DNA of 64,000 bases from positions 248,001 through 312,000 of the forward strand of contig JABUMY010000003.1 in NCBI GenBank assembly GCA_013327885.1, written 5' to 3'. The notes below the pieces were generated by a model. The model was not told where the DNA came from. It saw only the letters and a program-made list of their open reading frames with translations, and did not search any database. Every line of letters starts with the position of its first letter. Positions within the stretch are counted from its first letter, which is position 1. Position numbers and translations under genes: made by a program. The DNA is from Flavisolibacter longurius. GTDB taxonomy: Bacteria > Bacteroidota > Bacteroidia > Chitinophagales > Chitinophagaceae. Of this stretch, positions 1 through 64,000 are shown one piece after another.

Positions 1-670
1 GCCCCTGCTTTTTCTGCTTGAGATCGTTTTTCGTACCCTGATCATGTACAGTTATACCGTGCTACTCCTGCGCTTTTTGGGAAAGCGGGGAATGGGGCAG
101 CTTTCCATGTTGGAACTGGCGATCATCATTTCCTTTGGTTCGGCTGTTGGCGATCCGATGGTGGGTGCCGATATGCCTATTATTCATGGTTTGGTGGCAA
201 TTACTTTCATCGCCATTTTCCAGGTGGTGCTGGAGCGGTTCATCAACCGCAACCGCAAAGTAGAGGCGGTGATGGAAGGCTCACCTAACCTGGTGGTGAG
301 TGAAGGGGTTATTATTTGGGAATGCATGAAACGCGATAACATTTCCAAGGAAGACCTTTTTCGTGCCTTGCGCGGAAAGGACGTGCAGCATTTGGGAGAA
401 GTGCACAAAGCTTTTTTTGAAACTTCCGGCACCATTTCTGTCTTCTTTCGGTCGCCCAAAAAAGTGCAACCCGGGTTAACCGTGTTGCCCGATGAAATGA
501 TTGAGCCGGAAGGGATCGTCAAGGAAGGTGAACTGGTGCAACAAAGCGAAACCTATTGTTGCCTGGATTGTGGCAACCATAAACATTTCCAGAAAGGGGA
601 GGTTGCTGCTACCTGTGACTTATGCGGCGGCAAACGGTGGGTAGAGGCGGTGCATCATCAATCCTATTGA
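1..670 (+). CDS. DUF421 (YetF-like) membrane protein, 5' end outside window
   Basis: This is the end of a YetF/DUF421-type inner-membrane protein: hydrophobic segments followed by a small soluble alpha/beta domain. The frame is open from base 2 with hydrophobic residues (PLLFLLEIVF) before the first ATG at 44, so the real start lies upstream of the window. LRFLGKRGMGQLS and VMEGSPNLVV fit the family. After the core there is an extra tail with two CxxC pairs (CLDC and CDLC) that looks like a zinc ribbon. The family's biochemical role is not settled. It converges on the next gene with 80 bases between them. Confidence 0.85.
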   Translation, partial: PLLFLLEIVFRTLIMYSYTVLLLRFLGKRGMGQLSMLELAIIISFGSAVGDPMVGADMPIIHGLVAITFIAIFQVVLERFINRNRKVEAVMEGSPNLVVSEGVIIWECMKRDNISKEDLFRALRGKDVQHLGEVHKAFFETSGTISVFFRSPKKVQPGLTVLPDEMIEPEGIVKEGELVQQSETYCCLDCGNHKHFQKGEVAATCDLCGGKRWVEAVHHQSY

Positions 671-750
671 GGCCGATCGCTTGTTTTTAGGCTATACATT
701 ACTGATAGTTTGCATCGGCAATTCAAAATCAGGAGCAATACGCAGATTGT

Positions 751-3195
751 CTAATTGGTTTGCACTCGTTGTTTTTCTTCTTCAGACCCGGTTACCCGTT
801 TCCTGCCTTCTTTTATATTGTTGTTGCCAAAACGCCTTGTGTACGTAAGCTTAAACGTTGTGACGGCAAACCGCAGGTTGGTGTTGGTGACCAAATTGTG
901 TTCAGGCGCATCAATGGAGCCACGGTACCGCGGCGGACCGGAGACATCCGTGATATTCAGCGACAGCGCCCCGCCATTGCCGCTAAGCTTTTTCTGCAGG
1001 CCGAAATTGAGCGAAGCAAAGGGTTTCACCTGGTAAATGCCAAACATGCCGCCGGTTAAATAGAAAGCGGAAAGCTCCGTGGTAAAATTTTGGGGCAAAG
1101 TAAACGACTGTGTGCTGGAGATCACCAGGTTTAGTGCTTTTATCGATAGCGGTGCGCCTTTGTATTGCGCATCCAGGTCCATTTTATTTCCCGACAGGTT
1201 GTTTTGCATGTTCCACCAGCCAGTAACGGTGATGGGTAGGGTAATGCTGGCGGATATGAGCTTACGGCCTTTTTGGTTTTCGGCGACCAGGGTTTGTTTA
1301 TTGCTGGCAGGATCCACCTGCGGCGTAAAATTGGTAATGGTGTTTTTCTCCGCCGTATACGAAAGCGAAAAAACGGCCCGTTTCAAAATAAAATCTCCTT
1401 TTACGCTGTTGGCTGTTGCGGGCTGCAAAGCGGCATTGCCGGAGAAAAACGTGTTGGGATCCACGAAGTAAACAAACGGTGCCATGTTGTTAAAGGTGGG
1501 CCGGGTGATGCGCCGGTTGTAGGAAAGGTTCACCGTGCTTTTTTCGCTGATGGTGTGACTTAAGAAAAACGTGGGAAAGAGGTTACCGTACTTTCTGTCG
1601 ACAATGTTTTTTACCGTTTCCGAACCCAGGTTGGAGGTGGTGTATTCGTAACGCAAGCCGGCTTTGGCCGATGTTTTTGCGCCCAAATGAAAATTCAGGG
1701 ATGTATAGGCTGCCAGGATCTTTTCTTCGAGGTTGTGCTTCGAGGTAAACGCCGGGTCGGCCACCCAGTTATTCTGCACGCCTCTTTCCACCAGCACATC
1801 GTTGATGAAACTGGAGAAGGTTGTTTTTACACCGCTCTCCAGGTCGGCTTTCTTACTCAGCCGCTTGTTGTAATCTGCAGACACTACCCAAAAACGTATC
1901 GGTGTTTCCTTAAAGCTGCGTGTCTTGTCGCTGTAAATAAAGCTGCCATCGCCCCGGAAAAACTGGTTGAAATAATCAAGTGTGTTGACATCCTTGTAAT
2001 ACATGCGGTCAACATTCAGCGTCAGGCGTTCGTCTGCCCTAAGCTGCTGTTGCAAGTTTAGATTGATGCTGTAATTATCGAGCGGATGACGCTCCGGGTT
2101 GTCAATTTGCATGACGGTGTCCAGTACGTTGTTGGCATACAGCATGGTGCGGTTCACCGCTTCCATACCATACATGTTACTGAAACCAGAAAGGAGCAGG
2201 CCAATAACCGTTTTGCGTCCCGCATCAAAGTCAATACCGATCCTGCCGTTATGGTTGCGCCGGAAATCTTCCCGCAGGCTGTGCATCCGGTTCTCCGTTG
2301 TTACAGCGCCGTTCATCACCTTGCGGTACAACACGGCATCAACGCTGGGCTCAAACCGGTAGAATGAATAGTCGCCGAAAATATTCCAGCGGCCCACACG
2401 GTGATTCAGGTTGAAGCTGCCGGCGGTTACCGGTCCGCCTTTGAGGCCATAGCCACCGGTTACCGAAAGTGAACCGTTGGTGCCATTATTGCTATTTTTC
2501 TTCAATACAATATTGATAAAGCCGGCGTTGCCTTCCGCATCAAAATTGGCCGGCGGTGTGGTGATCAGCTCGATCTTTTCAATGTTGGCCGAGCTCATAC
2601 CAGCCAGCATTTGCACCAACGCCTCGATGGGCATGCGGCTCAATTTCCCGTTCAGCATAATGGACACACCTTCTTTTCCGCTCATGGAAATGGAGTTGTT
2701 TTGCTGGTTGACGATAATGCCCGGCGAACGCATTAAAATATCCAGCGCTGTACTGCCGGCATTGGTAATGCTGCTGGACACGTTGATCACCATGCGGTCG
2801 ATCTGTTGCTCAAAAAGCGGCTTTTTGGCCGATACGGTTAGGTTCTGCAATACCGATTCTTTTTCGGACACAGTGATGGCCGGCAATTGTAAATTATCTC
2901 TTGTATTGGCGGGAGAAACGAGCTGGTAAACATTTTTAAAGCCACTATAACTTACTTGTACCAAATAGTTGCCCGTTGCTACCTGGTCAAATACAAATTG
3001 TCCTGACTTTGTGGTAACAGATCCTTTGACCAATGCCGAATCCTTTGCCTGGAGCAGGAGGACACTGGCTTCGGAAAGAGGATTTTTTTTGTCGTCCAGC
3101 ACCGATCCGCGAATGGTGGTTTGTGCTTGTGCGATGGTAACGGTCAGGCACAGAACGAAAGCGGTGCCGGCAAAAGAATGGGCTGCTTTTCTCAT
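751..3195 (-). CDS. TonB-plug outer-membrane beta-barrel family protein
   Basis: The 814-residue product begins with a signal peptide ending near AQAQ, followed by a carboxypeptidase-regulatory-like beta-sandwich (about residues 26-105), a plug-like domain (about 120-235, with ILMRSPGIIV and KEGVSIMLNGK) and a long C-terminal barrel. This is the outer-membrane-protein beta-barrel group of Bacteroidota, related to TonB-dependent receptors but without a SusD partner. The substrate cannot be read from sequence. The gene diverges from the TetR cluster across about 220 bases, so one of those regulators could control it; this is inference. A relative with the same architecture lies at 53995-56457. 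Confidence 0.85.
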   Translation of the reverse strand: MRKAAHSFAGTAFVLCLTVTIAQAQTTIRGSVLDDKKNPLSEASVLLLQAKDSALVKGSVTTKSGQFVFDQVATGNYLVQVSYSGFKNVYQLVSPANTRDNLQLPAITVSEKESVLQNLTVSAKKPLFEQQIDRMVINVSSSITNAGSTALDILMRSPGIIVNQQNNSISMSGKEGVSIMLNGKLSRMPIEALVQMLAGMSSANIEKIELITTPPANFDAEGNAGFINIVLKKNSNNGTNGSLSVTGGYGLKGGPVTAGSFNLNHRVGRWNIFGDYSFYRFEPSVDAVLYRKVMNGAVTTENRMHSLREDFRRNHNGRIGIDFDAGRKTVIGLLLSGFSNMYGMEAVNRTMLYANNVLDTVMQIDNPERHPLDNYSINLNLQQQLRADERLTLNVDRMYYKDVNTLDYFNQFFRGDGSFIYSDKTRSFKETPIRFWVVSADYNKRLSKKADLESGVKTTFSSFINDVLVERGVQNNWVADPAFTSKHNLEEKILAAYTSLNFHLGAKTSAKAGLRYEYTTSNLGSETVKNIVDRKYGNLFPTFFLSHTISEKSTVNLSYNRRITRPTFNNMAPFVYFVDPNTFFSGNAALQPATANSVKGDFILKRAVFSLSYTAEKNTITNFTPQVDPASNKQTLVAENQKGRKLISASITLPITVTGWWNMQNNLSGNKMDLDAQYKGAPLSIKALNLVISSTQSFTLPQNFTTELSAFYLTGGMFGIYQVKPFASLNFGLQKKLSGNGGALSLNITDVSGPPRYRGSIDAPEHNLVTNTNLRFAVTTFKLTYTRRFGNNNIKEGRKRVTGSEEEKQRVQTN

Positions 3196-3414
3196 AACAA
3201 TCGTTTTAAATGGCAGAAAGGAACGGGAGGGAAGTTATCAGGGGTATAACAAATTAAAAATAATTAAAATAAGTACGATATACGAACCGCTTGTCAAATT
3301 ATGGAAGGTGTAACGGTTTTTTTGAGGGGCCGCAAGAATCAGTGCTTTGATGATTGGTAATTAGGGAGACGTTGTTCAAACACTCTATTTTAAAATTCCG
3401 TTTCTTTGTTTGGA

Positions 3415-4029
3415 ATGGCACAGGATCAAAAGCAGGAGGCGATCATTGAAGCGGCGATAAAACGATTTGCGCATTTTGGTGTGGCTAAAACCACTATGAC
3501 GGAGATTGCTACGGATCTTTCGCTTTCCAAGGCTTCGCTGTATTATTATTTCCCCGACAAGCTAAACCTGTACGCTGCTGTTTTTACCACCATCACCAGT
3601 GCCGGTGCCGATGCGCTGGATGCACAACTGGCGCAGGAACCCGATCCGTTTAAAGCCATTGCCCATTTTTTAGAGCGCCGCACCGAGTTCATCATCAAGT
3701 ACCACAACATCCTTGTTTACCTGCGAACGTTCAGTCCTACCACCATCCCTGCCGAATTGCAGCCGGTGTTTGCCCAGCTAAAAAAGCGGGAGCTGCAGCG
3801 CCTGACCCTTATCATTGACAAAGGCGTGCAAAGCGGCCTTTTTCATATTGGCGATGCCCGGAAAACGGCTGAGCTTTTTTTCGACTTCCTCGAAGGCTTC
3901 CGCATTTCGGTGCTGCACAACAGTCCCAACTTCTTCCCCGACAAAAAACAATTCCAGAGCATTTTGAAGAAAGAGCTGGAATTCACGTCCATTTTTTTCA
4001 ATGGCTTAACAATTCCACAACAGAACTAA
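3415..4029 (+). CDS. TetR/AcrR family regulator, first of three in tandem
   Basis: The 204-residue product has an N-terminal TetR helix-turn-helix (about residues 5-50, FGVAKTTMTEIATDLSLS then KASLYYYFPDK) and an all-helical ligand-binding C-terminal domain. A TTG at 3406 would add three residues, but the ATG at 3415 gives the usual TetR N-terminus. The HTH closely matches that of the next gene (FAHFGVAKTTMTEIATDLS against FSHFGIAKTTLTEVADDLS), which suggests tandem duplication. It is the first gene of a run leading into an RND efflux operon, so it probably represses that operon, itself, or the divergent outer-membrane gene. Confidence 0.85.
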   Translation: MAQDQKQEAIIEAAIKRFAHFGVAKTTMTEIATDLSLSKASLYYYFPDKLNLYAAVFTTITSAGADALDAQLAQEPDPFKAIAHFLERRTEFIIKYHNILVYLRTFSPTTIPAELQPVFAQLKKRELQRLTLIIDKGVQSGLFHIGDARKTAELFFDFLEGFRISVLHNSPNFFPDKKQFQSILKKELEFTSIFFNGLTIPQQN

Positions 4030-4044
4030 ATTTTTTTGTTGTAC

Positions 4045-4089
4045 TTTTGACTTTTAAATCAAAAAAGTCAGATAGTCAAAAAGTCAAAA
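4045..4089. promoter_or_regulatory. Inverted repeat at the start codon of the second TetR gene
   Basis: TTTTGACTTTT (4045-4055) and its exact reverse complement AAAAGTCAAAA (4079-4089) form 11-base arms. The right arm ends on the first base of the ATG. AGTCA also recurs between the arms. This could be an autoregulatory operator for a TetR protein, or just one of the short-word repeat tracts common in this genome. Confidence 0.35.
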
Positions 4090-4703
4090 TGAAAGTGGAA
4101 AGCAACGTGAAGCAGGATCAGATTGTGGAAGCGGCCCTACGCCGGTTTTCGCATTTCGGGATTGCGAAGACCACGCTGACGGAAGTGGCGGACGACTTGT
4201 CTGTTACCAAACAGGTGTTGTCGTACTACTTCCATGACAAACAAAGCCTGGTCAACGCCGTCATCGACAAACTGAAAAGGGATTATATACAACAGCTAAA
4301 AGCCCAAATGGAGGCCTCCCGCAACGTAGAAGAAGGCCTTTTGAAGCTCACCGAAGTAAAGGGTGATTTTTTCGAGAAATACTATATGCTGGTGATGGGA
4401 ATCGATCACCTGGAACTGGCCCGCAACGAAGACGCGGTGGCCTGGCGCAAGCGCTTTGCCATCAAGGAGCTGGCGCTGGTGAAAAGCCTGTTTGAGAATG
4501 GTATGAAAACCGGTGAGTTGCGGCCGCTGGATGCACAGAAGACCGGCAACCTGCTGCTGGAAACGCTGTATGCGTTTTCGCGGTGTGTAAAAGACCGCGG
4601 CGCCCTGCCGGATGCCGATGCTTTCCGGGAAGTGATGACCAAGCAGCGGGAAGTGACCAAATTATTTTACCAGGGAATAAAAGCAGAAACATGGGCGAAC
4701 TGA
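4089..4703 (+). CDS. TetR/AcrR family regulator, second of three in tandem
   Basis: This 204-residue TetR-type repressor has its HTH at about residues 8-55 (RFSHFGIAKTTLTEVADDLS, then QVLSYYFHDK). A TTG at 4047 is in frame but would add a lysine-rich leader, so the ATG at 4089 is preferred. It follows the first TetR gene by about 60 bases and overlaps the third by 13. The N-terminal half closely resembles the first regulator while the ligand domain differs more, which fits duplication followed by a change of effector. Its target is probably the downstream efflux operon. Confidence 0.85.
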   Translation: MKVESNVKQDQIVEAALRRFSHFGIAKTTLTEVADDLSVTKQVLSYYFHDKQSLVNAVIDKLKRDYIQQLKAQMEASRNVEEGLLKLTEVKGDFFEKYYMLVMGIDHLELARNEDAVAWRKRFAIKELALVKSLFENGMKTGELRPLDAQKTGNLLLETLYAFSRCVKDRGALPDADAFREVMTKQREVTKLFYQGIKAETWAN

Positions 4704-5302
4704 TTGTGACAAAGGCAAAAGAGCTTTTTTTCTCTTACGGATTAAAAAGCGTTTCGATGGACGACCTGGCCCGCATGGCCGGTATCTCCAAAAAAACCAT
4801 CTACCAGAGTTTTGAAGACAAAGCTGCGCTGGTGAACCGGATCGTGGATGATCTGATCGACTGTCACCACCAGCTGTTTAACACCTGTCAAACAGAAGCG
4901 GTTGACGCCATCGACGAAGTGTTCCGGCAGTCAAACGCCCCGTTTGAAACCTGGGCCGCCGTTACGCCGGGCTTTTTTTACGAGCTGGAAAAATTCTTCC
5001 CTGAAGCCTGGAAAAAATTGGAAAGCCACCGCGATACCGTACTCAAGCCGGGTATCATGAAAAACCTGGAATGGGGAAAGTCGGAAGGTCTTTACCGCGA
5101 AGAGATGAACATATCCTTTATTGCCGAACTCCGCATACACCAACTGACCAATGCCCTGCAACCCGCTGGCTTTACGGCTGCCCGGGTGAGTGTAAGCCAG
5201 TTGATTAACGAGCTCACTATTTTTTATCTCCATGGTATTACCACAGAAAAAGGAAAAAAAAGACTCATTAAATATTTAAAGAACAGTAATGAAAACAAGT
5301 AG
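4691..5302 (+). CDS. TetR/AcrR family regulator, third of three in tandem
   Basis: This 203-residue product starts at the ATG at 4691, inside the end of the preceding gene. The HTH spans about residues 3-48 (YGLKSVSMDDLARMAGISKK then TIYQSFEDK). It is less like the first two than they are to each other. Its end overlaps the annotated TolC start by 14 bases, so it is probably co-transcribed with the efflux genes. A single efflux operon usually has one local TetR; three in series could give layered or multi-ligand control. Confidence 0.85.
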   Translation: MGELIVTKAKELFFSYGLKSVSMDDLARMAGISKKTIYQSFEDKAALVNRIVDDLIDCHHQLFNTCQTEAVDAIDEVFRQSNAPFETWAAVTPGFFYELEKFFPEAWKKLESHRDTVLKPGIMKNLEWGKSEGLYREEMNISFIAELRIHQLTNALQPAGFTAARVSVSQLINELTIFYLHGITTEKGKKRLIKYLKNSNENK

Positions 5303-6680
5303 AGTAGCTAACAAGATGAATGGCGCAAAGCAGTGGCTGTTGCTGCTGCTGGCATCTGTTGTGTCGGTGGGGGCAATGGCCCAGGAGCCGGTGCAACTGA
5401 ACCTGAAGGATGCCCTGAAATATGCGCTGGAAGCCAACCAAAATGCACGAAAGGCAAAGCTGGATGTTGAGAACAGCGAATACCAGATCGACGAAGTGCG
5501 TTCGCAGGCCCTGCCGCAGATCAATGGTTCAGGAGGTTTAACGTATAACCCGCTTTTGCAAAAAAGTGCCCTGCCCAACATTTTTGGCGCCAACCCCAAT
5601 CCCAACGAAACGATCCTGCTGGCCTTTGGGCAAAAATGGAATGCCAACGCAGGTCTTTCGCTGACACAGAACCTGTTTAATAAATCGGTGTTCACCGGGC
5701 TGGATGCAGCCAAAGCGGCCCGTGAGTTTTACCGCATCAGCCAGCAACTGACCGAAGAGCAGGTGCTGGAGCAGGTGGCCACCAATTACTACCAGGTGCT
5801 GGTACAGCGCCAGCAGGTAGGCGTACTGGATTCTACCATCCGCAACTCGCAAAGGGTGCAGCGTATTTTGGAAGGACAGTTCAATGCCGGCCTGGCCAAG
5901 AAGATCGATGTGGACCGCATTGCCGTCAACATCAACAACCTGCAAAGCCAGCGGCAGCAGCTCCTGAACGGTGTGGCCCTGCTGGAAAACCAGTTGAAGT
6001 TTTACATGGGAATGCCCATCAATACACCCATCATCATTCCCGAAGCGGAGATCCGCTCCATTCAGCCGCAGGCGGTTGGCATGGACGCAACCATCGCTGC
6101 CGATAACCGTACCGAAGTGCGTCTCCTGCGCAAACAGGAAGACCTGCTGAATTACCAGAAGGAATCGATCAAGGCCGAATATTATCCCAGCCTTTCGCTC
6201 GGTAGTAACTATTCTTACCAGGGCATCGGTAACAGCATGCCTATCGGTAAAGGACAGGCCAAAGGCGTGAACTGGTTTGATGTAGCCTCGGTAAGCTTGA
6301 ACCTGCGGATACCCATCTTTAATGGCGGCGCTACCAAGTCGCGGATAAAGCAAACGGAAGTAAGCATTAAGAAAGTGGAAGAAGACATTGCCAATACAAA
6401 GCTGGGTCTTGACCTTGCTTTTGAAAATGCGAAAACGCAGATCAACAATAGCATCATCACACTGAATGCGCAGCGCAAAAACGTGCAACTGGCGCAGGAT
6501 GTGTTCAGCAATACACAGAACAACTACAACAACGGCCTCGCCTCGCTGACCGACCTGCTGAATGCAGAAACCTCGCTGACCGAAGCCAATAATAATTATT
6601 CATCAGCCCTGCTCAACTACCGCGTTGCGGAGATCCAACTGATCAAGAGCCAGGGAGCCTTAAAATCGTTAATCAACTAA
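5289..6680 (+). CDS. TolC family outer-membrane efflux protein
   Basis: The 463-residue product is the outer-membrane channel of a tripartite pump. A signal peptide (MNGAKQWLLLLLASVVSVGA) is followed by the two outer-membrane-efflux repeats of long helices (about residues 35-230 and 250-455), with motifs such as LKDALKYALEANQNARKAKL and NNYNNGLASLTDLLNAE. The start may be 5289, overlapping the TetR stop, or the in-frame ATG at 5316 just before the signal peptide. It is followed after 13 bases by the adaptor gene. Confidence 0.92.
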   Translation: MKTSRVANKMNGAKQWLLLLLASVVSVGAMAQEPVQLNLKDALKYALEANQNARKAKLDVENSEYQIDEVRSQALPQINGSGGLTYNPLLQKSALPNIFGANPNPNETILLAFGQKWNANAGLSLTQNLFNKSVFTGLDAAKAAREFYRISQQLTEEQVLEQVATNYYQVLVQRQQVGVLDSTIRNSQRVQRILEGQFNAGLAKKIDVDRIAVNINNLQSQRQQLLNGVALLENQLKFYMGMPINTPIIIPEAEIRSIQPQAVGMDATIAADNRTEVRLLRKQEDLLNYQKESIKAEYYPSLSLGSNYSYQGIGNSMPIGKGQAKGVNWFDVASVSLNLRIPIFNGGATKSRIKQTEVSIKKVEEDIANTKLGLDLAFENAKTQINNSIITLNAQRKNVQLAQDVFSNTQNNYNNGLASLTDLLNAETSLTEANNNYSSALLNYRVAEIQLIKSQGALKSLIN

Positions 6681-6693
6681 AGCAGATATAAAC

Positions 6694-7773
6694 ATGAGAA
6701 AGAAGAAAATCATTCGTGCTTTCATCACCGTTGCCATTATCACCGGTGTGCTGTTCCTCATTGGATCGGTGCTGGCCAACAATAAAAAGAAGAACGCGGA
6801 AAAAACAGCTGTTGTTGCCGAAATGGCCAGTGGCGACATCGCGGTTCGGGTAAGCCCGGTTGGAAAAGAAACCCTGTCACTGGACTTTAGCGCCAACGGT
6901 AATTTTCAGCCGGCACAGCAAATGAATTTTGCTGCCGAGAATAGTGGACGTGTTACCCGTGTGCTGGTAGATGAAGGCAGTTATGTTCGGGTGGGTCAAA
7001 CCTTGGCCATCATTAAAACCGATGTGCTGAACATTGATCTCGAATCGGCCCAGGCAGCCTATCAAAATGCCTTACGCGACAAGCAGCGCTACGAGAACGC
7101 TTACCAAACCGGTGGTGTTACGCAACAGCAGTTGGATGGTGCCAAGCTGGCTCTGGAGAATGCCGAAGCCAGGGTAGCGCAGGCAAGGGTTCGTATCAGC
7201 GATGCCAATATCAAATCCTCTATCAATGGTATCGTGAACAAGCGATTCATTGAGCCCGGTGCCGTGGTTAGCCCCGGTACGCAATTATTTGAGCTGGTGA
7301 ATGTATCCAAGCTGAAACTCGCTATCACGGTAAATGAAACACAGGTTGCCAACCTGAAGCTTGGAGACAAAGTAGAAGTGAAAGCAAGCGTTTTCCCCGA
7401 CCTCACGTTTGGTGGAACGGTAAAGTTCATTGCTCCCAAAGCGGATGCGTCGCTCAACTTCCCTGTGGAAATCGAAGTGGCCAGCAATCCTGGTAACAAG
7501 CTGAAAGCCGGTATGTATGGCACGGCCATCTTCAGCTTTGGCAATACCGCGCCGGTGATCATGATTCCCCGCTCAGCCTTTGTGGGCAGCGTTAGCGCCA
7601 ACCAGGTATTTGTAGTAGAAGGTGGCAACACCGCCCGCCTGCGCAATGTGATTGCCGGTCGTGTGCTGGGTGACAAAGTAGAGATCCTGCAAGGACTGAA
7701 CGAAGGTGAGAGTATTATTACCAGCGGCCAGATCAACCTGGCGGATGGCAGCAAGATCACTCCGATCAAATAA
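6694..7773 (+). CDS. RND efflux periplasmic adaptor (membrane fusion protein)
   Basis: The 359-residue product links the RND pump to TolC. Residues about 8-28 form an N-terminal membrane anchor. Then come a lipoyl/barrel-sandwich half (NSGRVTRVLVDEGSYVRVGQ, about 85-105), a helical hairpin (about 110-165), the second lipoyl half (NGIVNKRFIEPGAVVSPGTQ), a beta-barrel domain and a membrane-proximal domain. It belongs to the HlyD/MexA-type family and lies between the channel and pump genes. Confidence 0.92.
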   Translation: MRKKKIIRAFITVAIITGVLFLIGSVLANNKKKNAEKTAVVAEMASGDIAVRVSPVGKETLSLDFSANGNFQPAQQMNFAAENSGRVTRVLVDEGSYVRVGQTLAIIKTDVLNIDLESAQAAYQNALRDKQRYENAYQTGGVTQQQLDGAKLALENAEARVAQARVRISDANIKSSINGIVNKRFIEPGAVVSPGTQLFELVNVSKLKLAITVNETQVANLKLGDKVEVKASVFPDLTFGGTVKFIAPKADASLNFPVEIEVASNPGNKLKAGMYGTAIFSFGNTAPVIMIPRSAFVGSVSANQVFVVEGGNTARLRNVIAGRVLGDKVEILQGLNEGESIITSGQINLADGSKITPIK

Positions 7774-7790
7774 TGATTCGTGTGCGGAAT

Positions 7791-7856
7791 GTAGGAACAC
7801 GCCGTTGGCGTGTCCACCAAAGAAATGTTACGTAGGGACACGCTCCTGGCGTGTCC
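7791..7856. repeat. Two palindromic repeat copies between adaptor and pump genes
   Basis: Two related palindromes occupy the 104-base gap. Copy 1 (7791-7815) starts GTAGGAACACGCC and closes GGCGTGTCC. Copy 2 (7832-7856) starts GTAGGG and has exact arms GGACACGC / GCGTGTCC around TCCTG. Two further members lie after the pump gene (11194-11218 and 11258-11281). The arms differ between copies in a paired way, so the hairpin itself appears to be conserved. Confidence 0.75.
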
Positions 7857-7877
7857 TATCAAACAAACAGACAAAAA

Positions 7878-10800
7878 ATGAAAATAGCAGAAGTATCCAT
7901 AAAACGTCCCACGCTGGTGATTGTACTGTTTACGGTACTGATCCTGGGGGGATTGTTAAGTTACTCTTCACTGAACTACGAGCTGCTGCCCAAATTCAGC
8001 CCCTCGGTAGTGTCGGTGACCACGGTGTATCCCGGTGCTTCCCCCAGTGAAGTTGAGAACACCGTTTCGAAAAAGATTGAAGACGCCGTGTCTTCAATGG
8101 AAAACATTAAAAAGCTCGATACCCGTTCATTTGAGAGTGTGTCCTCCGTTATCATTACCCTCAACAGCGGTACCGATGTGGATTATGCTTTGAACGATGC
8201 CCAGCGCCGAATCAACGCCATCCTGAAAGACCTTCCGGAAGACATTGATCCGCCCTCGCTGAACAAGTTCTCGCTGGATGATCTTCCCATTATGACCATG
8301 GCTGCTTCGGCCAAAATGGATGAAGCTACCTTTTATGACCTGATGGACAAGCGCATTGCGCCGGTGCTGTCGAGGGTAGAAGGCGTAGCGCAGATCAACC
8401 TCATTGGCGGACAGGAACGTGAGATCCAGGTGAGCATCGATGCCGACCGCCTGGATGGTTACGGTTTGTCCTTGCTGCAGGTGCAGCAGGCTATCCTTAG
8501 CTCCAACCTCGACTTTCCTACCGGTAGCGTACAAACGCGGGAGCAGGATGTGTTGATCCGTCTTTCAGGTAAATACAAAACCGTTGACGAACTGCGCAAC
8601 CTCGTGATCTCCTCTAAAAATGGTGCACAGGTGCGCCTGGTAGATGTGGCCGATGTACAGGATACGCAAAAAGATGTAGAGAAGATAGCCCGTGTGAACC
8701 AGCAGAGCGCTATTGCCGTGCAGGTGATCAAGCAGTCGGATGCCAACGCGGTGGGTGTGAGTGAGCAGATCCGTGCGACCATCGAAAAGCTGGAAAAAGA
8801 TTATGCGTCCAGCAACCTGCAACTCGAAGTGGCCAATGACAGCTCGGTGTATACTTTGGCATCTGCCGATGCGGTGATCTTTGACCTTATCCTGGCGATC
8901 ATCCTTGTGGCCATTGTGATGTTGTTCTTTTTGCACAGCATACGTAATGCCCTGATTGTTATGGTGGCCATCCCGGCCTCGCTGATCGCTACGTTCATTG
9001 GTATGGCCTTGTTGGGATATACCCTCAACCTGATGTCGCTGCTGGCGCTTTCGCTGGTGGTAGGTATCCTGGTGGATGACGCCATTGTGGTGTTGGAGAA
9101 TATATACCGTCACATGGAAATGGGTAAGAACCGCGTACGGGCCGCTTATGATGCTACGAAAGAAATTGGCTTTACGGTAACGTCTATCACCCTTGTTATC
9201 GTGGTGGTGTTTGTACCAATTGCCCTTAGCACTGGTTTGGCAGCCGACATCCTGAAGCAGTTTGCGGTAACGGTTTCCATTGCCACCCTGCTTTCGCTCC
9301 TGTCGTCCTTTACCATTGTGCCTTGGTTGTCGAGCCGGTTTGGTAAGCTGGAAAAGATCTCCAACAAAACCATCTTTGGCCGCATCATTATTGGCTTTGA
9401 AAAGATGCTGCACAATTTTACGGCCTGGGTAACAGGCATCCTGAAATGGTCGCTGGCGCACAAAAAAACAACCCTTGCCGTTGTCTTCGGCCTGCTGATC
9501 GCCTCCTTTGGCTTGGTAGGTGGCGGTTTCATTGGTGCAGAGTTCTTTGCCAAGAGCGACCGTGGTGAGTTCCTGGTGCAGATCGAGATGCCGAAAGATG
9601 CCTCAATCGAGCAAACCAATGCCATGACCCAACGGGCAGAGGAATACCTGAAAACGAAAAAAGAAGTAACAAAGCTGATTGCCACGGTTGGTCAGTCGAG
9701 TGAAGGTATGGGTGGCTCACAGGCCACGGCCTACAAGTCGGAGATCAACGTGCAGTTGGTGGAGAAAAAAGACCGTGCAGATGCCTCGAACATCTATGCA
9801 GCCAAAATCAAAAAAGAGTTGGAACCGATCCTTGTGGGTGCAAAAGTGAAAACGGTTCCTGTAAGTATCCTCGGTTCTGCCGAGCAGGCACCGCTGGCCC
9901 TGGTGGTAACCGGTCCGGAACTGGACAGCGTGATGACATTTGCCAAAGCCGCCATGGCACAATTGAGTACCATCGAAGGTGCTACCGAGATGAAGCTTTC
10001 CGTGGAATCGGGTAACCCCGAGATCAACGTGCAGGTTGACCGTGATAAGATGGCGGCGTTAGGTTTGAACCTTTCTACCGTAGGTGCTACCATGCAAACG
10101 GCCTTTAGCGGCAATACCGACGGTAAATACCGCCAGGGTGAATACGAATATGACATCAACATCCGCTATGGCAGCTTTAACCGCCAGAGCATTGATGATG
10201 TAAGCAATCTTCTTTTCCTGAACGACAAAGGTGAACAGATCCGTTTGGCGCAGTTTGCTGCGATCAGGCAAAGCTCAGGCCCCAGCCAGTTAGAGCGTCG
10301 TGATAAGAGCACATCGGTAACCGTGCAGGCACAGACCGTTGGTCGTCCTACCGGTACGGTAGCGCAGGAGTGGCAGGCGAAATTTGACGAGTTGCCCCGC
10401 CCAACCGGTGTAAGCTATGTGTGGAGTGGTGACATGGAAAACCAGAGCGAAGGTTTTGGTTCGCTGGGTATTGCCTTGCTGGCAGCCATTGTACTGGTGT
10501 ACCTGATCATGGTGGCGCTGTATAACAGTTTCGTATACCCGTTTGTGGTGTTGTTCTCGATACCGCTTTCTATTGTAGGTGCTTTGCTGGCCCTGGCACT
10601 GACCAACAACTCGCTCAACCTGTTTACGATCCTTGGTTTGATCATGCTGATTGGCCTTGTGGCCAAGAACGCCATCATGCTGGTTGACTTTACCAACCAG
10701 CGGAAGGCCGAAGGTGCCAGTACGTATGAAGCGCTGATCGATGCCAACCATGCCCGTTTGCGTCCAATCCTTATGACTACCATCGCGATGGTGATCGGTA

Positions 10801-11051
10801 TGCTGCCGATAGCGATTGCCTCCGGTGCCGGTGCAGAGTGGAAGAACGGTCTTGCCTGGGTGATCATTGGTGGTTTGATATCCTCCCTGTTCCTGACCCT
10901 GGTAGTAGTGCCGGTGATGTATTCCATCTTCGACAAGTTGATCAACAGGGTGAGAAGGGGCAAAAAAGAAGACCCGATCACGGAGTTGATGACGGCATCG
11001 TACAGTAAGCGTGTATCCCATGAAAAGGAATTTGATCCGTCACATATTTAA
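7878..11051 (+). CDS. RND efflux pump inner-membrane permease (AcrB/HAE1 type)
   Basis: The product is about 1057 residues and would be the proton-driven transporter of the tripartite pump. It has the classic N-terminus (VSIKRPTLVIVLFTVLILGG), two periplasmic porter regions, and two bundles of membrane helices. TM4 carries the paired acidic residues in VVGILVDDAIVVLENIYRH, the proton-relay signature. GLIMLIGLVAKNAIMLVDF marks the second half. The ATG at 7878 is chosen because an earlier in-frame start would lie inside a palindromic repeat. The substrate cannot be told from sequence. Confidence 0.95.
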   Translation: MKIAEVSIKRPTLVIVLFTVLILGGLLSYSSLNYELLPKFSPSVVSVTTVYPGASPSEVENTVSKKIEDAVSSMENIKKLDTRSFESVSSVIITLNSGTDVDYALNDAQRRINAILKDLPEDIDPPSLNKFSLDDLPIMTMAASAKMDEATFYDLMDKRIAPVLSRVEGVAQINLIGGQEREIQVSIDADRLDGYGLSLLQVQQAILSSNLDFPTGSVQTREQDVLIRLSGKYKTVDELRNLVISSKNGAQVRLVDVADVQDTQKDVEKIARVNQQSAIAVQVIKQSDANAVGVSEQIRATIEKLEKDYASSNLQLEVANDSSVYTLASADAVIFDLILAIILVAIVMLFFLHSIRNALIVMVAIPASLIATFIGMALLGYTLNLMSLLALSLVVGILVDDAIVVLENIYRHMEMGKNRVRAAYDATKEIGFTVTSITLVIVVVFVPIALSTGLAADILKQFAVTVSIATLLSLLSSFTIVPWLSSRFGKLEKISNKTIFGRIIIGFEKMLHNFTAWVTGILKWSLAHKKTTLAVVFGLLIASFGLVGGGFIGAEFFAKSDRGEFLVQIEMPKDASIEQTNAMTQRAEEYLKTKKEVTKLIATVGQSSEGMGGSQATAYKSEINVQLVEKKDRADASNIYAAKIKKELEPILVGAKVKTVPVSILGSAEQAPLALVVTGPELDSVMTFAKAAMAQLSTIEGATEMKLSVESGNPEINVQVDRDKMAALGLNLSTVGATMQTAFSGNTDGKYRQGEYEYDINIRYGSFNRQSIDDVSNLLFLNDKGEQIRLAQFAAIRQSSGPSQLERRDKSTSVTVQAQTVGRPTGTVAQEWQAKFDELPRPTGVSYVWSGDMENQSEGFGSLGIALLAAIVLVYLIMVALYNSFVYPFVVLFSIPLSIVGALLALALTNNSLNLFTILGLIMLIGLVAKNAIMLVDFTNQRKAEGASTYEALIDANHARLRPILMTTIAMVIGMLPIAIASGAGAEWKNGLAWVIIGGLISSLFLTLVVVPVMYSIFDKLINRVRRGKKEDPITELMTASYSKRVSHEKEFDPSHI

Positions 11052-11102
11052 ACGATTGGCAGGATAGATTTTAGGCTGGCATTATGTTTCGTTTGGTTTA
11101 GT

Positions 11103-11132
11103 ACAGGAGGGTTACGACCCTCCTGTTTTTTA
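11103..11132 (+). terminator. Rho-independent terminator of the efflux operon
   Basis: ACAGGAGGGT, loop TACG, then ACCCTCCTGT followed by a run of T. The 10-base arms pair perfectly. It lies about 50 bases after the pump stop codon. Confidence 0.9.
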
Positions 11133-11193
11133 TGCAGGCGTATGGGATGGTTTTTTATTTGGAGAATGTTTGTTTTAAAAACTATGGGAGATA

Positions 11194-11281
11194 GTAGGGA
11201 CATGCTCCTGGCATGTCCTTTAGCAGTAAAATATCCTATGTAAATTGAATGGCACACGTAGGGACAGGCTTCGGCTTGTCC
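11194..11281. repeat. Two further copies of the GTAGGGACA palindromic repeat
   Basis: Copy 3 (11194-11218) has exact arms GGACATGC / GCATGTCC around TCCTG. Copy 4 (11258-11281) has GGACAGGC / GCTTGTCC around TTCG, with one G-T pair. Both begin GTAGGGACA like copy 2 at 7832. The central arm bases change as pairs between copies, as expected of a REP-like element kept as a hairpin. Confidence 0.75.
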
Positions 11282-11384
11282 TAAAAATGTGAAGCATTCA
11301 GCCTGTCGTGCTTTTAAAAAAGTGCTTTAGTATTGTCGGAACGAAAGCTTTTACTTGCAGATAGTCATTACGATGGTTTGTTTT

Positions 11385-11413
11385 CCACCTTTTGTCTTGG
11401 AAACAAAAGGTGG
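11385..11413. repeat. Hairpin with CCACCTTTTGT arms
   Basis: CCACCTTTTGT (11385-11395) and ACAAAAGGTGG (11403-11413) are exact 11-base arms around a 7-base loop. The stretch that follows (GAGCCAAAAGTTCAAGG) looks like the flank of a dispersed element. I recall similar strings between genes in other Bacteroidota but cannot verify this here. Confidence 0.5.
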
Positions 11414-11964
11414 AGCCAAAAGTTCAAGGAAAAAGCAAATGCTCCGCTGCTTTTCCCTAGGCCAGCGCACAATAGCCATTCTTTACAGGATGAGAAATTC
11501 ATTTTGTTTGCTGTCATTCCTTTCAATTTTAGTCTTTACTTCTGGCTGTGAAATGCACATACAATTATCGGCATAGTAAGCAAGACACGTTTGGCGCTGT
11601 ATTGCGCTACTCTTTTCTTACAGCGAATAGTTGCGTTAGCTAATGCGCAATAAGGCGCTGAACCAGTGGGCTGAGGGAAGTTGATAGAAGCACTGTTCTC
11701 TCATTCGGAAATTGCAAATTGAACATTGCAAATTGCTTATTGCTCATTGCCTATTGACACGTTGTGCCCTTCGTGCTCCTTTGATTTCATTGTGTTCCTT
11801 TCTTCCAAAAATTAAGAGCACTCGCAACTACATTTGACAAAACACAAACAACAACGCATCACCTCGACTGAATTCTCCAATCAAACATCTCTCGTCCTTA
11901 ACTTCAAAATTAGATTTGCTATACAAAGCAGAATAGCGGATTTTCGGTATTCAAATAATTTGCT

Positions 11965-12780
11965 ATGAAAAAGTCATTCATCCTTTTCCTGCTGTTACCT
12001 TCTTTGTTCGCCCAGGCACAAACGCTTGAAAAAGTCTGGGAAACAGACGCCATCGTAGCCACACCAGAATCGGTGCTGCCCGATGCAAAAACCGGCTGGC
12101 TTTATATCACCCTTATCGATGGCGGTCCATGGGAAGCTGACAGCAAGGGTGGTGTTGCCCGCATAAAGGCCGACGGAACCGGTTATGACTCTACCTGGGT
12201 TACCGGCATGCATGCACCCAAAGGCATGGCCATTCACAACAATAAACTGTACGTAGCGGACCTCAACACAGTTGTAGTTATCAATACACAAAATGGCAAG
12301 ATCGACAAAAAGATTCCCATCGAAGGCGCTACAGGACTAAACGATGTAACGGTAACGGACAACGGTATTGTGTATGTGTCGGATTCGCGTACCGCAAAAG
12401 TATGGAAGCTTGAAAAAGACCAGCCTTCGCTCTACCTCGAAAACATGCAGGGGGTGAACGGGCTGAAAGCTGTGGGTAATGAACTCATCGTGGCTTCGGG
12501 TAAGGCCTTTATGAAAGTGGATGCGGCCAGGAACCAGGTAAAGATTGCAGACCTACCACAAGGTGGCGATGGCATTGAGCCTGTCGGCGATGGCGCTTAT
12601 CTTGTTACCTCCTGGGGCGGTTATGTATTTCATGTCGCTGCCGATGGCAAAGTAACCACGTTGCTCGAAACACATGCCGATAAAAAGAACACCGCCGATA
12701 TCGGGTACGATCCGCAACAGCGCATCATGTATGTGCCTACGTTTTTTGCCCGTACCGTGGCGGCCTACCGGTTGAAATAG
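11965..12780 (+). CDS. Secreted beta-propeller protein (SMP-30/gluconolactonase-like)
   Basis: The 271-residue product has a signal peptide (MKKSFILFLLLPSLFAQAQ) and then repeating blade-like segments, such as GWLYITLIDGGPWEADSKGG, GMAIHNNKLYVADLNTVVVI and NGIVYVSDSRTAKVWKL. This is the pattern of a six-bladed SMP-30/NHL-type propeller. Some family members are lactonases, others only binding proteins. No metal-site residues can be assigned with confidence, so enzymatic activity is not claimed. It stands alone and is followed by its own terminator. Confidence 0.75.
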   Translation: MKKSFILFLLLPSLFAQAQTLEKVWETDAIVATPESVLPDAKTGWLYITLIDGGPWEADSKGGVARIKADGTGYDSTWVTGMHAPKGMAIHNNKLYVADLNTVVVINTQNGKIDKKIPIEGATGLNDVTVTDNGIVYVSDSRTAKVWKLEKDQPSLYLENMQGVNGLKAVGNELIVASGKAFMKVDAARNQVKIADLPQGGDGIEPVGDGAYLVTSWGGYVFHVAADGKVTTLLETHADKKNTADIGYDPQQRIMYVPTFFARTVAAYRLK

Positions 12781-13200
12781 CACAAAGCCCGTACTTAGTA
12801 GCGAGTAGCCAGTACTGAGGAAAAAATTTTTGGTTCTTATCGCTCACACGTTTTTTAACCTGCTCTTTGGAGCAGGTTTTTTTATTGTTTTCATGATGGA
12901 TGCGAGCTGAGTTTTCTCAGGTACTAACCTGTCGAAACACAGCTCCAATTGCCATTGAAACACGAACAAAAAAGAGTAAATTCGTAAGCGTGACAGGAAC
13001 AAGAAACGATACAGCCCATCCTCACCCGGCAGAGATCCTCATTCTCGACATGAGCGATTGCTATACAGGGTCGTTTCCCGAATTTGTTCCGTTTTGTCCC
13101 AAGCTTTATTATTTCTCCAGCTTCAAGGCATTTTGGGGGATGAAAGGATAACCTTTCAATGACTCTTTGAGCGATTCTTTCTTAACCCTCAACTCTTTTT
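12781..13200. other. Non-coding gap with a terminator
   Basis: It holds the terminator at 12857-12883 and a short GAGTAGC-type repeat tract near 12795-12820. An 83-codon open frame at 12900-13151 has no recognisable features. I see nothing else. Confidence 0.5.
12857..12883 (+). terminator. Rho-independent terminator
   Basis: AACCTGCTC, loop TTTG, GAGCAGGTT followed by a T run. Perfect 9-base arms, about 75 bases after the propeller gene. Confidence 0.88.
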
Positions 13201-13380
13201 ATGACAGGAAATACAACCGATGTTTCCGGCTCTGGCGTAGTAGCACTGGCGATGGTCCTGTTCAATGCCGTTGTGCTGAAGAACGCTTACCTGGTACACG
13301 AAAAATGGTATTGGATGCTGCTCTTCACCATTCCGGCAATGGTGTATGCCTTGATCGGCTTGTACCGTAGCCGGGTTTGA
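13201..13380 (+). CDS. Small two-helix membrane protein, 59 residues
   Basis: An ATG at 13201 opens a 59-codon frame ending at TGA 13378-13380. The product has two hydrophobic helices (about residues 13-30, VVALAMVLFNAVVLKNAY, and 37-53, WYWMLLFTIPAMVYALI) joined by a short charged loop (LVHEKW). There is no signal cleavage site. I do not recognise the family. It lies before the alpha-glucosidase gene on the same strand with about 180 bases between them. The clean helix-loop-helix pattern supports a real gene, but its role is unknown. Confidence 0.6.
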   Translation: MTGNTTDVSGSGVVALAMVLFNAVVLKNAYLVHEKWYWMLLFTIPAMVYALIGLYRSRV

Positions 13381-13564
13381 TCTTTACAACCTATTGTGCC
13401 CTGGAAACTGGAGGCATTACCGGAACAACAGGGGCAGTGCCCGTAAGCAGTGCACCTGTTCCGGCTGTGCCCGATACGTCGGTTATTTTTTCTTTCTTTT
13501 CTTCCCCGCTGCCAAAATCTGGTATAAACTTTTATAGTCTCATGGTGCACTAACAAAAGCGCAA

Positions 13565-15181
13565 ATGAGCAAGGATAAATTTTTATGGTGGCAGCACGGC
13601 ATTATTTACCAGGTTTACCCCCGGTCTTACCAGGATAGCAATGGGGATGGCATTGGCGACCTGAAGGGCATCCTGCAACGTTTGGATTACCTGCAATGGC
13701 TGGGCGTGACCGCCGTCTGGATCTCGCCGATCTACCCATCGCCGATGGCCGATTTTGGCTACGACATTGCCGACTACAAAGGCATTCATCCCCTGTTTGG
13801 CAGCATGGAAGATTTTGATGCCCTGTTGGCAGAAGCACACCGGCGAAACATTCGCATTGTGCTGGACCTTGTCCCTAACCATACGTCCGACCAGCACCCC
13901 TGGTTCCTTGAGTCCAGATCGTCAAAAGACAACCCCAAACGCGATTGGTACATCTGGAAAGACGCACTGGAAGACGGGGCGCCGCCCAACAACTGGCTTT
14001 CGGTTTTTGGTGGTCCGGCCTGGGAGTGGGACGAGTCCACCGGGCAATATTATTACCACGCGTTTTTAAAAGAGCAGCCCGACCTTAACTGGCGCAACCC
14101 CGCGGTGCAGGAAGCTATGCTTGACGTCATGCGTTTTTGGCTGGACAAAGGTGTTGACGGCTTCCGCGTGGATGTGATGTGGCATATGATCAAAGACGAG
14201 CAGTACCGCGACAATCCCCAGAACCCAGATTACCAGCCACACATGGCCACTTATGAGCAGTTGCTGCCGGTTTATTCTACCGACCAGCCCGAGGTGCACG
14301 ACATTGTACAGAAAATGCGCAATGTGCTTGATGGCTACGACGAACGCATGATGATAGGGGAGATCTACCTGCCCATTCACAAACTGGTGACCTATTACGG
14401 TAACGACAATAATGGCGCCCATCTTCCTTTCAATTTTATGCTGCTGTCCCTTCCCTGGGAAGCCAAACGCATTGCATCGGCCATCGACGAATACGAAGGT
14501 GCCCTGCCCAACAACGCCTGGCCCAACTGGGTGCTAGGCAACCACGACCAGCAACGCATCACCTCCCGGGTGGGCTTACAGCAATCGAGAGTGGCGGCCC
14601 TATTGCTGCTGACGCTTCGGGGCACGCCTACCATCTATTACGGCGAAGAGTTGGGCATGCGGGATGTGCCCATTCCTCCTGGTGAAGTGCAAGACCCGCA
14701 GGGACTCAACATGCCGGGACTAAACCTGAGTCGCGACCCGGCCCGTACCCCCATGCAGTGGGACGCCAGCGATTATGCTGGTTTCAGCAGCGAAAAACCC
14801 TGGTTACGGGTGAGCAGCACCAGCAAGCGGGTGAACGTGGAAAGCCAGAAGGCTGATCCCTATTCGCACCTGTCCTTGTATCGCCGGCTCATTGCCTTGC
14901 GGCAAAGCGAGCCATCTTTGAAATGGGGTGATTACAAACCGCTGTATGCCGACGGACAAACGCTGGCTTACATCCGTCAGGCCGAAGGTGAAAAAGCATT
15001 TTTGATTGTCTTGAACCTGAGTCATCGACCCAGTTATATCACCATTCCGCATCGCACTATCTCTGGAACCATTGTATTGGCTACATCGGACGAACTGGAA
15101 GGAAGCGCTGTAACCGAACGCATGGAATTAAGCGGCGATGAAGGCATGATCATAGAACTGGATGCAGAGATTCGACCTTAA
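13565..15181 (+). CDS. GH13 alpha-glucosidase (oligo-1,6-glucosidase-like)
   Basis: This 538-residue enzyme hydrolyses alpha-glucosidic bonds of small oligosaccharides. The (beta/alpha)8 barrel shows the family regions: DLVPNHTSDQHPWF, GFRVDVMWHM (nucleophile Asp203), MIGEIYLP (acid Glu266) and LGNHDQQR (Asp328), then ARTPMQWD and a small C-terminal beta domain. No signal peptide is seen, so it is probably cytoplasmic. It is followed after nine bases by the trehalohydrolase gene, so the two are likely one operon acting on maltodextrin- or trehalose-related sugars. Confidence 0.92.
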   Translation: MSKDKFLWWQHGIIYQVYPRSYQDSNGDGIGDLKGILQRLDYLQWLGVTAVWISPIYPSPMADFGYDIADYKGIHPLFGSMEDFDALLAEAHRRNIRIVLDLVPNHTSDQHPWFLESRSSKDNPKRDWYIWKDALEDGAPPNNWLSVFGGPAWEWDESTGQYYYHAFLKEQPDLNWRNPAVQEAMLDVMRFWLDKGVDGFRVDVMWHMIKDEQYRDNPQNPDYQPHMATYEQLLPVYSTDQPEVHDIVQKMRNVLDGYDERMMIGEIYLPIHKLVTYYGNDNNGAHLPFNFMLLSLPWEAKRIASAIDEYEGALPNNAWPNWVLGNHDQQRITSRVGLQQSRVAALLLLTLRGTPTIYYGEELGMRDVPIPPGEVQDPQGLNMPGLNLSRDPARTPMQWDASDYAGFSSEKPWLRVSSTSKRVNVESQKADPYSHLSLYRRLIALRQSEPSLKWGDYKPLYADGQTLAYIRQAEGEKAFLIVLNLSHRPSYITIPHRTISGTIVLATSDELEGSAVTERMELSGDEGMIIELDAEIRP

Positions 15182-15190
15182 AACAAACCC

Positions 15191-17008
15191 GTGAAAACAG
15201 AAAAAAATACGTCAGTTGAATTCAGGGTCTGGGCACCTGAAAAAGAAAGTGTGAGCCTGCACATTGTCTCGCCTTTTGACCGCGTTTTGCCCATGGAAAA
15301 AGACGAATGGGGTTATCATTCCGTTACCCTGGAAAAAGGGGGGGAGCCCTTTCGTTATTACTACCAATTGGAAGGGGGAAAAAGCATTCCCGATCCTGCT
15401 TCGCAGTTTCAACCGGAAGGTGTACAAGGTCCTTCCGAAACGGTAGACCACGAAGCCTACACATGGAAGGACAAAGGTTGGAAAGGCCTTCCGCTGGAAG
15501 AGACCATCCTCTACGAACTGCACGTGGGCACCTTTACACCCGAAGGAACCTTTGAAGCCATCATCCCGCGGCTGGATGCGTTGAAAGAAAGCGGCATCAA
15601 TGCTATTGAGCTCATGCCCGTGGCGCAATTTCCCGGCAGCCGTAACTGGGGTTATGATGGCGCCTATCCGTACGCCGTGCAAAATAGCTATGGTGGTCCC
15701 GAAGGATTAAAAACGTTTGTGGATGCCTGTCACCAACGCGGCATTGCCGTTTGGCTGGATGTGGTGTACAACCACATTGGCCCTGAAGGTGCTTACCTGT
15801 CGCAATACGGTCCTTATTTCACCAACACCTATTGCACACCCTGGGGCGATGCCATCAACTTTGACGGGGCCTGGAGTGATGGGGTGCGGGACTATTTTTC
15901 AAACAATGCGCTCTATTGGTTTGAACAGTTTCACATAGATGGCCTGCGTTGCGATGCCGTGCACACCGTGTTTGACAACGGTGCCGAACACTTCTGGCAA
16001 CTTACCAGCGAAAAGGTGTCAGCACTTGGAAAAAAGCTGGGGCGGCCGCTTTACCTGGTTGCCGAAAGTGATCTGAACAGTCCGAAAATTGTTCGTTCAT
16101 CCGAAGAAGGCGGCTATGGCTTTACCGGGCAGTGGCTGGATGATTTTCACCATGCGCTGTATGTAAAATTAAACCCGGCCGACAGGTACCGCTATTATGA
16201 TTTTGGCCGCATGGACCAATTGGTAAAAGCCTACAACGAAGGTTTTGTACACAGCGGCGAATGGGTAAAGTTTCGCAAGCGAAAACACGGCGCTTCGTCG
16301 AAGGGTATCCCGGGGGACAAGTTTATTGCCTTTAACCTGAACCACGACCAGGTAGGCAACCGCGTCGGCGGCGAACGGTTATGCATGCTCGTGAATTTTG
16401 AAAGAGTAAAGCTGGCCGCAGCGGCACTGCTGCTTTCGCCTTATGTGCCCATGCTGTTTATGGGTGAAGAATATGGGGATGATACGCCTTTCTTTTATTT
16501 TGTCAGTCACAGCGACAAAAGCCTTATCAAGGCCGTGCAGGAAGGCCGCAAGGAAGAATTTAAGGATTTTGGTTTTGAAGGCGAGATTCCCGACCCGCAG
16601 GACGAACAAACTTTTCTAAGGTCGAAGCTTCACTGGGAGAAAAGAGAAGCGCCAAACCACCGCATTCTTTTGGACTGGCACAAAACGTTGATCGGACTTC
16701 GCCAAACAAATGCGGCGCTGAAAAATTTTAGCAAAGAAGGCTGCAGGGCAGAAGCGATCAGCGAAGAAGCTTTCCTCCTTTGGCGAACAGCAGCGGGCGG
16801 AAGCGAAAGACTGCTTTGTCTTTTTAACCTGTCTGAAGCCGAAATTTCGTTCAACCTGCCATCGGATATTAAAAGCGGGAAGAAAATCCTGGATTCAAAA
16901 GAAAGCCGGTGGATGCAGGAAGGAGAGAAGGAAAGCCATCCGCCAACCCTCGATGGGGACATGACACAACGGCTGTTGCCTTTAAGCGTTGTGGTGTATG
17001 CAATGTAA
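15191..17008 (+). CDS. treZ: Malto-oligosyltrehalose trehalohydrolase
   Basis: The 605-residue product matches TreZ, which releases trehalose from maltooligosyl-trehalose. It has an N-terminal CBM48-like beta-sandwich (VEFRVWAPEKESVSLHI, about residues 8-90). The GH13 barrel has VVYNHIGPEG, GLRCDAVHTVFD (nucleophile Asp255), LVAESDLN (acid Glu292) and NLNHDQVGNR (Asp386), and a C-terminal domain follows. GlgB/GlgX-type enzymes are the main alternative. No treY (maltooligosyl-trehalose synthase) lies nearby. A trehalose-synthase-like gene is 8 kb away on the other strand. Confidence 0.88.
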   Translation: MKTEKNTSVEFRVWAPEKESVSLHIVSPFDRVLPMEKDEWGYHSVTLEKGGEPFRYYYQLEGGKSIPDPASQFQPEGVQGPSETVDHEAYTWKDKGWKGLPLEETILYELHVGTFTPEGTFEAIIPRLDALKESGINAIELMPVAQFPGSRNWGYDGAYPYAVQNSYGGPEGLKTFVDACHQRGIAVWLDVVYNHIGPEGAYLSQYGPYFTNTYCTPWGDAINFDGAWSDGVRDYFSNNALYWFEQFHIDGLRCDAVHTVFDNGAEHFWQLTSEKVSALGKKLGRPLYLVAESDLNSPKIVRSSEEGGYGFTGQWLDDFHHALYVKLNPADRYRYYDFGRMDQLVKAYNEGFVHSGEWVKFRKRKHGASSKGIPGDKFIAFNLNHDQVGNRVGGERLCMLVNFERVKLAAAALLLSPYVPMLFMGEEYGDDTPFFYFVSHSDKSLIKAVQEGRKEEFKDFGFEGEIPDPQDEQTFLRSKLHWEKREAPNHRILLDWHKTLIGLRQTNAALKNFSKEGCRAEAISEEAFLLWRTAAGGSERLLCLFNLSEAEISFNLPSDIKSGKKILDSKESRWMQEGEKESHPPTLDGDMTQRLLPLSVVVYAM

Positions 17009-17078
17009 AGGTGGTCGTGAATAATATCGCTTCTTATTGCTGCTCGATGGTTTATGGTTCATAGTTAAAAAAAGCAGG

Positions 17079-17180
17079 TAGCCTATCTTTTAATCCAAGA
17101 GATAGGCTAAAGCTTATAAGCATATGATACCATTCTATCGCAGAGCCCCAGCCTTCAGGCTGGAGTTAGTTATGACTAAC
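17079..17180. repeat. Cluster of three hairpins after treZ
   Basis: Three inverted repeats lie within about 100 bases: TAGCCTATCT / AGATAGGCTA (17079-17088 and 17100-17109), CCAGCC-TTCA-GGCTGG (17148-17163) and GTTAGT-TATG-ACTAAC (17165-17180). No T run follows, so these are not ordinary terminators. The TTCA loop and flush arms recall the palindromes around the Y1 transposase at 35.7-36.4 kb. They look like REP-type elements. Confidence 0.5.
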
Positions 17181-17296
17181 AGAAAGCAGTTGAACCTGTC
17201 TCTTGCCTGATACATGGCAAAGAAATCACAGTTCGTTTTCCTTGTTATCGGCAAGGTGCTGCAGCCGTCTATTTTTGTTAGCATAAAAATTATAAT

Positions 17297-17818
17297 ATGA
17301 CAAAAATATTCCGGTTAACCTACCTGCCTTTTTTGGTTGTGATGGCCCTTGTGGCAGGCGGGGCCTTTTACCAGACCATCTCGATTGTTCCCTTTTGGCA
17401 AGAAGACCTTTCCATGTTCAAGAATTACGGGCATTGGGGCATTAATTATTTTCCCATCTTAAGTCCCCTGATGACGGTGTTGTGGTTGGTGCTGGTGATC
17501 ACGGGATTCTGGGTTCGCCTGCCAGGCAAGTCGTTGTTATATGTGGGCCACGCTTGCTTTCTGCTGTTGATGGGTAGCACCTTCGTTTATTTTGCACCTT
17601 TTCTGCTGACGCATATGGGCCATCCGCAAAATAACGTAACTGACAGTGAGCTTGCTGCCATGTTGCACACCTGGGCAAAATGGGACCGGGTACGGCAGGT
17701 GTTTGGCCTAATTCCGTTGGCCATTTTCCTGTATACCTATAGCAAATTATCGCAACTGGCCCCAGTGAAAAAACGAGAGGACGCACAACCGTCCGGTGCT
17801 GTTGTTTTTATCCGTTGA
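17297..17818 (+). CDS. Small four-helix membrane protein, DUF1772-like
   Basis: The 173-residue product has about four hydrophobic helices (near residues 9-30, 50-72, 80-103 and 130-150) with a loop before the last helix. An AGGAFYQT-like segment in the first helix and the helix spacing resemble DUF1772 (anthrone-oxygenase-like) proteins, but the match is by eye. No enzymatic residues can be named. It stands alone and is followed by a weak convergent hairpin. Confidence 0.6.
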   Translation: MTKIFRLTYLPFLVVMALVAGGAFYQTISIVPFWQEDLSMFKNYGHWGINYFPILSPLMTVLWLVLVITGFWVRLPGKSLLYVGHACFLLLMGSTFVYFAPFLLTHMGHPQNNVTDSELAAMLHTWAKWDRVRQVFGLIPLAIFLYTYSKLSQLAPVKKREDAQPSGAVVFIR

Positions 17819-17854
17819 TACTGTAGTAATTATTTAATCAAGAACGTTTTGACG

Positions 17855-17884
17855 ACACCGGGTTGCTATCAAGTGGCCCGGTGT
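17855..17884. terminator. Hairpin between convergent genes
   Basis: ACACCGGG (17855-17862) and CCCGGTGT (17877-17884) form perfect 8-base arms around a 14-base loop, between the ends of two convergent genes. The T tail is weak, so this is only a possible terminator. Confidence 0.45.
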
Positions 17885-17923
17885 TGTTATGCCGAATAAA
17901 CACCTTTAAAGCCGAAGAGCCAG

Positions 17924-18439
17924 TTATTTTAGTGCAGCTTGCAGGATGGCGCCAAGGATAATTCCGCACAATCCAAAAACCAGGGGCAACATCCACCTTT
18001 TTTCTGTTGCATACGCAATTGAACGTTCATGCAGTTCAATGGCCGTGTTGATAAGGGTCTCTATTTCTGTCGAATTCAACCGCTTTCGTATCATCCTTTT
18101 TTCAAATAAACCCTCGTTATTGAGTTCCAGTTTTAACGCCTTCACTTTACTGTCCGATAATTCCTTTTCATTTTCCGTATCAAAATTCTTGTCATAGGCA
18201 TGTCGCCAGCGTAAGGACACCCATTCATTCCCATCATCATCCGGTTCGCTAATTCGGAAAAACTCAGGGTGCTCCGCAAAGACTATTTTCCAGCTTTCGG
18301 CGCTCAGCGGTTTATCCAGTTTTCTAGCCCATTTTTCCGACGGCAAACTGGCCTCACGGAAGGAGCCTAAAATCTGGATGGCAGCAATAACATCTGTCAG
18401 CCGGTAGGCATTTGACAGGTAAGGTGATTTGGTTGTCAT
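17924..18439 (-). CDS. Conserved hypothetical protein with C-terminal membrane anchor
   Basis: The 171-residue product has a soluble N-terminal part with RLTDVIAAIQILGSF (about residues 13-27) and FAEHPEFFRI (about 54-63), and a basic helical middle. One C-terminal hydrophobic helix (WMLPLVFGLCGIILGAILQA) would leave the bulk in the cytoplasm. I recall RLxDVIAAIQ and EHPEFFR from an uncharacterised family seen in cyanobacteria and other phyla. No function is assigned. It is monocistronic. Confidence 0.7.
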   Translation of the reverse strand: MTTKSPYLSNAYRLTDVIAAIQILGSFREASLPSEKWARKLDKPLSAESWKIVFAEHPEFFRISEPDDDGNEWVSLRWRHAYDKNFDTENEKELSDSKVKALKLELNNEGLFEKRMIRKRLNSTEIETLINTAIELHERSIAYATEKRWMLPLVFGLCGIILGAILQAALK

Positions 18440-18799
18440 GATCCTATTGTTTTTCGTACATTAGAAAATTCACCTGGAAAAGCGTGGGTATTTTCTTGTA
18501 TGCCCGTAGATCAGCGGTCTGGTGTTTCTGGGCACTTGCGTTCGTGCTGGGAACAAATTACAAAAATTCTTTTTTTATGCAAAGCTGTTGCAATGGTTGA
18601 AATGCGGAGTTCTCATTAAGCAAATTTGCGTCTACAAATGACAAGCATCCCATCTCTTATCTTCATGTAAAAGATCACTGTCGTCCAACGATCGACACGC
18701 TTATCTCAGTCCAACGCCACTCATCATTATTTGCTGCGGTTGCGCTTTTGAAAATTGTCATTTGCACAAATGCCCTTCACCATTTCTAAAACCATTGTT
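18440..18799. other. Gap between divergent genes
   Basis: This is the shared upstream region of the minus-strand anchored protein and the plus-strand lipoprotein. I see no clear hairpin, RNA gene or small coding frame in it. Confidence 0.4.
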
Positions 18800-19597
18800 A
18801 TGCAAAAGGCTTTCGCTGCGTTGATTACACTCATCGTATTTGCTACTGTGCTGTTGTCCTGCCAGAAAGATCCCGGTCGTTTGCCAGGTACACCACCGTC
18901 AAAGACAGTAAAGAAAGTGGCCGGCGCACTTTCTACTGCGGTACAATACGAATACAATGCGGAGGGAAATGTTACCCGCTATATTTCGCTGTGGAAAGAT
19001 GCTGCCGGCACTCTTATACGACAGAACAATGTTTTTACTTACAGCGCCGGCAACCGCCTGGTGAAATGGGCGAATGATGCCGGTAATGGTTTTTATACCT
19101 ATCAAAACGGGCGGCTCAGCCACTCGGAGCATTTTGCCATCAATGGCAAAAAGATAGCCACGCTTTACTATGACTTTGGTGCTGAGGACAGGCTGACGAC
19201 GGTGACGGAAGTGCTGGCCAATCCTTTACCGGGTGGACCGGTTCAAACAAGGGTCCGTTATGAATACTATACAACCGGTAATGTTAGCCGTATTGATTTT
19301 GCTTACCGCAACAAGAGCAGTGAGGCGTTTGTGGTGCATTTTTCAAAACATTTTGTGACCTACGACAACAAGGTGAATCCCGAGCCCGATGGTGTGCTGG
19401 GCGCTTTTTTACCCAACGTTGTTCTGATGTACAATAACCCCATTCGTATTGAAAACAGGGCAGCCGATGGCAGATTGGAAGGCTATCTGCGATACGAGTA
19501 CGCTTACAACAATAGCGGCCTGCCTGCACAGCGAAAGCAATACATTGCAACCGGTGATGTGGAGGCGCCGCCCCTGACATTTACGTATGAATATTGA
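18800..19597 (+). CDS. Lipoprotein with YD-repeat-like beta strands
   Basis: The 265-residue product starts at the ATG at 18800, directly before a lipoprotein signal (LIVFATVLLSCQ). The mature part has alternating Tyr-rich strands such as VQYEYNAEGNVTRYISLWK, RVRYEYYTTGNVSRID and YEYAYNNSGLPAQRKQY. These resemble RHS/YD-type repeats and the DUF4595-like lipoproteins of Bacteroidota. There is no toxin domain or RHS core, so this is probably a surface or periplasmic binding lipoprotein. No partner gene is adjacent. Confidence 0.7.
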   Translation: MQKAFAALITLIVFATVLLSCQKDPGRLPGTPPSKTVKKVAGALSTAVQYEYNAEGNVTRYISLWKDAAGTLIRQNNVFTYSAGNRLVKWANDAGNGFYTYQNGRLSHSEHFAINGKKIATLYYDFGAEDRLTTVTEVLANPLPGGPVQTRVRYEYYTTGNVSRIDFAYRNKSSEAFVVHFSKHFVTYDNKVNPEPDGVLGAFLPNVVLMYNNPIRIENRAADGRLEGYLRYEYAYNNSGLPAQRKQYIATGDVEAPPLTFTYEY

Positions 19598-19728
19598 TTA
19601 GTCCATTTCGGGTTATCTGGTAGGTATGAAGAGTGCGGAAGAAAAGGTAATTTCATCTTTGCAACACCGAAGCAAGACACGCCGATAGAAAATGAAAACG
19701 TTTTGCTATTGCAGGAAGAAAAAAGTCA

Positions 19729-20190
19729 TTACAGTTTCTTCTCTTCTCCATTTTTATCAGAAGGCTTTTGCAATAACCACCCGCTGAAGGGTTTCACCGT
19801 GGCATAAACAGGTTTGCCGTCTTTGCTGCCGGGCACCGTGCAATACCAGTTGTTTGCGTTTTCGTCAGCAAAGGCGTTTTGAAAGTCTGCTTCGGGTAGG
19901 GGAATTTTCAGGCGTCCACTCCAGTGGGCGCCAACCTGTCCGCCATAGCTGCCAATGGCAATGTAAACAAAACGGCTACCGGCCGGCCCCTGTACAAACG
20001 ACCCACCAGGCGTAATGCCTTTTGCTGCAGCTTGCTTTAACTGGATGGTAAATGAAAACGACAGGTCCTGGCCTTTGCCTGTTTGTGCCTGCACCGTTTC
20101 GCAATTTGGAGACTTTCCTTTTTGTAAGCCATATACGACTCCATTAACGGGGTCGTGCAGCAAAATCGTAAGGTTGATTTCTTTTGTCAT
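19729..20190 (-). CDS. DUF5990 family protein
   Basis: The 153-residue product begins at the ATG at 20190; a longer in-frame start would add an unlikely leader. It matches the DUF5990 pattern: LTILLHDPVNGVVYGLQKGK near the N-terminus, SFVQGPAGSRFVYIAIGSYG in the middle, SGRLKIPL, and PVYATVKPFSGWLL at the C-terminus. No signal peptide is present. The fold is expected to be a small beta-rich domain of unknown role. It sits alone between a lipoprotein and an esterase gene. Confidence 0.8.
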   Translation of the reverse strand: MTKEINLTILLHDPVNGVVYGLQKGKSPNCETVQAQTGKGQDLSFSFTIQLKQAAAKGITPGGSFVQGPAGSRFVYIAIGSYGGQVGAHWSGRLKIPLPEADFQNAFADENANNWYCTVPGSKDGKPVYATVKPFSGWLLQKPSDKNGEEKKL

Positions 20191-20283
20191 GAGAGGAGTT
20201 TGCGTTTGAACAAGTGTGACGAACCAATAAAAATTTAGTCCTAAGTTTTTATTTTTATTCTTCCTCAATTTTACATGGCCGTG

Positions 20284-21165
20284 TCAATGGTTCGTAGTCG
20301 TTCCGCCACTTTTTTCCGCGGCTATTTGCCGAAAAGCATTGGCAACGGCCTGGTGCAAAATGGTTGCGTGGTTTTCCTGGGGTAAATAATCAAATAACAC
20401 GTTTACGGCATTGCTTTTTGTCGCTTTTAATTTGTCCGCAAGCACATTTGCGTCCACTTCCATAACCCGTGGAATCGCAGTGGGAGTGAGCCCTTCCTTA
20501 CCAACGCCAATATAGATTGTTGTGTTTTGGGTAAACGTCGCATGGTAGATTGCTGCATCCTTGTTTAGCAGGGAGCCATTGTCCCACCACAAACTTGGAC
20601 TGACGATTATGTACTGGTTGAAAAGCGTTGGATGCTTTACTGCAATTTCAGTTGCCAGCAGTCCACCCAGCGACTGCCCAATGATGGTTTTAGACAGGTT
20701 TGTTCTGAACTTTCTTTCGATGAAGGGCTGAAGTTCCGATGCTAAAAAGGAAATGAATTTACCGGAGTGACCTGCTGTGGGGTAACGTTTCCTGTCCGCT
20801 TCAATGCTCGTCGGAAACGTAAAATCTCTTCGCCTGTCTACAGTTGCAATGCCCACCACGATTGATTTCGGGAGCTGGTTGACCCATTCAAAACTGTTGT
20901 ATTGCACAAGACCAACGATATGAATAAAATCCTCGTCAGCCGACCCGTCGAGTAAATAAATGACCGGGTATTTTGTGGTATCGGCAGACTTGTAGCCTTC
21001 AGGCAGGTAGACGTTCAGCATTCGGCTCTCGCCCAAAACTTTTGATTCAAGGTGGTGGATCTCGCCCAGTATAAACGGTTTGCTGGTTTCTTGTTGTTTT
21101 GCTTTCTGCCCCAACGCGGTGAATGAACTAAAAAAGAAAAGTATTGCTGCCAGTGTTTTTCTCAT
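20284..21165 (-). CDS. Secreted alpha/beta-hydrolase, esterase (Fes/IroE-like)
   Basis: The 293-residue product has a signal peptide (MRKTLAAILFFFSSFTALG) and an esterase-D-like fold. The nucleophile elbow is GQSLGG within KTIIGQSLGGLLATE. YPVIYLLDGSADEDF gives the oxyanion-side strand, and the catalytic His is probably in QENHATILH. Family members cleave ester bonds, including ferric-enterobactin esters, but no iron-uptake genes lie nearby. The ATG at 21165 is used because upstream in-frame codons precede the signal peptide. Confidence 0.82.
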   Translation of the reverse strand: MRKTLAAILFFFSSFTALGQKAKQQETSKPFILGEIHHLESKVLGESRMLNVYLPEGYKSADTTKYPVIYLLDGSADEDFIHIVGLVQYNSFEWVNQLPKSIVVGIATVDRRRDFTFPTSIEADRKRYPTAGHSGKFISFLASELQPFIERKFRTNLSKTIIGQSLGGLLATEIAVKHPTLFNQYIIVSPSLWWDNGSLLNKDAAIYHATFTQNTTIYIGVGKEGLTPTAIPRVMEVDANVLADKLKATKSNAVNVLFDYLPQENHATILHQAVANAFRQIAAEKSGGTTTNH

Positions 21166-21334
21166 GGTAGTTGTGGTATGCAAACGCTTTGTGTTTATTG
21201 CAACAGTAAAGCAGTGCGATTGATGCGGAAATAGCATTCCTCCGGCTTTATGGTTGCGCTTCTCCTGAATACTGATTACCGTTACAAGGTAACACCAAAG
21301 TCGCTTTTTATTAAACCGCACAACCTTCACTTTG

Positions 21335-21694
21335 TCAGAAACGCTTGTAGCTGTCGATTTGCTTTGTTTCTTCTCGCCTCAATTCAAGATGTTTACCGGT
21401 GAGCTTTACCACCTCAAATTTTGTTTCGGGAAAAGTATCGAACCGGGTTACCAATACGGCAGCATTTGATTCAAAACGGTATTTTCCTCTGTAATTATGA
21501 TACAGGCTATCGTTCACGAAAATTTCGATTGTTATAGAATCGTTCCTGTGGAAAGTGATCTTATCGTGCATCTTGCTACCGCTTTTATTGACAACATTTT
21601 CCAGGGTCCAGGCGCCAGTAAGTAATTCATTGTCGACCGGACTTTTGCAGGAAAAGAAAAAAATAACACAAACAACTAGGGTGAAGAATCGCAT
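21335..21694 (-). CDS. Small lipoprotein, lipocalin-like
   Basis: The 119-residue product has a lipobox (LVVCVIFFFSCK) and a short beta-rich mature part that opens with LLTGAWTLENVVN. That LxGxW motif starts many lipocalin-like domains of Bacteroidota. Later strands include DKITFHRNDSITIEIF and KFEVVKLTGKHLELRRE. The ATG at 21694 is chosen directly before the signal. Its ligand is unknown. Confidence 0.65.
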   Translation of the reverse strand: MRFFTLVVCVIFFFSCKSPVDNELLTGAWTLENVVNKSGSKMHDKITFHRNDSITIEIFVNDSLYHNYRGKYRFESNAAVLVTRFDTFPETKFEVVKLTGKHLELRREETKQIDSYKRF

Positions 21695-21878
21695 TTTGTG
21701 GAGAGTAATTGCTTTAATGGTAAAAAGCTTTGTGAAGGCATCGAATTTTTGTTCCATTGCTTCAATTACGTGTTGTTCTTCAATAAACGTCGTGGACTAA
21801 ATACTATCCATTAGCCCTGCTTTTACAATGTTCCTGCTGTACGTGTTGTATTACTTATAAAATTTTTGTTCAGGTCAA

Positions 21879-22346
21879 TCACTCAACAGGTATGCCCTGC
21901 CAGGCGATGGCTTTCCATACATTGTTTCTTTTCACCCAAACATCATAAAATCTTGTACGCCTTGTATAAGAAGAATCGCCCTTTTTGTTAAACGTCTGCA
22001 GAACAAATGTTATAACAGCTGTATTTCCGTATAAATGAATCACAGAGTCCTTTAAAAGAAATGAATCGCGTTTTATTCCATTTTTATAACCTGATAGGTT
22101 GTCCTGGTAGATAGTTCTTAAAACATCATGTTTGTTTTTGATGGTTGCCCCCGAAAGCTCAATGAACGTCGAATCCATGATGGAAGAAAGATACGCCGTG
22201 TCGTTCTGAAACTCGCGACTGATGGCTTGCCTTTCCAATGCAAAAAGCTGCTGCGATTCGTTTGAACTAATTTCCCTCTTATTGTCACAACTAACAAAAA
22301 CAAATAGTAACGGTAGGCAAAGAAGTAAAACGCTTGTAAATCTCAT
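21879..22346 (-). CDS. DUF4440 / SnoaL-like lipoprotein
   Basis: The 155-residue product carries a lipobox (LPLLFVFVSCDN) and an NTF2-like cone domain of the DUF4440 type. An opening helix (QQLFALERQAISREFQNDTA) is followed by YLSSIMDSTFIELSG, then strands VIHLYGNTAVITFVLQ and RRTRFYDVWVKRNNVWKAIA. Such domains often bind small molecules and are sometimes enzymes. No catalytic residue can be named. It is probably periplasm-facing. Confidence 0.78.
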   Translation of the reverse strand: MRFTSVLLLCLPLLFVFVSCDNKREISSNESQQLFALERQAISREFQNDTAYLSSIMDSTFIELSGATIKNKHDVLRTIYQDNLSGYKNGIKRDSFLLKDSVIHLYGNTAVITFVLQTFNKKGDSSYTRRTRFYDVWVKRNNVWKAIAWQGIPVE

Positions 22347-22510
22347 ATCGGGTTAATCGATTACGTACAAGTAAGAAAGGCTTTCAACAGTACAGGACTT
22401 GTTTCTCTGCCGCTTCACTTTGCTGCCAAAGAAAAATAATAATTCGCGGTTGAAACATATCCTTTGCCTGTAATGCTGAAAGCCTGTGTCAGCAGTCGGG
22501 ATCAGGCGTA

Positions 22511-22981
22511 CTATTTAGATAGACAAATTTCCCCGGTAAGATCTTCTGTAAAGGAGCCATCAGGGAAATTGACACCTTCAATATGAAGATTACCAGTAGC
22601 ACCTTGAAACCTGCCGTCACCATCTATTACATAAAGTTCAGTGCTGAATGCCAGCGTACTGGTATTGAATGTACCGCTAGTTGCCTGGTAGGTAACCGAA
22701 CCGTGTTTTGTAGTAAGCACCAACTGGCCAAGAAAGGATATGACACCACCATTGGCCCCAACAAAATAGAATTCAGCCCTTGTTGTTCCATTCAATAAAC
22801 CGCCACCGATAATATCTGCTTCGGTAATTACTCCTGTTTCGGTTGCTTCTATGGTAACACCTTTACCCTTGGCATTGATAGTATGGCAGTTGCTGGCAGG
22901 AACTGTCCAGGTAATACCTGTTACCACTAAAGCAAAAAGGAAAAAGTTTCTTAAGCTGAAAAGAGCATTCTTCTGTAGCAT
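22511..22981 (-). CDS. Secreted beta-rich hypothetical protein
   Basis: The 156-residue product has an N-terminal signal segment (FFLFALVVTGITWTVPASN). The rest is rich in Gly, Thr and short strands, with GRFQGATGNLHIEGVNFPDG and ending DLTGEICL. The FQGATG...DGSF...GxIC ending suggests a small beta-barrel or lipocalin-like fold, but I do not recognise the family. It is probably monocistronic. Confidence 0.6.
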   Translation of the reverse strand: MLQKNALFSLRNFFLFALVVTGITWTVPASNCHTINAKGKGVTIEATETGVITEADIIGGGLLNGTTRAEFYFVGANGGVISFLGQLVLTTKHGSVTYQATSGTFNTSTLAFSTELYVIDGDGRFQGATGNLHIEGVNFPDGSFTEDLTGEICLSK

Positions 22982-23505
22982 ACGTAAGGTTTTATTGGTT
23001 GAAAAATAAAGAAGCTGGTTTGGGTGCAGAAACCGATAGTTGAATTAAAACTATTGCTAATTTGAAAAAATTGCAAATAAAACAAGTGGTTACTGTTTTC
23101 CCCGCAAGCCGTGTAATTTCCGCTAGGCCCATGCAGTATTAGGGAGCCCTGCTCAAGCAGTAAGGGCAAGAGAAATTAAAATAAACCGTAGGGGCAGGGC
23201 ACCTCCTACAACAAAAGGGAAAGAGAAATAGGAAATTGCGATTCTCCTGTTTGCAGCATTAATAACAGCAACGTTATAATGAACACAGCAGGCTATCGTG
23301 TGCTGGTAAGCAACCTGTGTGCAACTAACTGCTTTGCAAATTTTGCTAATGAAATTTTGATGCGTGGTTCTTTGCGTTAGTGCTACCCTGGTGAAAGATT
23401 TAAAAGCGCCACAATGGAAAACTATTGACTGATTGTTTGTCAGTCGGTATAAAAGCAAGCAAGTGTTGTGCGTTCGTGTACTTTAGAATAATGCAATAAA
23501 TCCTC
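22982..23505. other. Gap of about 520 bases
   Basis: No convincing gene on either strand; the open frames at 22951-23169 and 23153-23458 lack protein-like features. A short inverted repeat, GACTGA / TCAGTC (23427-23432 and 23440-23445), resembles a TetR-type operator, but no TetR gene is near. Confidence 0.4.
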
Positions 23506-24474
23506 CTATTTCGTCAACGAGCCTGCGACAAAGCCTCTGTCCAGATCAAACACAGCCCCTACTGATCCAACAATGCATTCACCCCGTTTTAGACCTACCC
23601 ATTCCCTTATTTGATACACTGGTTCTATACCGGTACAATGGGCGCCCATAAAATAGCGGATGCCGCTTTCCTTCAATTGCGCCGCTGTCCATTTGATCTG
23701 CTCGTCGGGGTTCTCCAGCAGGTGAAAACCACCAATGGCCGCAAGCAATGGTTGTTTCTGTAAATTATTTTGAACATGTGTTATTGTATTGATTACTCCG
23801 GAATGGCCACAACCAGAAACTAATACCAGTCCTTTCTCTGTGCGTATGACCAGTGACATGTCTTCCGGAACAATGTCCTCCACGACCTTGCCTGACGCAT
23901 CTTTTTTTCTAACAAGGTTGCCTCCCAATGTATAATTCTTTTCCGGGTACTTACTCGGCACCGGGCCTGTTAGAAAGATACCGGGATGTATTTCGGTGAA
24001 CGTATCGTGCACTTTTAGTTGACCGCCGGTTTCAATATACAGCAACGAGTCATTTCGCCGGCTGTTGTTTTCTTCGCCGTTTGTTGCAATGCGTGTATCA
24101 AACAAACCTTTGCCCACATGGGTTAGCGACAAGGCATTGGCATTAACAGTCTTTATGGCATTCCGCAGCGGAAGCCATCCAACGGTGTGGTCGCCGTGGC
24201 TGTGACTTAAAACCACGGCAGAAACCTTGGAAAGGTCAATGTTCAATTCTTTGCAATTTTCCAGAACCGTTGCTTTCCGGGCACCGGCGTCGAACAATAT
24301 CTTTACTGAGTCAGCTTCTACAAGGGCGGAAAAGCCTCATTCACCAATGCCTTTTTGGGATAGCATGGTACTAAGAATGGTGATTTTTAAGTGCTTGACT
24401 GCATGTTGTTGCTGTTGGGCCGCAAGTAGGTTAACGACAGCAGTAAAAAATATCCATAGCAGCAGTTTTTTCAT
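23506..24474 (-). pseudogene. Metallo-beta-lactamase-fold hydrolase broken by one TGA codon
   Basis: One frame runs from the ATG at 24474, directly before a signal peptide (MKKLLLWIFFTAVVNLLAA), to 23506. It is interrupted only by TGA at 24337-24339. The flanking residues read STMLSQKGIGE, stop, GFSALVEADSVKILFDAGA. In relatives that position is Trp (GEWGF), so TGG to TGA, a single base change, explains it. The rest is intact, including the metal motif LSHSHGDHTVGW. It could be a recent pseudogene, a sequencing error, or rarely a read-through. An internal start after the stop would lose the first strands and the signal. Confidence 0.85.
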
Positions 24475-24670
24475 GATAAAAGTTTTACGCTTCAAGCGGA
24501 TCGTCAAAAGTTGTATCTGTTCGGTTGGATGCTGCACAACGGAGAGAAGCTTTGTGAATTAGCGGAATTTGGAAAGATGCAGCCTCACTTTTGCTTTGCC
24601 GTTGATTATTGTTTTACAGTTTAAAATTAGTTCGTCAGCCGCTATTTTACAAAGCTTGTGTTGGCAGCAG

Positions 24671-25210
24671 TTATCGTTGAAATACTCCTCTTTCTCTGAA
24701 TACTGTTTTCTTTTTTGCATTAAACAGTTTCTCTAAAGATTCACCGTTTTTACCTTTCCAAGAACCTTCTTTGCTTTTGGCGAGCGGGTCGAACTGGTAT
24801 TTCTGGTGAAAATAATGACTGCCGTCCTTGCTCTTCGATAGGTATAAAAGAACTGTGGAGTGGTTTTCAAATGCTGGTCTACCATAATGGTCGAAAGCCA
24901 TGAAAACTATCGTGTCGGCTCTTAGGTCATTATAGACTGCATGCAGAACTTTATACCTGGCTTCAAATGCATTATCCATGACAAAGCTTCTTTTCCTCAT
25001 GGTGATGGTGTCCCCTGTAGCTTCGTCAATTTCAATGCTGGTAGGAGTGTTACTATCTGAGTTTGGGTCATATCGCACTACCGAAATCTTTTCTCCAACA
25101 AATGCATAAAGATTTACCGAGGTGTCTATTGATAAATTACGTTTCTCCGACTTTGATTGTCCAAAGCTCATGTGTGAAAGGAACAAAAGAAGTAGTAGGA
25201 GTTTTGTCAT
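24671..25210 (-). CDS. Secreted hypothetical protein
   Basis: The 179-residue product has a signal peptide (MTKLLLLLLFLSHMSFG) and a mixed alpha/beta mature part with DNAFEARYKVLHAVYNDLRA, VFMAFDHYGRPAF and HYFHQKYQFDPLA. I do not recognise the family. It is monocistronic and precedes the minus-strand metallo-hydrolase by about 200 bases. It appears to be a complete gene. Confidence 0.65.
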   Translation of the reverse strand: MTKLLLLLLFLSHMSFGQSKSEKRNLSIDTSVNLYAFVGEKISVVRYDPNSDSNTPTSIEIDEATGDTITMRKRSFVMDNAFEARYKVLHAVYNDLRADTIVFMAFDHYGRPAFENHSTVLLYLSKSKDGSHYFHQKYQFDPLAKSKEGSWKGKNGESLEKLFNAKKKTVFRERGVFQR

Positions 25211-25442
25211 TTGTGATTGAAGTTATAGGCGGCTCCACCCAATTGCTGCCAACAGTAGTATTAACGAATAAGGCGAAACTACACAAATTTCCTAACGCTT
25301 TCATTTTCACCAATAACCTATTGCGTTTTTTGTGTTAAGCCGTTTCGTCAATCCAATCTCCCCTTAATTTATTGTTATCTGCAAGGTTATCTGCAAGCGT
25401 GCTGCCAGTATGCTCCAAAAGCCAGTAAGTAATAACGTTGCC

Positions 25443-27086
25443 TTAGCCTTTTGCCCGGAACCACCGGTAGCCATACGAAAGCAGCGGTATGGTAAAGCCT
25501 TCTTTTTCATCGGCTTCAAAGGTTTCATTCTTTAGCAGGTCTGCCAGCAGGGGTTTGCCAGTCAGCTTTGCCGGGACGCGGATCTCCACCGGCTTGTCGC
25601 TGAAGTTGTGAAAGGCGAGCACAAATCGGTCTTCCCACTGGTAGCAGATTCCCAGTACAGATGGGTTTTTTGTGCCAACCAGTTGCCAGGTTCCCCACCC
25701 AATTTCCGGACATTCTTTCCGCAGGCGAATGAGTGCTGTCATCCAGTTGAGCAGGGAGCCGGGGTCGCGGCGCTGCGCTTCCACGTTGATGTGTTCGTGC
25801 GAAAAAAAGCCTCTTTCTATCACCGGGTGCACCGTTTTGGCGGCGGTGGAAAATCCCGCCCCTTTTTCCGCTGTCCATTGCATGGGTGTGCGAACGGCCG
25901 CTCTTTCTTTCAGCGACAGGTCATCACCCATGCCTATTTCATCGCCATACCTTATTACGGGAGTGCCGGGTAGCGAGAACATCAGGCTGTAAGCCAGTTC
26001 CTGCTGCTGCCGGCTCCCCAACATCGGCGCCAGCCGGCGGCGGATCCCCCTGTCGTAAAGCTGCATCGATGCGTCAGGACCAAACCGCTCAAACACTTTC
26101 TGCCGCTGTTCGTCCGTCAGCCTGCCCAGGTCCAGCTCATCGTGGTTACGCAGGAAGTGCGCCCATTGGCAGGTGGGCACATCGTACCGGGTTTGCTCCA
26201 GCGCTTCTTTCAGTGGGTCGGCATCGCCGCTGGCCAGGGCATAAAACAGGTGCTGGTTCACAAAAAAATTAAACATCAGGTGAATGCCGTCGCCGTTCTT
26301 GCCAAAATAATGCTTTGTGTCTTCGGGCAGCACATTGGCTTCGCCCAGTAAAACGGCACTGCCACTGCGCCACTGTAAAAAGCGCCGCATCTCGTTTAAA
26401 AATTCAAACTTCAATACCGGCTCAATCTCACCGTCTTCGTGTGTTTCTAAAATAAACGGCACCGCATCTACCCGGAAGCCCGATACACCCAATTGCAGCC
26501 AGTAGCCCATGATCTTCTGGATCTCTTTCCGCACCACGGGGTTGGCGGTATTCAGGTCAGGCTGGTGCGAAAAAAAGCGGTGAAAATAATAAGACCTCGT
26601 GTTCTTATCGTAGGTCCAGGTGCTGTCCTGCACACCGGGAAAGACCATGCCTTTGTTCCAGCCCTTTGGTTTTTTATCCGACCATACATACCAGTCGCGG
26701 TGCAGGGCGTCCTTGCTGCTGCAGGCGTCTTTAAACCAGGGGTGCTTGTCGGAGGTATGGTTCACCACCAGGTCGATGATGACTTTGATGCCAAGCTTTT
26801 TGGCGTTGTGCATAAAGGCTACAAAATCGCCGCCCGAACCATGCCGCGGGTCCACGCCATAATAGTCCGAAACATCGTAGCCGTTGTCCTTATTAGGCGT
26901 TGGCTGAAACGGTGCCAGCCAGATCGTATCCACACCAATGGCATGCAGGTAATGCAGGCAGTCGTTCAGCCCATCAAAATCACCAATGCCGTCACCGTTG
27001 GCGTCTTTAAAGGTTTCCAGGTCCAGGCTGTAAACAACCGCGTTCTTATACCAGAGGTCTTCGATGATGATTTCGTCTTTTGCCAT
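25443..27086 (-). CDS. GH13 trehalose-synthase-like enzyme
   Basis: The 547-residue product starts at MAKDEIIIEDLWYKN (ATG at 27086). It has the full GH13 barrel: DLVVNHTSDKHPWF (about residues 106-118), GFRVDAVPF with Asp207, LLGEANVLPED with Glu249, and LRNHDEL with Asp316. RRRLAPMLG, SLPGTPVIRYGDEIGMGD and RTPMQW follow. These segments are closer to trehalose synthase (maltose to trehalose isomerase) than to the alpha-glucosidase at 13565. It lacks the C-terminal maltokinase fusion seen in some relatives. Substrate choice needs assay. Confidence 0.82.
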   Translation of the reverse strand: MAKDEIIIEDLWYKNAVVYSLDLETFKDANGDGIGDFDGLNDCLHYLHAIGVDTIWLAPFQPTPNKDNGYDVSDYYGVDPRHGSGGDFVAFMHNAKKLGIKVIIDLVVNHTSDKHPWFKDACSSKDALHRDWYVWSDKKPKGWNKGMVFPGVQDSTWTYDKNTRSYYFHRFFSHQPDLNTANPVVRKEIQKIMGYWLQLGVSGFRVDAVPFILETHEDGEIEPVLKFEFLNEMRRFLQWRSGSAVLLGEANVLPEDTKHYFGKNGDGIHLMFNFFVNQHLFYALASGDADPLKEALEQTRYDVPTCQWAHFLRNHDELDLGRLTDEQRQKVFERFGPDASMQLYDRGIRRRLAPMLGSRQQQELAYSLMFSLPGTPVIRYGDEIGMGDDLSLKERAAVRTPMQWTAEKGAGFSTAAKTVHPVIERGFFSHEHINVEAQRRDPGSLLNWMTALIRLRKECPEIGWGTWQLVGTKNPSVLGICYQWEDRFVLAFHNFSDKPVEIRVPAKLTGKPLLADLLKNETFEADEKEGFTIPLLSYGYRWFRAKG

Positions 27087-27475
27087 ACTTGTCAGGGTTC
27101 TGCTTTGTCGCAGAGCTATGTTGCAACAAATGAAGTGCCATGGAGGGGAGCCCGCCTGGCCTCTCCGCCTAAGGCGGACGAAACAGCCAACACACAGCGC
27201 CTTGCTTTCGCATGATATCAGATTCGTTGTTGACAGTCTTTTTGGCAAAGGCTTTTTGTTTTCGGTTAGAATAATAATCCGGAATTTTTGAGGTAAGCAG
27301 GTATTTATAGCTGTGCTTTTTTGTGGAAACGATTAATCCGTTTTTACCACAGGTAACAGGTAGGAGCAACCGCTGCTGGCTCATCAAGATGCACCGGCGT
27401 CTGCCGCCATTCTGCAAGTGGGCGGAAAGCCTTAATTTAGGGTGCTTTCACCGGCACCGATTTTAAACAAATGGT
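27087..27475. other. Divergent promoter region between GH13 and nfeD
   Basis: It contains one short hairpin, TCCGCC-TAA-GGCGGA (27164-27178). No other gene or element is visible, and promoters for both flanking genes should lie here. Confidence 0.4.
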
Positions 27476-28747
27476 ATGAAGGGGCTGTTCACATTTTTAG
27501 GTTGCTTGCTGTTTCCTTTTTTGCTCACCGCACAAAAGGTGGTATCGATAAAGATCGATGGCTCCATCAATCCTGCTTCTTCTTCTTTTATCAAAAAAGC
27601 CATTGACAAAGCAGCCGACCAAAATGCCGAGGCCTTGCTCATTCATTTGAACACACCGGGTGGGTTGCTGAAGTCAACACGGGTTATTGTCACCGACATC
27701 CTGCAATCGCCGGTGCCGGTGGTGGTCTATGTTTCGCCGGGCGGTGCCCATGCCGGTTCGGCCGGCGTGTTTATTACCATGGCCGCGCATGTGGCAGCCA
27801 TGGCACCATCAACCAACATTGGCGCAGCTCACCCGGTAAGCAGCGGCGGCAGTATGGATTCGGTGATGAATGACAAAGCAACCAACGATGCCGTGGCGTT
27901 TATTCGCACCATTGCCGAAAAGCGGCAGCGCAACGGCGACTGGGCCGAAGAAGCCGTACGAAAGAGTGTATCCATTACCGAAACAGAGGCCGTGCAGCGC
28001 AAGGTGGTGGACATGATCGCCGTCAGTGAGCAGGACCTGCTGGCGAAGATCAGCGGCAGGGTAGTGGAAGTAAAAGACGGCAACAAAATAATTCAGGCGG
28101 CCGGTGCGCAGGTGGAAAGAGTGGAGATGGGCTTTGCCGACAAACTGCTCGATATGATCTCCGACCCGAACGTGGCCTATATCCTGATGATGCTGGGTTT
28201 TTACGGCCTGCTGTTTGAATTGTACAGCCCGGGTGCGATTGTGCCCGGTGTTATCGGCGGCATCAGCCTGATACTGGCTTTTTACGCTATGCATACACTT
28301 CCCCTGAATTATGCCGGGCTGGCGCTGATCGTATTTGCCCTTATCTTATTCCTGCTGGAGATAAAAGTAACAAGTTATGGTGTGCTGGGCATTGGCGGCG
28401 CCATCGCTCTTTTCCTCGGATCGGTGATGCTGATTCGTCCCGATTCAATATCGGGGGTGATGCGCATTTCCTGGAGTGTGATCATTCCCGTTACGGCCGT
28501 GTCGGCCCTGTTCTTTCTTTGGCTGGTGGCCCTGGTGGTTAAAGGTCAGCACATAAAACCAACAACAGGAATGGAAGGTATGGTAGGAGAAGTGGGCGAA
28601 AGCATTGAGCCACTGTCGCCTGCAGGGATGATCTATATTCACGGGGAAATGTGGCGGGCCGAATCGGTAGCGGGCACCATTGAAAAAGGCCGTCAGGTAA
28701 AGGTCACAGGGATTCAAAACCTCACCTTGTTTGTAGAACCGGTGTAA
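27476..28747 (+). CDS. nfeD: NfeD-type membrane-bound ClpP-class serine protease
   Basis: The 423-residue product has a signal peptide and then a ClpP/crotonase-like protease domain (about residues 22-215): HLNTPGGLLKSTRVIVTDIL, then SPGGAHAGSAGVFI with the likely catalytic Ser95, and Lys134 in MNDKATND as partner. Four or so membrane helices follow (about 230-360), then a soluble OB-fold NfeD tail (GMEGMVGEVGE to the end). In well-studied relatives the protease cleaves the C-terminus of stomatin. The next gene is exactly such a slipin. Confidence 0.93.
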   Translation: MKGLFTFLGCLLFPFLLTAQKVVSIKIDGSINPASSSFIKKAIDKAADQNAEALLIHLNTPGGLLKSTRVIVTDILQSPVPVVVYVSPGGAHAGSAGVFITMAAHVAAMAPSTNIGAAHPVSSGGSMDSVMNDKATNDAVAFIRTIAEKRQRNGDWAEEAVRKSVSITETEAVQRKVVDMIAVSEQDLLAKISGRVVEVKDGNKIIQAAGAQVERVEMGFADKLLDMISDPNVAYILMMLGFYGLLFELYSPGAIVPGVIGGISLILAFYAMHTLPLNYAGLALIVFALILFLLEIKVTSYGVLGIGGAIALFLGSVMLIRPDSISGVMRISWSVIIPVTAVSALFFLWLVALVVKGQHIKPTTGMEGMVGEVGESIEPLSPAGMIYIHGEMWRAESVAGTIEKGRQVKVTGIQNLTLFVEPV

Positions 28748-28818
28748 CGGCCGCAGGTATTGTGGCAAAGAGCGCAGCGTAATAAGCGAAAAGCATAGGC
28801 ATTCTTAAATCAATCAAT

Positions 28819-29604
28819 ATGGAGAATATCCCTGTATCACTTGTTGTCATTGTCATTCTTGTTCTTTATGTTTTAGCCAGCAGCATCCGCATTTTAGCCG
28901 AATACGAACGGGGCGTTGTTTTCCGGTTGGGTCGTATGGTTGGCGTTCGCGGACCGGGGCTTATTATCCTGGTGCCGTTTATTGAACGCATGGTGAAAGT
29001 AAGCCTGCGAACCGTGGTGATGGATGTGCCGCCGCAGGATGTAATCACGCAGGACAACGTTTCCATTAAGGTAAATGCCGTTGTTTATTTCCGGGTGCTG
29101 CAACCCGATAAAGCCATTGTAGAAGTGGAGAACTTCCTGGTGGCCACCTCGCAGATCTCGCAAACAACCCTGCGCAGTGTACTGGGCCAGTCGGAACTGG
29201 ACGACCTGTTAAGCCAGCGGGAAAAGATCAACCAGCGGCTGCAGCAGATCATCGATCACCAGACAGAGCCCTGGGGCATAAAAGTAACCAACGTGGAAGT
29301 AAAGCAAATTGACCTGCCGCAGGAAATGCAGCGGGCCATGGCACGGCAGGCCGAAGCCGAAAGGGAGCGCCGAAGCAAGGTGATTGCGGCCGAAGGTGAG
29401 TTCCAGGCATCGCAGCGCCTGTCCGATGCGGCCAAGGTGCTGAGTGAGCAGCCCAGTGCGCTTACGCTGCGTTACCTGCAAACCCTTAAGGAAATTTCGG
29501 GTGAAAACAATTCCACCACCATCTTCCCCATTCCCATCGACATTCTCAAACCGTTTGTCACCCAGTTGGAGAAAAAGATCAGCACACCGGATACACCACG
29601 GTAA
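28819..29604 (+). CDS. Slipin (stomatin/prohibitin-like SPFH protein)
   Basis: The 261-residue product has one N-terminal membrane helix ([20 protein letters not shown]), then the SPFH/band-7 domain ([20 protein letters not shown] to about residue 185) and a coiled-coil tail ([20 protein letters not shown]). Slipins form oligomers in membrane microdomains and pair with NfeD proteases. The 71-base gap from nfeD and the shared terminator at 29648 support one operon. Confidence 0.95.
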
Positions 29605-30411
29605 GAGCAGCGTTTCAACCATGTTTTTTTTACGAAACAAATTCAAGAGCCGGCAGCAGTGCTGGCTTTTTTTATGATGAGAAGTGAATCATTTAAAATG
29701 CATTTTCAGAACAGGAAATGCTTTGTATTTACTGGCGGGCTATGCCGGATATGCGCAGAAAAAGGAATGTTGATTGAAGCAGGTAATAGTCGTAGGCTTG
29801 TTATCGTTGGCGTATAGTAGCAACAATAAATTGCCAGGATGATCCTTTGCCATAACACTGTAGAGGACCAGTTGCTGGCCTGACTATAAAAGCTTAATTC
29901 AGGTAGATGAACGAAGGCGGGAAATAGAATTTTCGCCGCAGGCAAAAAAGCGAAAAAGGAATGACAGGTGCCTGAAGCGGGATAGGTAACGGAAAGCAGT
30001 AGGTGAAAACAGGCGATGTTGGCTTCATGCGACAAGTTTAGACAATTGTTTTGGCAAGCGCCGGGCCTGCCCGCATTTTGTTAATCACTTTTTGTTCACA
30101 GGTCTTCCGCCACTCACACGCTGCTATTTATGCATAGAAGAAAGTTGTCAACTATGCAACTCCCGGCCTTTTCTCTCATCCTTAACCTCAACCTCACCCT
30201 TTTTTTATCTTTTTTCGCTTTCTGTTTTACGACAAAGCGGCATCTTAAACGGGGCCAGGCAAAAACGAAAAGACAAAGCCGCGCAGCGCACCGGAAACCG
30301 GATTGTAAGAGGTATTGACAAAGGGCTTGATGACGTGGAGAATGGCATCGACGGAAAAAAGTGAAAGGTCGCTGGCATTGCGCAACCGCAAAAGCGTAAG
30401 CATTTATTGCC
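29605..30411. other. Gap of about 800 bases with a terminator and a possible decayed small gene
   Basis: It holds the nfeD-slipin terminator (29648-29673). Near 30154-30230 one frame gives a hydrophobic start (LILNLNLTLFLSFFAFCF). Another frame ends at 30363 with a charged tail (GNRIVRGIDKGLDDVENGID), which could be one small gene split by a frameshift. The 109-codon minus-strand frame at 29706-30035 has no protein-like features. Confidence 0.35.
29648..29673 (+). terminator. Rho-independent terminator of nfeD-slipin operon
   Basis: AGCCGGCA, loop GCAG, TGCTGGCT (one G-T pair) followed by a T run, 44 bases after the slipin stop codon. Confidence 0.85.
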
Positions 30412-31047
30412 CTACCTTTTCTTCAACAGTTTTGCTGCTTCTGTTTTTACATAACCATTCTCAAAATACCGGTACAGGTTTTTGCCCGGGCAGGTGGTTT
30501 GGGTAGAGTTGTCGCGGTGCGTTGAAATTGTTTCGATGGGCAGGTTATACTTTTTGCTGGTAAACGCAATCAGCTTGATAAGCGATTGCAGTTGTTCGGG
30601 TCGCACTTCCTGCACTTCCAGGTTACCCAGGCAGGTGATCAACAGGTGTCCCGAAGGATCGTACTCCGTGGCCGTTTCACCGGCCGTAAAAACATTTCGG
30701 CCTTCGTAAATGGTGCCATCAGGAGCAATGAGAAAATGGTAAGGGATGTCCGCCCATTTCCGGTCGGGACCCATGCCCCAGGTTTGAATCGCCTTTATCT
30801 TTTTCGCGGCATTGTCGGCTATTTCCAGCCGCGTTCCTTCGTGGTGTACGGTAATGCGAACCGGCACGTGCTGTTGAAACGGTTTGGCTTCCGCTGCATT
30901 CCACCCGCTTCGGGGAACGATCACGATATCCGCTGCACTGCGGGCGGCTTTTTTGCCGGTTGCACAACTGCCGGCAACAATTGCCAGCAGCAGTACAAAG
31001 CGCCATCGCTTAAAATTCAGAAGAAGGTACTGTTTAGTTTGATACAC
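30412..31047 (-). CDS. N-acetylmuramoyl-L-alanine amidase (PGRP/amidase_2 domain)
   Basis: The 211-residue product has a lipoprotein-like start (FVLLLAIVAGSCAT) and an amidase_2/PGRP domain. RITVHHEGT (zinc His), IPYHFLIAPDGTIYEGR, the strand HLLITCLGN, and STHRDNSTQTTCPGKNLYRY with the second His and Cys ligands are all present. Such enzymes cut the bond between muramic acid and the stem peptide, here presumably in the periplasm. Its start overlaps the end of the next gene upstream (31034-32548), so the two are co-transcribed. Confidence 0.9.
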   Translation of the reverse strand: MYQTKQYLLLNFKRWRFVLLLAIVAGSCATGKKAARSAADIVIVPRSGWNAAEAKPFQQHVPVRITVHHEGTRLEIADNAAKKIKAIQTWGMGPDRKWADIPYHFLIAPDGTIYEGRNVFTAGETATEYDPSGHLLITCLGNLEVQEVRPEQLQSLIKLIAFTSKKYNLPIETISTHRDNSTQTTCPGKNLYRYFENGYVKTEAAKLLKKR

Positions 31048-32548
31048 TGTTCACCATTTTTGCACTTTCATTACCACTTCTGTCAACTGCACTAACGGCC
31101 CAGGCACGCAAGCTTGTTTTTTGTGAACCGTTGGTTATCGATGCCGGGACAAGAAGATTGCGATCGGACCGGTTCATGATCTGGTATGTCCAGTTGCTGC
31201 CGTATTGAGTGTACACCACCCAGCGAAAAACATCCGCAGTGTTGGTGTGCGTCCAGGAAATTTTCAATGATTCGGCCTGCGCTTCTGCTGTTGCCGTTGG
31301 TGCCACCGGTGCTTTGTTATCCAGCCAGGGTGTGGTTGGTACCAAAGCGCTGTTTTTATACGGACCGTTGAGCAATCCTTTTTGCATGTTTTCGTTGCGG
31401 TAAACCTGCCCAATGCTCCAATGAATAACGCCTTTGCTTTGCGGTACCATGCCGCGGTTGATCATGATCTGGCTCATGATCTCATTTACGTTTTTAGCGC
31501 TGGTATCGCCGCCCACGCTGATGCCCGGCCAGAGGTGACGTCCCTTTGTATTCTCATCACGCCACCAGCCGTGCAAAACGGGATAGCTAACGTTCATGCG
31601 GTTGATAGGCCAGTAGAGTTGGGGTGAAAAATAATCGACCCAGCCTTCGTTCAGCCATTTTTTCGCATCGGCATACAACACGTCGTACTGGTCAAAACAA
31701 CAAATGCCTTCGGGGTAACCGGGCCGCCAGATGCCAAACGGGCTGAGGCCAAACTTCACGTGCTTTTTTTCTTTTTTGATCTCCGTGTAAAGGTTTTCAA
31801 TAAAAGAGTTTACGGCGTCGCGGCGCCAGTCGCCACGCGACAGTTTGCCACCGCCGGCCGTGTACGCGGCATAACTGGTGCTGTCCGGAAAATCATCGCC
31901 TTTGTTGTATTCGCGGTAGGGATAAAAATAATCGTCGAAGTGAACACCGTCAATATCGTAGCGCTTTACAAGATCCATCACTACGGCGGTGGAATGCGCT
32001 TTGGTTTCTTTCAGCGAAGGATCAAACCACCAGTAGCCGTCTTTCAGGTGTACCACAAGCTCGGGGCGCCGCTTCACCAGGGATTGATCAGAAACCGGCC
32101 CGCCCGATTTGTGGTGTGCCCGGTAAGGGTTCAGCCAAATGTGCAGCTCCATCCCGCGGTTATGGGCTTCCTCCACCCAAAATTGAAGGGGGTCGTAAAA
32201 CGGTTCGGGTGCCTTGCCCTGTGTGCCGGTAAGGTAGTACGACCAGGGTTCCAGGTTGCTTTGGTAAAGGGCATCGGCCTGCGGCCTTACCTGGAAAACA
32301 ACGGCGTTGAAGTTATTGTCTTTTAAAAAATCCAGCAGCTTCAAGGCTTCTTTTTTCTGGCTGTCAACCGGTAGTCCGGGTTTGCTGGGCCAGTTGATAT
32401 TGGCCACCGTCGCCACCCAGGCGGCACGGAATTCCCTTTCGGCGTTGGGACCGCCGGGTAATGATGCCAATGTGTTTTTGGAAGTACGGCAAGCGGCACA
32501 AAAAAGAAGTAGCAGAAGAGCGGAGAAAAAATGGAGACGTGAAAACAT
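31034..32548 (-). CDS. GH10-like lipoprotein (GHL10 / DUF187 family)
   Basis: This lipoprotein of about 504 residues (lipobox LLLLFCAACR) has a TIM-barrel of the GHL10 type, with EFRAAWVATVANINWPSKPG, NNFNAVVFQVRPQADALYQS, LHIWLNPYRAH and IDGVHFDDYFYPY. A C-terminal fibronectin-III-like domain follows (about 410-500). Related YngK-type proteins are proposed to act on cell-wall glycans. The overlap with an amidase gene fits peptidoglycan turnover. The ATG at 32548 is preferred to a TTG two codons earlier. Confidence 0.88.
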   Translation of the reverse strand: MFSRLHFFSALLLLLFCAACRTSKNTLASLPGGPNAEREFRAAWVATVANINWPSKPGLPVDSQKKEALKLLDFLKDNNFNAVVFQVRPQADALYQSNLEPWSYYLTGTQGKAPEPFYDPLQFWVEEAHNRGMELHIWLNPYRAHHKSGGPVSDQSLVKRRPELVVHLKDGYWWFDPSLKETKAHSTAVVMDLVKRYDIDGVHFDDYFYPYREYNKGDDFPDSTSYAAYTAGGGKLSRGDWRRDAVNSFIENLYTEIKKEKKHVKFGLSPFGIWRPGYPEGICCFDQYDVLYADAKKWLNEGWVDYFSPQLYWPINRMNVSYPVLHGWWRDENTKGRHLWPGISVGGDTSAKNVNEIMSQIMINRGMVPQSKGVIHWSIGQVYRNENMQKGLLNGPYKNSALVPTTPWLDNKAPVAPTATAEAQAESLKISWTHTNTADVFRWVVYTQYGSNWTYQIMNRSDRNLLVPASITNGSQKTSLRAWAVSAVDRSGNESAKMVNSVSN

Positions 32549-32926
32549 ATGCAAAAACAGTTGTTGCGTTCTTCAAACATAAATGGTTTTGCGGAGAATT
32601 GAATCGAGCCTCGCTTAAATTTGCCATGAACACAAGCGTGATAGCATGGATGATTAAACGTTTTTTTATAATGGGTTGAATAGTGCCTGTAACCAGGAAC
32701 GATTTCATCGGCGACGCCTTTTCATTGAAGATGGGCGTGTTAGCCAAATTGGCCGGCATCTATCGTCTGTATTTTTTGGGTTGGTCGAATTCATTAGCGT
32801 GGTGCTGCGAATCTCTTCTCAGGTTGCCTTGGTCTATTTGCTATTCCTGATACAATCAAGTTTCCTTTTTTCTACCCCAAGCCAAAACAAAGTCATTTCG
32901 TACCTTGTTGCGGGGAGAAACGATTC
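32549..32926. other. Divergent gap between GH10-like and isomerase genes
   Basis: It is the promoter region for two divergent genes. No RNA gene, terminator or small coding frame is evident. Confidence 0.4.
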
Positions 32927-33847
32927 ATGAATACATACAGCCGCAAAGCATTTATTCAAAACACCGGGATGGCCATGGCCGCATTGGCCGTAGGTCCCGT
33001 TTCACTGTTTGCACAAAAAGCACCACGCCTTTCTTTTTCCACGCTTGGTTGTCCCGACTGGACCTTGCCGCAGATCATTGATTTTGCGGCGCAACATGGA
33101 TACAGCGGCATTGAGCTTAGGGGCCTGCAGCGACAAATGGACCTGCCCCAAAGTCCTGCGTTCAGTTCACCTGCCGCCCTAACAAATACAATGGCGCTGA
33201 TGAAAGAAAAACGCTTGTCCTTTGTCGGGTTGGGATCATCAGCAACCCTGCATTTTCCCGAAGGAGCGGAGCGAACCAAACACTTGTCGGATGCAAAGCG
33301 CTTTATCGACCTGGCGCAAAACCTGCACTGTCCTTATGTACGCGTTTTTCCCAACAACTTTCCAAAGGATCAGGAAAAGGCCGTCACCCTGCAACTCATC
33401 ATTGATGGTCTTAAAACCCTGGGTGACTATGCAAAAGAAAAAAATGTAACGGTGCTGTTGGAAACACATGGGGATGTGGTGTGGACCGCCGACCTGGTTG
33501 CCATCATGCAAGGCGTTGCACACCCGGCCGTGGGATTGATCTGGGATATCAGCAATATGTGGACGGTGACAAAGGAAGATCCTGCAGAAGCTTACCAGCA
33601 ACTGGAGCCATATATCCGGCACACGCATATTAAGGATGCAAAATGGGTCGATGGCAAGCTGCAATATACCTTGCTGGGACAGGGCGATGTGCCCATTCTG
33701 AAAGCAATCACGGTGCTTGCAAAGGGCGGCTACAAAGGCTATTACAGCTTTGAATGGGAAAAGTTGTGGCACCCCGAAATTGCGGAACCTGAAGTGGCGT
33801 TGGCCCATTATCCCACGGCCATGAAAACACATTTCAAAGCTATTTAG
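32927..33847 (+). CDS. Sugar phosphate isomerase/epimerase-like TIM barrel, exported
   Basis: The 306-residue product starts with a Tat-like leader (SRKAFIQ, then a hydrophobic stretch to VGPVSLFAQ). The xylose-isomerase-like AP-endonuclease-2 barrel follows. It has FAAQHGYSGIELRG, VLLETHGDVVWT and GLIWDISNMW, and GYKGYYSFEWEKLW at the end, where metal-binding Glu/His/Asp are expected. Substrates of exported members are mostly unknown. It lies about 90 bases before the GMC oxidoreductase, so an operon for sugar oxidation and isomerisation is likely. Confidence 0.85.
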   Translation: MNTYSRKAFIQNTGMAMAALAVGPVSLFAQKAPRLSFSTLGCPDWTLPQIIDFAAQHGYSGIELRGLQRQMDLPQSPAFSSPAALTNTMALMKEKRLSFVGLGSSATLHFPEGAERTKHLSDAKRFIDLAQNLHCPYVRVFPNNFPKDQEKAVTLQLIIDGLKTLGDYAKEKNVTVLLETHGDVVWTADLVAIMQGVAHPAVGLIWDISNMWTVTKEDPAEAYQQLEPYIRHTHIKDAKWVDGKLQYTLLGQGDVPILKAITVLAKGGYKGYYSFEWEKLWHPEIAEPEVALAHYPTAMKTHFKAI

Positions 33848-33940
33848 CACCGCTTTTTCTTATCTTGGAACGCTTGCCTGCTAATCGATTTGCAGGGATG
33901 AAACATTCTCTTTACTGAATCAGAAAATCATTTTCGTACA

Positions 33941-35641
33941 ATGCCTGGTGATCTTCCCAATATCAATACAAAAGCAACCAATAATAATACGTACGACGCC
34001 ATCGTAGTGGGCTCTGGAATCAGCGGTGGCTGGGCCGCCAAGGAACTTTGTGAAAAAGGGCTGAAGGTCTTGCTTCTCGACAGGGGCCGCATGGTGCAGC
34101 ACGGCGATTATCCCACGGCCACAAAAATGCCCTGGGAATTTGAACATCGCCTTAATCTTACCCAAGAGGAAAAGCTGAACAATTTTGTGCAGAGCCGGCA
34201 CTACTCTTACCGCGAAGACTGCAAGCATTTTTATATCGATGACCAGCAGAATCCCTACGAAGAAACCAAGCGCTTTGATTGGATCCGTGGAGATATTGTC
34301 GGTGGCCGCTCCCTTCTTTGGGGACGTGCTACCTACCGCTGGAGTGATCTTGATTTTGAGGCCAATGGAAAAGAAGGCATTGCGGTGGATTGGCCCATTC
34401 GCTACAAAGACATTGCGCCCTGGTACGATTACGTGGAGCCTTTTGTGGGCATCAGCGGCAACCGCGATGGCATTCCCCACCTGCCCGATGGCAAGTTTCA
34501 GCCGCCGTTTGAAATGAACTGCGTGGAAAAACATTTTAAAGAGCAGGTGGAAAAAAAATTCCGCGACCGCCATGTCATCATTGGCCGCGTGGCCAATCTT
34601 ACCCAACCGGTAAAAGGCCGGGGGCAGTGCCAGGCCCGCGATCTTTGTCACCGTGGTTGTCCTTACGGCGCTTATTTCAGCACCAACGCCAGCACCATAC
34701 CGGCAGCGTATGCAACCGGCAATCTAACCGTGCGGCCGCATGCTCTCGTCAATAAAGTTTTGTATGATGAAAAGCTGCAAAGGGCATCAGGCGTGGAGGT
34801 CATTGATACTAACACCAAACAAACCGAAACTTTTTTTGCCAGGATCATTTTTTTGAATGCCTCCACGCTTGCTACGGCAGCGATCCTGCTCAATTCCACC
34901 TCCTCGCGGTTTCCCAATGGGCTGGGCAACGGCAGCGACCAGGTGGGCCGCAACCTTATGGATCATCACAAAGGCCTTGGCATAACGGCAACGGTGGATG
35001 GTTTTGAGGACAGCTACTATTACGGCCGGCGGCCAACAGGCATTTTTGTTCCCACCTTCCGCAATGTAACGGAGAAGGACACCCGTTTTTTGCGGGGTTA
35101 TTATATTGGCGGCAGTGCGTACCGGGGAAGGGCAGGAGGTGATGCACCCATTGGTGTTGCGTTAAAAGAAGCCACCACGGAACTCGGCCCCTGGCAGATA
35201 CGCCTCGGTCCTTACGGCGAATGCTTGCCGTATGAAGACAACCGTGTCACACTAAACAAAGAAAAGAAAGATCCCTGGGGCCGGCCGATGATCGCGGTGG
35301 ATTGCGAGTTCAAGGAAAATGAAAAAGCGATGCACGCCGATATGGCTGTAACGGCGCAGGAGTTGCTGGATGCCGCTGGCTTTCGTAACATCCAGGTAAG
35401 CGGCAGTCTTTCCTACCCCGGCAATGCCAACCACGAAATGGGAACGGCACGCATGGGCCGCGACCCGAAAACATCGGTGCTGAACGAGTGGAACCAGATG
35501 CATGAAGTGCCCAATGTTTTTATCACCGACGGTTCGTGCATGACATCGGGATCTTATGTCAATCCATCCTTAACCTACATGGCGCTGACGGCAAGAGCCT
35601 GTGATTATGCCGTGAAAGAATTGAAGCGGATGAATATTTGA
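33941..35641 (+). CDS. GMC family oxidoreductase
   Basis: The 566-residue flavoprotein shows the FAD-binding motif near residue 20 (DAIVVGSGISGGWAAKELCE), GGRSLLWGRATYRW, a QARDLCHRGCPYGAYFSTNA segment, and the C-terminal signature with the likely catalytic His in GNANHEMGTARMG, followed by NPSLTYMALTARA. This subgroup oxidises sugars or sugar acids and often has a separate small subunit, which is not seen here. It probably works with the upstream TIM-barrel protein. A transposase unit separates it from uxuA. Confidence 0.92.
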   Translation: MPGDLPNINTKATNNNTYDAIVVGSGISGGWAAKELCEKGLKVLLLDRGRMVQHGDYPTATKMPWEFEHRLNLTQEEKLNNFVQSRHYSYREDCKHFYIDDQQNPYEETKRFDWIRGDIVGGRSLLWGRATYRWSDLDFEANGKEGIAVDWPIRYKDIAPWYDYVEPFVGISGNRDGIPHLPDGKFQPPFEMNCVEKHFKEQVEKKFRDRHVIIGRVANLTQPVKGRGQCQARDLCHRGCPYGAYFSTNASTIPAAYATGNLTVRPHALVNKVLYDEKLQRASGVEVIDTNTKQTETFFARIIFLNASTLATAAILLNSTSSRFPNGLGNGSDQVGRNLMDHHKGLGITATVDGFEDSYYYGRRPTGIFVPTFRNVTEKDTRFLRGYYIGGSAYRGRAGGDAPIGVALKEATTELGPWQIRLGPYGECLPYEDNRVTLNKEKKDPWGRPMIAVDCEFKENEKAMHADMAVTAQELLDAAGFRNIQVSGSLSYPGNANHEMGTARMGRDPKTSVLNEWNQMHEVPNVFITDGSCMTSGSYVNPSLTYMALTARACDYAVKELKRMNI

Positions 35642-35694
35642 GGTTTGTCGTTTGCGATTAGTGACTGTTAGTTGAGGGTTAGTGTTTATTTCTA

Positions 35695-35781
35695 CAAGCC
35701 TGAAGGGCTTGAACGTGAATAGCACCGGGTAAAACCCGGTGAAAGAATGACATGGTATAGGAAAGAACCCTGAAGGGGTTC
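35695..35781. repeat. Left palindrome array of the transposase unit
   Basis: Three hairpins: CAAGCC-TGAAG-GGCTTG (35695-35711), CACCGGGT-AAA-ACCCGGTG (35723-35741) and GAACCC-TGAAG-GGGTTC (35765-35781). The segment GAACGTGAATAGC joins the first two and recurs, inverted, in the right array. Confidence 0.8.
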
Positions 35782-35871
35782 AATGTTTATTAAACGCAAC
35801 AACACAAACGAAATTCACATTAGGCCCATGTATTCTGAACAATGTTTTATCTTATGTAAAACTACTGGAGC

Positions 35872-36318
35872 ATGGGAACATATAAACAAATCTATTATCA
35901 CATTGTGTTTGCTACGAAAAACCGTGAGCCTGCAATTAACCAAACCAACGAAGAAGCATTGTACAAATACATCTGGGGAATAGTCCAGAAAAATCATTGT
36001 CACCTTTATCGCATTAGTGGCATGGAAGACCACCTGCATATTTTCTCAGACCTGCACCCTGGACTTTCTCTTGCCGAATACATCAAAGACATAAAGCTGG
36101 CCAGTAGTTGCTGGATAAAAGAGTGCGGATTATTTCCACAGTTTTCGCACTGGCAAGATGGTTATGGTGCCTTTACATGTTCGGCTAAGGAACGCGATGC
36201 AGTTATTGGCTACATCAAAAATCAGAAAGAACATCACACAAAAGAAAGCTTCTATGATGAATACAAACGTCTATTAACAGAAAATGAAATTCCATTTCAA
36301 GACAAATATTTATTGTGA
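35872..36318 (+). CDS. IS200-like Y1 (HUH) transposase
   Basis: The 148-residue product is a complete tyrosine-1 transposase. HUH metal ligands His54 and His56 lie in GMEDHLHIFSD, and the nucleophile Tyr114 is in AVIGYIKNQKEHH. The N-terminal strand YYHIVFATKNREP and helix LAEYIKDIKLASSCWIKE are typical. It nicks single-stranded DNA at hairpins and forms a covalent 5' phosphotyrosine link. There is no accessory TnpB. The frame is intact and could be active. Confidence 0.92.
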   Translation: MGTYKQIYYHIVFATKNREPAINQTNEEALYKYIWGIVQKNHCHLYRISGMEDHLHIFSDLHPGLSLAEYIKDIKLASSCWIKECGLFPQFSHWQDGYGAFTCSAKERDAVIGYIKNQKEHHTKESFYDEYKRLLTENEIPFQDKYLL

Positions 36319-36346
36319 GATTTGTAATTAAGCAGGGTAAACATTC

Positions 36347-36430
36347 GACCCCTTCAGGGTCTATTTGTCCAGTCGTTTGTTTTCCGCCGGTTGTACCGGC
36401 GGCTATTCATGTTCAAGCCCTTCAGGCTTG
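36347..36430. repeat. Right palindrome array of the transposase unit
   Basis: Three hairpins in reverse order: GACCC-CTTCA-GGGTC (36347-36361), CCGCCGGT-TGT-ACCGGCGG (36384-36402) and CAAGCC-CTTCA-GGCTTG (36414-36430). Read on the minus strand, the array begins like the left one (caagcctgaagggcttgaac) but has its own middle stem. Confidence 0.8.
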
Positions 36431-36603
36431 TGTCTAAGAAATTATTCGTGTAAAAAATATGTGGATCTCGATATTTTTATTTACCACTCGCCGTCTACTT
36501 CTTACTACACAGTTTTAAGATACTGTCCAGAAATCTGGAACAATACGTCCTGCTTTATTGTATTTTGTGTCGCCAATTCCCGATAAAATAAAAATCTGTA
36601 ACA

Positions 36604-37827
36604 ATGATGTACGCAATGGAACAAACCATGCGCTGGTATGGACCGAAAGACCCTGTTAGTTTGTGGGATATTCGACAGTCCGGTTGCACCGGCGTTGTCA
36701 GCGCCCTGCACCATGTACCGGTAGGCGAGGTATGGACGGTGGAAGAGATCAACAAACGCATTGCCGAAGTGGAAGCTGCCGGCCTTACCTGGACGGTGAT
36801 CGAATCGCTGCCCGTAAGTGAAGATATCAAAAAACAAAAAGGCGCATACCAGCAGCACATCGAAAACTACAAAACATCGTTACGCAACGTAGCGGCCTGC
36901 GGACTAAAAGTGGTCACGTACAACTTTATGCCGGTTCTCGATTGGATGCGTACCGATGTTACTTACGAAATGCCCGATCGCAGCAAAGCGCTCTATTTTG
37001 AAAAGGCCGCTTTTATTGCCTTTGATCTTTTTCTCTTAAAACGTCCCGGTGCCGAAGCGGGTTATACCGAAGAAGAAATTGAGAGTGCCACCAGGCGTTT
37101 TGAGGCCATGACGGCAGACGAAAAAGAAACGCTTTACCGCAATACGCTATTGGGGCTTCCCGGTTCGGAAGAGCGGTTTACCGAAGAGCAGATTCTTACT
37201 GCCTTGAAAGAATACAAAGACATTGATGCTGCCAAACTAAAAGAACACCTGTTTTATTTTTTACAACAGGTAGTGCCGGTGGCAGAAGAAGTAGGATTGA
37301 AGATGGCCATTCACCCCGATGATCCGCCCTTCCCGATCCTTGGCCTGCCGCGGATTGTAAGCACGGAAAAAGATGCCGTAGAATTGTTGCAGGCGGCACC
37401 ATCACCAGCCAATGGGCTTTGCTTTTGCACCGGTTCGTATGGTGTGCGGGCCGACAACGACCTGGCGGGCATGGTAAGGCGACTGGGCGATTCTATTCAC
37501 TTTCTGCACCTGCGTGCTACTAAACGCGATGCGAACGGAAATTTTTATGAGGCTGATCACCTGGCTGGCGATGTAGATATGTATGCCGTGGTAAAAGAGA
37601 TCGTACAGGTCATGCGCAGGAGAGAAGTATCGATCCCGATGCGTCCTGATCATGGTCACCAGATGCTCGATGACCTCCACAAAACAACCTATCCCGGTTA
37701 CAGCGCTATTGGCCGCCTGCGCGGGCTGGCCGAGCTGCGCGGACTCGAGCTGGGTGTGCAGCGGGCATTGGACGAATCAAGTATCACCAAACAAACAAAA
37801 GCACTGGCAGATGAACCTTTCCAATAA
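36604..37827 (+). CDS. uxuA: Mannonate dehydratase
   Basis: The 407-residue enzyme converts D-mannonate to 2-keto-3-deoxy-gluconate in glucuronate breakdown. Typical segments are [20 protein letters not shown] near the N-terminus, [32 protein letters not shown] (metal ligands) and [13 protein letters not shown] near the end. The start is 36604, or the in-frame ATG at 36616 (MEQTMRW). Its stop overlaps the start of the SDR gene by 17 bases, so the two are translationally coupled. Confidence 0.95.
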
Positions 37828-38617
37828 AGTGATTGTGGTTACCGGGGGTACTGGTATCCTGGGTTATAGTTTCAACAAAGCCATTGCGGCGGCCGGCGGA
37901 GCCGTTTGCATTTTAGGGCGAAGCCGCGAGAAGGCGGAGACCAGGGCAGAAGAAATCCGTGCCGAAGGAGGAAAGGCCATCGGCATTTCCTGCGATGTGC
38001 TGAACGAAGATGAATTGCGTAAAGCCAATGAAACCATCCTGAAAGAATTTGGCAAGATTGACGGTCTTGTTAACGCTGCCGGCGGCAACCAGGCGGAAGC
38101 CGTGGTGATGCCCGATGGCGATGTGTTCAACCTGAACATGCAGGCACAGGAGGCTGTACTGAAACTCAATCTTTTTGGCTCTATGCTGCCCACCCAGATC
38201 TTTGGCAAAACCATGGTGGATACGGCACCATCAGGCAGCATCGTGAATATTTCCTCGGTGTCGGCGAAAACAGCCGTGACAAGGGTGTTAGGCTACAGCC
38301 TGGCCAAAGCCTCTATCGAAGCCTACACAAAATGGATGGCGGTTGAATTGGGCAAACGTTATGGCGGCAGGATCCGTATCAACGCTATCATGCCGGGCTT
38401 TTTTCTTACTGAGCAAAACCGGGCACTCCTGACCAACGAAGACGGTTCGCTTACCGACCGCGGACAAAAAGTTGTGAACAAAACACCGTACGGCCGCTTT
38501 GGTAAACCTGAAGAGCTGAATGCCGCCCTGCTTTACCTCCTGAGCGATGCCTCCTCGTTTGTGATCGGCAGTTCGCTAGATGTGGATGGGGGCTTTACCT
38601 GTTTTAGTGGCGTGTAG
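37811..38617 (+). CDS. SDR family oxidoreductase, likely fructuronate reductase (mannonate oxidoreductase)
   Basis: The 268-residue short-chain dehydrogenase has the cofactor motif [22 protein letters not shown], and the catalytic Ser and YxxxK (NISSVSA, then [12 protein letters not shown]). Its start lies inside the end of uxuA. Reduction of D-fructuronate to D-mannonate is the step just before UxuA, and an SDR enzyme can replace the classical UxuB there. This role is inferred from coupling to uxuA. No uxaC is in the window. Confidence 0.88.
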
Positions 38618-38629
38618 GCGGTATTGGTG

Positions 38630-38716
38630 AGTGGTCAGTGGTGAATAGTGAGTAGCGAGTCGCCAGCAGCTAGTAGCTCGCGGCTCACGGCTCGCAGCTC
38701 ATAGCTCACAGCTTGT
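38630..38716. repeat. Short-word repeat tract (GAGTAGC / AGCTCAC words)
   Basis: The gap before the radical SAM gene is made of recurring short words: gtgagtggtcagtggtgaa, agtgagtagcgagt, then agctcgcggctcacggctc and agctcatagctcacagc. It does not code and shows no fixed period. Similar tracts with other words lie at 11711-11758, 43216-43256, 43341-43393 and 56454-56495. Confidence 0.55.
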
Positions 38717-38762
38717 ATTTTAACACCGACCCAAATCATGCTCTCGTTCCACAACGGTAACT

Positions 38763-40982
38763 TTGCAGCTTAATTTATTCTCGTTGAAGGCGCCAGTATT
38801 TTTAATCACACCACCGTTTACACAGCTCAATACGCCTTACCCGGCTACGGCTTACCTGAAAGGATTCCTGAATACAAAAGGTATCCCTTCTTACCAGGCA
38901 GACTTGGGTATTGAAGTAACGCTGGCGCTTTTTAACAAGGCAGGCTTAGAGGACCTGTTTGCCCACATTGCTGCAAAAGGGCAAACCTTTTCCGCCAATG
39001 CTGAACGTATTCTTGCTTTACAGGACGATTACATTCACACCATCAACGAGGTCATTCTTTTTTTGCAGGGCAAGCTACCTACGCTGGCGCCGCTGATCTG
39101 CAAGCGGGAATTTTTGCCGGAAGCAGAACGGTTTGCGCAGCTCGATGACCTGCAGTGGGCGTTCGGCAGCATGGGCACGCAGGACAAAGCAAAACACCTC
39201 GCAACGCTTTACCTCGAAGACCTGAGTGACCTGATCAAAGAAACGGTGGATGAGCATTTTGGTTTCAGTCGCTATGCAGAGCGATTGGGAAGGTCGGCCA
39301 ACTCCTTTGATGAATTGTACGCAGCCCTGCAAAAAGCGCCTACCTATATCGACGCCATCCTACTAAAATTATTGCGGGAAAAAATGGAGGTAGTGCAACC
39401 GCAACTGGTAGCGCTGTCGGTGCCTTTTCCGGGCAATCTTTATACGTCGCTGCGTTGCGGGCAATGGATCAAGCAATTTTATCCCGGTGTAAAAGTGGCC
39501 ATGGGCGGCGGTTTTGCCAATACGGAACTGCGCAGCCTCAGCGACCCGAGGGTATTTGAATTTTACGATTTTATTACGCTGGATGATGGCGAAGCACCGG
39601 TTGAATTATTGATTGAGCATGTGCAGGGCAAACGCTCCTTGCAGGAACTGAAACGAACTTTTACGTTGGTAAATGGAAGCGTCACGTACATAAACAACAC
39701 AGCCTGCACCGATTACAAACAAGGACAGGTGGGCACACCGGATTACAGCGATTTTTTTCTCCACGACTATATCTCCGCCATTGAAGTGGTGAATCCCATG
39801 CACAGCCTGTGGAGCGATGGCCGCTGGAACAAGCTAACAATGGCACATGGCTGCTACTGGGGCAAATGCACGTTCTGCGATATATCGCTGGACTATATCA
39901 AAAACTACGAACCCATTGCGGCATCGCTGCTGGTTGACCGCATGGAAGAAATGATAGCGCAAACCGGTCAGCATGGTTTTCATTTTGTGGACGAAGCGGC
40001 ACCGCCGGCCCTGATGCGAGCCCTGGCGCTGGAGATCATCCGCCGAAAGGTGGTGGTGACCTGGTGGGCCAATGTGCGGTTTGAAAAAAGCTTTACCCGC
40101 GACCTTTGCCTGCTCCTGAAAGAGTCGGGTTGCATTGCGGTGAGCGGTGGCCTGGAAGTGGCTTCTGACCGGTTGCTGCAACTGATCAATAAAGGCATTA
40201 CCGTGGCGCAGGTGGCAAAGGTTTGCCGGCATTTTACCGAAAGCGGTATCATGGTGCATGCCTACCTGATGTACGGCTTTCCGACGCAAACGGAACAAGA
40301 GACAATTGATTCACTAGAGATGGTGCGGCAACTGTTTCAAACCGGTGTGCTGCAGTCGGCCTACTGGCACCTGTTTACCATGACGGCGCACAGTCCCATT
40401 GGCCTGGAGCCGGAAAAGTTCAACGTAAAACGTGTAGGCAACACCGTGGGTACCTTTGCCAACAACGACCTGGTGCATATTGACCCGGCCGGCGGCGATC
40501 ATGAGCGGTTTGGTTATGGCCTGAGCAAGGCCCTTTTAAACTATATGCATGGTGCCTGCTTTGACCTGCCGCTGCAAAAATGGTTTGATTTTAAAGTGCC
40601 CCGAACGACGGTGCCGCCGGATACCATTCGCAAGGCCATCGAAGAACCGGATCTTTCCACAGGACAACCGGCCCGCAAGCTGGTATGGCTGGGAAAACCG
40701 CCTAAGATGGAGGTCCTTGTCAAATCAAAAAAAGGCGCACAATGGGAGGTAGCGGCGCTTCAGTTCTTTACCAAAAAAGCAAACCACACCGTGCAGGTGG
40801 AACCGGCGAAAGGTGCCTGGCTGCAGGCTATTTTGCAGCGCCTGCACATCAGCAAATCCTCCCTTTTAACGCTGGCGCAGGTAAAGGCCGATTACGAAGC
40901 AGCAGGCCTGGAAGACTTTGAGCTTTTCTGGGATAACAAACCGGTGAATACCTTGTACAAGGCCGGTTTGCTGCATTTGTAA
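38763..40982 (+). CDS. B12-binding-domain radical SAM protein
   Basis: The product of about 739 residues has an N-terminal B12-binding-like region (PPFTQLNTPYPATAYLKGFL through AMGGGFANTEL) and a central radical SAM barrel. The cluster motif is HGCYWGKCTFCD, with Cys364, Cys369 and Cys372: spacing CX4CX2C rather than the usual CX3CX2C. VSGGLEVASDRLLQLINKGI is a typical SAM-domain strand. There is no ATG near the start; TTG at 38763 or 38784 must be used. The reaction is unknown. It stands alone after the uronate genes. Confidence 0.82.
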   Translation: MQLNLFSLKAPVFLITPPFTQLNTPYPATAYLKGFLNTKGIPSYQADLGIEVTLALFNKAGLEDLFAHIAAKGQTFSANAERILALQDDYIHTINEVILFLQGKLPTLAPLICKREFLPEAERFAQLDDLQWAFGSMGTQDKAKHLATLYLEDLSDLIKETVDEHFGFSRYAERLGRSANSFDELYAALQKAPTYIDAILLKLLREKMEVVQPQLVALSVPFPGNLYTSLRCGQWIKQFYPGVKVAMGGGFANTELRSLSDPRVFEFYDFITLDDGEAPVELLIEHVQGKRSLQELKRTFTLVNGSVTYINNTACTDYKQGQVGTPDYSDFFLHDYISAIEVVNPMHSLWSDGRWNKLTMAHGCYWGKCTFCDISLDYIKNYEPIAASLLVDRMEEMIAQTGQHGFHFVDEAAPPALMRALALEIIRRKVVVTWWANVRFEKSFTRDLCLLLKESGCIAVSGGLEVASDRLLQLINKGITVAQVAKVCRHFTESGIMVHAYLMYGFPTQTEQETIDSLEMVRQLFQTGVLQSAYWHLFTMTAHSPIGLEPEKFNVKRVGNTVGTFANNDLVHIDPAGGDHERFGYGLSKALLNYMHGACFDLPLQKWFDFKVPRTTVPPDTIRKAIEEPDLSTGQPARKLVWLGKPPKMEVLVKSKKGAQWEVAALQFFTKKANHTVQVEPAKGAWLQAILQRLHISKSSLLTLAQVKADYEAAGLEDFELFWDNKPVNTLYKAGLLHL

Positions 40983-41169
40983 AGGAGCGGGTAGGTTTAC
41001 AAAAGCCCGACTTTCCTTGATCTGATTTCCATATACGATAACGCTTGAATATCTGATGCTGAATAAAGTTAATATATGAACTTTGTAGAAAGCAAATAGA
41101 TGCAGCGTTACGACCTGCATATCACTAAGCGCTTATTTGTCGGTAGCCGTAATCAAACATCATCCTGTT

Positions 41170-42021
41170 ATGAAAAAGATATTGGCTTTCCTGCTTCTAG
41201 GCAGCCAGCTTTTCGCAGCCGCCCAACCAAAAACAAAGCAAGTTTTAGTTGAAGGTAACGGCCCAGCCATTGTATTGCTACATGGGGGCACGTTTGACTT
41301 TACTGCTTATGCACCTCACGCAAAACTTTTGGCTGATTCATTTACCGTTGTTCGCATGCAACAGTTTAACGTGCAATATGCTGCGGAAGGAAGAACATTG
41401 CCCCCAGACTATTCGGTACGTACAGAAAGTGAAGCCATAAAAGCTACGCTTGATTCGCTTCAAATTCTACAGCCTGTAATTTTAGTGGGACACTCTTATG
41501 GTGGTGTGATTGCTTTTGATCTTGCCATGAGGCATCCTGATAGAATACATTCGCTACTATTGGTGGAAGCGCCGTTGTTTGCCATTGCAAAAGAAAGAGG
41601 AAAGTACTCGGAGAAAATGGTACAGATTGATAAGCTGACCAGACAATTTACGCCAGAGGCAAAAATCACCGAAGAAATGATCAAAGATTTTCGCTGCGAA
41701 ATGACCAACTGTGATACGGTCGATATTCGTCAACATCCCATGTGGCCCAAATGGTTGGCGCAAAAAGATCGGTTGCGAGGATTGTCGGTAGTGCCTGCTT
41801 ATAAAGTTGACTTTAAAGCAATGCATGCCTTCCAAAAGCCGGTCCTTATCGTAACAGGTACGAATACGATTGAACCCAATAAAACAATTAACCAATTGCT
41901 CCTTCGTGAATTTCCAAACGCACATCCTGCCAGCTTGCCGGGCGACCACATTGCGGTCTATCAACATGCCGAAGTGTTTGTTCAACACGTAAGAAAATTC
42001 CTGCGGGAAACGACAAAATGA
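41170..42021 (+). CDS. Secreted alpha/beta hydrolase
   Basis: The 283-residue product has a signal peptide (MKKILAFLLLGSQLFAAAQ), the oxyanion-side motif AIVLLHGGTFD, the nucleophile elbow VGHSYGGVIAF, and a likely catalytic His in PASLPGDHIAVYQH. The fold is clear but the substrate is not. The ATG at 41170 directly precedes the signal peptide. It is monocistronic. Confidence 0.85.
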   Translation: MKKILAFLLLGSQLFAAAQPKTKQVLVEGNGPAIVLLHGGTFDFTAYAPHAKLLADSFTVVRMQQFNVQYAAEGRTLPPDYSVRTESEAIKATLDSLQILQPVILVGHSYGGVIAFDLAMRHPDRIHSLLLVEAPLFAIAKERGKYSEKMVQIDKLTRQFTPEAKITEEMIKDFRCEMTNCDTVDIRQHPMWPKWLAQKDRLRGLSVVPAYKVDFKAMHAFQKPVLIVTGTNTIEPNKTINQLLLREFPNAHPASLPGDHIAVYQHAEVFVQHVRKFLRETTK

Positions 42022-42439
42022 TACTGCCAGCAATACACTGCTGCCTGAAAATTTTACTTTCTATACTTTTTAGAACGCTGGCACTTTATAACTAGGGAAA
42101 ATGAATTTCTCAGATAAGCAATTCAGTGACATTTTAAACAAAGTAAAGGGTGACAAAGAATTGTATCAGTGCTCCTCTAATGGTTGATTCTAAAGGAAAG
42201 AATCACGAAAACTATATATCGAAACTTCGGTTCTATCATTAAAAATCTTACTCCACATCTTTTGCTTGCTCAGTACCCGCTTCCCTTCACAAACGTTCGT
42301 TTTCAACATCGCATCTCCTTGTTAGGGTTAACTCTTTGATAGTCAATGGATGAAAGAAAATTGCCTTTAATCAAAATAAATTTATTGTTTTTCAATAAAT
42401 ATTTGTCCATATTTGCAATATTATAAAACCAAAGCAATC
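42022..42439. other. Gap of about 420 bases with a tiny open frame
   Basis: An ATG at 42101, preceded by AGGGAAA, opens a 28-codon frame ending at 42187 (MNFSDKQFSDILNKVKGDKE and eight more residues). It could be a truncated gene start or chance. The rest is AT-rich and holds the promoter of the DUF2975 gene. Confidence 0.35.
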
Positions 42440-43000
42440 ATGGAAATTAAGATCACCACCAACCAAACCTTGAAAATATTGCAGGTACTTTCCTGGATCA
42501 TTTTTATAGGACTTTGTGTTGAAGCAGGAGCCATAACCGTCAGTACAATCATTACCCTTTTTATCAATCCGCAAGGGGTAAAAAATTTCTGGGAGGGGTC
42601 AGAATACCTGTCAAGCCTGCACAGCTTTGACGTCGGACATTTTTTTGCCATCACAACAATGATGATCATTGTTTCGGTACTGAAAGCAATCCTTTTTTAC
42701 CAGATCATCAAAATATTTACTAAAATAAAGCTCGACCTCTCCAGGCCGTTTAGCCTGGCGCTGAGCGAGGTGATTTTACTGTTGGCTTACCTGGCCCTGG
42801 GCATTGGCTTTTTCTCTTCTTTCGGGTATAATTACTCCACATGGCTAACAACGGATCATGGGATCGCAAAGGCCGACCTGGAAGCCCTGCACATTTCCGG
42901 GTCTGATGTATGGTTTTTTATGGCGGTTATCCTCTTTGTGATTGTGCAGATCGTAAAAAAGGGAACTGAAATCCAGACCGAAAACGATTTAACCGTATAG
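42440..43000 (+). CDS. DUF2975 membrane protein
   Basis: The 186-residue product has four membrane helices (about residues 12-38, 70-95, 108-135 and 155-175), the pattern of DUF2975 proteins. The ATG at 42440 is preferred to an upstream in-frame codon. It is followed after three bases by a small HTH gene. This DUF2975-HTH pair is a recurring two-gene unit across bacteria, in which the membrane protein may signal to the regulator; the mechanism is not established. Confidence 0.85.
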   Translation: MEIKITTNQTLKILQVLSWIIFIGLCVEAGAITVSTIITLFINPQGVKNFWEGSEYLSSLHSFDVGHFFAITTMMIIVSVLKAILFYQIIKIFTKIKLDLSRPFSLALSEVILLLAYLALGIGFFSSFGYNYSTWLTTDHGIAKADLEALHISGSDVWFFMAVILFVIVQIVKKGTEIQTENDLTV

Positions 43001-43003
43001 CGT

Positions 43004-43216
43004 ATGCCGATTATCGTAAACCTTGATGTGATGATGGCCAGGCGAAAAATGTCGCTGAACGAATTGTCCGAAAAAGTAGGCTTAACGCTGTCAAACCTCT
43101 CCATCCTAAAAACCGGGAAAGCAAAAGCTATCCGCTTCAGCACACTGGAAGCCATTTGTGCGGTATTGAATTGCCAACCGGGTGATATCCTGGAGTTTGT
43201 TGCCGAAGATGCCTAG
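43004..43216 (+). CDS. Small XRE-type HTH regulator (YozG-like)
   Basis: The 70-residue product is almost wholly one Cro/CI helix-turn-helix: NLDVMMARRKMSLNELSEKV, GLTLSNLSILKTGKAKAIRF, then STLEAICAVLNCQPGDILEF. It follows the DUF2975 gene with a three-base gap and forms its usual partner. A tract of short-word repeats follows it. Confidence 0.92.
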   Translation: MPIIVNLDVMMARRKMSLNELSEKVGLTLSNLSILKTGKAKAIRFSTLEAICAVLNCQPGDILEFVAEDA

Positions 43217-43279
43217 TCAATAGGCAACTGGCAATTGACAATATGCAATGTGCAATTTTAAAAATGCAGTCAGATCTAA

Positions 43280-43311
43280 ATTCAACACAGAAAATGTTCG
43301 CTGTGTTGAAT
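43280..43311. repeat. 11-base-arm hairpin between convergent genes
   Basis: ATTCAACACAG (43280-43290) and CTGTGTTGAAT (43301-43311) pair perfectly around a 10-base loop. There is no T run. It lies between the HTH gene and the end of the alpha-glucuronidase gene and may be a bidirectional terminator or a repeat element. Confidence 0.5.
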
Positions 43312-43340
43312 GAGACCAAAATGCGGTTGGCGTTGCCTGG

Positions 43341-43393
43341 CAATATCCAACTATCCCAATATCCAATAACCAATATCCAATATCCAAATATCC
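43341..43393. repeat. Short-word repeat tract (CAATATCCAA words)
   Basis: Irregular repetition of ATATCCAA / CAATATCC over about 50 bases: caatatccaactatccc, then aatatccaataacc, then aatatccaatatccaaatat. It is non-coding. Confidence 0.65.
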
Positions 43394-43403
43394 TTCCTTC
43401 TCC

Positions 43404-45545
43404 CTATCCATTTCCCGGCGCATACGGAAACTTCAATTTCTTGTAGTATTCCAGCGGCCTGGCCGGTTTCTCCACGCCTTGCGGCAAGGGCTTTTTAGAG
43501 AAGGTTTGAAAATACTGCAGGCAGGCATCCCGCCACCACCGGGCCTCTTCTTCCTGCACGGCCAGCAGCATTTGTACATGCCGGAAGCGTTCTTCGTCTA
43601 CGCCTGACCGTAAGCTTTCCCATTGCTTTTGCATACGGCGTACGCCGTCCACACCGCTTTGGTAGCGTAGGCAAAGCTCATCCCACAGCGTTCTGCCTGA
43701 TTTGAGCTTATGGTCCCAGGGAACATGGTGAAACCAGAGCAGGTATTCTTCGGGGCAGGTTTCGATGTTACCGTAGCGTGCCTCCAGTTCGGGTGCATAT
43801 TGCGCAACAGCATTGCTTCCGGTTTTGGTCCGGTCGAATCCAATGCCTTTTTCATCGGCACGGTGGTAGTACACCGGGTTCCAGTCGGGGCGACCGGCAT
43901 TGTCAACCCAGGGTGCCGGACCGTAATGGTGGCCCGTGCCCATGATGTGATGAAGGCCAAGCGGGGTGCTGTATTTCACCATGGTCTCGTAAGAATTTTG
44001 CAGCATGGTATGGATAGTGTCCAGCACCTTTTTGCTGCCGGTGAATGTCTGCTTTATCCACTCATCAGCAATTTGTGTGGAGGAAAGTTGGTGGTCCCAG
44101 GCCAATCGCCCATAAGCATACCAATTAGCCTGCCCAAAAAGATGACCGGTCCAGTTGATGTCATTGCCAATGTTAGATACGCCAGCAATACCGGTAACGG
44201 GGTAGTTATGTACGCTGCCGTCGATCACTTTAGCCACGGTAGAACCCTCGCCCTGCCGGTAGGTATCGCTTTGCAGCACTTCTTTAAACATGGGGGCTTC
44301 GTACACCAGGTTAGTGCCCTGTCCCAGGTATTCCTGCGTGATCTGGAATTCCATCATCAGCGGCGTTTTGGGCATCTCACCAAAAAGGGGAGAAAAGGGT
44401 TCGCGGGGCTGAAAGTCCAGCGGTCCGTTCTTTACCTGCACCAACACATTCTCCCGGAATTTGCCATCCAGGGGCTTAAACTCTGTGTAAGCCTGCTTTA
44501 CCCGATCTTCCGGATTTTCGTTGGTGTAAACAAAGGCCCGCCACATCACAATGCCGCCAAACGGCGCCACCGCGTCGGCCAGCATGTTGGCGCCATCGGC
44601 ATGATTGCGGCCATAGTTTTGCGGGCCCGGTTGTCCTTCGGAGTTGGCCTTTACCAGGAAACCGCCAAAATCAGGGATCACTTTGTATATCTCGGCGGTT
44701 TTTGCTTTCCACCAGTTCTTTACCGAATCATTAAGCGGATCAGCCGTTTTTAACCCGCCAATTTCAATCGGTGCACTAAAGCGGGCTGTCAGAAAAACCT
44801 TGATGCCATACGGACGAAACACATCCGCCAGTGCCTTGACCTTTTGCAGGTAGGCATCTGTCAACACCAGCGCATTGGCGTTCACATTGGTGAGCACCGT
44901 GCCGTTGATTCCCAGGGAAGCATTGGCCCGTGCATAATCAATATAGCGCTGGTCGATATATCCGGGGAGGGTGTGCCAGTTCCAAAGCGAAATGCCGGAA
45001 TACCCCCGCTCAACGTGGCGGTTCAGGTTGTCCCAGTGGTTCAGTACCCGGTGCTCAATTTTGGGCACGCTGGTAATGGCCAGGCTTTGAATGCTTTGTC
45101 CTGTTTGCAGCAGGCGAAGAAAATGAAACACGCCATAGAGGGCACCGGCATCGGTATTGGCGGCAATAAGGATCTGCTTTTTGTCGGCGGTGGTTGTGGT
45201 ACGAATGGCAAAGCCTTCCTTTCCCAGTTTTGGGTAGTCGACACCGTTATTGCTGTTGTTGGTTTGCCCAACGGCAATTACCAGGCTGGCTGCAGCAGGG
45301 CTGGTAGCCACGATAATCTTTTTTGCCAGTAATCCTTGCAGGCCGGTCACCAGTTCATTTCTGGCGGCTGTAAGGGTTGGCGAGGAGCCGGGAAGATAAA
45401 AACTTTGCAGGCCCGCCCGGTACTGTTGTAGCAGGGTAGTGTTGGCAATTTTGTCGTACCGCAGCCAGAGCCGGTAACCATTTTCGGCAAAGCCGGCCAG
45501 GAAAGCGTATAGAACGAAGGTTGTCAGTACAAATTTTTTCATCAT
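43404..45545 (-). CDS. aguA: GH67 alpha-glucuronidase
   Basis: The 713-residue secreted enzyme removes (4-O-methyl-)D-glucuronate from the non-reducing end of xylo-oligosaccharides. It has a signal peptide (MMKKFVLTTFVLYAFLAGFA), an N-terminal hexosaminidase-like domain, the catalytic barrel with VPKIEHRVLNHWDNLNRHVE and FLVKANSEGQPGPQNYGRNH, and a long C-terminal helical region with YLLWFHHVPWDHKLKSGRT. Length and motifs match GH67. It starts 25 bases after the LacI gene in the same direction, so the two form an operon. Confidence 0.95.
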   Translation of the reverse strand: MMKKFVLTTFVLYAFLAGFAENGYRLWLRYDKIANTTLLQQYRAGLQSFYLPGSSPTLTAARNELVTGLQGLLAKKIIVATSPAAASLVIAVGQTNNSNNGVDYPKLGKEGFAIRTTTTADKKQILIAANTDAGALYGVFHFLRLLQTGQSIQSLAITSVPKIEHRVLNHWDNLNRHVERGYSGISLWNWHTLPGYIDQRYIDYARANASLGINGTVLTNVNANALVLTDAYLQKVKALADVFRPYGIKVFLTARFSAPIEIGGLKTADPLNDSVKNWWKAKTAEIYKVIPDFGGFLVKANSEGQPGPQNYGRNHADGANMLADAVAPFGGIVMWRAFVYTNENPEDRVKQAYTEFKPLDGKFRENVLVQVKNGPLDFQPREPFSPLFGEMPKTPLMMEFQITQEYLGQGTNLVYEAPMFKEVLQSDTYRQGEGSTVAKVIDGSVHNYPVTGIAGVSNIGNDINWTGHLFGQANWYAYGRLAWDHQLSSTQIADEWIKQTFTGSKKVLDTIHTMLQNSYETMVKYSTPLGLHHIMGTGHHYGPAPWVDNAGRPDWNPVYYHRADEKGIGFDRTKTGSNAVAQYAPELEARYGNIETCPEEYLLWFHHVPWDHKLKSGRTLWDELCLRYQSGVDGVRRMQKQWESLRSGVDEERFRHVQMLLAVQEEEARWWRDACLQYFQTFSKKPLPQGVEKPARPLEYYKKLKFPYAPGNG

Positions 45546-45570
45546 GGCAAATGCGTTATATAAATAAGAT

Positions 45571-46596
45571 TCAGTGGCGTTGGGTAGAAGCCCGTACAAT
45601 CAGCTCTGACCGTAGGATCACGCTGTTGGTGGTTTGCACCGGCTGACCGCTCTTCAGGTGGTGGATCAGTTGTCTGGCTGCTGCTTCACCGATCTCGTAT
45701 CCGGGATAGTTAATAGTCGTAAGGTTGGGCTCTATCACCTGCGAAACAGGGTCGTTATTAAAGCCAGCCACCGCCATGTCCTCCGGTATGCGAACACCGG
45801 CTTCTTTTAAGGTAAGCATGCAACCAACGGCACAGTTGTCGTTGGCTACAAAAACGGCATCGGGCCTGGGGTCCATCGCCAGTATATCCTCTGCGGCTTT
45901 CCGGCCATCTTCCAGGGTTAGGTTGCTTGTTAATATATAGTCTTCCCGAAACGGAATGCCGGCAGCTTCCAGGGCCTGTTTGTAACCCTGGAGGCGGTGG
46001 GTGTATACATTCTGCACCGATGCCGCGGTGATGTGCACAATGCGCTGGCAGCCCTGGGCAATGAGATGGTGGGTAATGGCAAAAGCGGCTTTCTGGTTAT
46101 CGATTACAACAGATGTGGCGGTGCCAAGTTCTGCCACCCGGTCAAAAAAGATGATAGGGATATTCTTTTTTGAAAACCGTTCAAAATGTGAAAGGTCGGT
46201 GGTGTCGTAGGTAAGCGAAACCAGGAGTCCGTCCACCCGGTTGTTGAAAAGGGTACGGGCATTGGCCGCCTCTTTAGCGGCAACTTCCGACGATTGGCTG
46301 ATTAGTAGGTTATAGCCTTCTTTGTTGGCAATGTGCTCCACACCGGCAATCACCGACGACATAAAATGGCTGTTCAGCCGCGGAACGATCACACCAAGCG
46401 TATTTGTTTTCTGGTTGCGTAGGTTGCGGGCAAAAAGGTTGGTGCGGTAGCCGATCTTTTCGGCCATGTGCAGTACTTTTTTCTTGGTCTGCGTGTTCAC
46501 TGCAGGGTGGTCCTGGAGGGCACGGCTGACGGTGGCCGGGGAAAGGTTTAATTGGCTGGCAATGTCGTAAATAGTGACTTCTTTGGCCTTTTGCAT
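45571..46596 (-). CDS. LacI family transcriptional regulator
   Basis: The 341-residue product has an N-terminal LacI helix-turn-helix (VTIYDIASQLNLSPATVSRA, about residues 7-26, then LQDHPAVNTQTKKKV) and a periplasmic-binding-protein-like ligand domain (TLGVIVPRLNSHFMSSVIAG to the end). It is divergent from susC and upstream of aguA, so it probably controls both in response to an aldouronic acid or uronate. One of two operator-like sequences overlaps its start codon. Confidence 0.95.
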   Translation of the reverse strand: MQKAKEVTIYDIASQLNLSPATVSRALQDHPAVNTQTKKKVLHMAEKIGYRTNLFARNLRNQKTNTLGVIVPRLNSHFMSSVIAGVEHIANKEGYNLLISQSSEVAAKEAANARTLFNNRVDGLLVSLTYDTTDLSHFERFSKKNIPIIFFDRVAELGTATSVVIDNQKAAFAITHHLIAQGCQRIVHITAASVQNVYTHRLQGYKQALEAAGIPFREDYILTSNLTLEDGRKAAEDILAMDPRPDAVFVANDNCAVGCMLTLKEAGVRIPEDMAVAGFNNDPVSQVIEPNLTTINYPGYEIGEAAARQLIHHLKSGQPVQTTNSVILRSELIVRASTQRH

Positions 46597-46609
46597 ACAA
46601 TCGTTTTCA
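46596..46609. promoter_or_regulatory. Candidate LacI-type operator overlapping the lacI-like start
   Basis: TACAATCGTTTTCA has the CG-centred half-palindrome form of LacI/CcpA-family sites (TGnnAnCGnTnnCA) and shares the core CAATCGnTTTCA with the second copy at 46653. It overlaps the first base of the regulator's ATG, which would suit autorepression. Confidence 0.5.
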
Positions 46610-46652
46610 CTAATGTGATAGGGCTAAAATAAACTTTTTTTAAAAAAAATTA

Positions 46653-46666
46653 TGCAATCGGTTTCA
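46653..46666. promoter_or_regulatory. Candidate LacI-type operator upstream of susC
   Basis: TGCAATCGGTTTCA fits the CG-centred LacI/CcpA-type consensus at nearly every position. It recurs, with the shared neighbour TAAT, 57 bases from the copy at the regulator start. It lies in the 331-base divergent region, which otherwise shows an A/T-rich stretch and no gene. Confidence 0.55.
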
Positions 46667-46927
46667 TTAATTGAAAATCTTTCTAAATTAGTCTTCGGAA
46701 TTCAAAACTGGTTTGCTTGCTGCATGGAGATTGCTTGCTTTGTTTTTGTTGATTTTTGATACACTTTCTCTAGTTGCAGTCCGTGTGTTTTGGACAGCGG
46801 TTATTATAACCAATCAGCATTCCCCGATCACGATTTAGATCACTACCCCTGTGAGAAATGTGCCGATTGAAAGCCGTGTGACCGATCATTGAATTAAACG
46901 CTGACTATAAACTCAAAATCACAGACT

Positions 46928-49900
46928 ATGAACATTACGGACTTGCTGATCCGCCCCCGGCCAGGGAAATCCTGGGGGTGGTTTACAAACAACTTACGGG
47001 AAGCCGGCATCCTGCTGCTCTTGCTTTCCTTTCTTGCTTTTTCTGCCGCTGCGCAGACCCTCCAGGTCAGAGGCCGCATTATCGACGACAAAAGCCAGCC
47101 TATAGCTGGGGCTTCTGTCACCGTTAAAGGCACCACTGCCGGTACCACCACCAATGAGAATGGTGAGTACCAGATCTCCGCAGCATCCAATGCCACGCTG
47201 GTCATCAGCTCTGTTGGCTTTCCTGCAAAAGAAATTCTGGTAAACGGGCAGGCCACCCACAATGTTACCATGACGGCCCAGTCCACAGACCTGGAGCAGG
47301 TTGTAGTGGTAGGCTATGGTACACAGCGCAGAGAAGCTGTTACGGGTTCCGTGGCATCCCTTGGCGGCGAGCGCCTGCGGGAAATACCCACATCGAACGT
47401 AACACAGGCTTTGCAAGGGCGTCTGGCTGGTGTTGATATCGCACAAACCTCCACAAGGCCCGGTGCCAACATGCAGATCCGCATCCGCGGTACGCGGTCG
47501 CTGTCAGCCGACAACAACCCGCTGATCGTTTTGGACGGGATTCCGTTTATTGGTTCGATGGCTGACCTGAACCCGAATGATATTAAAAGTATTGATGTGC
47601 TAAAGGATGCCTCGGCTACCGCCATTTACGGTTCCCGTGGTGCCAACGGCGTTATTCTGATCACCACCGACAAAGGCACCAGAGGTCGCAAGCCCCGCAT
47701 CAGCTATAATGGCTTCCACGGCGCACAAACCGTGTTTGCCAAATACCCCATGATGAATGCCGCCCAACTGGTGGCCTTGCGTGCAGCAAATAACAATAAT
47801 GGCGTACCGGTGTATACGCCAGGCCCCGATGAACTGGATAACGCCGACACCGACTGGCAGGACCTTTTCTACCGCACGGGTTATATTACCGATCATAACA
47901 TAAGCCTGGCGGGCAGCACCGAAGGCGGCAGCTACAATTTTGGCGGTGGCTACCATGTGAACCAGGGGGTCATTCCTACGCAGCAGTTCAAGCGTTACTC
48001 CTTTCGTGGTTCGCTGGATCAGCAGGTCGGCCGCAACTTCCGCTTTGGATTCACCACCAACAACAATTACAATGAAAGTCATGGCAACCAGGTAGGCTTG
48101 TACAGTTCCTTGAGCATGTCGCCGCTGGCCAGTCCTTTCAATGCGGATGGAACGCCAAGAAGAGGCATCCGGATGGTGCTGGACAACCAGTACATTTTTA
48201 CAAAAGATGTGGTTGAGCGGTTGCTGGAAAACAGCCAGTGGCTGAACGAAACCCGCGGCTTTGCTTCGTACAACGCTATTTACGGTGAAGCGGCCCTTCC
48301 TTTTGTAACAGGCCTGAAGTACAGGGCCAACCTTGGCTTGAACTACCGCCAGGCAAACAACGGCGCCTATACGGGACCCGGCGTGGGTGATGCCCTGAAC
48401 CCGAACACGATCTCTTCGGCTTCGGTTGATAACCAATATACGTATCACTGGACGTTTGAAAACCTGCTGACCTACGACCGTACGTTTGCTGGAAAGCACA
48501 CGATCAACGCGGTAGGTCTTTACTCCATGGAGCAGAACAAGTTCACCCGCTCCAACATGTCGGCCCAGGACATCCCTGCCGATGCCTTCCAATTTTATAA
48601 CCTGGGCCAGGCCGCCGGCCAGATCCAGATCAACCCGGCTAACCAGAACTATTCCCTTTCCGGCCTGATGTCGGTAATGGGAAGGGTAATGTACTCGTAC
48701 GACAACAAATACATGATCTCCGCCACAGTGCGTTCCGATGGTTCATCTCGTCTGGCTCCTGGCTTCAAATGGCACACTTACCCGGCCGTTTCCATTGGCT
48801 GGAACATTAGCCGCGAATCGTTCATGGAAAATGTAACGGCTATCAATAACCTGAAACTGCGTGCTGGTTATGGACAAACTTCTAACCAGGCGGTAGGCGT
48901 TTACTCCACGCTTGGCCGGTTGGATACAAGACCGTATAATTTTGGTCCTACAGGATATGCTACAGGCTATTTCGTGAACCAGTTGCCCAACCCGGGACTG
49001 GGCTGGGAGTTTTCTAAAACCTGGAACGTTGGCGTTGACTTCGGGCTGTTCCGCAACCGCCTGACCGGTACCATGGAATATTATGTTACCAACACCGAAG
49101 ACATCCTTCTCGGTCTTGGCCTGCCACCTACGTCGGGTGTTAGCAGCATTACCGAAAACATTGGTGCCACCCAGAACAAAGGCTTTGAACTGGCGCTCAA
49201 CGGCACGATCCTGAACGACGTGAACGGCTGGAGCTGGGATATGGGTGTGAATTTCTATACCAACAAAAACAAGCTGGTTTCACTGGCCTCCGGCCAAACC
49301 CGCGATGAAGGCAACGCCTGGTTTGTTGGCTATAACATCAATGCCATTTACGATTACAAAAAAATCGGTTTGTGGCAGGAAAGAGATTCTTACCTGAGCA
49401 TCCTGGAACCAGGTGGAAAAGTGGGCATGATCAAAGTGGAATACACCGGTGAATACAACCCCGACGGTACGCCAAAAAGGGCCATTGGTCCTGCTGACCG
49501 CCAGATCATGAATGTTGATCCTGATTTCCAGGGTGGCTTTAATACCCGTGTGGCCTACAAAGGGTTTGACCTGGGTGTTGTGGGTATCTTCAGAGGCGGT
49601 GGCTTATTGGTGAGCACCATTCACGGCCCCAACGGCTACCTGAACCTGCTGACAGGACGCAGAAACAACATTAATGTGGACTACTGGACGCCGGATAACA
49701 CCGATGCCAAATATCCCAATCCGGCTGGCCCGATCAGTGGCGATAATCCAAGACATGCCACCACGCTTGGCTATTTCGACGGCTCATTTGCCAAGATCCG
49801 TACCATTACCCTGGGTTATGATTTCAACCGCAGCCTGATCAAAAATGGCGACATCAGACTTCGCATGTATTTCACGGCGCAAAACCCGTTTGTGTTTTTC

Positions 49901-50062
49901 TCGCCATTCCACAGCGAGTCGGGATTGGATCCGGAGGCTAACTCCACTGGTAACGAAAACACGGCCTCACAGGGTGTGAACATCCCGAGCCGCATTCTTA
50001 CCGTTGGCTTTAACACGCCTTCTACCCGTAACTATATTGTTGGTCTGAACCTGTCATTCTAA
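46928..50062 (+). CDS. SusC/RagA TonB-linked outer-membrane transporter
   Basis: The 1044-residue product has an unusually long leader before the signal segment (ILLLLLSFLAFSAAAQ). Then come a carboxypeptidase-regulatory-like domain (GRIIDDKSQPIAGASVTVKG), a plug with LQGRLAGVDIAQTSTRPGAN and DASATAIYGSRGANGVILI, and a large 22-strand barrel. It imports oligosaccharides with its SusD partner, the next gene after 11 bases. Nearby GH67 and CE15 genes suggest glucuronate-substituted xylan fragments as ligand. Confidence 0.96.
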   Translation: MNITDLLIRPRPGKSWGWFTNNLREAGILLLLLSFLAFSAAAQTLQVRGRIIDDKSQPIAGASVTVKGTTAGTTTNENGEYQISAASNATLVISSVGFPAKEILVNGQATHNVTMTAQSTDLEQVVVVGYGTQRREAVTGSVASLGGERLREIPTSNVTQALQGRLAGVDIAQTSTRPGANMQIRIRGTRSLSADNNPLIVLDGIPFIGSMADLNPNDIKSIDVLKDASATAIYGSRGANGVILITTDKGTRGRKPRISYNGFHGAQTVFAKYPMMNAAQLVALRAANNNNGVPVYTPGPDELDNADTDWQDLFYRTGYITDHNISLAGSTEGGSYNFGGGYHVNQGVIPTQQFKRYSFRGSLDQQVGRNFRFGFTTNNNYNESHGNQVGLYSSLSMSPLASPFNADGTPRRGIRMVLDNQYIFTKDVVERLLENSQWLNETRGFASYNAIYGEAALPFVTGLKYRANLGLNYRQANNGAYTGPGVGDALNPNTISSASVDNQYTYHWTFENLLTYDRTFAGKHTINAVGLYSMEQNKFTRSNMSAQDIPADAFQFYNLGQAAGQIQINPANQNYSLSGLMSVMGRVMYSYDNKYMISATVRSDGSSRLAPGFKWHTYPAVSIGWNISRESFMENVTAINNLKLRAGYGQTSNQAVGVYSTLGRLDTRPYNFGPTGYATGYFVNQLPNPGLGWEFSKTWNVGVDFGLFRNRLTGTMEYYVTNTEDILLGLGLPPTSGVSSITENIGATQNKGFELALNGTILNDVNGWSWDMGVNFYTNKNKLVSLASGQTRDEGNAWFVGYNINAIYDYKKIGLWQERDSYLSILEPGGKVGMIKVEYTGEYNPDGTPKRAIGPADRQIMNVDPDFQGGFNTRVAYKGFDLGVVGIFRGGGLLVSTIHGPNGYLNLLTGRRNNINVDYWTPDNTDAKYPNPAGPISGDNPRHATTLGYFDGSFAKIRTITLGYDFNRSLIKNGDIRLRMYFTAQNPFVFFSPFHSESGLDPEANSTGNENTASQGVNIPSRILTVGFNTPSTRNYIVGLNLSF

Positions 50063-50073
50063 AAAAGAAGAAA

Positions 50074-52068
50074 ATGAGACACATACCTATAAAATCTTTC
50101 CTTGCAGCAGCGCTTCTGTTGCTGGTAACGCCGGGATGTAAAAAGCTCCTGGACGAAGAGCCCCGCAGCATTTATACCCCCGAATTCTTTAAAACCGAAA
50201 AAGGCGTGCAGGGCGGCATTACAGCCCTTTACGCCAACTTGCGGTTCCTTTACGGGCAGCCTTATTATTACAACACGCTGGAAACCGGCACCGATGAATA
50301 CACCTGGGGTGCAAGTGCCGATGGTAACTTCCGGGATATGGACTACACCAGTGTGTCGAACCTAAATTCCACCAGCAGTCGTTCGGATGCAATCTGGGGC
50401 ATTTCGTTTCAAACCATCAATACCGCTAACGGTATTATTGAGAACGCGGCTTCCGTTAGCACAGTAACGCCAGCGCTGGTGGCCGAAGCCAAATTTTTCC
50501 GTGCCTTCTACTATTTCCAGTTGGTGCAAACCTTTGGCGGTGTACCGCTGGACCTGGGCTCCGGCGAGCTGAAATTCAACACCACGGCCTTCCGCGGTTC
50601 GGTGCGTAACACCGTGCCGGAAGTTTACAGCAAGGCAATCTTCCCCGACCTGTTGGCTGCTGTTACCGACCTGCCCGATGCCCCAAGGGTAGTGGGTGGC
50701 GCTACCAAAACAGTAGCCCGCCTTTTCCTGGCAAAGGCCTACCTGACCTATGCCTGGTGGCTGCAAAACCCCAACAACATTCCAACCTACCCGGCTTCAC
50801 CACGCACCGACCCGGGTGGCTTGACTGCGCAACAGTATTTTCAAAGAGCGTATGACACAGCCGTGCAAGGCATTGACAATGCCGGTACCAACTATGCCCT
50901 GGAAAATACGTTTTATGACCTCCATGTAGGCGGTAACGATCGCAACAAGGAAATGATGCTATGGGCCGATCATACCCAGGAGAGTGAGCAGTATAACGGT
51001 GCTTGCCTGAACTGTTTCGACGGCGAATCAGGCAATGGCAGAAATGGTGCCCATTGGATGGTGAACTGGAACTACACCGTAATCCGGAGTGCATCCAACC
51101 CCGACGGCACCGGTACGGCCATCAGCTCCGTGCAGCGGGAAGCTGTTCAGGCCCTGGGCCGTCCCTATACCCGCATGGCACCTGTCATAGGCGTGTTCAC
51201 CAACACGTTTGCCGATAAAACGCTGGACTCCCGCTACGATGGTACGTTCAGTACGGTATATAGGGCCAACTGGCCAAAAGGCTACAACCCGCCAAGCTCG
51301 GCCCCGGCTGTGCTGTACAATGCCAACGACCTGCCGGTAAGACCCGGTGAACCTGTTCTTTCGTTTTTAGAAGATGAATCGTTGACGGCTACTATCCAGT
51401 ATCCTGCCGGCGCCAACTTCCCCGGTAAATCATCCAACAACGTAGGGGCTGGCCGCATTCCCGGTCGAGCTGATTTTGTGATCAACCCCCGCGCCATCAG
51501 CCGGATCGTTTTCCCTGGTCTTTGGAAGCTGGGTGTTTACCGTACCGACAATGGTACCGGTCTCGGACAACCGAACGCCACCAGCACCCGTCCGTTTAAG
51601 ATCGCCAAGTTCTCTGAGTTTTACTTTATCGCGGCTGAAGCAGCGGTAAAAGGTGCGACAGCAGTGGCTGGCAAATCGGCCCGCGACCTGATCAACGTGA
51701 TCCGTGCCCGTGCCGGCAAATGGCGTTTTTCCAACAAGGCCAATGCCGCCTTTGTAGCCGACAACAGTGCCGCTATGGTAGCTGCCACACCGGCTACGAT
51801 CGACATCAATTACATTTTGGCTGAGCGTTCCCGTGAGTATTTCGGTGAAGGCTATCGCTGGTTCGACCTTATACGTACCCAGAAATGGAACGAACTGGCA
51901 GGAACCTACGAGATCGGAGGTGCCAACTATGGCGATCACACGCCGCAGACCTTTACACGAACCATTCAGCCTTTCCATTACCTGCGGCCTATACCGCGTG
52001 GCCAGATCGATGCCATGGATATGTCGGCAGATGAAAAAGCTGCCTATCAAAATCCCAACTATCAATAG
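50074..52068 (+). CDS. SusD/RagB surface glycan-binding lipoprotein
   Basis: The 664-residue lipoprotein (lipobox LLLLVTPGCK, Cys22) has the SusD helical TPR core: KFFRAFYYFQLVQTFGGVPL in the N-terminal half, and SEFYFIAAEAAVKG plus YILAERSREYFGEGYRWFDL in the C-terminal half. It forms the lid over the SusC barrel. It is larger than many SusD proteins because of an insertion around residues 290-400. A terminator follows. Confidence 0.95.
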   Translation: MRHIPIKSFLAAALLLLVTPGCKKLLDEEPRSIYTPEFFKTEKGVQGGITALYANLRFLYGQPYYYNTLETGTDEYTWGASADGNFRDMDYTSVSNLNSTSSRSDAIWGISFQTINTANGIIENAASVSTVTPALVAEAKFFRAFYYFQLVQTFGGVPLDLGSGELKFNTTAFRGSVRNTVPEVYSKAIFPDLLAAVTDLPDAPRVVGGATKTVARLFLAKAYLTYAWWLQNPNNIPTYPASPRTDPGGLTAQQYFQRAYDTAVQGIDNAGTNYALENTFYDLHVGGNDRNKEMMLWADHTQESEQYNGACLNCFDGESGNGRNGAHWMVNWNYTVIRSASNPDGTGTAISSVQREAVQALGRPYTRMAPVIGVFTNTFADKTLDSRYDGTFSTVYRANWPKGYNPPSSAPAVLYNANDLPVRPGEPVLSFLEDESLTATIQYPAGANFPGKSSNNVGAGRIPGRADFVINPRAISRIVFPGLWKLGVYRTDNGTGLGQPNATSTRPFKIAKFSEFYFIAAEAAVKGATAVAGKSARDLINVIRARAGKWRFSNKANAAFVADNSAAMVAATPATIDINYILAERSREYFGEGYRWFDLIRTQKWNELAGTYEIGGANYGDHTPQTFTRTIQPFHYLRPIPRGQIDAMDMSADEKAAYQNPNYQ

Positions 52069-52118
52069 TTCATTGACGATTGAGTCTTTCGTAATTTCAA
52101 TTATCTCACAAAGCAGAA

Positions 52119-52151
52119 CACAGGAGGGAGGTCACACTCTCTCCTGTTTTT
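52119..52151 (+). terminator. Rho-independent terminator of the susCD operon
   Basis: ACAGGAGGGAG pairs with CTCTCTCCTGT (one mismatch) and is followed by seven or more T. It lies about 50 bases after the susD stop codon. Confidence 0.85.
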
Positions 52152-52185
52152 TTGCAGGTACGATAGGTTTCGAAACCCAACGGCT

Positions 52186-52511
52186 GTGGATGGTCCGGTA
52201 GGTATCCTGTTTCGCTTCGACTTTGTTCCTGCGGCAAAAGAATGTAATTGGGGGTCTATGCCGATCGGGCTGTTTGCTTCTCATGCCGTTCATTTCCCAT
52301 CGAAGGCCCCGGCGAGATCATTGCCACCGACAACAGCGACCCGGCCAGCCTGGTATCGTTTGCCTCACCTGGAAGAGAAATGTATTCGGGACTTGTACTG
52401 GCTATTGTTCGTACCAAAAAAGGAAAACAAGGTAACATCAGGATAAAAGCTGCTGCACTGGGGTTAAAAGACGCTAGCCTCGAGATCAGCCGCCGCTTGT
52501 TCTTAAAATAA
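52186..52511 (+). pseudogene. C-terminal remnant of a GH2 glycoside hydrolase
   Basis: The frame from 52248 to 52511 reads SFPIEGPGEIIATDNSDPAS, then GREMYSGLVLAIVRTKKGKQ, and ends ISRRLFLK. This matches the last domain of GH2 beta-galactosidase/glucuronidase-like enzymes (IEGPGEIVATDNGD...GLxLAIVRxKxGxxG). Just upstream, VGILFRFDFVPAAKE in a different frame looks like the preceding strand, so a frameshift separates them. The catalytic barrel is missing. It is a decayed gene once part of this polysaccharide locus. Confidence 0.7.
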
Positions 52512-52517
52512 AAAAGT

Positions 52518-53861
52518 ATGAAACCAGCAATCTTATTCTTCTGCTTTTGTTTTTGCCTGCGAGCAGAAGCCCAGCTTTCGCAGGCACAGCGTGACAGCAT
52601 CAACCGCTTAACCCAGGTGGATTACCGGGATATGCTGCAGCAAATGGGAATCGATTCCCTTCGCCGCGGTCCTTCGGGTAACCCTGCTGATTCAAACGCC
52701 GCCAACAGTGATGAGGCCAAGGCCACGACGTATACTTCGCTGCCAGACCCCCTGGTTTTGAACAATGGAAAGAAGGTTAGCAATGCAGCTACCTGGTGGC
52801 AGCAACGCCGACCGGAAATTGTTGAAGCCTTTGAGCGGGAAATGTATGGCCGTGTGCCGGCAATAACGCCCAAGGTAACCTGGGAGGTGGTTAGCACCAT
52901 CGACACCAGTTATGGCAACCGCGAAGCTGTTACAAAACAGTTACGCGGCCGTGTGGACAACGCTGCTTACCCTTCCTTTAACGTGGACATAATTCTTTCT
53001 GTAACGGTGCCGAAGGCGGCACAGAAGGCCGTTCCCCTAATGCTGCATTTCGGCTTTGTGTTCCCGCCCGGCTTTCGCATGCCGGCACCTCCACCCGGTA
53101 CGCCGGTGGAAAAAAGCTGGCAGGAACAAGTGCTGGAACAGGGTTGGGGATTTGCCGTATTGGTACCCACCAGTTTCCAGGCGGATAATGGTGCCGGGTT
53201 AACGGCCGGAATTATTGGCCTTGTGAACAAGGGGCAGCGCCGCAAGCCCGACGACTGGGGCACACTGCGAGCCTGGGCCTGGGGTGCCAGTCGGGCCATC
53301 GATTACCTGGAAACGGATAAAGCTGTCGATGCAAAAAACATCGGCATCGAAGGTTTGTCGCGGTATGGCAAAGCAGCCCTGGTAGCCATGGCATTTGAAC
53401 CACGGATTAAAATTGGCTTCATTGGTTCTTCGGGTGCAGGCGGCGCCAAGATCCTGCGCCGCACCTTTGGCGAGCAGGTGGAGAATCTTGCCTCTTCGGC
53501 TGAATACCATTGGTTTGCCCCTAATTTTTTAAAATACGCCGGTCCCTTAACACCCAATGATCTTCCGGTGGATGCGCACCATCTTATTGCCCTTTGTGCA
53601 CCGCGGCCTGTCTTTATATCTTCCGGCTCACCAAAAGTAGAAGGGCAGTGGATCGATGCCAGGGGCATGTTCCTGGCTGGCGTTCATGCAGGGCCGGTCT
53701 ATACCCTGCTGGAAAAAAAAGGCCTTGGTACTTCCGAATTTCCGCCACTTGAAACGCCGCTGGTGGCTGGTGAGATCGCTTTCCGGCAGCATGCCGGCGG
53801 GCATACAACGGGACCTAACTGGCCAAGTTTTTTGCAATGGGCAAAACGCTGCCTGCAATAA
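52518..53861 (+). CDS. Glucuronoyl esterase (CE15, 4-O-methyl-glucuronoyl methylesterase)
   Basis: The 447-residue secreted enzyme (signal peptide MKPAILFFCFCFCLRAEA) cleaves ester bonds between glucuronate of xylan and lignin alcohols. It has the CE15 nucleophile motif GLSRYGK with Ser281 (family form GxSRxGK). Other family segments are EREMYGRVPAITPKVTWEV, LRAWAWGASRAIDYLE, LIALCAPRPVFISSGSPKVE and a C-terminal RQHAGGHTTGP with the likely catalytic His. It fits the glucuronoxylan theme of susCD and aguA. Confidence 0.92.
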   Translation: MKPAILFFCFCFCLRAEAQLSQAQRDSINRLTQVDYRDMLQQMGIDSLRRGPSGNPADSNAANSDEAKATTYTSLPDPLVLNNGKKVSNAATWWQQRRPEIVEAFEREMYGRVPAITPKVTWEVVSTIDTSYGNREAVTKQLRGRVDNAAYPSFNVDIILSVTVPKAAQKAVPLMLHFGFVFPPGFRMPAPPPGTPVEKSWQEQVLEQGWGFAVLVPTSFQADNGAGLTAGIIGLVNKGQRRKPDDWGTLRAWAWGASRAIDYLETDKAVDAKNIGIEGLSRYGKAALVAMAFEPRIKIGFIGSSGAGGAKILRRTFGEQVENLASSAEYHWFAPNFLKYAGPLTPNDLPVDAHHLIALCAPRPVFISSGSPKVEGQWIDARGMFLAGVHAGPVYTLLEKKGLGTSEFPPLETPLVAGEIAFRQHAGGHTTGPNWPSFLQWAKRCLQ

Positions 53862-53994
53862 ATTTTTTGAGCAGGTTGAAGACCAATTCACACAGGTAGC
53901 CCCTTCAAAACACTATTGAAACGCTCATCACATTTAACGGGAAATGCTTTGTGCATTACGGCAACTTTGTCGGCACATAAGAAAAACCTGTTTT

Positions 53995-56457
53995 ATGCGA
54001 TCGTTGTTTGTTTTGATTGTTTTTGTTTTCGGTAGCCTCCTTCCTGCATCTGCACAACAGGGCGGAACCCTGCATGGCCTGGTAAAAGATGAAGCCGGGA
54101 AAGGCTTGTCCGCTGCCACGGTTTCGCTCCTGAAAGCGGCTGATTCTTCCCTGGTAAAAGTGGCGCTTTCCGATGCGGCCGGCGCTTATGATTTCACCAA
54201 CATAAAAGGTGGCAGCTACCTGCTGTCGGTTACCAATGTTGGCTTTGCCAAAAAAATGGGAACGCCGTTTACTCTGAGCGATGGGCAAAAGCTGGATATA
54301 CCTACCTTGACGCTTTCACCTGCTACAAACGATATGTCGGCAGTGGTGGTGCAGGCCCGTAAGCCGCTGGTGGAAAATAAAATTGATAAGATGGTAGTGA
54401 ATGTAGATGCGGCTCCTACCAATGCCGGTTCTTCGGCCCTGGAAGTGCTGGAAAAGTCACCCGGCATATCGGTTGACCGCGATGGCAACATCAGCCTCAA
54501 AGGAAAGCAGGGCATTATTGTACTCATGGATGGCAAGCAGACCTATCTCAGCGGACAGGACCTGGCCAACCTCCTTCGCAACATGCCGGCCAGCCAGCTT
54601 GACCAGATCGAAATTATGACGCAGCCTTCGGCGAAATTTGATGCCTCCGGCAATTCCGGCATCATTAACCTGCGCACCAAAAAAAGCATGCTGAAAGGCT
54701 TTAACGGCAGCATCAATCTTTCGTATGTGCAGGGCCGTTACCACAAGTCACCCAATAGCCTGCAGTTCAATTACCGTACGGGAAAGCTCAACCTGTTTAC
54801 CAACCTCAGTTATTCGTACTGGTCAGGTTTCAGTGATCAAACCCTGCTGCGGACCTTCCGGAAAAACGGCGCTGTTACCTCCGTGTTCGACCAGGTGGCC
54901 AACCAGCGCAACACCAGCCACAATTACAATGGCCGCTTTGGCATGGATTACAGCGTTAATGCCAAAACAACATTGGGCGTATTGGTAACCGGCATTGCCA
55001 GTCCGAGGGTATGGCAAAACCGTGGTCGTGCCGATATCCGCAATGGCGCCGGGGCGCTGGATTCGTTCAATACCGTGTTTACCGAAAACCGCGACGACTG
55101 GAATCACTTTGGCAGCAACATCAATTTCAGGCGGGTGCTGCCCGGCAGTGGCCATGAGCTTACCGCCGATGTGGATTATCTCCGCTACACAACCGGTAGC
55201 AAGCAAACTTCCGATAACTATAATTTCAACCCGGGAGGGACCTTGCTTTCCGATCCCTTCCTTCTCCGCGGTAACCTGCCTTCCGACATCAGCATCTACA
55301 GCGGTAAGGTGGATTATTCAAAAGCCCTGAAAGGTGACGCAAAATTTGAAGCCGGTGTAAAAACCAGTTATGTGAGTACCGATAATGACGCCCAGTACAG
55401 CCGCTTCAGCAAACCGGAAAACGCCTGGCAAGTGGACAATACCCGCAGCAATCATTTCCTGTACAAGGAGAACATCAACGCGGCCTACATCAACTTCAGT
55501 CGCCAGGTAAAAAAATGGGGTTTCCAAACAGGACTTCGCGTAGAAAACACCATCGCCGAAGGCAACCAATTGGGTAATGCCGTACAAAAGGACAGTGCTT
55601 TCCGCCGCAACTATACACAGCTTTTTCCAACGGCTTATGTCAGCTTTACGGCCAATGAGAAAAACACCTTTGGCCTTTCTTACGGTCGCCGGATAGAGCG
55701 GCCCAATTACCAGGACATGAATCCTTTCCAGTATTTCCTGGACCAATACACGTTTCGGCAGGGAAACCCGTTGCTGACACCACAGTTTACGCACAACATC
55801 GAGTTGTCGCACAACTACAAAAACGCATTGAACACAACCCTGAACTATACGTCTACAACCGATATCCTGAACGACATCCTGAAGCAGAACGACGAAACGA
55901 AAGTTACTTTCCAGACAAAAGAGAACGTAGCCAGTCGCAAGGTTTTGGGACTCGCTTTAAGCTACAACGCACCGATTACCAAGTGGTGGACAACCAGCAT
56001 TTTTACCAATGTCAATTATAACCATTACACAGGCCTCGTCAACAACACAGAACTGGATGTAAAAATGACAACCTTTACGGCCAGCGGCAGCCAGCAGTTT
56101 CGTTTCGCCAAAACCTGGTCGGCGGAAATCAGCGGCTTTTACCGAAGCACGGCCCAGGAAACCGGTATGTTCGTGCTACGTCCAATGGGTGTTATTTCCT
56201 TCGGTTTTGCCAAACAATTACTCAGCAACAAAGCAAGCCTGAAGCTGAATGTGTACGACCCGTTCTATATTCAAAAGGCCAAGGTGGATATCCAACTGGG
56301 CAACATTGATACCTACGTGGAAAACCAATGGGATAACCGCCGTGTTGCGCTGACGTTTACCTACCGTTTCAGCAAAGGACAAAATGCCGCTCCCCAGCAA
56401 CGCCGCCGCACTGGTTCTTCACAGGAAGAACAGAACAGGGTAGGAGGGCAGCAGTAG
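53995..56457 (+). CDS. TonB-plug outer-membrane beta-barrel family protein
   Basis: The 820-residue product starts at the ATG at 53995, before a signal peptide (MRSLFVLIVFVFGSLLPASA). It has a carboxypeptidase-regulatory-like domain (LHGLVKDEAGKGLSAATVSL), a plug (DKMVVNVDAAPTNAGSSALE, then KQGIIVLMDGKQTYL) and a barrel with KNTFGLSYGRRIERPNYQDM. It is the same family as the gene at 751-3195: both have LEKSPGI/LMRSPGI plug motifs and a basic, glutamine-rich C-terminus. There is no SusD partner. The ligand is unknown. Confidence 0.88.
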   Translation: MRSLFVLIVFVFGSLLPASAQQGGTLHGLVKDEAGKGLSAATVSLLKAADSSLVKVALSDAAGAYDFTNIKGGSYLLSVTNVGFAKKMGTPFTLSDGQKLDIPTLTLSPATNDMSAVVVQARKPLVENKIDKMVVNVDAAPTNAGSSALEVLEKSPGISVDRDGNISLKGKQGIIVLMDGKQTYLSGQDLANLLRNMPASQLDQIEIMTQPSAKFDASGNSGIINLRTKKSMLKGFNGSINLSYVQGRYHKSPNSLQFNYRTGKLNLFTNLSYSYWSGFSDQTLLRTFRKNGAVTSVFDQVANQRNTSHNYNGRFGMDYSVNAKTTLGVLVTGIASPRVWQNRGRADIRNGAGALDSFNTVFTENRDDWNHFGSNINFRRVLPGSGHELTADVDYLRYTTGSKQTSDNYNFNPGGTLLSDPFLLRGNLPSDISIYSGKVDYSKALKGDAKFEAGVKTSYVSTDNDAQYSRFSKPENAWQVDNTRSNHFLYKENINAAYINFSRQVKKWGFQTGLRVENTIAEGNQLGNAVQKDSAFRRNYTQLFPTAYVSFTANEKNTFGLSYGRRIERPNYQDMNPFQYFLDQYTFRQGNPLLTPQFTHNIELSHNYKNALNTTLNYTSTTDILNDILKQNDETKVTFQTKENVASRKVLGLALSYNAPITKWWTTSIFTNVNYNHYTGLVNNTELDVKMTTFTASGSQQFRFAKTWSAEISGFYRSTAQETGMFVLRPMGVISFGFAKQLLSNKASLKLNVYDPFYIQKAKVDIQLGNIDTYVENQWDNRRVALTFTYRFSKGQNAAPQQRRRTGSSQEEQNRVGGQQ

Positions 56458-56495
56458 GCAATGGCAAATAAGCAATATGCAATTGGCAATAGGCA
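56454..56495. repeat. Short-word repeat tract (GCAAT words)
   Basis: Just after the barrel gene: taggcaatggcaaataagc, then aatatgcaattggcaatagg. It is a degenerate repetition of GGCAAT/TGCAAT, non-coding. Confidence 0.5.
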
Positions 56496-56582
56496 CGTTT
56501 TGAATAATGGCAGTCATGACTATGTGCCAGTATGAATTGCGTTTAGAATAGAAAAATCGTATTGTTGATCTTTTTTACGACG

Positions 56583-56607
56583 AGCCCCTTTTTTTAAGGG
56601 GCTTTTT
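56583..56607 (+). terminator. Rho-independent terminator
   Basis: AGCCCCTT (56583-56590), loop TTTTT, AAGGGGCT (56596-56603) followed by a T run, about 125 bases after the barrel gene. Confidence 0.85.
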
Positions 56608-56749
56608 ATATTGATAGGGGAAGCAAGAATTTGTTTTCATTTTTTTACAACTCGCTTCCGCTATTATCGTGAATTATCTTGCTGCCGGATTGGTGAAAGC
56701 AGCTGCCAGTCCAGCTTGCAATTTTCAACAAACTTCTGCTAACTGCCTT

Positions 56750-57757
56750 ATGAAACATTTCTTTTTAACGGTTACGTTACTGCTCCTGGCAACCGTATTT
56801 CTTTCCGCACAGCAAAATATCTATTCCAAAGAAGGGAAACCTGTAATTAGCCGGGAATCGATTATCTTCTCTTGTTTAGAATCGCTTCGGAAACCCCGTT
56901 CCGACAAGGCTGCAATGGAAATCTGTGAATGCCAGGCAGCAGAACTGGATCGCCGGTTTACCAACCAGCAAATCAGAAAATACACAAAAAAGAATGTCAT
57001 TGATTTTGCAGCGCTGATAAAGGAAGATAGCCTTGTGCAAGAGGACCTGCAGGATTGTTACATGGCATCAGGAAAAACCGCGCTGCTGCAAGCCGAAAGT
57101 TCGGCAGACAACTTTCGAAAGCAGTGTGAAGAAGCGATCCGGGAGAGCTCCCAAAAAGAACTTTTGAAAGAAAAAATTGATGCTTTTTGCCAATGCCAGT
57201 TAGAAATGGTAAAGACCAAGCAACTCACCGATGGGGAACTGCAAGCCATGCGGGATCCCAATTCGCTCCTGTTCTTTGAATTGATATACCGCTGCGGAAG
57301 TCCGTACGACAACGGTACCGTGGCAAATCGTAACTGGAGCCCTGCATCCGGCACCGAAGTAAAAGGGCCTTTTTCCGACTCCATCAATGTGCTTACCATC
57401 AACGGGATGACCTTTGTAAAGCTAAAGGTAGGCAGCCTGGTAAAAGTATGGCTGTTTGATACCGGTGCGTCGGACATGCTGATCAACGCGGATATGGAAG
57501 CTGACCTAAAGAAAGAGGCCATTTTAGGACCAACGAACTACCTGGGTATGGGTGAGTACGAAATGGCAAACGGCAGCATCGATTCCTGCCGGCAATACCG
57601 TGTGAATGGTGTAAGGTTGGGAGGTTTTACGTTGGACAATGTAATCGTTTCGGTGAGTGACAAAGGCCAGCGGATCATTGTTGGCAAAACCGTACTCAAT
57701 AAATTTCGTAGCTGGGCCTTAAACAACCAGGAAAACAAACTTTATTTATACAAGTAA
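56750..57757 (+). CDS. Secreted retropepsin-like aspartic protease with duplicated Cys module
   Basis: The 335-residue product starts at the ATG at 56750 before a signal peptide (MKHFFLTVTLLLLATVFLSA). The C-terminal half (about 215-335) is a clan-AA aspartic protease unit: VKVWLFDTGASDMLINADME with Asp237, a flap-like LGMGEYEMANG, and RIIVGKTVLNKF near the end. The N-terminal half holds two similar helical modules, each with C...CxCQ...C: Cys42/59/61/103 and Cys126/147/149/182. A single such domain would need to dimerise to be active. The combination is unfamiliar to me. Confidence 0.75.
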   Translation: MKHFFLTVTLLLLATVFLSAQQNIYSKEGKPVISRESIIFSCLESLRKPRSDKAAMEICECQAAELDRRFTNQQIRKYTKKNVIDFAALIKEDSLVQEDLQDCYMASGKTALLQAESSADNFRKQCEEAIRESSQKELLKEKIDAFCQCQLEMVKTKQLTDGELQAMRDPNSLLFFELIYRCGSPYDNGTVANRNWSPASGTEVKGPFSDSINVLTINGMTFVKLKVGSLVKVWLFDTGASDMLINADMEADLKKEAILGPTNYLGMGEYEMANGSIDSCRQYRVNGVRLGGFTLDNVIVSVSDKGQRIIVGKTVLNKFRSWALNNQENKLYLYK

Positions 57758-57848
57758 AAAGTCTTAAGTAACAGTTGAAAAAGTAAAGCAAAGAATACAG
57801 GCTGTTTTATTAATTGAAGCAGAGCTTATTTTTGACGCAAACCTGGTT

Positions 57849-58904
57849 ATGCAAAAACTTGTTTTACTCCTGCTGCTCTTTTCGCAACAACTGGTCGCCC
57901 AGCAAAGCCGTCCGCTTATCTCGAAAATTGCTTTTGGTTCCTGTGCACACGAAAACGAACCGCAACCGGTTCTTGACCTAGTAGTAGCGCACAAGCCCGA
58001 CCTGTTTGTTTACCTCGGCGATAATATTTATGGCGATACCCGTGATATGAAAGTGCTGCAATCGAAATACGACAAGCTTGCTGCTAAGCCAGAGTTTCAG
58101 CGGATGAAAAAGGCGGTGCCGATCGTAGCAACCTGGGACGATCATGATTTTGGCTGGAACGATGCGGGAAGAGATTATCCCTTTAAGGACGCATCGAAGG
58201 AGATCTTTCTAAATTTTTTTGGCGAGCCGAAAGAAAGCAATCGTCGCAAGCATGCCGGCATTTACACCTCTTACATGTATGAAGGCAATGGCAAAAAACT
58301 GCAGCTGATCCTGTTGGATAACCGCAGCTTTCGCAGCCGCCTGCGGCCTTACCGCGGGGAGTACAGCAACAAACCGGAATTCTTTTATCCGCTCGATTAT
58401 TACCCGCACCAAATCGAAGATTCGATCCTGCTGGGAGAGGAGCAGTGGCAGTGGCTGGAAGAGGAGTTGAAAAAGCCGGCCGATGTCCGCATCATTGGTT
58501 CAGGTTCGCAGTTTGGTATCTCATACAACGGTTATGAAGCCTGGGCTAATTTTCCGCACGAGCAAAAGCGCATGCTGGAACTGTTCAAAAAAACAAGGGC
58601 AAACGGTGTTGTATTTATTACCGGTGATGTGCACTATGGTGAGATATCAAAACTCACTTACCCGGGACTTTATCCTGTTTACGATGTAACGTCGAGTGGT
58701 ATTACCTCAACCTGGCATTTTGCAACGCCTAATACCAACCGTATTGAAGGACCGGTTATGGAAAATCATTTTGGAATGCTCAGCATTGACTGGGCCCAGA
58801 AAGACCCCGCAATTACAATGGAGATCTTTGATGTGCGTAACAACCAACGCGTTGAGCACACGATCCGGTTGAGCGAAATAAGCTTTCCGGCACCAAAAAA
58901 ATGA
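57849..58904 (+). CDS. PhoD-like alkaline phosphatase family protein
   Basis: The 351-residue secreted metallophosphoesterase (signal MQKLVLLLLLFSQQLVA) shows the PhoD-like motifs: IAFGSCAHENEP, DLFVYLGDNIYGD (metal Asp/Asn), VATWDDHDFGWNDAG, and FITGDVHYGEIS near the end. Such enzymes hydrolyse phosphomonoesters or diesters using Fe/Ca or similar metals. It follows the protease gene after 91 bases but has its own leader. The substrate is not evident. Confidence 0.9.
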   Translation: MQKLVLLLLLFSQQLVAQQSRPLISKIAFGSCAHENEPQPVLDLVVAHKPDLFVYLGDNIYGDTRDMKVLQSKYDKLAAKPEFQRMKKAVPIVATWDDHDFGWNDAGRDYPFKDASKEIFLNFFGEPKESNRRKHAGIYTSYMYEGNGKKLQLILLDNRSFRSRLRPYRGEYSNKPEFFYPLDYYPHQIEDSILLGEEQWQWLEEELKKPADVRIIGSGSQFGISYNGYEAWANFPHEQKRMLELFKKTRANGVVFITGDVHYGEISKLTYPGLYPVYDVTSSGITSTWHFATPNTNRIEGPVMENHFGMLSIDWAQKDPAITMEIFDVRNNQRVEHTIRLSEISFPAPKK

Positions 58905-59004
58905 TGATAATCTCTGCTATAACAGTTATAAACTATCGTTAAAGCGAACCTGTATTATTAGGGTGAATTGCTTTGGGTACGACTCTTGCAAAAGCGGTTC
59001 CGCT

Positions 59005-59193
59005 ATGAATAAAACCACCCTGCAATTCCGGTCGCTTGCGCAGTTGGCAGCTTTCATTGAGCATGAGGGGCTTGCTAATTTTGAACTCAATCACAACGCA
59101 CTTACTATTTGTTGTGAGATGTCAGAAGAAACAAAGGGAAAAGCAATGGCCGACTTTCAGGCTTCTGTGTATAAACAGGAGGTATTGGGCTAG
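59005..59193 (+). CDS. Small-protein family member A (62 residues)
   Basis: The 62-residue product begins MNKTTLQFRSLAQLAAFIE and continues with a strand (NFELNHNALTICCEMS) and a helix (EETKGKAMADFQASVY), a beta-alpha-beta-alpha pattern with no signal. It aligns without gaps to the products at 61257-61445 and 61474-61647 (shared LQF at 6-8, Leu14, Ala47, Phe51, Ala53). That conservation is the main evidence that it is real. The three lie around two NusG-like genes. I do not recognise the family; a regulatory partner role is only a guess. Confidence 0.7.
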   Translation: MNKTTLQFRSLAQLAAFIEHEGLANFELNHNALTICCEMSEETKGKAMADFQASVYKQEVLG

Positions 59194-59658
59194 GGGATGG
59201 AAGGTCAAATTAAACAGGATACAGCTTTTCGACATCGATCGAATTTTTCTTTGCCAAGCTTTAAGGCTACTTTTATCCATCATCCATTTCAATCGGAATC
59301 ATATTTTGCCTGGCAGATTAGGCATCAGCCTGATATTTTTTACTGCCTTTACAGGAAGGCTTTTACTATAACAATAGCCGTGAGTGGGATGTATAAAGTA
59401 TGAAGGTCTCAAGCATGCATACTAACTGTTAACAATAGTCGTTTTCCGTTTTGACTCCTGTATTGAGGAAAGAATTTCTCAGCAGATCGGTGGTTTTTGC
59501 TTTTACTACCTATCTGTACGTTTAAATATTGGTTTTCGAAAGTTGGCGTACCGTTTGCTTTTCTATCACTGGTTTTTCATAGGATATTGGATTTAAATCG
59601 GGCCACATTTCCATGTGGCCCTTTTCATTTCTTCCTTTATAAAAACTGCTTCCAATAG
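59194..59658. other. Gap with a terminator but no clear gene
   Basis: A 68-codon frame starts four bases after the previous stop (59197-59403) but has no protein-like pattern. The strong plus-strand terminator at 59600-59626 lies 400 bases beyond the last convincing plus gene, so a long 3' leader or an untranslated RNA is possible. Confidence 0.4.
59600..59626 (+). terminator. Strong rho-independent terminator
   Basis: GGGCCACAT (59600-59608), loop TTCC, ATGTGGCCC (59613-59621), then TTTTC. Perfect 9-base arms; the T tail is on the plus strand only. Confidence 0.85.
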
Positions 59659-60207
59659 TTACGCTATCACCGGTTGCCGTTGACTGTTAGTTGCTTTTTC
59701 TGTGGCTGCGTTGATGAGATCCACGTGGTTTTTGTCGACCTGGGCCACCATAGCATAACCGAGTGCCGGCAACAAAACCTTCACCGTTTTTTGATGTACT
59801 TCAATCACGGTACCCTGCTGGTGCAGGAGAGGGCCGTAGATGATCTGCACTTTATCTTCGGTTTTGATCCTTGCCTTTTCCAGCCTCACCTCTTTGTATG
59901 CTGTCAGAAAATCTTTGATGGCAATGATCTCATCATTACGGATAACAGCAGGTTTGCCCAACCAGTAGACAAAGTTGAGAACTCCGGCCGTTTTTCGCAC
60001 CTGGGCTTGCTCGGCCGGTGTAAGGCAAACAAATACATAAGAGGTGAACAGCGGCTCCTCAACCCATTTCTTACGGTCGTGCCATTGCTTTAAAACCTTG
60101 TTTAAGGGGCAATAATTCTGGATGCCTGATTTGGTAAGCAGCTGCGCTACTTTTTTTTCCCACCGGGGTTTGGTATAGACGGCATACCATACAGGAGTTG
60201 GTGTCAT
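59659..60207 (-). CDS. UpxY/NusG-like transcription antiterminator with KOW domain
   Basis: The 182-residue product has an N-terminal NGN domain (VWYAVYTKPRWEKKVAQLLT, then LFTSYVFVCLTPAEQAQVRK and GVLNFVYWLGKPAVI) and a C-terminal KOW domain (GPLLHQQGTVIEVHQKTVKV then LLPALGYAMVAQV). Such proteins bind RNA polymerase and allow read-through in surface-polysaccharide operons, where they are usually the first gene. Here no gene follows it on the same strand for 13 kb, so it would act in trans. A perfect palindrome lies just upstream (60233-60256). Confidence 0.9.
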   Translation of the reverse strand: MTPTPVWYAVYTKPRWEKKVAQLLTKSGIQNYCPLNKVLKQWHDRKKWVEEPLFTSYVFVCLTPAEQAQVRKTAGVLNFVYWLGKPAVIRNDEIIAIKDFLTAYKEVRLEKARIKTEDKVQIIYGPLLHQQGTVIEVHQKTVKVLLPALGYAMVAQVDKNHVDLINAATEKATNSQRQPVIA

Positions 60208-60232
60208 ACAAGGTTAGCGTTTAGGGTGTTAA

Positions 60233-60256
60233 TTGTCAACTTTTACAAGTTGACAA
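60233..60256. promoter_or_regulatory. Perfect palindrome upstream of the first NusG-like gene
   Basis: TTGTCAACTT (60233-60242), loop TTAC, AAGTTGACAA (60247-60256). It sits 25 bases before the start codon and could be an operator or a leader-RNA hairpin recognised by an antiterminator. There is no T run. Confidence 0.55.
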
Positions 60257-60357
60257 AAGAAAAGTGGACGTTCAGACAAGAGGAGTAAACAAAGGTTTAA
60301 TGGCAAGTGGAATCTTTTCTTAAAGCCGGTGCCTGTAAACCATTGCGTCTCCCTGGC

Positions 60358-60876
60358 CTAGCGCCATGCTAACCTGAACCTGTACGATAAACGATTGAAG
60401 CTCCGCTGGGGAAGCTCTGCCGCAACGGGTTGCTTCTCTGCCTGGTACTTATCCTCGGCAACGAGCATCATACCCAGCGACTGCAGATTGAATACCTGGC
60501 TTTCGGGGTCTGTTGCGGTTTGAATGGAAGCGCCAAAGCCGGATTTGAGCACTTTTACGTTGTGGTAATTGCTAACTGCGTGGGTGATGGTAACCATGTC
60601 TTCGTTAGTTACAACCGCTAATTGGTTAAAGCGGTACATGAAATTGATCACTCCCGGCGTTTTTTTAATATCGTAGAATTGATCAGGTGTGCAACGCACA
60701 AAAACATGAGAACTAAAAAGAGGGATTTGCAGCGATTTGTCCTGTGCTTTCCACAGAGCGCTGCTATTTTGGGAGGGGCAAAAACATTGATAACCTTTGT
60801 TGGTTAAGGCAAAAACGACTTTTCTCTCACATTGCTGCTTGGTAAATACAATATACCAGCGTTCATTTTGATTCAT
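60358..60876 (-). CDS. NusG-like paralog with degenerate KOW region
   Basis: The 172-residue product keeps the NGN domain (RWYIVFTKQQCERKVVFALT, LFSSHVFVRCTPDQFYDIKK, GVINFMYRFNQLAVV), clearly homologous to the neighbour at 59659. Its C-terminal part lacks the GPLxxxxGxV loop of a KOW domain. Only a short NLQSLGMMLVAED strand matches the end of the neighbour's KOW, followed by a basic tail. It may bind polymerase without the usual second contact, as a decoy or a specialised factor. It is an orphan like its neighbour. Confidence 0.82.
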   Translation of the reverse strand: MNQNERWYIVFTKQQCERKVVFALTNKGYQCFCPSQNSSALWKAQDKSLQIPLFSSHVFVRCTPDQFYDIKKTPGVINFMYRFNQLAVVTNEDMVTITHAVSNYHNVKVLKSGFGASIQTATDPESQVFNLQSLGMMLVAEDKYQAEKQPVAAELPQRSFNRLSYRFRLAWR

Positions 60877-61256
60877 ACAGGGTTCGTTTTACATGAGTAA
60901 ATCAATCCATTGACAATCATCGGTTTGATAACGGTTTTTTATCAATCCGATCACTGTTTCTTTTCATGTAACAAAGCAAAGTGAAATGAAGAGAGGTTTT
61001 TCAGTATCGACAGACAAAGGAAGGGTCTCATCATTTTCAGTAGGGTTTCTCTGGACTCAATCTTGCAATAAATATACCAAGCCAATTTTTAAGATGCAAA
61101 CCGACCGTTTGACAGTTGTGTATTCAATGTGGACAAGAAATGGGACACAAACTGGTTTTACGGGTAGAAAAGGCCAGGAATGCGCAGTACATTGGTTAAA
61201 AAAGTATTAGTGTGTCTTTTCTACATTATTTATTTTTCGCCCTACAAATTTTGCAG
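60877..61256. other. Divergent gap between NusG-like paralog and small-protein gene
   Basis: It contains the imperfect palindrome at 60921-60949. A 74-codon plus-strand frame (60986-61210) shows no protein-like pattern. Promoters for both flanking genes should lie here. Confidence 0.4.
60921..60949. promoter_or_regulatory. Imperfect palindrome upstream of the second NusG-like gene
   Basis: CGGTTTGATAA (60921-60931) and TTATCAATCCG (60939-60949) pair over 10 of 11 bases around a 7-base loop, about 45 bases before the start. Its sequence differs from the palindrome of the first paralog but the placement is parallel. Confidence 0.45.
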
Positions 61257-61445
61257 ATGCAATCCACTATCCTCCAATTTCCAACCCTTACTGACCTGGC
61301 ACTTTATGCCCGGGAAGTCGCCGGTAAAGGCTTCCAGATTAACACACAGAACCTGACATTGAAATCGAAACTCTCTGATGAAGAGATCATATTGGCCCGG
61401 CAGCAGTTTCGTGCACAAATGATAGAAAAGCCTCAGTACAACTGA
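61257..61445 (+). CDS. Small-protein family member B (62 residues)
   Basis: The 62-residue product starts MQSTILQFPTLTDLALYAR and continues KGFQINTQNLTLKSKLSDEE then IILARQQFRAQM. It has the same length and strand-helix-strand-helix order as member A, aligning without gaps (about 17 of 62 positions identical by eye). The ATG at 61257 is chosen because it matches member A's start; an upstream in-frame codon at 61212 would add a hydrophobic leader. It is tail-to-tail with member C. Confidence 0.7.
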   Translation: MQSTILQFPTLTDLALYAREVAGKGFQINTQNLTLKSKLSDEEIILARQQFRAQMIEKPQYN

Positions 61446-61473
61446 GAGAATAGTACCGCCGCGCAAAAAGAAA

Positions 61474-61647
61474 CTACAACACCACTTTGGCAGCAAAATT
61501 CAAACAGGCCATTTGAATGTCTTTCTCTGTCAGTTCACAGATCAGGAGATTTTTCTTTGCCAGCACAACAACATTCAGTGCATGCACGCTTACTTTAAAC
61601 CGCCACAGAGAAAAGATCGAATTGAATTGTAAGGTGGTTTTTAGCAT
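61474..61647 (-). CDS. Small-protein family member C (57 residues)
   Basis: The 57-codon minus-strand frame reads MLKTTLQFNSIFSLWRFKVS, then a strand-rich middle (NVVVLAKKNLLICELTEKD) and IQMACLNFAAKVVL. It shares with member A, without gaps, KTTLQF, Leu14, Phe17, Asn25, the Cys-Glu pair at 37-38, Glu41, Ala47, Phe51, Ala53 and Val55. It is convergent with member B, with 28 bases between their ends. The matching start and spacing argue against chance. Function unknown. Confidence 0.65.
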   Translation of the reverse strand: MLKTTLQFNSIFSLWRFKVSVHALNVVVLAKKNLLICELTEKDIQMACLNFAAKVVL

Positions 61648-62165
61648 ATTGGGTGGTTTTTTAAGGTATAGATTTAAAGTAATATCTTTTTTCCGTATTG
61701 TCTCGCTTGCTGCTTCCTATTTCCGTAGTTGACAGATTTTTTTGATTCAAGTCAATATAAATATGGAATAGTATAAATATAATTTGGAGATAATGTTGGG
61801 CGAATAGCAGGTATTTGGAAATGGATAGCTTTTATGCTTTTTGCAATAGAAAAAAGCCAGTAGGGTTCATTGGCTAATTTTGTGTTTATGTAGTTTGTCA
61901 TGTCTTCAATTTTGCGCTCGGTATTCATGCTGAAAATATCGAAAACAGTGACGGTGGTGTTCTGCTTGACCCAACGGGTTTCAATAGTCGTGTTCCCTAA
62001 AAATGTCAAATTCCATCGCTACTGTTTTAAATGACTATAAACATCTCTAAAATGTTTCTTATCCCTTCTTACAATCTTTCCTTCTAAACTTTACCATCTT
62101 AACCTTAGCCGCCAAAAAATTTTTTTCGACAAAAAAATATATCGTAATATTGCGATAGGAAAATT
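61648..62165. other. AT-rich gap before the arsenic operon
   Basis: It holds the promoter of small-protein C (minus) and of arsR (plus), including the palindrome at 62140-62157. An 85-codon minus frame at 61752-62009 has some protein-like text (VFDIFSMNTERKIEDMTNYI) but cannot be supported further. Confidence 0.4.
62140..62157. promoter_or_regulatory. Candidate ArsR operator before arsR
   Basis: TATCGTAATATTGCGATA is an 18-base near-palindrome ending eight bases before the arsR ATG. A close copy precedes arsM (62514-62531). ArsR/SmtB repressors bind AT-rich inverted repeats of this kind at their own promoters. Confidence 0.7.
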
Positions 62166-62495
62166 ATGGGAGCAACAAAAGCATATGAGTTTAGTGTAAA
62201 GGAAAACAGGTTGGCCAAATATGCAAAAGCACTGGCGCATCCGGCGCGGATCGCCATTCTGAAATTCCTGGCCAACAAAGCGGCCTGCCAGTGCGGCGAC
62301 ATTGTTGAAGAGATTCCACTTTCGCAAAGCACCGTTTCGCAACATTTAAAAGAACTGAAAGAAGCAGGGCTGATCAAAGGAGAGATCGATGGCGCCAAAG
62401 TGTGTTACTGCATCGATGAAAAGGAGTGGAAGGCAGCGCAGGCCTGGATCAATAACCTGTTTGATAGTTATAAGGGAGGCAGCAATTGCTGCTGA
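62166..62495 (+). CDS. arsR: ArsR/SmtB family metalloregulator
   Basis: The 109-residue winged-helix repressor has LAHPARIAILKFLANKAACQ, then CGDIVEEIPLSQSTVSQHLK (recognition helix) and LKEAGLIKGEIDGAKVCYCI (wing). Cysteines that could bind As(III) are Cys41/43, Cys80/82 and the terminal Cys108/109. Pairs rather than the classic ELCVC motif suggest an atypical metal site. It heads an operon with arsM, a GNAT and arsC and probably represses it until arsenite binds. Confidence 0.93.
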   Translation: MGATKAYEFSVKENRLAKYAKALAHPARIAILKFLANKAACQCGDIVEEIPLSQSTVSQHLKELKEAGLIKGEIDGAKVCYCIDEKEWKAAQAWINNLFDSYKGGSNCC

Positions 62496-62513
62496 CTTTT
62501 TTTTGATCGTATT

Positions 62514-62531
62514 CATCGTAATATTTCGATA
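62514..62531. promoter_or_regulatory. Second candidate ArsR operator, before arsM
   Basis: CATCGTAATATTTCGATA matches the site before arsR at 16 of 18 positions and ends 18 bases before the arsM ATG. It implies that arsM also has its own ArsR-controlled promoter. Confidence 0.65.
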
Positions 62532-62549
62532 ACCTAAAAACAAATAACA

Positions 62550-63398
62550 ATGGAAACAAGAGACAATGTAAAAGAACTGGTAAGGCAGAAATACAGCGAG
62601 ATTGCCTTGCAGGACAAAGACACCAACCAAAGCTCCTGTTGTGGTGCTGGCGGGTGCTCTACCGAAGTGTATAACATAATGGCCGACGATTACACCCAGC
62701 TTGATGGGTACAATCCGGATGCTGACCTGGGTTTGGGTTGCGGTTTGCCAACACAGTTTGCCAAAATTAAAAAAGGCGATGTGGTGATTGACCTGGGCAG
62801 CGGCGCCGGTAACGATGCGTTCATTGCCAGGCATGAAACCGGCGAATCGGGTAAGGTCATTGGTATTGACTTTACACCTGCCATGATTGAAAAAGCAAGA
62901 CAGAACGCAGAAGTCCGCGGCTTTAACAACGTTGAGTTCAGGCAGGGCGACATTGAAAAAATGCCGGTTACAGCCAATGCGGCTGACGTAATTGTAAGCA
63001 ATTGCGTACTGAATCTTGTTCCGAACAAAGAGGCGGTTATCAACGAGATCTACAGGGTCTTGAAACCGGGTGGGCACTTCTCTATTTCCGATATTGTTTT
63101 AGAAGGCGAACTGCCAACGGAGATCAAAGAAGCTGCTGAAATGTATGCCGGTTGCGTTGCCGGTGCCATTCAAAAACAAACCTATTTACATTTGATCGAA
63201 GCAGCCGGCTTTACAAATATGACGGTGCAGAAAGACAAAGCCATCATTATCCCCGATGATATTTTAAAGCAATACCTTTCGGAAGAAAAGTTGGCAGCTT
63301 TCAAACAATCAGGAACAGGCATCAGAAGCATAACCGTGTATGCTGAGAAACCAACAGAAAGCGGCAAAACCTGCTGCGGTCCGGATTGTTGCAATTAA
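62550..63398 (+). CDS. arsM: Arsenite methyltransferase
   Basis: The 282-residue enzyme transfers methyl groups from S-adenosylmethionine to As(III). SAM-binding motif: VVIDLGSGAGNDAFIARHET. The three cysteines of ArsM are present: Cys64 in GLGCGLP, Cys152 in IVSNCVLNLV and Cys202 in MYAGCVAGAI. Extra pairs occur near the N-terminus (SSCCGAGGC) and at the C-terminus (TCCGPDCC), likely arsenic-binding. It follows arsR and precedes an acetyltransferase gene by 12 bases. Confidence 0.95.
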   Translation: METRDNVKELVRQKYSEIALQDKDTNQSSCCGAGGCSTEVYNIMADDYTQLDGYNPDADLGLGCGLPTQFAKIKKGDVVIDLGSGAGNDAFIARHETGESGKVIGIDFTPAMIEKARQNAEVRGFNNVEFRQGDIEKMPVTANAADVIVSNCVLNLVPNKEAVINEIYRVLKPGGHFSISDIVLEGELPTEIKEAAEMYAGCVAGAIQKQTYLHLIEAAGFTNMTVQKDKAIIIPDDILKQYLSEEKLAAFKQSGTGIRSITVYAEKPTESGKTCCGPDCCN

Positions 63399-63410
63399 GC
63401 TTTACCTAAA

Positions 63411-63863
63411 ATGACGAACACAAAATTTAGAGCCACCATCAGCAAAGCGGATCCTGGTCAGAGAGGAGCGATCATTAAATTGCTCCAGGCAGAAAGCCTG
63501 CCGGTAGAAGATTTGCCGGCTTCTTTGAATGATTTCTTCGTGGCAAAAGATGCCGGAAATGTCATTGGGGCGATTGGCTTAGAGCGTTATGGTGATGGTG
63601 GCCTTTTGCGTTCCCTGGTTGTTGACAAAGCGTATCGAAATAAAAATATTGCTTCCTTACTGGTGCAGGCATTGGAAAAAAGCGCAGCAGCCATGGGAAT
63701 TACCTCCATGTATCTTCTTACTGAAACAGCATCACAATACTTTACCAATAAAGGCTATCAAACATGCAGCAGAGACGAAGTGCCGGCTGAGCTGAAAGCA
63801 TCTTCTGAATTCAGTCATGTTTGTCCGGCTAGCGCTATTGTGATGAAAAAGCAACTCAACTGA
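63411..63863 (+). CDS. arsN2: GNAT acetyltransferase, ArsN2-like
   Basis: The 150-residue single-domain N-acetyltransferase has the acetyl-CoA loop [20 protein letters not shown], preceded by [18 protein letters not shown], and ends with [20 protein letters not shown]. Operon placement between arsM and arsC is typical of ArsN-type enzymes. Relatives acetylate organoarsenicals such as arsinothricin or glufosinate analogues. The exact substrate here is inferred, not shown. Confidence 0.85.
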
Positions 63864-63867
63864 TCCA

Positions 63868-64000
63868 ATGAAAAAAATATTAGTACTCTGCACAGGTAAC
63901 AGTTGCAGAAGCCAGATAGCGGAAGGTTACCTAAAACAGTTTGCTGCAGGGAAAGCTGATGTTTACAGTGCTGGTGTGGAAACACATGGCGTCAACCCGA
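63868..64000 (+). CDS. arsC: LMW-PTP-type arsenate reductase, cut by window end
   Basis: The visible 44 codons read [20 protein letters not shown] and continue [28 protein letters not shown] is the CX5R phosphate-binding loop of low-molecular-weight phosphatase-like ArsC, which reduces arsenate with thioredoxin. It starts four bases after the acetyltransferase stop codon, so it belongs to the ars operon. The rest lies beyond the window. Confidence 0.9.

Follow-up and report, generated by a model that had tools for sequence, protein, structure and literature searches.

A genus-restricted family of small proteins with a common predicted fold, three members of which surround an orphan pair of UpxY-type genes

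Introduction

In the stretch of 64,000 nucleotides analysed here (hereafter the window; bases 248001-312000 of contig C33), three tiny genes surround two NusG-like genes. Do these small genes encode partners of the neighbouring antiterminators, or do they belong to a repeat gene family with no relation to them? A sequence-only reading of the locus had advanced both possibilities. The first one invites comparison with Bacteroides, where, according to one study, UpxZ represses non-adjacent capsule operons through UpxY (PMC7315117), and where two B. fragilis UpxYs without UpxZ are described in a second source as possibly RfaH-like (PMC7593976).

Results

Three small genes under purifying selection

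The open reading frame (ORF) listing of the window agrees with the proposed positions and sizes (62, 62 and 57 codons) of the three genes. A (59005..59193, plus strand, 62 aa), B (61257..61445, plus strand, 62 aa) and C (61474..61647, minus strand, 57 aa) all start with ATG, and in-frame GTG starts lie upstream of the ATG of both plus-strand ORFs (59005 and 61257). As had been claimed, the three proteins align without gaps from Met1, with M1, T4, L6, Q7, F8, L14, A47, F51 and A53 identical in all of them. A profile of 82 family members, built without the window rows and without those of the orthologous F. longurius locus, was compared with the 1201 six-frame ORFs of at least 30 residues in the window and matched A, B (thus a member of the same family as A and C) and C only, with E-values of 4e-15, 2e-18 and 6e-17, respectively; since these 82 members had originally been found by window-seeded profiles, this test is not fully independent.

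Identity to the orthologues in F. longurius (BT320), our comparison genome for selection and synteny, reached 60, 57 and 88 percent for A, B and C, C being the most conserved of the three, and more than half of the changes fell at third codon positions. The pN/pS values in this comparison, with synonymous sites at or close to saturation, were 0.25/0.95 for A, 0.26/0.70 for B and 0.08/0.62 for C. Each of the three genes is under purifying selection, none showing the non-coding-like substitution pattern named beforehand as evidence against them, and these values together with the profile matches rule out non-coding or chance ORFs.

An orphan pair of UpxY-type genes

Both NusG-like genes reported between the small genes were found. 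UpxY1 (59659..60207, minus strand, 182 aa) has both an NGN and a KOW domain and is a full UpxY-type antiterminator, its score of 141.7 bits against NF033644 passing the curated cut-off of 100 bits. UpxY2 (60358..60876, minus strand, 172 aa) is UpxY-like and stays below the cut-off (71.2 bits): its alignment spans positions 1-109 of the 164 of the profile and covers the NGN domain, whereas the KOW part is gapped and gave no KOW match. In 18 genomes of the genus we collected 60 UpxY/NusG matches, 44 of which were left after 16 housekeeping-like ones had been removed by hand; one row (L121) of alignment A6 is not a UpxY gene. As ten of the 60 matches stop at or before profile position 124, KOW-gapped forms recur in the genus.

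The earlier observation that no polysaccharide operon follows the pair also held: judged by eye from the gene order within the window, the next downstream ORFs are oppositely oriented and UpxY1 is not at the head of such an operon. The pair resembles the orphan UpxY genes of B. fragilis, which are without UpxZ and may act like RfaH (PMC7593976), but differs from them in that one of its members has a KOW gap. In the leader of UpxY2, blocks at 60877-61110 are conserved in all three known versions of the locus (window, F. longurius and a contig, L133, described below), and an imperfect inverted repeat at 60919-60951 is common to the window and L133 and absent from F. longurius. A role of the leader block as a target in trans was considered and rejected, its own site being the only one in the genome at up to 3 mismatches. 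Beyond the small genes, the region 62166-64000 (plus strand) may hold an arsenic cluster: its ORFs resemble an ArsR-type regulator, a methyltransferase rich in cysteines, an acetyltransferase and the first part of a small phosphatase.

A many-copy family almost confined to one genus

A profile made from the three proteins found 12 places in the window's genome (E up to 1), and a 38-row profile (A2) found 13 (E up to 0.001). A2 matched 16 of the 18 genus genomes, with 0 to 14 places in each, and, in the taxonomic family, 4 of 117 genomes from 2 of 100 genera; the 88-row profile A3 matched two of the 296 genomes of a phylum-wide sample, both from the window's genus. Nearly all of the many homologs thus belong to one genus. 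Our working set comprised 89 places, of which 87 belong to the genus and two to genome G107, and the tree and A3 were based on 88 rows, one 17-residue remnant having been left out. The small genes are a genus-restricted, many-copy family in the GTDB genus of Flavisolibacter and Cnuella species, with a median length of 63 residues.

Known families offered little help. Pfam yielded scattered weak matches (best E 0.0024, KH_DEAH11, in 2 of 38 members), and no convincing match emerged from NCBIfam (best E 0.0059), PHROGs (0.0018) or PADLOC (0.0085, Cas2b), the best hit in each concerning one of 88 members, nor from a comparison with PDB, whose closest sequence (E 0.22) was that of an unrelated chain. 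The literature searched, which covered few subscription journals, held no report on ferredoxin-like small proteins of Chitinophagaceae or on small proteins of Flavisolibacter. This is an unclassified, real small-protein family with a common predicted fold.

In the 88-row tree, A, B and C belong to three separate clades and each is next to its orthologue from F. longurius; several orthologue groups are common to more than one species. The genes group in 75 clusters, ten of which hold 2-3 copies, at scattered positions and among diverse neighbours. Such a pattern could result from expansion without any regulatory role, through duplication combined with a weak or general benefit or within an unrecognised genetic element. 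We consider this unlikely, though worth serious attention, given the purifying selection on all three window copies and the orthologue groups held in common between species. Moreover, searches with copies of the C type found no relative on viral contigs (query, the F. longurius copy of C) or on plasmids (query, C itself). A mobile element was rejected as well, since most matches between flanks came from overlapping pieces of one locus, from orthologous loci or from a neighbouring gene. To look for a version of the site without the small genes, we traced the neighbouring gene of 351 aa: close orthologues were confined to F. longurius (84 percent) and G007 (61 percent), and in the latter, on a contig of 4370 bases, another ORF comes directly after it.

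A predicted ferredoxin-like fold with a probably variable surface

A beta-alpha-beta-alpha order had been proposed for the small proteins. AlphaFold2 gave beta-alpha-beta-beta-alpha-beta instead, for A (strands 3-7, 26-29, 34-38 and 54-59, helices 11-21 and 41-50; pLDDT 88.7, pTM 0.69) as well as for C, with the same order of elements (pLDDT 90.1, pTM 0.70). The order in these models fits the ferredoxin-like fold class. Foldseek matches were weak and generic (best E 0.029 in PDB and 0.0045 among viral structures), HMA metallochaperones and PII-like proteins, which have the same strand and helix order, standing at the top of the PDB list.

Among the 88 rows, F8 is present in 88, A47 in 87, A53 in 80, F17 in 78, L6 in 70 and L14 in 69, and position 51 is Y or F in 76; most other positions vary and the surface-type ones are mixed. 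These residue counts suggest that the core has been kept and the surface diversified. The metal-binding cysteine pair that follows strand 1 in HMA metallochaperones has no conserved counterpart in the small proteins (positions 8-20 in 88 rows), which have a cysteine at position 37 in 25 of 88 cases and at position 39 in 21. RNA recognition motifs (RRMs) have an RNP consensus with aromatic residues, and we used it for comparison: the 88 rows show no aromatic pattern of this kind on strand 3, positions 34-39 reading T, L/I/V, T, G/C/A, mixed and F/L/C. The median net charge of the 88 members is 0 and a hydrophobic stretch of 19 residues occurs in five. With mostly hydrophobic residues at the conserved positions, variation among paralogues elsewhere and no catalytic or metal-binding residue shared across the 88 rows, the small proteins are most likely partner-binding modulators. 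Against an adaptor role, the surface variability may reflect mere drift in a fast-evolving family, and the hydrophobic stretch of some members also counts against it.

Most copies lie far from antiterminator genes

If the small proteins were general partners of UpxY, their genes should tend to sit near UpxY or NusG genes. Among the 87 genus copies, six have one of the 60 UpxY/NusG matches at a distance of up to 10 kb, and all six belong to the locus in the window and its counterpart in F. longurius, one orthologous locus in two species; the other 81 have no such match within 10 kb, some of their contigs being shorter than that distance. Ten of the 87 are within 50 kb of the 44 non-housekeeping UpxY-like genes, 40 of which lack a small gene at up to 5 kb. 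Likewise, among the best 80 of 443 loci with relatives of UpxY1, small genes were present at two, L133 and L134 (= F. longurius), and at none of the other 78 (flanks of up to 4 kb). Because most copies are far from antiterminators, the small proteins are not dedicated antiterminator partners, and the figures of 6/87 and 2 of the best 80 rule out general partnership with UpxY. The part of the sequence-only reading that proposed a repeat gene family with no relation to UpxY thus stood, and the part that made the small proteins antitermination partners as a rule fell, by the very outcome (homologs without a tendency to lie near NusG-like genes) that this reading had named as its refutation.

A narrower version of the partnership concerns this locus alone: the small proteins might bind UpxY1, the shortened UpxY2 or both, and tune RNA polymerase in trans in a UpxZ-like manner. 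The concentration of three copies in 2.6 kb around two UpxY genes speaks for it, as does the conservation of this arrangement in F. longurius and, up to the end of the contig, in L133 (SEBV01000049.1), whose 3748 bases contain C, B, UpxY2, UpxY1 (91 percent) and the short RNA described below, and stop before the expected A. L133 is titled a gammaproteobacterial MAG; since it carries a Flavisolibacter-type module, it looks mis-binned. However, A, B and C do not form one clade, the great majority of copies and of UpxY-like genes are apart from each other, and other small genes of both species keep their neighbourhoods too, so that the retention of the module in two species and a third contig is not special evidence.

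A copy from the clade of C, L042, also favours this narrower version. Its start lies 83 bases past a gene for a bacterial sugar transferase, at the end of a run of polysaccharide genes of ~33 kb that is headed by a UpxY gene at C11:283045 and in which all ORFs of at least 90 residues are co-directional, except one of 116 residues. We rejected a general link between this clade and polysaccharide loci, the evidence from its six members outside the module being mixed: L042 and L082 are among polysaccharide genes, L083, L085 and L086 are not as far as the scanned neighbours go, and for L102 one neighbour was scanned.

The likeness to the Bacteroides UpxY/UpxZ system is confined to the locus, where UpxY1 is a UpxY by the curated cut-off and the small genes adjoin UpxY genes. 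In contrast to that system, in which upxZ adjoins upxY where a capsule operon begins, no capsule operon follows here and most small genes are distant from UpxY. Known UpxZ proteins are larger and different; A to C have no convincing Pfam or NCBIfam match. Taking both sides together, we consider a UpxZ-like module at this locus quite improbable.

Neighbours and upstream boxes of the small genes

Genes with receiver domains were more frequent among close neighbours (7 of 70 within 150 bp vs. 19 of 583 farther away, p 0.015), as were receiver-only genes (6 of 70 vs. 11 of 583, p 0.006), both p values being uncorrected and coming from a test chosen after the neighbour clusters had been seen, with an excess that concerns a minority of copies. 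A TAnnTTTG box, which we take to resemble the Bacteroidota promoter box, occurs within 120 bp upstream of 19 of the 89 copies vs. 4 of 89 on the reverse strand, the other 70 having none in the 120 bp searched; part of the family has its own promoter-like box. Two more families of small ORFs accompany some copies. One, of ~80-110 aa, is found 4 to 1369 bp away at five loci (L060:5178-5513, L041:11843-12085, L056:4279-4569, L087:5287-5538 and L046:3324-3632), and the other, of ~90 aa, 0 to 113 bp away at four (L093:4739-5011, L095:4376-4648, L111:5270-5527 and L076:4074-4334).

A short RNA family in the same stretch

The alignment of the three versions of the locus revealed an invariant block beyond UpxY1, on the opposite strand. 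It belongs to a putative RNA of ~57 bases (59571..59627, plus strand; 78.6 bits) made of a 24-base block followed by a terminator hairpin (stem 59600-59621) and a T run, block and hairpin being common to the copies of this family. The exact block occurs five times in the window's genome (the other copies are at C1:57190, 83991 and 178402 and at C11:415370), with no occurrence of its reversed control, and 3 of the 12 predicted pairs change on both sides among nine sequences. A TAT-TTTG-CTC box directly precedes the block in the majority of 42 distinct aligned copies (two are off-pattern), with little common sequence upstream of it; the copies of the window, L133 and F. longurius modules lack it. 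The TATnTTTGnCTC box, present before most other RNA copies, is absent from the window copy.

A covariance model gave 82 matches of at least 49.9 bits in 17 of the 18 genus genomes. In a phylum sample, 47 of 198 genomes matched at E up to 0.01; six had matches of at least 60 bits, all within the window's taxonomic family, and most of the other matches, of ~25-30 bits, are taken as chance. The window gave no Rfam match at the gathering score, a single chance-level match (E 0.13) lying elsewhere in the stretch. The 17-base core of the RNA was not found in the literature searched, and a search for small RNAs, most of it outside subscription journals, turned up, among the papers listed, no description recognisable as this one.

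Could the small proteins act together with this RNA? Six of 73 genus clusters (the 75 minus two in G107), representing four independent loci, have a strong RNA copy at a distance of at most 3 kb, against 0.42 expected under uniform placement. This proximity is a lead only, because the uniform null ignores the crowding of both into intergenic space and because the two are not distributed alike among genomes: G008 carries 12 small genes but no strong RNA, G004 and G017 carry four strong RNAs each but no small gene, and strong RNAs are also present in further genera of the family, in which A3 finds no small protein. The neutral median charge and the lack of an aromatic pattern in strand 3 argue against it too, and we consider joint action with the RNA very improbable.

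Discussion

Which function would best account for these genes? With about even confidence, we regard them as lineage-restricted, ferredoxin-like small proteins that have multiplied in the genus, each likely being a modulator or adaptor of its own partner. Each copy would most likely be a small protein acting on a partner protein of its own, perhaps a signalling protein, and would be neither an enzyme nor a common UpxY subunit. The three copies of the window come from three branches of the family that have been retained around the orphan UpxY pair. A bolder extension, in which the family consists of genus-private, partner-specific regulators on one re-tooled scaffold and the three copies form here a regulatory island with the short RNA and a trans-acting antiterminator pair, one of them KOW-depleted, is very unlikely in our judgement.

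A many-copy family of ~60 residues that is selected and folded, and for which four profile libraries hold no convincing match, is easily missed. A second candidate regulator that has escaped annotation is the RNA, which is multi-copy across the taxonomic family, has a covarying terminator and is preceded in most copies by a promoter-like box. The small-protein family would illustrate the way in which a single genus assembles its private set of small modulators and, if their partners were found, it would provide a natural series in which one scaffold serves many specificities.
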